IMG/VR virus record: IMGVR_UViG_3300032093_009723
Location: 1-25,611 of that record
Strand: one strand, 5' to 3'
From: a virus
Length of the DNA: 25,611 nt
Part shown: positions 1-25,611 of the stretch, one piece after another
Numbering within the stretch: position 1 is the stretch's first letter
How the letters are laid out: each line of letters begins with the position of its first letter
Translations under genes and position numbers: made by a program
The notes under the pieces: generated by a model
Told to the model about the DNA's origin: nothing
What the model saw: only the letters and a program-made list of their open reading frames with translations
Database searches by the model: none

Positions 1-2135
1 GCCAAGTTCATTCTACGCATCTGTGGTTGAACATACTTGTTGCCAATCACATTCATTTCATATGTCGTGGTGCTACTCAATGAACTTTGACGAAGTGGGT
101 CCACAATCAACGGAACCACATTGGTTGGACGAGCATCAATGTTTCCTACCACCAATCCGTTGTGGATGAATGGATAGGCATACCATGCGAACGGCATTCT
201 TCCTTGAAAGTATCCAACCCCACCACGATATGTCACTCTGTCTGTTTGCCAGTTGAATCCGAAACGAGGACCGATCAACAAACTTCTGCCATAGTCGTTG
301 GTGATGGTGCTATATGGTTTGGTACCATTCATGAGAGTGATGTTCGTAAACGCATCTGCTTGAACTGGTGTGTCCATCATATTCCAGTCTGCACGAAAAC
401 CTGCGGTTACCTTGAAGTTGTCGGTGACTGCTACTTCATCTTGAATATACACACTTGGTACGGTGATATTGAAGTTGGCACCTGGATTGTTCAACACATA
501 ATCTAAACTATTGTCCGTTAAATCAAATGTGGCTCTGATACGATTAGGACGATTTGCGAAGAATGATGCGAGGTTTGCATATTGCCAACGACCTGCGTAT
601 CCATTTACGAATGTGTATTGAATATTGTAGAACTCATTGTGAGTACCAGCGGTAAGGGTATGCTTCCCCATAGACCACGTGAGATTGTTGGTCACTTCAT
701 AGGTGCGAACTTTGGTACCATACACCACCCCTTCACGGTCACTACCTGCATTGATTTGACCAAACTGAATATCTTGGATTTCAATTTGTGGTGCGAACAC
801 ATCACCATATGGATTTCTGTGGTCACGAACAAGTGAATATCCCAACAACAAACTATTGGATACTCCTGTTCCAAGTTGTGATTTCAATTCAGCAACGGTG
901 TTGGTGGCTCTACTGAAATGGTCGAAATCTTGTGAGGCTAACTTGGTAAGTGCTTGTCCACGTTCCAAGTTTCCTGCGACTGCATTGACAAGATTACTAC
1001 GAACCGTCAGTATGGAGTTCCCAATATTCCAATCCACACGACCGAAATACTTTTCACTATTTGCTTCAATGTCATATGCCCCAAAGGTTCCTGCATCAAA
1101 GTTCGGGACACCTGATTTTGCTGCGAATGATACAAGACTGTCACGGACCTGTTGTGCAACTGCTTCGGTTGCCAACACGCCTGGGTTGCCAGGTGCAAAT
1201 AGGATAGGGTCTGTTCTACGTGCAATTTCAAAGTTCACAAAATAAAACAACTTGTCCTTGATGATTGGTCCACCGACACGACCACCTGCTTGATATTCAT
1301 TGAAGGTGGTTGGCATTTTACCAGAGATACCATCACCGATGAATTGTGGAACACGACCGAATGAGTAGATGGAACCTTCGGTGGTGTTGGTACCTGAACG
1401 AGTAACTGCATTCACACTACCACCTGTGAAATTACCAATCTTCACATCATATGGTGCGATGACCACCGATACTTGTTCAATCGCGTCAAGTGAGATGGGT
1501 TGTGAACGTGAAAGAGAACCAGGTGTTCCCGTTGGAACGGATGCGGTGGATTGACCTGATGATTGACTGAAACCGAACGCATCATTCGATGCTGCTCCAT
1601 CAATCGTCAAGTTGTTATACCGATAGTTGGAACCCGCGAAAGAAACCCCGTTACCTTGTGGGGTCATACGGGTCATATCTTGGAGACTACGAGATAGGGT
1701 GGGAAGCACTTGTAACTTCTCTTGATTCAGTTGTGCCACCGCACCATCTTTACGTGCTTGTGCTGCTACGTCTGCAATAACCGATACTTGGTCTAATACA
1801 ATAACAACCTTTTCCATCTCTATATCAGTTGTAGTTGCTTCACCTAAACGAACCGTTAAATTATCAGAGGACTTTGGACGGAACCCCAGTGCGGTCACCG
1901 ATACTGTGTATGGACCGCCTGGTTTCAAATTGGATAAGATGAAGCGCCCTTCTGTTGTCGTTCTCGTAACAATTCGTTGATTCGTTGGAACAAACACGAC
2001 TGTAACATTTGCATTTTCAATTGTACTACCTGTAACATCTTTAACAGTACCACGAAGGATTCCGCTGGTGATTTGCGCGTAAGCGGAGGTAGACAACATC
2101 GCAGTTGCTAAAAGAATTTCCAACATTTTTCTCAT
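1..2135 (-). CDS. Oar-like TonB-dependent outer-membrane receptor (partial, C-terminus off window)
   Basis: I translated this frame by hand from the ATG at 2135 to the window edge and found 711 codons without a stop. Residues 1-21 form a signal peptide ending in SAYAQ. Residues about 25-105 look like a carboxypeptidase-regulatory beta-sandwich (GTVKDVTGSTIENANV, then TEGRFILSNLKPGGPYTV). Next comes a plug-like domain containing LTIDGAASNDAFGF and IEQVSVVIAPYDVKIGNFTG followed by GGSVNAVTRSGTN, and then a long aromatic-rich stretch typical of a beta-barrel. This order matches Oar-type TonB-dependent transporters, which are usually about 1000 residues, so several hundred residues are probably missing at the edge. 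It starts 65 bases after the phage polB stop, on the same strand, and has similar base composition. No clear promoter or strong ribosome site precedes it. Known relatives are bacterial outer-membrane proteins and some are phage receptors; a role in this phage is inference. A chimeric assembly is the main alternative. Confidence 0.85.
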   Translation of the reverse strand, partial: MRKMLEILLATAMLSTSAYAQITSGILRGTVKDVTGSTIENANVTVVFVPTNQRIVTRTTTEGRFILSNLKPGGPYTVSVTALGFRPKSSDNLTVRLGEATTTDIEMEKVVIVLDQVSVIADVAAQARKDGAVAQLNQEKLQVLPTLSRSLQDMTRMTPQGNGVSFAGSNYRYNNLTIDGAASNDAFGFSQSSGQSTASVPTGTPGSLSRSQPISLDAIEQVSVVIAPYDVKIGNFTGGSVNAVTRSGTNTTEGSIYSFGRVPQFIGDGISGKMPTTFNEYQAGGRVGGPIIKDKLFYFVNFEIARRTDPILFAPGNPGVLATEAVAQQVRDSLVSFAAKSGVPNFDAGTFGAYDIEANSEKYFGRVDWNIGNSILTVRSNLVNAVAGNLERGQALTKLASQDFDHFSRATNTVAELKSQLGTGVSNSLLLGYSLVRDHRNPYGDVFAPQIEIQDIQFGQINAGSDREGVVYGTKVRTYEVTNNLTWSMGKHTLTAGTHNEFYNIQYTFVNGYAGRWQYANLASFFANRPNRIRATFDLTDNSLDYVLNNPGANFNITVPSVYIQDEVAVTDNFKVTAGFRADWNMMDTPVQADAFTNITLMNGTKPYSTITNDYGRSLLIGPRFGFNWQTDRVTYRGGVGYFQGRMPFAWYAYPFIHNGLVVGNIDARPTNVVPLIVDPLRQSSLSSTTTYEMNVIGNKYVQPQMRRMNL

Positions 2136-2152
2136 AAGAGAGTCTCTATAAC

Positions 2153-2176
2153 CGAGCCCCGTCTGTGGGTGGCTCG
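2153..2176. repeat. Hairpin between polB and the receptor gene
   Basis: CGAGCC at 2153-2158 pairs with GGCTCG at 2171-2176, and further C:G pairing is possible inside the 12-base loop. On the minus strand it is followed by GTTATAG rather than a T tract, so it is not a convincing intrinsic terminator. It would lie in the 5' leader of the receptor mRNA or at the 3' end of the polB mRNA. Confidence 0.35.
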
Positions 2177-2200
2177 ACGCTAGGGGTGAATAAATACATA

Positions 2201-4726
2201 TCAGAAACTAAACCATTCCTGAGCGTTCTGATTTACCTCTGTGGGGATGTTACCCCATTTTAACGCAGAATAGAAATCTTCCAGCTTCTTCTGCAATTCG
2301 TTCTCAAATAATGCATTATAATCAATATAAGTATTTACTATCTCAACGATTTCCCGCGGGTCATTATACCCCTTGACCGCCACCGCTTCGAGATTCCACG
2401 GGTTCTGTTTCAGATATAACCACTTGACCTTTTCCCCATCCGAAATAGCTTCATACTTGTTTTGAATCTTGAAATGTTTCAACAAGGAATTATAGGTGAT
2501 TGCCGCCTTTACGTGGGCGGGAGTTCCCTTACGGAAATCATTCAGCTTTCCCGTCCGTAAATCGTATTCAGAAATGTTCTTGACCGCCGTGTTTCTGGCG
2601 ACATCCAGATACGACATACTATCCATTGAATCACGGAACGTCAGTACCTTCTGGTCAATCTCTTCCTTTGTTGCCTTATTCAAGATGTCTTTCATCATCT
2701 TGTTCATAAAGTCACGGAACGCCGGCGGGAAGCTGGAACGAACAACGTCCAGTCCCTTGACCTTCATCTTATTTGCTACATCAAGATTGGATTCCAAATC
2801 ATAGACCACATTCATCGCATATCGCTTCTTCGCAATCCAGATAGCGGTCTGAGCAACGGACTCACCCTTGATATACAGCCGATGATTCTTACAGAAGAAC
2901 AGCTGTTCAGCCATTTCGTTATAATACTCGTTCAGCTTCTTCTCCATCGCACGAGCCAACTTGATAGTAAATTCTTTCTGCGATGCTGTTTCTGGCATTA
3001 ATGGAGTTGCTGAGAAGTACAACGAATCGGTATCAATATACGTACAATAATCTTTCTGCTCTTCCAGCTTTGAACAATACAAGTCATTGGCAAACGCCGC
3101 AGACTTCTTAATCACATCTTGACCAGAGGCGGTCACGGCAAGTGCGTTATCCAAATCGAAGAATCGGAAAATGGGAAGTCCCAACACACCATATAATGAA
3201 TTCAGGAAAATCTTCTGAATGTGCTGGCGTCGGTCATAGAACTCAGCCAATTCAGCGTTTCCTTCGTTCTTATGCTTCTTCATCAGATTCTTATACTCGA
3301 CACGTTCTGCGAACCACTTGTCGAGTACTTCTGGAATAATCCCCACCGCACCCCCATTATATAGAACGCCATTGGAACTAATCATCAGACTTTCCATCTT
3401 CATATATTTCAAGAATGCTTCGCGGCTCAACCGTACCACTTCCTCATCGGTTGTACCACGAATCAAATATTCCTGCATATCACCAGCCGCATGCTTGTCC
3501 ACATTCCAGTTGGTCACAAATCCAATCTTGGTTTCGGGACTGATATTGAGACTCATAATGATAGATGGATACAGCGATTGTAAGTCGAGGGAATAGACCC
3601 ATTCATATAGACCGGGATTCGGTTCCTTCACGAACGCACCAGCGAATCCTTCTTCATCATTTTCTGCCTTGTTATCCATCATCTCACGACCACCAGCGGG
3701 TCGGTTTGTTACAATGATGCCCTTTCTATGAAGATAGGTTACAATCGTGCCTTCCAAGAACTTCGAACTAAACCAATAATCTTCATATGAAACGTGACCC
3801 AAATGACAAATACCACGAACGAGCTCAATCAGCTTGAGCTTCTTGTCCATCTCTACGATGATGCGTACGTCTTGAAGATTGTACTCAATAAACTTCTCCA
3901 AATCATTACGGAACAATTCATCGAGCGACCCTTGATATTCGACCTTTCCCATGCCCACCTCCAACCGACCAATCGTATCTAAACGATAATTCGGCTGTTG
4001 AGTGTAGGTGAACTTCTTATATAATGTCAAATAGTCTAGCGAGGATACGCCCGCAATCTGGTACCGACTACGGAACTTGGAATACTTAATCTTTCCAATC
4101 GGACTCAACCGACCGGCTGTATTTGGTCCACACTGCTGCTTGATACGATGATAGAGATATGGGATGTCGAAAAAGTCACTATTCCATCCAGTAACAATCG
4201 TCGGTCCAATCTGCTCATACAGGTCCAAAAATCCATAGAGCAAGTCCAATTCCGATGTATACATTACGACCTTAACATTATCATACTCACGACTTGGTTG
4301 AACTCCCGCCTTGTCCAGTACCAATACCGTATATTCCTGCGTCACCGAGTCATATACCGCAATGGACGTAATTTCATTGTTCGGATTCTCAATATTTGGC
4401 ACGCCATTTTCCATAGACACTTCGATGTCGAAAAACATCGTCTTATGCCCTTGGGAAACGTTATCCTCGTTCAGATATAAATCGGTGAGCACGCGAGTCT
4501 CTTGGGGAAGGTCGCTCTCAAATAATGATGGGTCATCTCGCTTATAGCGCTTGACCTTTGCCAACCGCACACCAGTCATGCTGATGAATTGCCCATTGCG
4601 GTCGGGCTTATACGCATAATCAAATTTATTATAAGGAATGGTCTGATACCCTAGCTCGTCATCCCATAAATGCACGGTATCGTTGCCAAATCCTTCACCA
4701 CGTTCAATGTAAATTGCCTGATACAT
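2201..4726 (-). CDS. Family B DNA polymerase, replicative (gp43-like)
   Basis: An 841-residue protein, close to the size of T4 gp43 (898). The N-terminal 3'-5' exonuclease is complete: Exo I FFDIE with D100 and E102, Exo II NSDFFD at 182-187, and Exo III YNLQD with Y282 and D286. Polymerase motif A is SLDLQSLYPSII (D381), motif B is KIFLNSLYG from K505, and motif C is YIDTDS with D565 and D567. It should therefore be an active, proofreading replicase acting with the helicase, SSB and recombinase encoded upstream. No intein block is visible. The ATG at 4726 follows GGAGGTTATTT, a strong ribosome site. A TTGACA-17-TATACT promoter at 4749-4777 gives a very short leader and lies over the end of the upstream endonuclease gene, so polB can be transcribed separately from that gene. 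Identification is firm. Confidence 0.97.
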   Translation of the reverse strand: MYQAIYIERGEGFGNDTVHLWDDELGYQTIPYNKFDYAYKPDRNGQFISMTGVRLAKVKRYKRDDPSLFESDLPQETRVLTDLYLNEDNVSQGHKTMFFDIEVSMENGVPNIENPNNEITSIAVYDSVTQEYTVLVLDKAGVQPSREYDNVKVVMYTSELDLLYGFLDLYEQIGPTIVTGWNSDFFDIPYLYHRIKQQCGPNTAGRLSPIGKIKYSKFRSRYQIAGVSSLDYLTLYKKFTYTQQPNYRLDTIGRLEVGMGKVEYQGSLDELFRNDLEKFIEYNLQDVRIIVEMDKKLKLIELVRGICHLGHVSYEDYWFSSKFLEGTIVTYLHRKGIIVTNRPAGGREMMDNKAENDEEGFAGAFVKEPNPGLYEWVYSLDLQSLYPSIIMSLNISPETKIGFVTNWNVDKHAAGDMQEYLIRGTTDEEVVRLSREAFLKYMKMESLMISSNGVLYNGGAVGIIPEVLDKWFAERVEYKNLMKKHKNEGNAELAEFYDRRQHIQKIFLNSLYGVLGLPIFRFFDLDNALAVTASGQDVIKKSAAFANDLYCSKLEEQKDYCTYIDTDSLYFSATPLMPETASQKEFTIKLARAMEKKLNEYYNEMAEQLFFCKNHRLYIKGESVAQTAIWIAKKRYAMNVVYDLESNLDVANKMKVKGLDVVRSSFPPAFRDFMNKMMKDILNKATKEEIDQKVLTFRDSMDSMSYLDVARNTAVKNISEYDLRTGKLNDFRKGTPAHVKAAITYNSLLKHFKIQNKYEAISDGEKVKWLYLKQNPWNLEAVAVKGYNDPREIVEIVNTYIDYNALFENELQKKLEDFYSALKWGNIPTEVNQNAQEWFSF

Positions 4727-4748
4727 AAATAACCTCCGTTATCCTTTA

Positions 4749-4777
4749 AGTATAACGGCTTCACATCCGTTTGTCAA
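4749..4777 (-). promoter_or_regulatory. sigma70-type promoter for polB
   Basis: Minus-strand -35 TTGACA lies at 4777-4772 and -10 TATACT at 4754-4749, with a 17-base spacer. This is a consensus -35, optimal spacing and a -10 with one mismatch. Transcription would start about 18 bases before the polB ATG, just upstream of GGAGG. The site overlaps the last codons of the upstream endonuclease gene. Confidence 0.8.
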
Positions 4778-5154
4778 TCCAGCTTAATATTACGTTTTAT
4801 TTTAGACCGCACAATCTTTGGGTTGTTACGAATGTCACTTTCCCACAAACAAAGGAATTTATATCCCAATTTTTGGAAGTGTTCTTTCCGTTGATTATCA
4901 CGTTCCCAGATTTCTTCTGCGGTTTTCTTTTTACCTCTATTAAAATACGAAGAAGTATATTGATGGGGATTACAGTGCCAAAAGTCACCATAACACTCCA
5001 CAATATACTTCTTGTCTACGAGAAAATCTACTGTATATCTATCAATCGATACTTGTTGTTCGAACGGGACGTTCATTGATTCTAATATTGTCGCAACCTT
5101 TGTTTCTATGGTATTGACCTTGGAAACCTTCTTACCATTCTTACGCCGTGACAT
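4774..5154 (-). CDS. Vsr-like / EDxHD-type free-standing endonuclease
   Basis: A 126-residue protein with the core of Vsr-type PD-(D/E)xK endonucleases. E17 lies in an N-terminal helix, D43 is in TVDFLVD, VECYGDFWH gives E53 and H60, D86 is in IWERDNQRK, and the final strand is FLCLWESD. The E..D..H..D series fits the EDxHD homing-endonuclease family described for phage introns and split-intein loci, as well as bacterial Vsr mismatch nicking enzymes. It sits between dUTPase and polB and its 3' end contains the polB promoter. No intron or intein is visible in its neighbours, so it may be a stand-alone homing endonuclease or a repair nuclease. The ATG at 5154 was chosen because it is followed at once by a basic N-terminus (SRRKNGKK). 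The fold is fairly sure; the biological role is open. Confidence 0.75.
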   Translation of the reverse strand: MSRRKNGKKVSKVNTIETKVATILESMNVPFEQQVSIDRYTVDFLVDKKYIVECYGDFWHCNPHQYTSSYFNRGKKKTAEEIWERDNQRKEHFQKLGYKFLCLWESDIRNNPKIVRSKIKRNIKLD

Positions 5155-5204
5155 AAACTCTCATGCGACATCTCGGTTGGGGGTTTCCTATAAGTAGTGT
5201 CTAC

Positions 5205-5651
5205 TCACTTGTATAAATCATGCGGGACTGCCGTGGTACCCGTAGACCCAAACCCACCAACACCACGTTGGTCTGCCGATACTAACTCGTCTACTTCTTC
5301 TATATCAAAACTTACCGTAGGAATAAGAACAAGTTGTGCAATCTTTTCACCAGGCGCTATATGAACTAAGCTATCGGTTCCGTTGTGAAGAGCTATGCAA
5401 ATTTCACCAATATACCCATTATCAATAACCCCAGCCACAGTAAACAATCCTTTCTTCGTAGCCACAGAGGAGCGGTCCTTGATAATCCCACCATATCCTG
5501 CTGGAAACTGAATAGCGATTCCTGTTTTAACCACTTTCGTTTCACTTGGAAAAATTGCAGCGCCTTCACTGGCAAATAAATCATATCCTAAATCTCCAGC
5601 GTGTGCTTTTTGTGGCGGTGTTGCATTTTGTGATAATCGTTTAACTTTCAT
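5205..5651 (-). CDS. dut: dUTP diphosphatase (trimeric dUTPase)
   Basis: This enzyme hydrolyses dUTP to dUMP and diphosphate, keeping uracil out of phage DNA and feeding dTMP synthesis. All five trimeric dUTPase motifs are present in 148 residues: AGDLGYDLFAS (18-28), KDRSS (58-62), GVIDNGYIGEI (74-84) with catalytic D78 and substrate-stacking Y80, GEKIAQLVLIP, and the C-terminal arm RGVGGFGSTG (129-138). I chose the ATG at 5651 over an in-frame TTG at 5681 because GGGAGG lies 11 bases before it and dUTPases usually start with a short MKVK-type strand. The start overlaps the end of the upstream thioredoxin-like gene by 11 bases, so the two are probably translationally coupled. It closes a nucleotide-metabolism run that begins with the ribonucleotide reductase. 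Confidence 0.96.
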   Translation of the reverse strand: MKVKRLSQNATPPQKAHAGDLGYDLFASEGAAIFPSETKVVKTGIAIQFPAGYGGIIKDRSSVATKKGLFTVAGVIDNGYIGEICIALHNGTDSLVHIAPGEKIAQLVLIPTVSFDIEEVDELVSADQRGVGGFGSTGTTAVPHDLYK

Positions 5652-6030
5652 GTAAATTAAAACCTCCCATTGTATCTTCAATTCCTTTTACTACTTCTAC
5701 TATTTTTTCTTTAATATGATTTGCATCGTGATATACTCGCGTTTCTTCATCCAAGATATCACCATAATAAAAATATCTAAAAGTTGGAACACCTTTTGTA
5801 TTTAGATTATGTTCATCAATAAAGGGTCTATACTCCTGCTCCCATTGATGAAATCTATAAAACTTCACATTAGTAATATTGTGTTCATCAAAATGATTCG
5901 CCAATAATTCATATTGAGGCATGGTAACTTTGCATGGATTACACGTTGCTCCATAATGCATTACCACGTGAAGCGGTCCTTCTTTCTTTATGTGCTGAAA
6001 GAAGGTTTCTGGCGTTAAATCAATTATCAT
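5641..6030 (-). CDS. Thioredoxin-fold protein with CNPC active site
   Basis: A 129-residue protein with a thioredoxin-type core. The strand HVVMHYGATC leads into the redox pair C30-N-P-C33, and VPTFRYFYYG carries the expected cis-proline at P82. It is longer than a minimal thioredoxin, has an aromatic-rich middle (YRFHQWEQEYRPF), and lacks the usual WCGPC tryptophan. It follows the first thioredoxin by 7 bases with the ribosome site TGAGG, and its end overlaps dUTPase. Its place directly after a B12-dependent reductase suggests a dithiol donor for that enzyme or for another phage or host target. A glutaredoxin-like or chaperone role cannot be excluded. Confidence 0.8.
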   Translation of the reverse strand: MIIDLTPETFFQHIKKEGPLHVVMHYGATCNPCKVTMPQYELLANHFDEHNITNVKFYRFHQWEQEYRPFIDEHNLNTKGVPTFRYFYYGDILDEETRVYHDANHIKEKIVEVVKGIEDTMGGFNLHES

Positions 6031-6037
6031 AATAACC

Positions 6038-6343
6038 TCACTTGATGCGATTTAGCTTCTGCTCTATCTTGGTCTTTTCATTCTTACCGTATAAGAATTC
6101 TCTTGTCCGGCCTTCCTTATAGAACATCAACATTGGAATAGCCTTAATTCGGTTCTTTTCTTTCAATTCTGGTTGCTCATCAACATTGACCTTATAAAAA
6201 GGAATCTCTGACTCCTTTGCTAATTCCTCTACGGTTGGTAACATTTCGATGCAGGTTGGGCACCAAGGAGCCCAAAAATCTACGACAAAGGGTTCCTTGG
6301 ATGCCAACTTTTCTTCAAACTGTTGTAACGTCAACTCCTGCAT
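6038..6343 (-). CDS. Thioredoxin (CPTC active site)
   Basis: A compact 101-residue thioredoxin. VVDFWAPWCPTC (residues 20-31) holds the redox cysteines C28 and C31, and AIPMLMFYKEG carries the cis-proline P70. The active site is CPTC rather than CGPC, which should change the redox potential. Its ATG overlaps the reductase stop codon as TAATG, with GAGGTG just upstream, so the two genes are translationally coupled. Class II reductases are re-reduced by thioredoxin through their C-terminal cysteine pair, so this is the likely dedicated electron donor of the reductase encoded immediately upstream. Confidence 0.93.
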   Translation of the reverse strand: MQELTLQQFEEKLASKEPFVVDFWAPWCPTCIEMLPTVEELAKESEIPFYKVNVDEQPELKEKNRIKAIPMLMFYKEGRTREFLYGKNEKTKIEQKLNRIK

Positions 6344-8193
6344 TATTGCACCTCACACCCACCGCCACCACAAGCAACTTCACCTGCAAGGTCGGTATTA
6401 TCTTCGACTTCAACTACCTTGGTTAAGTCAATCTTGTGTAAGTGACCAACCATTTCGTTGTATTGTGCTTCATCAATATCTTCGAACGGTGCTTGCATAT
6501 AGCTGTGGTCTGAGTATGGAAGAACTGACAATGCGGTGAAGTTCTCACGATTCTCCCACATCCATTCACCAACACCAACCCATTCATCTGGCTTGATGGT
6601 TACGGTGACCGATACGTTATTCTTGTTTTCACCCTTACGGTGACCAGCCTTTACCCATTCCTTCCAGACCTTACTGGTACGAGCCAATAAGTCGAGTGCA
6701 GATTCTTGACGAGTGATAGCACCCTTTGGAGCCTTTTGTGGAACGGAGATAACTGCTTGTTGCTTCGGCTTGAAGAATTCGTCCTCAACAATTTCTGGAT
6801 GATTGTCAACCAAGTATTGGTAGATACTTTCGTTCTTTCCAACACGGACACGACGAACATAGAAGTCGTTATGCCAAGCGTGAATACCAGAAGAAGTTCC
6901 TAATACTAGTGACGAGGTTCCTTCGGGCTTGACAGTGGTGGTTCGTGCAGCCTTGTTGGTCCCAATCACTTCCGCCACACGTGCGTTTTCTTCCTTCACA
7001 ACATTAGCAGCTTCCTTCATATCCAAATTTAATACAGTACCCGATGCAATACCCGTCATCGAAACACCGATAAGTGCTTCCTTTTCTGTGGTGCGTTTCC
7101 AAATATCACGGAGATAATGGAAGTTAGTATAACTTGCTTGAAGTGTTCCGATGAACGCTGCTGCCTTTGCACGGGCGTTGTAATCAGCTTGGTCCTTGAT
7201 ATCGCCAGCATTGATGGTGGTCAAGTTACAGAATTGGAACGGACGGAGACTGATTTCTGCACAAGGATTTAATCCCCAATTTGCATCGTTCGTAAAGAAG
7301 AAGCCTGGTTCGCCTGAACCACTCATTTCAATCTTCTTCCACAAGTCTAAGAATACTTCTTGTTCAACCTTGTGACGAAGGATAACTGCTGAATTGTTTG
7401 AACGACCACGTTGTGGATTGGTTTCCCACCAGTTGCCGAACTTACAAGTCAACATATCATCATCGTCCAAATCGAATAATGAAATCATTGCGGAACGACG
7501 AATACCACCAGACAATACTGCATCAGCGATGAAGCACAACATATCGTGTACTTCAAGGGTACTGAGCTTATCGCCGTTTTGCTTACGGTCGAAAATCTTT
7601 TGGATATTGTGTAAGCAATCCTTGAGCGGTTCTGGACCAGGTGCCTTACCACCAGAGGTCAAGAGTAATGCGCCCTTTGGACGAACATCGCTAAAATCAT
7701 AAATCGGAAGAGCCTTACCCTTCATATATGCAGCAATCATCACCTTCACTGCATCTGCCCAACCTTCGATACTGTCACCGACGAGGTAACGGCGGGACTT
7801 GGTTGGCTTATTAATTTCTGGTAACTTTTCTACGTGTGCACGCTGTACCGAATAACCTACACCTGTTCCAGAAAGAAGAAGGAACATCACTTCACTGAAA
7901 GCATCCGTGTGGTCGATTGGAAGGAAGCAGCAATTGTATAACCGAGCGTTATTGATTTCAATTGGCTTACCAGCAAATTGAAGTGAACGCATGGATGGAA
8001 GAATCTTCTTATCATATACGAATTGATATGCTGCTTCAATTTCTTGTGCGAGTTGTGGGAACTTCTTTAAATGCATCTCTTTGTTTCTATCAACTAACTC
8101 TTTCCAAGTCTCACGGCGTTGCTTCTTGGGCAAATACTTTGAGTACTTCATAAAAGTTGTGATTTCAGAAAGAATTTTTGCTTCTAATTGCAT
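6343..8193 (-). CDS. nrdJ: Adenosylcobalamin-dependent (class II) ribonucleotide reductase
   Basis: A 616-residue monomeric class II reductase of the RTPR type. It converts ribonucleotides to deoxyribonucleotides using adenosylcobalamin. The N-terminus (KYSKYLPKKQRRETW, then ILPSMRSLQFAG) and GTGVGYSVQ fit this family. The active site is complete: C88/C89 in LYNCCF, radical cysteine C311 with E313 in NPCAEI, C322 in FQFCNL, and the swinging C-terminal pair C608-GGGG-C613. PEGTSSLVLGTSSGIHAWH is the usual phosphate-binding region. It is shorter than the 739-residue Lactobacillus enzyme. Since B12 is needed, the host must make or import cobalamin. It heads a coupled run with two thioredoxin-fold genes and dUTPase. 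The start at 8193 has GGAG nine bases upstream. Confidence 0.95.
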   Translation of the reverse strand: MQLEAKILSEITTFMKYSKYLPKKQRRETWKELVDRNKEMHLKKFPQLAQEIEAAYQFVYDKKILPSMRSLQFAGKPIEINNARLYNCCFLPIDHTDAFSEVMFLLLSGTGVGYSVQRAHVEKLPEINKPTKSRRYLVGDSIEGWADAVKVMIAAYMKGKALPIYDFSDVRPKGALLLTSGGKAPGPEPLKDCLHNIQKIFDRKQNGDKLSTLEVHDMLCFIADAVLSGGIRRSAMISLFDLDDDDMLTCKFGNWWETNPQRGRSNNSAVILRHKVEQEVFLDLWKKIEMSGSGEPGFFFTNDANWGLNPCAEISLRPFQFCNLTTINAGDIKDQADYNARAKAAAFIGTLQASYTNFHYLRDIWKRTTEKEALIGVSMTGIASGTVLNLDMKEAANVVKEENARVAEVIGTNKAARTTTVKPEGTSSLVLGTSSGIHAWHNDFYVRRVRVGKNESIYQYLVDNHPEIVEDEFFKPKQQAVISVPQKAPKGAITRQESALDLLARTSKVWKEWVKAGHRKGENKNNVSVTVTIKPDEWVGVGEWMWENRENFTALSVLPYSDHSYMQAPFEDIDEAQYNEMVGHLHKIDLTKVVEVEDNTDLAGEVACGGGGCEVQ

Positions 8194-8282
8194 ACTACTG
8201 ACTCCAAAATCGTTAGGGGTTAGTGGTTAAATAAATACTACACTGCTTCTCGAAAAATACGGTGAATACCCAACGATATTTT

Positions 8283-9668
8283 TTAATCTTCTAAATCCAT
8301 TTCTAACAACTTCTTAGCCAGATTTTGTTTCGTAACCGTTTCACCATTTTGCATCTGTTTCTTTAACATAATACCTTTTGCTGACGCCTCATCAAAAATC
8401 TCAATCTTCCCGATACCGGCGTCAATAATCATCGGGAGCGTCTGACCATCGGCCCCAAATCGGTTCTTAATAACGTGTGCTCGACCCGTCTTATGAACCT
8501 TATCTTCCAGCTTCCGTGAGATAGAGATAACCAAGTCAGCGGTCATAATCTTGGCATAGGACTCAGCAATCTTATCTGCTTGAATGACTTCATCTTGGAT
8601 ACTGGACCGCTGGGTTTGCGAAGCCGTCCAAATAGGAACTCCCAATTCACCAGCCAAGCCACGAAGTTCTTCATAGATAGCACCCAGCTCTTGATGTCGG
8701 GCGTCGGTACGAGCTGTGGCACTCATCAAATCCGCGTAATCTACGATAATAACATCGGGCTTGAATCCCAGCGATGCCATCTGCTGAACGTGGGCCTGAA
8801 TCGTATGTGAGGTAATGGTTCGAGCGGGATAATATTTAATAATAATTTCACCCTTAATTTGCTCAACCAGCTCCCGAATGATTTCTGGGTGCTCTGGTAC
8901 CTTACCTGGCTCAATCCCCGTATAAATCGTATCATATCGTAGACCGACATAATTCTCATTTAATTCAAGAGTATAGTGGACCACCTTCTTCCCAGCCTTC
9001 AACGCATTAGCTCCAATAGTCGCCAATGCCCAACTCTTACCGATACCAGACGGAGCGATGACCACGCCCAGCTCACCGCCCGCCAATCCACCACCGATAA
9101 GAACGTCGATAGCATCCCACCCCGTAGCGATAGTATTACGGGCGTTCTTCATTAGACGAAGTTCAATATCCTTCTTCCAATCGTGACCGACCGTCTTGGG
9201 CTGACCACTTCGCATCGCACCATCAATAATGGTCTTGATTTCACCATACTGACCCATCTGCAACAAATCTACTGACTTGATAATCGCAGACTTGAGCGTT
9301 TGGTTTTTGGCGAAATCCAAGAAACTATCCTTGATATAATCCAAATCATTATCCTTCATCTTCTGGAAAATACCTCGGAGCGATTCAACGATTGATGTAC
9401 GAAGAGTATCATCCTTGACCGACTTGTTCATCTCAACCTTAAAGACTTCCAACGTCGGAAGCACCTTATAATCGTTGAAATATTCCAAAGTCGTTTCCAC
9501 AATCCATTGATTCGCTTCCAACTCAAAGAAGTTCGGGTTGATAACGTCAAACGATTGTGCCAAGAAATCAGGCGAGTTCAGCATCGCAGCCACAGCCTTG
9601 GACTGGAAGCTAGGACCGAACTTTGCCAGCGTATCTACATTCTTATCGTATTGCTTATGATTTACCAT
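8283..9668 (-). CDS. Replicative DnaB-family helicase (gp41-like)
   Basis: A 461-residue hexameric-type replicative helicase, close to T4 gp41 (475). Residues 1-150 form a helical N-terminal domain that starts like DnaB (SKAVAAMLNSPDFLAQSF). The RecA-like motor begins near residue 180: GWDAIDVLIGGGLAGGELG, Walker A APSGIGKS (205-212), catalytic E235 in YTLEL, Walker B VIIVDYADLM with D310, and the sensor segment TASQTQRSS (349-356). It should unwind DNA at the fork ahead of PolB. No primase gene lies in the window. Its ATG at 9668 lies inside the end of the exonuclease gene (14-base overlap) with only a weak GAG ribosome site, suggesting coupled translation; a possible internal promoter lies just upstream. 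Confidence 0.94.
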   Translation of the reverse strand: MVNHKQYDKNVDTLAKFGPSFQSKAVAAMLNSPDFLAQSFDVINPNFFELEANQWIVETTLEYFNDYKVLPTLEVFKVEMNKSVKDDTLRTSIVESLRGIFQKMKDNDLDYIKDSFLDFAKNQTLKSAIIKSVDLLQMGQYGEIKTIIDGAMRSGQPKTVGHDWKKDIELRLMKNARNTIATGWDAIDVLIGGGLAGGELGVVIAPSGIGKSWALATIGANALKAGKKVVHYTLELNENYVGLRYDTIYTGIEPGKVPEHPEIIRELVEQIKGEIIIKYYPARTITSHTIQAHVQQMASLGFKPDVIIVDYADLMSATARTDARHQELGAIYEELRGLAGELGVPIWTASQTQRSSIQDEVIQADKIAESYAKIMTADLVISISRKLEDKVHKTGRAHVIKNRFGADGQTLPMIIDAGIGKIEIFDEASAKGIMLKKQMQNGETVTKQNLAKKLLEMDLED

Positions 9669-10698
9669 AATATCTCGCTAGTGGACCAAATGAAAAAGTA
9701 ATCCATTCATCGTAATTTTGGATAGATGATATAATCTTAGTCTTAAACATCAGCTTTGTCAAGTCCGCCTTCCGAAGCGGTGGACATCCTTCTTCAAACT
9801 TATGTAAGATTTTCATCTTTGCATCAACGTTAATATCTACATCACGTAAATTCATTAATTGCAAATTTCTATTTACAATACTACTATTATCTAAAATGTT
9901 TTCTATCAGCTTAGGCTTCTTTTTACTATCAGCATATTTTTGTTCAATCAAGTCCAAATTGACCTCAACAGTCGGGTCAGCGAACTCTGGAATATACTTT
10001 AATATTGTCTTTTCCCCAGCCCCCTTGATTCCATCAATGTTGTCACTCTTATCTCCAAGCAGTGACCGATAGAATACAAAGTTTGACGGATGTACGCCAT
10101 AGGTTTCCAGAATTATATCAATATCAAATGTCTTTTTCTTGACGGGATTATAGACCTTGACATTCTCGTTGACCATCTGCATAAAGTCTTTGTCAGTAGA
10201 ATAGATGATGGATGTACCACGATTCTTCGTAACTAACTCCGACATATAGGCAATCGCATCATCTGCTTCAATATAATCTAATGCCAAAATAGATACGGGT
10301 AAGCACTCTACCATCTCTACCAATGACACTAGTTGCCACTTCATATTCTCTCGTTCTTGCTCATCCGTGGTCATATCATACGAACGATTCAACCGAGTCG
10401 GTGGCTTCCGATTTGCCTTATATTCCTTATAAATCTTCCGCCGACGTTGTGACCCACCTTTACCATCAAAGACGAGTACAACTCTGGTAGGCTTGAAATT
10501 ACGAATAGCAAACCCCAAAGATTTCATAAATCCCGCCATTCCACCGATATGATTCCCATCTTCATCTAATGTGGGAATAGCGGCATAACTCCGCATGAAT
10601 GTGTTAAGGGCATCTACGATAAGGACACGGGAGTTGTATCCAGTGCCCTTATCGCTATCGAAGTTCATACTATCGAAAACCTTCAGTAAATCAGTCAT
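9655..10698 (-). CDS. 5'-3' exonuclease / RNase H (FEN-type)
   Basis: A 347-residue flap-nuclease-family protein like T4 RNase H and the 5' nuclease of DNA polymerase I. The acidic metal ligands are visible: D29 in LIVDALN, D78 in LVFDGKGG followed by the basic RRRKIYKEYKANR, E144/D146/D147 in YIEADDAIA, D169 and D171 in STDKDF, and D216/D219 in LLGDKSDN. GIKGAGEKT is the helix-hairpin-helix DNA-binding loop. It should remove RNA primers and flaps from lagging-strand fragments. It lies between the recombinase and the helicase; its ATG overlaps the recombinase stop by 8 bases (ATGACTGA). The N-terminal 20 residues before the first strand are unusual but start at the only well-placed ATG. Confidence 0.93.
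   Translation of the reverse strand: MTDLLKVFDSMNFDSDKGTGYNSRVLIVDALNTFMRSYAAIPTLDEDGNHIGGMAGFMKSLGFAIRNFKPTRVVLVFDGKGGSQRRRKIYKEYKANRKPPTRLNRSYDMTTDEQERENMKWQLVSLVEMVECLPVSILALDYIEADDAIAYMSELVTKNRGTSIIYSTDKDFMQMVNENVKVYNPVKKKTFDIDIILETYGVHPSNFVFYRSLLGDKSDNIDGIKGAGEKTILKYIPEFADPTVEVNLDLIEQKYADSKKKPKLIENILDNSSIVNRNLQLMNLRDVDINVDAKMKILHKFEEGCPPLRKADLTKLMFKTKIISSIQNYDEWITFSFGPLARYYGKS
9734..9762 (-). promoter_or_regulatory. Possible internal promoter ahead of the helicase gene
   Basis: Minus-strand TTGACA (9762-9757) and TAAGAT (9739-9734) are separated by 17 bases, the same geometry as the stronger promoters in this window. The site lies inside the exonuclease coding region about 65 bases before the helicase start. 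The -10 matches consensus at only four of six bases and chance occurrence in coding DNA is possible. Confidence 0.4.
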
Positions 10699-11854
10699 TT
10701 AATAGTTGCTTTTTAGATGGTGATACCTCGTCCTCATCCTCTGCTGATTCCTTGTTGACCGCAGATGGGTCGAAGTCCTTCTCGTACTTCATAATCATCG
10801 CTTCACAAATCTTATCGTACAAGTCAGCCTTCCGTTCTTGGTCAGCTTCAAGGAACGCTGGGAATTCCTTACTTTGGAACTTCTCATCATTGTATGAATA
10901 CCATGCACCAGATTGCTTGATGATGCCGTTCTCCTTCAAGACATCCAACCAACTGCTGTAATCATCAATACCACGATTGAAGTAAATATTGAATTCAGCT
11001 TCACGATATGGCGGGCCCAAACGATTCTTGGTGATGACCGCCTTCGTAGTGATACCAATGATGTTCCCAGCCGAATCCTTCAACTTACCGACTTGTGACA
11101 AACGAATACGAGTCGAAGCGTGGAATCCGATTGCCTTACCACCAGAAGTGGTGTAGGGGTCAGAGAACGCAGGAGCGTTCATCTTCAAACGGAGCTGATT
11201 GGTGAATACGAGAGCAATCTTTTCACGACCCAAAAGATTCGTAATCTTTCTCATCGCCTTACTGATAATGATGGACTTTGCCGTTGCGTATCCATCCTTA
11301 TTGAAGTCCGCAGCCATTTCCGTCTTGGTCGAAGCGGCGGCAACAGAGTCAACAACGATAGTGACCAACTTATCCTTCTTTGCAGCGGAACGAACCTTCT
11401 CGATGATGTTCACAATAGAATCAAAGATATCTTCAACCGTATCGTGCTGAACGTAGACCAACTTCTTCATATCTACACCAACGGCAGAGAAGAATTCATC
11501 ATTGACCGCATTTTCGGTATCAATAAGAACCGCAACACCACCACGCTTCTGTGTGGTAGCAATAAGTTGTGCACCGACCAACGACTTACCCGATGCTTCT
11601 AATCCCGTCAACTCTGTGATACGACCGGCGGCAATACCACCGTTCGGACGATTACTGATTGCGATATCCAACATCGTATTTCCCGTTGAAATGAAATCGG
11701 TCAAATCAGTCGGGGTTTCCTCTTCTCCATCAAGGAAGTAGGCAACTTGTCCATCCTTGTACAACTTGTTCAAGCTATCTGCGATAACTTGGGCCAGTTC
11801 ATCGCGGTCAGCGGATGGCACTGGCTTCTTTGGTGATTTTGTTTCCTTAGCCAT
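10691..11854 (-). CDS. RecA/UvsX-like recombinase
   Basis: A 387-residue strand-exchange ATPase, nearly the length of T4 UvsX (391). Walker A is GLEASGKS (84-91), catalytic E114 lies in IDTENA, Walker B is VTIVVDS (164-170), loop L1 is around TEMAADFNKDG, and VFTNQ (Q220) leads into loop L2 SDPYTTSGGKAIGFHAS. The C-terminus is acidic (SAEDEDE), as in RecA tails that modulate DNA binding. The L2 region (TTSGGKA) is close to bacterial RecA, so phylogeny would be needed to place it as UvsX or as an acquired RecA. It lies 80 bases after the SSB stop, beyond a terminator hairpin, with AAGGAA before its ATG. It and the SSB are partners in recombination-dependent replication. Confidence 0.95.
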   Translation of the reverse strand: MAKETKSPKKPVPSADRDELAQVIADSLNKLYKDGQVAYFLDGEEETPTDLTDFISTGNTMLDIAISNRPNGGIAAGRITELTGLEASGKSLVGAQLIATTQKRGGVAVLIDTENAVNDEFFSAVGVDMKKLVYVQHDTVEDIFDSIVNIIEKVRSAAKKDKLVTIVVDSVAAASTKTEMAADFNKDGYATAKSIIISKAMRKITNLLGREKIALVFTNQLRLKMNAPAFSDPYTTSGGKAIGFHASTRIRLSQVGKLKDSAGNIIGITTKAVITKNRLGPPYREAEFNIYFNRGIDDYSSWLDVLKENGIIKQSGAWYSYNDEKFQSKEFPAFLEADQERKADLYDKICEAMIMKYEKDFDPSAVNKESAEDEDEVSPSKKQLLND

Positions 11855-11875
11855 AATGTTCCTTTATGTAACAAA

Positions 11876-11923
11876 ACACGCAGGGGCTAGGTAGTTTTAA
11901 GGCTACCTAGCACCACAGCGTGT
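11876..11923 (-). terminator. Intrinsic terminator after the SSB gene
   Basis: On the minus strand ACACGC pairs with GCGTGT as an outer stem, and GCTAGGTAG pairs with CTACCTAGC as a 9-bp inner stem with an 8-base loop; short unpaired sides lie between them. The hairpin is followed by TTTGTT. It begins 10 bases after the SSB stop codon and would end most SSB transcripts before the recombinase gene, with some readthrough. Confidence 0.75.
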
Positions 11924-11933
11924 CTTTGGTTAA

Positions 11934-12728
11934 TTAATCGTTGAACAGCTCGTCAAACGCATCAACGGCGTTCTTGACGTTCTCCTTTGGAGCGGCAGCG
12001 GTAGCCGTAACAGCCTTCGGCTCCTCAGCCTCACGAGCGGGAGTGATGACCGCATTATCAGGGTCAAGATACTTCTCAAGCGTGACCTTCAGCTCGTTGT
12101 AGGTCGGCTCCGTATAAAGCTCCTTGATATCGGGCTGAGTGGTCATCCACAGATTCGCCTGTGAAGCGTCCGACGAAAGCGGAGTCTGTGACGGCTTGAC
12201 CTTTACCGAAGTCTTGGCGAAACTGGTATCCGACTTCTCCTTCGGAATGTACTCAACTACGATGTCACGACCAGTCTTAACATCGGTGATATCGCCGTAA
12301 TCGGGGTCAGAGATGTAGGAAAGAAGTTCCTGATAGACCGTCTTACCGAACGAGTAGAAGCGAACACCCTTATCCTCTTCACCACGAACGATGACAGGAA
12401 TGTAGGTACGGAGCTTCGGCATAAACGGACGAGCCTCCGCATACCGAGCCTTCGCATCGGGCTCACGCTGGGTATCATTCCGAACGGAATCAGCAAACTC
12501 CGCAATCGGGTCACGATTACCATACGAGAGAGGTGAAAGATAAGTCTTGTTGCCGAGATAGTGGAAGTAAAGTTCGATAAAGGGATTCGCGGGGTTATCC
12601 TTCCACGGGACGATACGGATGACCGTCTTGCCTTCCTTGGGCTTCCAGATAGCGGTATCGCGGTCCCCACCGCCGGTACGCTTGAAACTGTTCAGCTTGC
12701 TCTTTAGTGCATTAATGTCTAACGCCAT
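11934..12728 (-). CDS. gp32-like single-stranded DNA-binding protein
   Basis: A 264-residue protein with the layout of T4 gp32: a basic, helical N-terminus (LKSKLNSFKR), an OB-type core (VIRIVPWKDNP then FIELYFHYLG), and an acidic tail ending DAFDELFND that would recruit replication partners. The core region that usually holds the zinc site keeps its frame (YLSPLSYGNRDPIAEF, 63-78), but the usual cysteines are S65 and D73, and the protein has no cysteine at all. It has its own promoter, a repeat-bearing leader and a terminator, so it is a single-gene transcription unit. The gene is visibly GC-richer than its neighbours (35 G/C in the 60 bases 12001-12060), consistent with high-expression codon choice. 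The ribosome site AAGGAG ends 7 bases before the ATG. Confidence 0.92.
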   Translation of the reverse strand: MALDINALKSKLNSFKRTGGGDRDTAIWKPKEGKTVIRIVPWKDNPANPFIELYFHYLGNKTYLSPLSYGNRDPIAEFADSVRNDTQREPDAKARYAEARPFMPKLRTYIPVIVRGEEDKGVRFYSFGKTVYQELLSYISDPDYGDITDVKTGRDIVVEYIPKEKSDTSFAKTSVKVKPSQTPLSSDASQANLWMTTQPDIKELYTEPTYNELKVTLEKYLDPDNAVITPAREAEEPKAVTATAAAPKENVKNAVDAFDELFND

Positions 12729-12741
12729 TGTACTTCTCCTT

Positions 12742-12768
12742 GTGTTTAGAGTGTTTAGGGTGTTTATA
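12742..12768 (-). promoter_or_regulatory. Tandem 9-base repeats in the SSB mRNA leader (possible autoregulatory operator)
   Basis: Three head-to-tail 9-mers lie directly upstream of the SSB ribosome site. On the minus strand they read TATAAACAC, CCTAAACAC and TCTAAACAC, abutting AAGGAG. The leader here has no G and no evident pairing, so the RNA should be single-stranded. T4 gp32 represses its own translation by binding cooperatively to an unstructured leader next to its ribosome site; the same role here is inference. Confidence 0.55.
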
Positions 12769-12795
12769 ACAAGTAGTTTACCCCAAGTGTCTTGA

Positions 12796-12824
12796 AGTAT
12801 ACTACCAAAAATTTAGTTTGTCAA
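12796..12824 (-). promoter_or_regulatory. sigma70-type promoter for the SSB gene
   Basis: Minus-strand TTGACA (12824-12819) and TATACT (12801-12796) are separated by 17 bases, identical in hexamers and spacing to the polB promoter. The predicted start near 12789 gives a leader of about 60 bases that includes the tandem repeats. The site lies in the gap before the SSB gene. Confidence 0.85.
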
Positions 12825-12831
12825 GTGCAGT

Positions 12832-13233
12832 TTAGAAATTCAGAATTTGTTGTATTTTAGTACGAACTATTTTTAATTGGCCGTGGGCCGTAACTAGAAT
12901 AGAATTCTTTAATTCATCCCAATTTACCCTATACGCCTTATCAATAATACCACCATTCTTACTTGCGATAAGAGCATTTAATGCATTAATGGTGTATATT
13001 GTATTGGTTTGCTTTTTCCGATGTACGGAAATAGTGGAAGCCGGAGGTTGGTGTCCAGCCTTCAATGACCCCACAACAATATTATATGTTAAAATTAGTT
13101 GATTGGCGTCATCAACATTTTCTAACACATAGATATTATTAAAAGCCAATTTATAGGAATCTTGGATAGCCTTTACGTGCTGTTCCAATTCTGCGGCTGG
13201 AATAAACGTGCAAAGTAACTGAGTTTCGTTCAT
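12832..13233 (-). CDS. Hypothetical protein (133 residues)
   Basis: I do not recognise this protein. It has 133 residues, a mixed alpha/beta character, no signal peptide, no membrane segment and no obvious metal-binding cluster. The central part (QLILTYNIVVGSLKAG) looks like paired strands, and the C-terminal half is basic (RKKQ, TKIQQIL), which would allow nucleic acid binding. It sits between the PolA-like gene and the SSB gene, and its end lies 8 bases before the SSB promoter, so a replication-related or regulatory role is possible but unproven. The ATG at 13231-13233 is preceded by AAGAG. An A/T-rich inverted repeat lies upstream. Confidence 0.75.
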   Translation of the reverse strand: MNETQLLCTFIPAAELEQHVKAIQDSYKLAFNNIYVLENVDDANQLILTYNIVVGSLKAGHQPPASTISVHRKKQTNTIYTINALNALIASKNGGIIDKAYRVNWDELKNSILVTAHGQLKIVRTKIQQILNF

Positions 13234-13266
13234 ATGATACTCTTAAGAAGCGTTAATCACTTCAAA

Positions 13267-13295
13267 TAAGTATCAAATTGTCTTTGATAAACTTA
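13267..13295. repeat. Inverted repeat at the end of the PolA-like gene
   Basis: TATCAAA (13271-13277) and TTTGATA (13283-13289) form a perfect 7-bp inverted repeat with a 5-base loop. TAAG (13267-13270) and CTTA (13292-13295) extend it past a 2-base bulge. It includes the stop codon of the PolA-like gene. On the minus strand TTTG follows, so it could be a weak A/U-rich terminator or an operator for the gene below. Confidence 0.45.
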
Positions 13296-14567
13296 TATTT
13301 TATGTAAGAAAAGATTATCGTAATTAGCCCCACGATACTGACGAACAGGAAATCCACCGGCGCTCAATATATTGGCCACGTTTTCCATAGAATCCAATTC
13401 AGTATTTGGGACATCCAATAGAATTGCATCATACGTGTATAGAATGACTCTAGATTCATGCATTCCAAGGAAATTACAGACATCATACACCCGTTGGATG
13501 GCTTCTTCGGTTTCCGTCAACTGCATCATATAGTTGAATACCTTGTTCTTGGAAGCGTCCACCAAGGTCACTTTGCGACCCGTTCCTGACAATACAAATC
13601 CATTCTGACGGTATTCTTCCCACAGTTTGGAGGAATACCCCTTAATCTTTTGGAAGAACTCTACGCCACCCGTATCGTCGGACTGACCATACATCAAGGC
13701 AAAGGTACGGGCCTTAGACTCCTCATACTGCTCTTCGGTCACTTCATCCACTCCATAATACTGCTGAGCGAGATAGGTGTGAAGTGAGGTGGGTGGGAGT
13801 TGGTAATCCATTAACTTCCCAGCCAACCGCAAGTGGAACGCCTCATAATCGAACTGAACCAATGTTCCGTTTTCCCCGAACCGACTGACAAACTTCTCAC
13901 GGGAACCATCGTTTTTGTTCAGAGCGGCAAAGTTGATGCCACCGAAGGCATTACTTGGACGGCCGGTAGACGTATAGATGTTATAATCGGAATATACGAA
14001 GTTATTATCGGTCGTATACAATCCAGACTTCTCAATACTGGTCAACGTCGGAATCGTTATCTGGTTGATGAACTGGAACGCCGAGTCGTGTTCCGTGGAC
14101 TCATATCGCTTGTAGAGATGTTCGCAATGTTGAAGGAACGCCTCTGCGGTTTCCACCCATGAAGTCAACGGGATACTATAGTGAAGATTCTTGAACTTGA
14201 ATTGATTTTTAATCTGATGAATACCCATCGTATAGAATTCACGATAGATAGGAATCACATCATAGTTAAGGTGTAGTATCGTAGCCAAATCTACAATGTT
14301 TACTGCATTAGTCAGATGACGCAGTTCCTTCTGGTGAAGGGTAATTAACTTGTGTGCACGCTTCAAATCCATCTCAAAGTGTGGAGCGTCTGGATGGTTC
14401 ACGGATACGGTATAGAACGTTCCATCGTCAAAACGAAAATGGAGTGATGACAACTTGTTCTGTACGGGATGCAGAAACGCATCAACCGCCACGGGATAGA
14501 CGTACGCCGTCTCTTCCTCTAAGCGGTTGGTGAGTTGTATAATATCGTCTAGTCGCGTGATAACCAT
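13293..14567 (-). CDS. Family A DNA polymerase-like protein, compact and divergent
   Basis: A 424-residue protein with the palm and fingers of DNA polymerase I. YTSTGRPSN (198-206) matches the conserved TxTGRLSS block. VQFDYEAFHLRLAG holds motif A with D240. KARTFALMYG is motif B, with K285, F289 and Y293 kept but the preceding arginine lost. LYTYDAILLDVP is motif C, keeping D380 but reading YDA instead of HDE. Both metal-binding aspartates remain, so catalysis is possible. The N-terminal 160 residues have strand-like segments where an exonuclease would lie but no DxE motif, and the protein is far shorter than Pol I (928) or T7 polymerase (704). The window also has a full PolB, so this may be a gap-filling, repair or translesion polymerase, or a non-catalytic derivative. 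It has its own promoter, and GAGGAA precedes its ATG. Confidence 0.85.
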   Translation of the reverse strand: MVITRLDDIIQLTNRLEEETAYVYPVAVDAFLHPVQNKLSSLHFRFDDGTFYTVSVNHPDAPHFEMDLKRAHKLITLHQKELRHLTNAVNIVDLATILHLNYDVIPIYREFYTMGIHQIKNQFKFKNLHYSIPLTSWVETAEAFLQHCEHLYKRYESTEHDSAFQFINQITIPTLTSIEKSGLYTTDNNFVYSDYNIYTSTGRPSNAFGGINFAALNKNDGSREKFVSRFGENGTLVQFDYEAFHLRLAGKLMDYQLPPTSLHTYLAQQYYGVDEVTEEQYEESKARTFALMYGQSDDTGGVEFFQKIKGYSSKLWEEYRQNGFVLSGTGRKVTLVDASKNKVFNYMMQLTETEEAIQRVYDVCNFLGMHESRVILYTYDAILLDVPNTELDSMENVANILSAGGFPVRQYRGANYDNLFLHKI

Positions 14568-14594
14568 TGGTTCCTCAATAATATATTTTAATTA

Positions 14595-14623
14595 AATATA
14601 ATATTAAGTGGAACGGTTGTCAA
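14595..14623 (-). promoter_or_regulatory. sigma70-type promoter for the PolA-like gene
   Basis: Minus-strand TTGACA (14623-14618), a 17-base spacer and TATATT (14600-14595). The -35 lies within the last codons of the upstream structural gene. Transcription would start about 20 bases before the ATG at 14567. It marks the boundary between the tail cluster and the replication block. Confidence 0.8.
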
Positions 14624-14951
14624 CCCCTTGAAAATATTCTAACGGGTTGTATAAGAGCCGAGACAACTCAGGCATCTGTCTACTATAAAAATTTACGGTA
14701 ACTTGATTTTTGTGCCGGGCACCATACACGGGCTTACCATCCACGGCGGTAATATTGTTCGCATACCCCGAAATTAGCCACGGTAATTCAAGTGTTTGAT
14801 AAAAAGCATTTTTCTTAAACTCATCGTATTGCTTCTTATCAACTTCAACCACCTTTGGGTCGGATATAAACTTGACAAAATATCTACTAACAAATCCTTT
14901 TTCAATATCCGTAGTTGTTATTTTTGGCTTGTTACTTAATGGTGCTTTCAT
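14604..14951 (-). CDS. Small phage structural protein candidate (115 residues)
   Basis: I do not recognise a named family. The protein has 115 residues, no signal peptide and no membrane segment; it reads as a compact alpha/beta domain (GFVSRYFVKFISDPKVVEVD, then LPWLISGYANNI and VTVNFYSRQMPEL). I chose the ATG at 14951 rather than an upstream TTG at 14963 because it overlaps the stop of the large hub-like gene as TAATG, a typical coupled start. Its place at the end of the tail cluster, directly after the hub-like gene, suggests a baseplate or tail-associated part. The next promoter lies inside its 3' end, so it closes the structural operon. Confidence 0.75.
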   Translation of the reverse strand: MKAPLSNKPKITTTDIEKGFVSRYFVKFISDPKVVEVDKKQYDEFKKNAFYQTLELPWLISGYANNITAVDGKPVYGARHKNQVTVNFYSRQMPELSRLLYNPLEYFQGVDNRST

Positions 14952-17900
14952 TATTGTTCCCAAGGCTTGGGTACGCCTGTAATTTGGATTTTGGTAAAGT
15001 CTTGATTACGTACGCTTGCAGCAGATGGTGTAGTTGTTCGTCCTTGTGAAGCGTTTGGATTTTTAACTATACTGTTTGGTGGGGCGGACGTTGTTCCGGC
15101 CGGTGAAGTATCCTTACAGTGTGTGTATACTGCTCCCGGTTCTAATTTTGATGTTGGACGATATCTAAAGCGTCCTTGAATTTGTGTAGTCCATCCAGTT
15201 TGTGCAGTAAACTTATGTATTACTTTAGTCACCACATAGAATCCTCGTTCTAGAATAGATGGCACGCGGTCTATCAAGAATGATTGAAACAAATTTATAC
15301 CACCTATACCCGGCAACGTAACATCTGCGACGGTCTTTGTAAGATTTGAACTATTAAATGCGTGTGCAATTGGTTCTACTCTACCGTTTTCTAAGTTAGT
15401 AGAATCTATATTTAACTGCTTCATCATTCGAGATGGATTAATTTCAATCAATTCCAAGGCAGTACCTAAATCAGCATATTCTCGAACAAAGTTCACTAGA
15501 TTGGGATTTCCTAATGAAATAGTGGCATCACCCACATCTAATTTAGCCTGAATATCGTCTATAGTAGTTTGATATTTTCTAACGTCATCCCCGTATGGAC
15601 CAGTATACGGATCTCTACTAACGATACGTTGCGCTTCGGTAGGATTATATCCCGCGCTTTGTAGTCCACCTAATTGACGAAGCCGTGCATTTTCTAATCC
15701 TATTGATGCCAACCGTTGTTCTTCACGTAAATTTCTAAGTGCATCGTCTTCGCACGCACTTTCTGAAATACAATCTTCATCGGGATTACACGGAGTAAAC
15801 AAGTTCTGAATTAATGACAATTCTCTTAATTCTGGTACATTGATAGATTGTAACGTTCCCTTTTGCGCAGGACCACCAATATTGGCAATAGCTTGCACCG
15901 CAATAACCTGAGGTAAGTTAAAATCTACTGCCAAGTCTAATAAATCACTACCAAGTTCTCCATCTTGGAATAATTTAGTTTTTCTATTGAACATATAGAT
16001 ATAGTTAGCATCATCACTGTTCGGAGATGCTTCATATCTACTTATTTTAATTCCAGATATATTGTCTAAAATATTATTCGATTGTAATTCTTCTAAATCG
16101 ATACTTAGGTCTGTCTTACTCTCCTTACTTTCCAATCTGGTTAATGGCTTTGACAAGCCCATATCAATAATATGCATGCCCGGATTAGTTACATCCGTTG
16201 AATAGACTTGTAAGTTCCAGTATCCTTCTGTTGCAGAATTCATCATATTCAATAAATTACTGATTGCCGAACTGACTGTATCTGCCGATGTAAATGCCTG
16301 CTTAATAGCTTTCGTGTTTAACCACACTCCACGATACAGATATGAGGCGCCCGCTTGAGAATTTATATTGTTAAGTGTATTTTCAAACGGAACAGATGAT
16401 GCATAAAATTGGTCAAGTAAGTTATTATTATTTAAAATTTCTAATCGTTGAGATGCATCTGAAGATCCTGGTATTTCTGCAAAACGGATAATACTTCGAT
16501 ACCTACTCTTGTCTAATGAAGTTTCATACGCGGATTGAGCTCTTGGATTAAAGACCACCATAACTTCCGGATTAACTGACCGTAAATTTGGATGATATCC
16601 AACTTGATTAGCAATAAGACCTTTATTAGATTCTTCTTCAGTTGCTTCTTTTGAAATACGTAATACTGCCAAATCTGCTGCGGCCGAAGTACCTAACATA
16701 CTGGCAATTCCGTAGGTTGTGTCATTTAATACTTTTTCTACGAAAAATCTCCAACTAATAAAATATTCGTTTTCTCTGGTACCGCCTTCCGAGCTGGCGG
16801 CACCGGTACTATTTGATTGTTGATTTCTAATTGGAATAATCTGTCCACTCCATGTATTATCTTCTAAATACTTGGACATTAACTTACTAAACGAATTTTG
16901 CTTCCAAGAATAGGCGTTATTAAAATATTCTTGAACATCCATAGTTTTACAATTTGTTGTTGGACTTGCACACGTAGATTTTACTCCCGTGTGCTTTGTT
17001 GGAACTTCAAATTGTTGAACAGAATGTACGGTTAGATTTATTTCGTATGTATTATTTTTGTTATACTTTAAATTAAAGTTGGCTACATAACAAATAAACA
17101 GTTCATAGTTACCATAATTGTTATAGATATATCGCTTGATAAACTTCTTTTGTTTATCGGGATTGACAATTAGTTCACTAAATTCGTTTTGGATATCTTC
17201 CTTTGGTTGATTCCAATCATACGGGGTAATCTTAAACTCGTTTTTGTTTGATGACATTCTGCCTAACTCTAACACAACTCTAGTCGCCGGTCGTAGGAAA
17301 TATGTAAGTAATGCATCTACTTGACCAACAGAGTACGCTGCAATTTTTATGTTTGCTTTAAGTAGTCCACCACGAACTCCCATAGGGCCAGCGGTACTAC
17401 GTTCCGCGTTTATTTCCGTGATGCCTGGGATAGGAATGTTACGTTGGTCGGTTGTGGCAGCACTACTAGACACCACAACAGGAATTCGTACTGGCGTCCC
17501 AGTGGTTCCATTTGATGTAGCATAGCCAATAATACTTCTATTATCTTGTGGATAGTAGATGTCCTTAAATGAACTTTCAGGATTTCCGTGCATACCCAAC
17601 GACGGACACCATGCCGCGCCTCTTGCCGTTAAATTACTACTCTTTACGTTCATCAGAGAAGTGAGCTTTACAAACGGCATATACGTATTAGCTGTTTCAG
17701 CCGCTACTCTCCGTCGTGTTAACTCATATTGAATTTTTGGATGAAATGATTCCAGTGACCCAATAAACGGAGTAATCGCTGAATTACCGAACTCTGGAGC
17801 GTTTGAAAGTGTAGTAACCAGTACCCCTTCTTGGGAAGGAATCCAATTGATTCCTACGGATAGCCAATATTCATTTACTCGTTGTCGAGCTCCTTCTTGG

Positions 17901-18475
17901 TTTTCATCATCCCACCTAGCTTTTCCATCCGTTGAATCCCAATATCGGGCTTCATTTACAGCAATTTCTTTTATAATTGACCGATGTTGTCTGCTCTTTG
18001 CTCTAAGTACAACAAATGCCCGTTGTAAATCACTCTCTGTTATATTTCTTTGTGTAACTTTACCGGAACTGGTTTTTGTTCCTAAATTTCCACCAATACC
18101 TGTGTATAGAGCGTTACTTGTCGCTGATCTAAATAATGGTCGGCCGGTAATAATATCACCGTGAGAAACGCCAGACCATGGGTTACTGGTGTAAGTTAAT
18201 GTATTCCATTGTCCCGTCGTGGGGTCCGCTCTATTAAAAACGATGATATCTCCGTCAACTAACTCTATAAATCGTCCTTGCCCACTCTGACCAGCGGGTA
18301 TTATTGGATTGAGTACATCAAACGGATACGCTCTATTAGTTCGAATTTCTTGTGCGTATTCGGTATGTGCAGTTTTATTTTGTGGAAAGGCTAATCCTGA
18401 AGTTCTTGCTATAGCTTGCTTAAGAACCCAAGATATAAACGCGGCACTCCAAGGTGCATCAGTTATAGTTGACAT
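14951..18475 (-). CDS. Very large tail hub-like protein with N-terminal DUF2272 peptidase-like domain
   Basis: A 1174-residue protein. Residues 1-150 resemble DUF2272, a CHAP/NlpC-like putative peptidase domain: PWSAAFISWVLKQA (8-21), a FP..KTAHTEY segment, VDGDIIVFNR (73-82), SHGDIITG (104-111) and IGGNLGTKTSSGKVTQRNI. The expected catalytic cysteine position reads serine (PWSA), as I recall for this family. Residues 360-500 contain beta-rich segments of the type found in hub proteins (TYFLRPATRVVLELGRM, LFICYVANFNLKY), and the last 150 residues include a similar barrel-like run (ERGFYVVTKVIHKFTAQTGW). It directly follows a LysM gene, the position of the hub in many contractile tails. I infer a baseplate hub or tail protein carrying a cell-wall-acting domain. 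The hub assignment rests mainly on gene order and is moderate. Confidence 0.7.
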   Translation of the reverse strand: MSTITDAPWSAAFISWVLKQAIARTSGLAFPQNKTAHTEYAQEIRTNRAYPFDVLNPIIPAGQSGQGRFIELVDGDIIVFNRADPTTGQWNTLTYTSNPWSGVSHGDIITGRPLFRSATSNALYTGIGGNLGTKTSSGKVTQRNITESDLQRAFVVLRAKSRQHRSIIKEIAVNEARYWDSTDGKARWDDENQEGARQRVNEYWLSVGINWIPSQEGVLVTTLSNAPEFGNSAITPFIGSLESFHPKIQYELTRRRVAAETANTYMPFVKLTSLMNVKSSNLTARGAAWCPSLGMHGNPESSFKDIYYPQDNRSIIGYATSNGTTGTPVRIPVVVSSSAATTDQRNIPIPGITEINAERSTAGPMGVRGGLLKANIKIAAYSVGQVDALLTYFLRPATRVVLELGRMSSNKNEFKITPYDWNQPKEDIQNEFSELIVNPDKQKKFIKRYIYNNYGNYELFICYVANFNLKYNKNNTYEINLTVHSVQQFEVPTKHTGVKSTCASPTTNCKTMDVQEYFNNAYSWKQNSFSKLMSKYLEDNTWSGQIIPIRNQQSNSTGAASSEGGTRENEYFISWRFFVEKVLNDTTYGIASMLGTSAAADLAVLRISKEATEEESNKGLIANQVGYHPNLRSVNPEVMVVFNPRAQSAYETSLDKSRYRSIIRFAEIPGSSDASQRLEILNNNNLLDQFYASSVPFENTLNNINSQAGASYLYRGVWLNTKAIKQAFTSADTVSSAISNLLNMMNSATEGYWNLQVYSTDVTNPGMHIIDMGLSKPLTRLESKESKTDLSIDLEELQSNNILDNISGIKISRYEASPNSDDANYIYMFNRKTKLFQDGELGSDLLDLAVDFNLPQVIAVQAIANIGGPAQKGTLQSINVPELRELSLIQNLFTPCNPDEDCISESACEDDALRNLREEQRLASIGLENARLRQLGGLQSAGYNPTEAQRIVSRDPYTGPYGDDVRKYQTTIDDIQAKLDVGDATISLGNPNLVNFVREYADLGTALELIEINPSRMMKQLNIDSTNLENGRVEPIAHAFNSSNLTKTVADVTLPGIGGINLFQSFLIDRVPSILERGFYVVTKVIHKFTAQTGWTTQIQGRFRYRPTSKLEPGAVYTHCKDTSPAGTTSAPPNSIVKNPNASQGRTTTPSAASVRNQDFTKIQITGVPKPWEQ

Positions 18476-18476
18476 A

Positions 18477-18734
18477 TTAAATATTTGGAATAAATAAACT
18501 AGTTCCTGGCTGTACCGCTAAGCTTCCATTTACTAACAAATTTGCTTTAGCGATGACCCACCAGTTATCAGGTGTTTTGTAAAATCTATTAGAGATACTA
18601 TCAAGTCTATCACCTTCTTGGACGATATAATAAAATGGAATATCTTCTAAAGGAATAGCTTTGGTCAATTCCGTGGTATAATACGGAATTTTCTTTGAGG
18701 AGTCAACCGATAGCGGTTTAACGTATCTATCCAT
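18477..18734 (-). CDS. LysM-domain baseplate/tail protein (gp53/gpX-like)
   Basis: An 85-residue protein whose C-terminal half is one LysM domain: FYYIVQEGDRLDSISNRFY (33-51), a conserved WW pair (58-59), and the closing strand VQPGTSLFIPNI. Small LysM proteins lie between the tape measure gene and the hub in many contractile tails, and T4 gp53 carries the same fold in the baseplate wedge. In this setting LysM usually works as a structural adaptor rather than by binding peptidoglycan. One base separates its stop from the next start, and it follows the upstream gene just as closely, so it is translated as part of the tail operon. Confidence 0.88.
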   Translation of the reverse strand: MDRYVKPLSVDSSKKIPYYTTELTKAIPLEDIPFYYIVQEGDRLDSISNRFYKTPDNWWVIAKANLLVNGSLAVQPGTSLFIPNI

Positions 18735-18735
18735 T

Positions 18736-20679
18736 TTAGTTTCCTCCAGACAAATAATTGTTTATACATGCGTCTTTATCTTCCCCAGCGTCTTGACAAA
18801 ATGCAGCTGCCGCAATACGCACAAAATTAGCATCTGCTTCGGTTCTCTCATATTGTCTGAGTGCAGACTTTATCTTCTGCACTTCAGTGTTATTAGGTAA
18901 CGGAATTTGTCGAGGAGCCGGTATACGGAGAACACTTTCTGGTGCACGGAGGTTCCCGCTTACAACAGCTGAGGTCGCAAATCGAACTCTGTCTCGGAGT
19001 GATAATTCTACTCTTGTAACTCCTCTACGTGCGGCTTCCTTTACCGCGGCATCAACTACATTATTAGATCTAATCGGCACAGTTGATGCTAGTCTTGCTG
19101 AATAATATGCTGGTAAATCTTCTGTAATCTTGTAGAATGGACTATTATAGAACTTACTACGTTTTTCGAGTAGCGATATTGTCATAGTTACATTAATAGT
19201 TTGTGATACTTCTCTATCAACGTCAAATGTAATATTTTCATCTATAAAATCAAAATCTAGTGTTTCGATGTAACACGGTTGATTATCATAAATACCACCC
19301 ACGGTAATCTTAAATAATGGAGGAACCATAAATCCACTTTCGGATACATCTGCTGGGAACGCCAATCCCGTAAGAAAGTTTACCTTTGTCCATGCATTAA
19401 TTAATTCTTTTTGTGAGAACGCAGCGATATTAAAATTCATACTTACTGACCGCTTTGCACCTCCATACGTTACAAATCGTTCAGTACGACCAACGTATCG
19501 TTGTTCATTGAATTCAGTCTTTGTTGATTCTTTTAATTGAGAAATAAATGCTCTGAACTGTACATTATTATCGTTACTGTCTGTGAATACGAATCTTATA
19601 ATGTCAACGCCTTTACCTTCGTGCTTGGTGTTTATACCACCGTACCCTATTCTATCAGTTTTTCCTTGTTCCGTCCCCGCATCAGCAGACCCATCCAATC
19701 CAATATTCAATGGGTCAAGGACTGAGCCAGCACTTCCATTAATTACAGGATTTATACCACTGGTTTCTACCACCGAGGTAGCTATATTTTGTTGATAAAA
19801 TTGCTTTTCTGCAAAGAACTTACTATTAAATCTATCTTTAGTTCTTTTTAGTTGATTGTCTCTAAATTGTTCCGCTGCTCTAACAAAATCTGGAATCTTT
19901 TCTGGTTCCTTCAATGCCGCCGGAACTTGTATACGACCGCCCAATTTACGTATTACACTGGTTGCTAACCCAGTAAGCGTAGTAGTTACTTTCTTTTGTA
20001 CAATACTTTTAACCGTAGCCGTGGTAGATAATCTTGGTAATCCACGTGAACTTAATGGTTGGGGGTCCACGATAACTGGACCGGATGATTTAGGTGTTAA
20101 AGTACCTCCAGTATAACCAAATGTTCTATATTCTGGTCTAGATGTCAAATAATTTTGTGGAAATGGGATAATCGTATTTGCTGCTTTCTTTAATTGTGTA
20201 GATACAAATGACCGTAGAGAAAGTGAAGGTAATGTTGGACCGCCTGTGGTAATAATTTTAATACGACCCGCGGTGTCCGACACAGTACTATTTTGAAGTA
20301 GTCCTGATGGATTTGGTACTATTGCGGACGTTACAATATGACGACGAGCGTGCACGAACGGAACAGTATTTAATAGTACCGAGGCAGGATTGAATAGTTT
20401 CGTATTGACGAACGTATTACCAGTTTGCAACAACGTTTGTTTAGCAATAAAAAGAAGTCCATCGGACGATTTTAAAAATCTACTAACTCTTGTAACATCA
20501 CGTTGAGTAGACACCACAGGAACAGATTGGCTATCGCTTTTAATTCTACTACGAGAATCAGCGGTATCTGGAAGAATACTGATGTACGGTTGTCCATCAG
20601 GAGTTTGCCGAGTAGCGAACTTCCCGTATATTTCTTGCGACGATTGGGCAAATCGGTCAGCTAATGTCGTAAATGCCAT
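18736..20679 (-). CDS. Tail-tube/baseplate adaptor protein candidate
   Basis: A 647-residue protein with two parts. Residues 1-320 are basic, low in cysteine and rich in T, S and R, and look extended. Residues about 345-530 form a beta-rich domain (RFVFTDSNDNNVQFRAFI, RYVGRTERFVTYGGAKRSV, FKITVGGIYDNQPCYIETL, VSQTINVTMTISLLEKR) of the kind found in tube-like tail proteins and tube initiators such as T4 gp48/gp54. It lies between the tape measure and LysM genes, where many contractile phages encode the protein linking tube or tape measure to the hub. I infer a tail-tube/baseplate adaptor. The exact family would need a profile search. The short C-terminal tail carries two cysteines (CQDAGEDKDAC). 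Confidence 0.65.
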   Translation of the reverse strand: MAFTTLADRFAQSSQEIYGKFATRQTPDGQPYISILPDTADSRSRIKSDSQSVPVVSTQRDVTRVSRFLKSSDGLLFIAKQTLLQTGNTFVNTKLFNPASVLLNTVPFVHARRHIVTSAIVPNPSGLLQNSTVSDTAGRIKIITTGGPTLPSLSLRSFVSTQLKKAANTIIPFPQNYLTSRPEYRTFGYTGGTLTPKSSGPVIVDPQPLSSRGLPRLSTTATVKSIVQKKVTTTLTGLATSVIRKLGGRIQVPAALKEPEKIPDFVRAAEQFRDNQLKRTKDRFNSKFFAEKQFYQQNIATSVVETSGINPVINGSAGSVLDPLNIGLDGSADAGTEQGKTDRIGYGGINTKHEGKGVDIIRFVFTDSNDNNVQFRAFISQLKESTKTEFNEQRYVGRTERFVTYGGAKRSVSMNFNIAAFSQKELINAWTKVNFLTGLAFPADVSESGFMVPPLFKITVGGIYDNQPCYIETLDFDFIDENITFDVDREVSQTINVTMTISLLEKRSKFYNSPFYKITEDLPAYYSARLASTVPIRSNNVVDAAVKEAARRGVTRVELSLRDRVRFATSAVVSGNLRAPESVLRIPAPRQIPLPNNTEVQKIKSALRQYERTEADANFVRIAAAAFCQDAGEDKDACINNYLSGGN

Positions 20680-20681
20680 AA

Positions 20682-22127
20682 TTATGCTCTCTCATTACGT
20701 GAGTACACACCAACCAAACTCATACGAGGAACCGTTCTCATTGTACCGTCAATATTAATCGTAGTATTTGCGTTTTGTAATGTAGCGATTAATGTGTCAA
20801 CTTTTCTATTCAACTCTGAGGTGTCACCCGGTTGCAGTGCTCCTTGGGACATCAAGCGAGTTCCTGCCAATACCGTATCATTATTGTTCAATGCTACCGC
20901 GCCGGTTGGAGTTACCAAGGTACGTTCACCGTACCCAGAGATTACATCATCTCCCTTGAATAGACTGTATAGACCGTACCCTACCGCTGCGGTGGCTGCG
21001 ACTGCTGCAATTTCCGGTGCGGCAAACGCAGCAACCGTACCACCTAATGCCTTTCCTAAACCTTTTAATGCTCCACCACCAATGGCAGTACCTGCCGCAG
21101 AAGCCACTATTTGCTTTGCTAAACCACCAAAACTTGAATTAACCGCATCAGCTGCGGAAGACAACGCCGCTAGTGCTTTGGAAGTCGCCGTAGCGTTAGT
21201 TCCTAGTTGGCTTAGCTGTGAGTCTAAATTATCAGCAGTAGTACGTACTTGACCAGCTCGGAGTAATTGTTCAGACGATACTCCTAACTGTTCAAACAAA
21301 GCACGGAAGCTGGTGCTCTTAAAAAATTCTGATGGAACTGTTGCTCTAAGGTAAGCTAGTAACGCATCTGGTCCTTCTTGTTCTGCAATTCGAGTTAAGG
21401 TGCCAAAATCAATTTGCCCACCCAATTGATTTAATTGGGCTACGGTATCAATCGTTCCTTCTAAATTGGTAACCAATCCCGCTTGAGCTGATTGAATAGA
21501 TGCCAAACTGATTCCAATCTTTTCTGCATCTGCTGCTGCCTTGGCAAATCTATTTCCATATAATAAAAATGATAAGGAATTTTTATTAACAATAGTAGCA
21601 AGTTGATTAGACGACAAACTTGCTCGACCGGTCGCTTGACGAAACGCAGTAAATTGTTCTGTGGTGGTTGCCCCGATAACAGTCAATGCTCTTAGCGATT
21701 CACCAGTTAATTCAAATTCTGACCCGAATCCACCTTTTAAATTACTTGCAAGTTGTGCTGCACCTTGTGCACTGAATTTAAATCCGTCGCGTACACCAAT
21801 GAAGGTGTCTGCTAGAGATTTTTCAACTGCTTGAATTTGACTGAGTGACGCTGCGCGATTTGCTTCTAAACTAATAATTTGTCGAACGGCCTGTGCACGA
21901 TTCTTAAGTTCTAATTCTATTCCTGAAGTAGCGGACACTCCGATGGTTTGACCGAATTTTCTTCCAGCATCGGCTACCTTTAATAGTTCAGTACCCAGTC
22001 CAATCAAATTTTTCTTAAACTCTTTAGTACCCGCAGCAGTATTCTCTTGGCCTTTACCAAGTGCTTCTGTTAATGAGGCTATCGCACTGCTTAATGATGA
22101 AAAATCTTCTTGGGTTGGGGTTGCCAT
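20682..22127 (-). CDS. Tail tape measure protein
   Basis: A 481-residue protein, mostly helical, rich in A, S, Q and L, with long amphipathic stretches in its first 330 residues. A hydrophobic segment near 360-390 (GTVAAFAAPEIAAVAATAAV, then GYGLYSLF) could be the membrane-active part. After it comes GYGERTLVTPTGAVALNNND, then TVLAGTRL, a terminal motif I associate with phage tail proteins. It follows the chaperone frame by 3 bases and precedes the baseplate adaptor, the classic tape measure position. It is somewhat shorter than T4 gp29 (590), suggesting a shorter tail if length scales. It sets tail tube length during assembly and is ejected with DNA. Confidence 0.82.
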   Translation of the reverse strand: MATPTQEDFSSLSSAIASLTEALGKGQENTAAGTKEFKKNLIGLGTELLKVADAGRKFGQTIGVSATSGIELELKNRAQAVRQIISLEANRAASLSQIQAVEKSLADTFIGVRDGFKFSAQGAAQLASNLKGGFGSEFELTGESLRALTVIGATTTEQFTAFRQATGRASLSSNQLATIVNKNSLSFLLYGNRFAKAAADAEKIGISLASIQSAQAGLVTNLEGTIDTVAQLNQLGGQIDFGTLTRIAEQEGPDALLAYLRATVPSEFFKSTSFRALFEQLGVSSEQLLRAGQVRTTADNLDSQLSQLGTNATATSKALAALSSAADAVNSSFGGLAKQIVASAAGTAIGGGALKGLGKALGGTVAAFAAPEIAAVAATAAVGYGLYSLFKGDDVISGYGERTLVTPTGAVALNNNDTVLAGTRLMSQGALQPGDTSELNRKVDTLIATLQNANTTINIDGTMRTVPRMSLVGVYSRNERA

Positions 22128-22130
22128 AGA

Positions 22131-22382
22131 TTATCTCTTGGAAGGTTTACTACGTTGGTTTGACTTGACCAAATCTGCTTCTTTTTCTTTTGTTTCTTCT
22201 AGTTGCTTCATATAGAAGTTTCGTAAGTAAACCGGCATATTATAGACTTGTTCAAAGTTAAACGCACCATTACTATAATATGCTAATGTAAACAACATTT
22301 TATGTATTTGAACCTTGTTCTCAGAAGTCAGGCCAAAAAAAGGTTGCCCCAATGGGCATCCTCGCTGCGGTAGTAGTGTCAC
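22131..22382 (-). CDS. Tail assembly chaperone, downstream frame (probably made by frameshift)
   Basis: An open frame that overlaps the end of the gp26-like gene by 62 bases and ends 3 bases before the tape measure start codon. Its only early start is a GTG at 22382 with no ribosome site, and the first 16 codons simply re-read the gp26-like gene in another frame. The convincing protein starts after FFG (22334): IHKMLFTLAYYSNGAFNFEQ, then VYNMPVYLRNFYMKQL and a charged tail (EETKEKEADLVKSNQRSK). This is a short aromatic helical domain of the kind fused by frameshift to tail chaperones. The frame is +1 (equivalently -2) relative to the upstream gene, and a run of seven T lies at the junction. 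Internal initiation at the ATG of KML (residue 29) is the alternative. Confidence 0.7.
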   Translation of the reverse strand: MTLLPQRGCPLGQPFFGLTSENKVQIHKMLFTLAYYSNGAFNFEQVYNMPVYLRNFYMKQLEETKEKEADLVKSNQRSKPSKR

Positions 22383-23067
22383 ATTGAGAACACGTAATAT
22401 TTAAATTAAAATCTACATCAGGCGAAACCTTTTTCATTTGTTCACGAAGTGCCCGAATATCACGGAGAATCATTGCATCTGCAAACTCTCTGATACTTTT
22501 CTTGTCCCGATTACCATTGACTGAGGTAATAATGTACTTTAATCGGGTCGATGTGTCACCTTCAATAGCCCCATTAATTTTCTTTAAGGATTCTACCTCA
22601 GCTTGAATATTTTTTTCATCGCCGCGGGTCAATAACTTAAAGGTAATACTAATTCCAGTGGGTAATACAAACGTATGTTCGCCGTTTGCCGAGTCACTTT
22701 CTGGAGTAACCATATCTAATTTTGAAAGGTCTACCACGTGGTCAACCTTCTTACCACAAGATGAACATAATAGTTGAATTGGATAGTCTTTTCCATACCC
22801 AAGGATACGAGCCGCAACCATTACTGCGTTTAAATCCCCGACCAATAAATCATCGGGTTTTACACCCTTGGTAACAATCAAACTTTCCATCAACTTATCA
22901 ATTACCACGCCTTTCTGAATGAGATTGGTTGAAGTCAAGATATCTTCTTCCTTAGCGGTCATATACTTGATATCAATGGTCCCACTCCGTAACGGGCTTC
23001 CCTCTGGATAGAGTTTTCCACCACTTGGGAGGTCTATCGTTTCTGTCGGGAAACTATATTCTGCCAT
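22321..23067 (-). CDS. gp26-like baseplate/tail assembly protein with CxxC pairs
   Basis: A 248-residue protein resembling the T4 baseplate-hub assembly family (gp26-type). The N-terminus IDLPSGGKLYPEGSPL is typical of this family, followed by IDIKYMTAKEEDIL. Two CxxC pairs, C101-SSC104 and C226-SQC229, could build one zinc ribbon. The C-terminus ends FFWPDF. Its position upstream of the tape measure gene, with an overlapping second frame, is that of a tail assembly chaperone that coats the tape measure protein before tube growth. The start has AAGGAG 7 bases upstream. The stop is TGA at 22323-22321, 12 bases after the T run used in the proposed frameshift. Confidence 0.85.
   Translation of the reverse strand: MAEYSFPTETIDLPSGGKLYPEGSPLRSGTIDIKYMTAKEEDILTSTNLIQKGVVIDKLMESLIVTKGVKPDDLLVGDLNAVMVAARILGYGKDYPIQLLCSSCGKKVDHVVDLSKLDMVTPESDSANGEHTFVLPTGISITFKLLTRGDEKNIQAEVESLKKINGAIEGDTSTRLKYIITSVNGNRDKKSIREFADAMILRDIRALREQMKKVSPDVDFNLNITCSQCDTTTAARMPIGATFFWPDF
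22335..22341 (-). other. T7 slippery run, candidate programmed frameshift site
   Basis: On the minus strand the gp26-like frame reads ACC TTT TTT TGG here. Moving +1, or slipping back 2 on the T run, continues as GGC CTG ACT in the chaperone frame and avoids the stop 12 bases later. The product would be about 311-312 residues. The evidence is position and sequence only. Confidence 0.5.
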
Positions 23068-23110
23068 AAATAACTCCTTAAACTATTTGGTTTTACCACC
23101 TATATAAATA

Positions 23111-25000
23111 TTAATCTTCTATATTTTGAGTGGAAATATCTTGCTTATAAACACTATTAATTTTCTTCACAAATTCCTTAAAATAGGACTTAGAACGTTC
23201 AGGAGTGACTAACGCCCCATCCACCACTAAGTCTGCCACCTGCTGTTTCTCTTTGAGGATATCACGCATATATTCATCGATGGTATCGGCACATAACATA
23301 TAATAAACTTGAACTTGTCCTTTTTGACCGATACGGTGGGTTCTGTCCTCGGCTTGTTCGTGATTCGCAGGAACCCAATCGCAATTCAGAAATACCACGG
23401 TATCTATCTGATGTTGGAGTCCGTCAATACCCATACCTGCTGCCATCAGACTGAATAATCCTACTTTTGCTTCACCCTTGGTCAATCGGTCAATTGTGAC
23501 TTGACGTTCCTTACTATTCATTTCACCCGTTAAGAGTGCTGCCTTGTCCCCATACTGTTCAGCCAAGAACTTGAGCGGAGCAATATAGTTACTGAAGATA
23601 AGGATAGGTTTATCGTTATCCAAGAACTCATCCACCATTTCTACCAATCGTGGAATCTTCTTTTCAATCAAGAAGTTTTGAAGTTTCGGCATGTGACCGA
23701 TGGTAGGTTTCTCTACCTTCCACCGACCAAAGACTTCTCGTAGTAATTCCTTGTATTGTTTCTGTTCGTCCTTCGTTAATTCTACATACAAGTCATTTCG
23801 TTGTTTTGCTGGAAGTTCAGTAAGAATCTGTTCCTTTTTACGACGAATGACCAAATCTTTGGTACGGTCGTGGAGGTCTTGGAGATTACGGGGTGCTTCT
23901 CCCTTCCATCCCCCGTAACGTTGGGTAAAATGGAAGAAGTTGTTGAAACGTTCTTTGTCAAGGAAGTTCAACAAAGCGAACGCTTCGATTGGACGAGACA
24001 TCACGGGAGTACCGGTGAGGAATAGGCAGTACTTCGTTTTGATGCCTGGATATTTGCGTCGTTCTTTATACGAACCCAGAATACTCTTTGCTCGTATAGT
24101 TTGTCGGTTCTTGAGATAGGTTGCTTCGTCACAGACTAATAGTTCAAATTCTTGCTTTCGTAAGTCACCGACAACCTTACCCACGGCGTCATAATGGACA
24201 ATGTGAAACTGATTTGACAGCTTACCATCGTAACTCTTACTGTCCCAGATGGTCGCATCCTTCCCAGTAAACTTCTTGATTTCACGTTTCCAGTTGACCA
24301 CAACCGACAACGGACAGACAATCACCGTCTTAAGCTGCTTGTGTTGAGCGAATCCGATAGCTTGTGCAGTCTTACCCAACCCAGGCGCATCTGCGATGAG
24401 ACACCGACCATCTGCTCGTTCGACGAACTTGACGCCAACTTTCTGGTATGCGTAAAGCTGAAGTTGCATGCCATTGATGTCAAAATCAATATCATCTTTG
24501 ACTCGTATCTCATCTAAATCTTCACGGCGGTCTTTGAGCTTTTCCAGTAACTTCAAGACTTTCTCATCACATTGGATATTTTCTTCGCCAAAGACCTTAA
24601 ACACTTTCGGAAGATGAACTGCTGGAAACTCCCACGTTTTATTTTCCCCATTCCACTTACGACCGTCTACTTCGTACTTGAAACGTTCCATCAAGGGTGG
24701 ATTATATGGCATAGCGACAGCCCCCGTTTTACTATCAACTAACGTAACGGTGACTTGAACTGATGTTGATGTTTGGGGCTTTTCTACCGCGGGAGTTTGC
24801 GTGGTACGGGCAATCTTTAAATGGGAAATGTCTTCACCAGCCAATACCAGTTTGGCTGCTTCTTTCCAGACTTCGGGAATCCCAATCGTGGTGGTCATCC
24901 ATTGGAGATATGATTGATTTCGATAATAAACAGTCGAAAGCGAATATCCCTTGAATTTTCCCCACGTAAGTATTGCGGTATCAGCTGACGGATGTACCAT
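23111..25000 (-). CDS. SMARCAL1-like SNF2 helicase with HARP-like and ExoX-C-like N-terminal domains
   Basis: A 629-residue SF2 ATPase. Residues 10-36 (LTWGKFKGYSLSTVY, then YLQWM) match the small domain found at the C-terminus of exodeoxyribonuclease X-like proteins. Residues 97-135 (MPYNPPLMERFKYEVDGRKW, then KTWEFP) look like a HARP motif. The motor holds motif I APGLGKT (205-211), motif II DEAT (291-294), motif III LTGTP (328-332), motif V LFSLMAAGMGIDGL and motif VI QAEDRTHRIGQKGQ. HARP plus SNF2 is the layout of SMARCAL1-type annealing helicases that rewind and remodel stalled forks. In T4 that work is done by UvsW, so this may be its functional replacement. It sits upstream of the tail operon and its ATG overlaps the preceding small gene by 20 bases, with AAGG before it. 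Confidence 0.93.
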   Translation of the reverse strand: MVHPSADTAILTWGKFKGYSLSTVYYRNQSYLQWMTTTIGIPEVWKEAAKLVLAGEDISHLKIARTTQTPAVEKPQTSTSVQVTVTLVDSKTGAVAMPYNPPLMERFKYEVDGRKWNGENKTWEFPAVHLPKVFKVFGEENIQCDEKVLKLLEKLKDRREDLDEIRVKDDIDFDINGMQLQLYAYQKVGVKFVERADGRCLIADAPGLGKTAQAIGFAQHKQLKTVIVCPLSVVVNWKREIKKFTGKDATIWDSKSYDGKLSNQFHIVHYDAVGKVVGDLRKQEFELLVCDEATYLKNRQTIRAKSILGSYKERRKYPGIKTKYCLFLTGTPVMSRPIEAFALLNFLDKERFNNFFHFTQRYGGWKGEAPRNLQDLHDRTKDLVIRRKKEQILTELPAKQRNDLYVELTKDEQKQYKELLREVFGRWKVEKPTIGHMPKLQNFLIEKKIPRLVEMVDEFLDNDKPILIFSNYIAPLKFLAEQYGDKAALLTGEMNSKERQVTIDRLTKGEAKVGLFSLMAAGMGIDGLQHQIDTVVFLNCDWVPANHEQAEDRTHRIGQKGQVQVYYMLCADTIDEYMRDILKEKQQVADLVVDGALVTPERSKSYFKEFVKKINSVYKQDISTQNIED

Positions 25001-25196
25001 CTTCGACCTTGACGTATGTAAATGTATCTACGTCTAATCTCCACCCATCGTTGGGGTCTAATCCTAATAGCCGCATCATTTCTTCGTTAGCGACCACTAC
25101 TTTGGTGGTCAACTCTTGTTGATACGTTTTCAATAATTGGTTGTTACTTTCAATTAAATGGCGTAATGCCAATGGAACTGGAACCGTTGCTGTCAT
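24981..25196 (-). CDS. Hypothetical small protein (71 residues)
   Basis: I do not recognise this protein. Its 71 residues have an N-terminal helix (ALRHLIESNNQLLKTYQQEL) likely to form a coiled coil, followed by a short strand region (WRLDVDTFTYVKVEDG). No cysteines, signal peptide or membrane segment are seen. It has its own candidate promoter and the ribosome site AGGT 7 bases before the ATG at 25196. It overlaps the SNF2 helicase start by 20 bases, so the two are co-transcribed and probably coupled; a helicase cofactor role is only a guess. Confidence 0.75.
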   Translation of the reverse strand: MTATVPVPLALRHLIESNNQLLKTYQQELTTKVVVANEEMMRLLGLDPNDGWRLDVDTFTYVKVEDGTSVS

Positions 25197-25221
25197 AATA
25201 TCTACCTATGGTGTTTAATAA

Positions 25222-25250
25222 AATTTAAAATGCCGTTTAATATTTGTCAA
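25222..25250 (-). promoter_or_regulatory. sigma70-type promoter for the small gene and SNF2 helicase
   Basis: Minus-strand TTGACA (25250-25245), 17-base spacer, then TAAATT (25227-25222), matching the -10 consensus at four of six bases. It lies in the 56-base gap before the 71-residue gene, just after the stop of the collagen-like gene. Confidence 0.55.
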
Positions 25251-25252
25251 GG

Positions 25253-25611
25253 TTATGGAATAGCAGGGATGTTTGGATTTGATGATGTTGGTAAATAATC
25301 TGGACATCCTACGCTTGAGTATACATACCCAGCAGTTTCAATACATACGATACTGAATTGAGAACCAGACGCTCTGTTTGGGTTAACAAACAAAGATAAT
25401 GAAGTAAATAATCCAGGACATTCTTTTGTTCCGGGAGGACACACGGTATAACTACTACCCATATCACCTTGTTGACCGGTTACCCCTTGGGCGCCGACAG
25501 GCGAAGTACTTGTACAGTCTGACGCAGATTTGTGAACACCGGTCGTACCACTTGCTGGTGCATTAATGACTGATGTTACGAAAGACGCTGTTGGAACAAC
25601 AATCGATGCAA
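25253..25611 (-). CDS. Virion or fibre protein with short collagen-like stretch (partial, N-terminus off window)
   Basis: The frame is open from the right edge of the window to a stop at 25253, giving at least 118 residues. It contains a short collagen-like run (GAQGVTGQQGDMG, four G-x-y triplets), flanked by threonine/serine-rich sequence, and a C-terminal part with several cysteines (TVCPPGTKECPG, IVCIETAG, GCPDYLP). Collagen-like repeats are common in phage tail fibres and other trimeric virion proteins. An internal ATG at 25462 would start within the collagen-like run and is unlikely to be the true start. Function and full length cannot be judged from the part seen. Confidence 0.7.
   Translation of the reverse strand, partial: ASIVVPTASFVTSVINAPASGTTGVHKSASDCTSTSPVGAQGVTGQQGDMGSSYTVCPPGTKECPGLFTSLSLFVNPNRASGSQFSIVCIETAGYVYSSVGCPDYLPTSSNPNIPAIP

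Follow-up and report, generated by a model that had tools for sequence, protein, structure and literature searches.

Related large contractile-tailed phages carry intact genes for TonB-dependent receptors (TBDRs) of several subfamilies. Many of these genes are located within the replication cluster, in the part that contains the genes of RTPR, an adenosylcobalamin-dependent ribonucleotide reductase, and of the family B DNA polymerase (polB). Short covarying RNA leaders precede the receptor genes of the type found in the window, those of the contigs L223 and L002 and those here named type C. The window is the whole analyzed stretch of 25,611 nucleotides (IMG/VR record IMGVR_UViG_3300032093_009723).

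At its left end the window encodes, on the minus strand, the N-terminal 711 codons of an Oar-type TBDR (3..2135), which has an ATG start and a frame cut by the window edge. The rest of the gene, whose recovery had been proposed in a preliminary description of this DNA, was found in IMG/VR homologues of 1045-1051 aa with the C-terminus ...NF, the full-length receptor having approximately 1045 codons. Codons 1-20 form a predicted Sec signal peptide (2076..2135) as read from the sequence by eye, with a putative cleavage site; Q21 is invariant in the receptor alignment. Next are a carboxypeptidase-regulatory-like N-terminal extension (PF13620, residues 27-108, 1812..2057) assigned by Pfam, a candidate TonB box located by alignment (residues 114-121, 1773..1796), the plug region (residues 126-250, 1386..1760) and the first part of the beta-barrel (PF25183, 3..1385), assigned by Pfam and fold and cut by the window edge. 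All of these features are on the minus strand.

The Pfam matches of the window receptor to CarboxypepD_reg (4.2e-18) and OMP_b-brl_4 (5.4e-26) were both above the cut-off, and no PHROG match was found at E 0.001. Pfam Plug reached 15.0 bits in the L001 receptor (cut-off 23.9) and was unlisted for L004; the plug assignment in this group of receptors, here named clade A, is therefore based on alignment and fold. Between clade A lineages conservation is highest in the plug, with 94% identity of L001 and L004 compared to 76% in the barrel and 51% in the N-terminal extension. At position 116 of the TonB box the window receptor has Q, whereas 46 of 53 cellular rows have E. In four clade A rows this glutamate is replaced by Q or G, while the hydrophobic pattern L-x-x-V-x-V is kept in the alignment. 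The Oar-type architecture, i.e. an extension of the PF13620/PF13715 kind before plug and barrel, was present, and in L170 the extension scored below cut-off. The initial assignment as an Oar-type TBDR was borne out by the Pfam matches, the alignment and the fold.

The upstream neighbour of the receptor gene is polB (2201..4726, minus strand; Pfam and PHROG). The gap to the polB stop at position 2201 is 65 nt, exactly as described before. A similar composition of both genes had been stated as well. This held for the GC content (receptor 0.444, polB 0.436) but not for GC3 (0.387 and 0.514, respectively) or for the GC skew, which is near zero in the receptor and negative in polB.

A search for the receptor beside polB in related phages, as suggested at the outset, found the junction in five other IMG/VR contigs (L218/L007, L219/L001, L220/L009, L221 and L222/L008). 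L221 contains only the first 117 receptor residues, and the junction of L007 carries less weight, since this contig and the window agree completely over 530 codons. Homologues of clade A were present in 11 contigs. In nine of them the gene is complete and uninterrupted, the L007 copy is truncated at the contig end and the L002 receptor has a single TAG stop at codon 176. Six of the 11 (L003, L004, L005, L006, L010 and L011) are near-identical at the receptor, which leaves about four independent lineages.

Three flanking contexts were found within clade A, namely polB, RTPR and the context of L002. In the L003/L004 lineage the receptor begins 40 nt past the reductase rather than polB. In L002 the preceding gene is presumably nuclease-like, and a permuted tmRNA directly follows the receptor gene (13109-13431, G006; ARAGORN tag GTYNTPLALAA; Rfam tmRNA_permuted and beta_tmRNA). 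This tmRNA had no match in phages. It also scored above the cut-off for the betaproteobacterial model, which we regard as a host lead only.

The receptor observation is correct, and an assembly artefact is very unlikely. For a chimera or bacterial contamination one could quote the Bacteroidota as closest cellular relatives found, the deviating GC skew and GC3 of the receptor, and the receptor type of L223, which is known beside polB from one contig only. The repeated junction, the three flanking contexts and an identity of 73-100% among phages compared to at best about 42% to cellular proteins make such an origin barely conceivable. Given this best cellular identity, a recent host origin of clade A was also rejected. 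Purifying selection acts on the clade A receptor (dN/dS 0.056-0.123 in pairs with differences) and, together with the repeated junction, upholds the earlier view of a true phage gene. Between the window and L009, dS was 0.21 for the receptor, 0.53 for RTPR, 1.01 for DnaB and 1.05 for polB. Since the receptor value is far below those of the other genes, the gene seems to have been exchanged between phages.

The ribonucleotide reductase of the window (6343..8193, minus strand) has the adenosylcobalamin-dependent RTPR as its nearest model (258.6 bits, below the cut-off of 340). This model was the best match for the reductases of both the window (E 1.1e-76, below cut-off) and L230 (9.1e-107, above). 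A reductase of the RTPR type is also present in L232, and close relatives of the window reductase are found in clade A contigs and in L223. The RTPR gene of L232 (574-2985) has an intein-like insertion (Intein_splicing, HNH_3). Besides its family B polymerase, the window phage has a short family A polymerase-like ORF of 424 aa (13293-14567).

The first part of the larger record G003 encodes the window proteins at 99.8-100% identity. G003 carries a sheath, portal, terminase and baseplate wedge, and its terminase is 53% identical to those of Flavobacterium phage immuto and Microcystis phage Mel-JY01; the window polB is 43.5% identical to that of Mel-JY01. No integrase match was obtained in the 10 contigs searched, some of which may be fragments. 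Sheath, baseplate wedge and the lack of an integrase match in these 10 contigs support a contractile-tailed phage, in line with the T4-like phage supposed initially. No TonB C-terminal domain (TonB_C) was found in 12 phage records, so any energy for the receptor must come from the host.

An AF2 model built on an alignment of 57 rows reached a pLDDT of 73.6 and a pTM of 0.72, while a 4-row alignment gave a pLDDT of only 25. In the 57-row model the pLDDT was below 50 at residues 111-133 and 161-212, in the linker with the TonB box and in a section of the plug. Foldseek and VIA-align placed the model among TonB-dependent transporters (FusA, YddB, PirA, Cir and BtuB), with VIA-align Z values of about 26-33 over the 50 entries shown, including PirA, Cir, FusA and BtuB. 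The predicted fold is that of a TonB-dependent transporter with plug and large barrel, the plug part of the model being of low confidence. In a viral structure library the top match was A0A8D9FQQ5 from an uncultured marine phage, named 'TonB-dependent receptor SusC' (805 aa, 9% identity). It was the sole match named TBDR among the viral-library matches listed.

A profile scan that included cellular rows yielded five further contigs (L166, L168-L171), here named clade B, whose receptors resemble one another by 69-94% and clade A by 36-38%. The Pfam Plug model missed the clade B receptors G410-G413, and Plug scans are therefore no proof of absence. Where the genes are present, the clade B phages resemble the window group by 47-49% in polB, 59-62% in UvsX and 52-60% in terminase. 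G412 stands further apart (polB 22%, terminase 27%, portal 41%). The clade B phages G409, G410 and G412 carry NrdA/NrdB-like pairs, i.e. a class I reductase, together with a TBDR; the class was assigned by family search in G409, by Pfam in G412 and by a similar ORF pair in G410. A second TBDR of 847 aa belonging to another subfamily is present in a clade B phage (L179 6251-8794, G409 46250-48793); the ORFs after it resemble secreted proteins or lipoproteins on visual inspection.

The closest cellular relatives found were Oar-like TBDRs of Bacteroidota with about 38-42% identity over the full length. Cellular sampling beyond this phylum consisted of plasmids and one pattern-seeded genome scan, a separate search of 395 genomes having covered one phylum. 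The best 80 of 201 titles in the genome scan were Bacteroidota or MAGs named so, except 'bacterium A37T11', and proteobacterial plasmid matches were at most 28% identical over the full length. In a FastTree phylogeny of 98 rows, clade A (4 tips) and clade B (5 tips) were each monophyletic with support 1.0, and cellular Bacteroidota rows lay between them. This separation is most simply read as two independent captures. Clade B had a supported cellular sister group (0.98), whereas the sister support of clade A was only 0.148. Phylogeny and structure prediction of the barrel had both been advised initially; the former placed the clades among Bacteroidota rows and the latter gave the transporter fold. 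The unannotated 6.1 kb record MT837825 from human faeces was rejected as phage evidence, as it groups with Bacteroides finegoldii in the tree.

In L223 the slot of the receptor is filled differently. This contig has a polB 87% identical to that of the window and shares the downstream gene of the window group, yet a different TBDR lies between them, here named type D. The type D receptor has 905-912 aa with Plug, TonB_dep_Rec and CarboxypepD_reg above cut-off, and two extra genes are located past it. The swap is known from one contig, and a search with the type D receptor returned only this contig. A promoter-like sequence resembling TTGACA-N17-TATATT and overlapped by an inverted repeat lies just past the receptor slot (L219 ~11750, L220 11363, L222 11762, L223 12763) and is kept where the receptor is swapped.

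A putative leader hairpin with compensatory base changes lies just 5' of the receptor start (2152..2177, minus strand). It is common to the clade A gene, the swapped receptor of L223 and the L002 receptor. Among six distinct leader rows, four of the nine pairs were changed on both sides and two pairs were each broken in one row. The covariation score was reached by none of 500 shuffles. The number of further pair types, reached by 492 of 500 shuffles, was not above shuffles. An unusually stable fold was rejected (z -1.53; L222 -1.10, L223 +0.17, L002 -0.48), so covariation is the only argument for this candidate element.

We further compared the 15 polB loci with at least 42% identity (L218-L232), of which 12 had a TBDR in the available flanks: clade A in five, type D in L223 and type C in six (L227 and L231 as fragments only). 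Of the remaining three, L224 lacks upstream sequence, L229 ends in polB and in L228 none was seen. Queries with the clade A, clade B and G409 receptors found no TBDR in 24 more distant polB loci (L233-L256). Receptors of types C and D both scored above the Pfam Plug cut-off.

A type C profile scan gave at least 184 candidates, 80 of which were examined. All 80 genes lacked an internal stop over the matched range. Among these 80 of 184, more than 1500 nt of flank was available at 69 loci, and 66 of them had RTPR no more than 700 nt before the receptor. At the 67 loci with over 800 nt of flank, polB followed within 700 nt in 45. In the rest of the 67 polB was 706-2641 nt away (15 loci) or none was seen (7 loci). 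The type C loci L289, L309 and L334 had none of the queried phage genes.

The type C leader is a covarying H-type pseudoknot with the order P1-P2-P1'-A-rich loop-P2'. In an alignment of 24 leaders picked by hand, 96.2% of 260 cells were paired, with slid controls at 18-50%, and 6 of 11 pairs showed double changes in 22 cells. None of 500 shuffles reached the covariation score. The further-pair-type count was neutral (reached by 305 of 500), and the outermost P1 pair failed in 7 of the 24 leaders. No Rfam riboswitch, including cobalamin and preQ1, reached the gathering score in 6 + 10 sources, and at E up to 10 the L283 leader had two matches only, both far under the gathering scores. A known Rfam element was therefore rejected for the leaders searched.

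Of the 80 type C loci examined out of at least 184, 68 contained a strict sequence pattern of the leader, as did four other loci, which are polB-anchored views of the type C contigs L225, L226, L230 and L232. By contrast, a structure-only descriptor was unspecific, with 359 plus-strand matches in 929 kb. Scanning the whole collection with the pattern, which is biased toward type C leaders as it was derived from them, gave at least 120 stretches, 80 of which were examined. In these 80 of 120, a type C start followed within 150 nt in 69, the contig edge was reached first in nine, and RTPR was located upstream in 75. The last two, L406 (5122) and L414 (7887), had no receptor in the available stretches. 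Here the leader and the same 27-codon remnant lie between RTPR and polB. As RTPR was kept (86%) while the receptor was lost, the receptor is dispensable there.

Shine-Dalgarno (SD)-like motifs were frequent in the clade A contigs, with 40/103, 40/78, 33/80, 32/82, 22/53 and 9/30 ORFs compared to 14.2, 12.5, 10.9, 12.1, 7.3 and 3.9 expected, respectively, and in type C polB loci (21/48, expected 5.8). Clade B had 22/181, 4/139, 9/144 and 3/51 (expected 12.4, 3.0, 6.2 and 0.8), and the Bacteroidota loci of the cellular relatives 15/548 (expected 20.5). In Flavobacterium phage immuto and Mel-JY01 the counts were 2/55 and 15/45. By these counts clade B fits typical Bacteroidota hosts, whereas clades A and C do not. 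However, the less similar Bacteroidota loci L145-L149 had such motifs in 9 of 16 ORFs; SD-using members therefore exist in the phylum, which argues against a strict host reading. Either the receptor would have crossed phyla, or the host may be an SD-using relative within the Bacteroidota.

As to function, we tentatively favor a host-energised importer made during infection, which would supply a scarce nutrient for phage replication; we give this somewhat less than an even chance. The receptor would be exported by the host Sec system, folded in the outer membrane by the host BAM and energised by the host TonB-ExbBD. Where RTPR is present the leading candidate cargo would be a corrinoid (B12), with iron complexes or peptides as alternatives. 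The leader probably sets receptor expression, as a riboswitch or protein operator, and subfamily swapping could be the replacement by a transporter that suits the local host. Purifying selection, the higher conservation of the plug than of the barrel, the dedicated RNA leader and the place beside RTPR support import. Against it stand the altered TonB-box glutamate in four clade A rows, the low pLDDT of plug residues 161-212, the stop codon in L002 and the dispensable receptor in L406/L414. Furthermore, the L223 swap suits a replacement at the cell surface at least equally well.

Such a replacement is the main rival. The phage TBDR would displace the TBDRs of the host or compete with them for outer-membrane space, BAM or TonB, and competitor phages using TBDRs as well as bacteriocins would be blocked. 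The different subfamily in the same slot of the related phage L223 (one contig) and a clade A receptor that in some phage pairs (window and L009) is more alike than the other genes compared, and so seems exchanged between phages, are consistent with superinfection exclusion. There is also precedent for phage proteins that inactivate the TBDR FhuA, i.e. Cor according to passages of PMC11436027 and Llp by the title of the Llp-FhuA structure 8a60. However, these known excluders are inhibitors and not whole transporters, the plug is more conserved than the barrel within clade A, and the adjacency to RTPR would be left unexplained. We consider exclusion possible, though rather unlikely.

The importer reading has a more specific form, in which a corrinoid is taken up for the phage RTPR. 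The preliminary description had regarded cobalamin as an idea worth testing. In its favor, RTPR immediately precedes the type C receptor in nearly all of the flanked loci counted above and lies upstream at most of the leader-pattern places, it neighbours the receptor in L003/L004, and RTPR-type reductases occur in the window and its relatives. On the other hand, clade B phages with a class I reductase still carry a TBDR, no cobalamin riboswitch was found in 16 sources, and L406/L414 keep RTPR without a receptor at this place. Mel-JY01, which has an RTPR relative, did not turn up among the phage matches of the receptors of clades A and B and types C and D. A BtuB family assignment was not obtained: the B12 receptor model TIGR01779 matched neither L001 and L004 (E up to 1) nor L169, L223, L226 and L232 (E up to 0.01), while the second TBDR of G409 gave a weak partial match (33.8 bits, cut-off 599.7). 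Moreover, the two genes may be neighbours simply because both belong to the replication cluster. On balance this form of import seems improbable, and the cobalamin idea stands in part, by the position of RTPR. We think it still less probable that the receptors are a widespread, exchangeable transporter set beside the B12-dependent reductase, with pseudoknot leaders of a new family as switches that sense a metabolite or phage replication protein, and importing a cofactor that limits phage DNA synthesis.

An export channel releasing a phage or host protein is very improbable: Oar is needed for PopC secretion in Myxococcus and shares the architecture, but according to passages of the same source (PMC6434023) this architecture dominates Bacteroidota TBDTs generally, and types C and D are other subfamilies. 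The released decoy considered initially was rejected, as no specific evidence for it was found.

TBDRs are classic doors of phage entry, and here phages supply TBDRs repeatedly and from different subfamilies. These phages may change the outer surface or the nutrient uptake of the host during infection. If the receptors are importers, infection would draw on the medium beyond the stores of the cell alone; if they are excluders, phages would compete for the cell surface by adding a new receptor to it. As type C contigs are many (at least 184 candidates), an effect on infected cells may be common. In addition, the type C leader is a small covarying and tractable element preceding one gene in the places examined.

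A TBDR encoded by a lytic T4-like phage had first been described as without known parallel. It is not unique, as TBDRs have been annotated for megaphages (passages of PMC9723777) and Acinetobacter prophages (passages of PMC6193963), and several sets were found here. The passages of PMC12494485, PMC6784887, PMC11436027 and PMC7696170 do not name phage or prophage TBDRs. The phage TBDR as a kind is thus not wholly new, whereas the receptor slot, the swapping and the RNA leaders were not found reported in the open-licence literature covered.

The nearest parallel are the megaphages Mar_Mega_1 and LR745206 (635-657 kb), for which passages of PMC9723777 describe a putative SusC TBDR and suggest carbohydrate uptake. 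These too are large phages encoding a TBDR; a replication-cluster slot, swapping or an RNA leader do not appear in these passages. A0A8D9FQQ5 probably belongs to Mar_Mega_1. LR745206 has two Plug ORFs (77454-80087 and 136722-138704), and plug-region matches were also obtained in the megaphage records LR756501, LR756502 and LR756503. In Acinetobacter baumannii a TonB-dependent receptor is listed among prophage transporters (passages of PMC6193963). Here the TBDR was assigned to phage DNA by annotation and our comparison is by description only; unlike the window phage, these are prophages predicted within sequenced host genomes.

Cellular Oar-like TBDRs of Bacteroidota have the same architecture at the moderate identity given above. 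The phage forms differ in forming two separate clades within phage gene clusters, with SD-like signals in clade A and largely without them in clade B. Oar of Myxococcus xanthus, compared by description (passages of PMC6434023), shares the N-terminal extension, plug and barrel. BtuB shares the general TBDR fold (Z 29.6 to 1nqe) but is shorter, and no BtuB family match was obtained with the tested proteins of clades A and B and types C and D. The type C leader presumably resembles the preQ1-I riboswitch and the operator pseudoknot of T4 gene 32, which are likewise H-type pseudoknots in short leaders with an A-rich loop; unlike preQ1-I, the type C leaders searched had no Rfam match. Finally, with Cor and Llp, which act on FhuA, a phage also alters a receptor of the TBDR type, but these proteins are inhibitors, whereas the phages described here encode the receptor itself.
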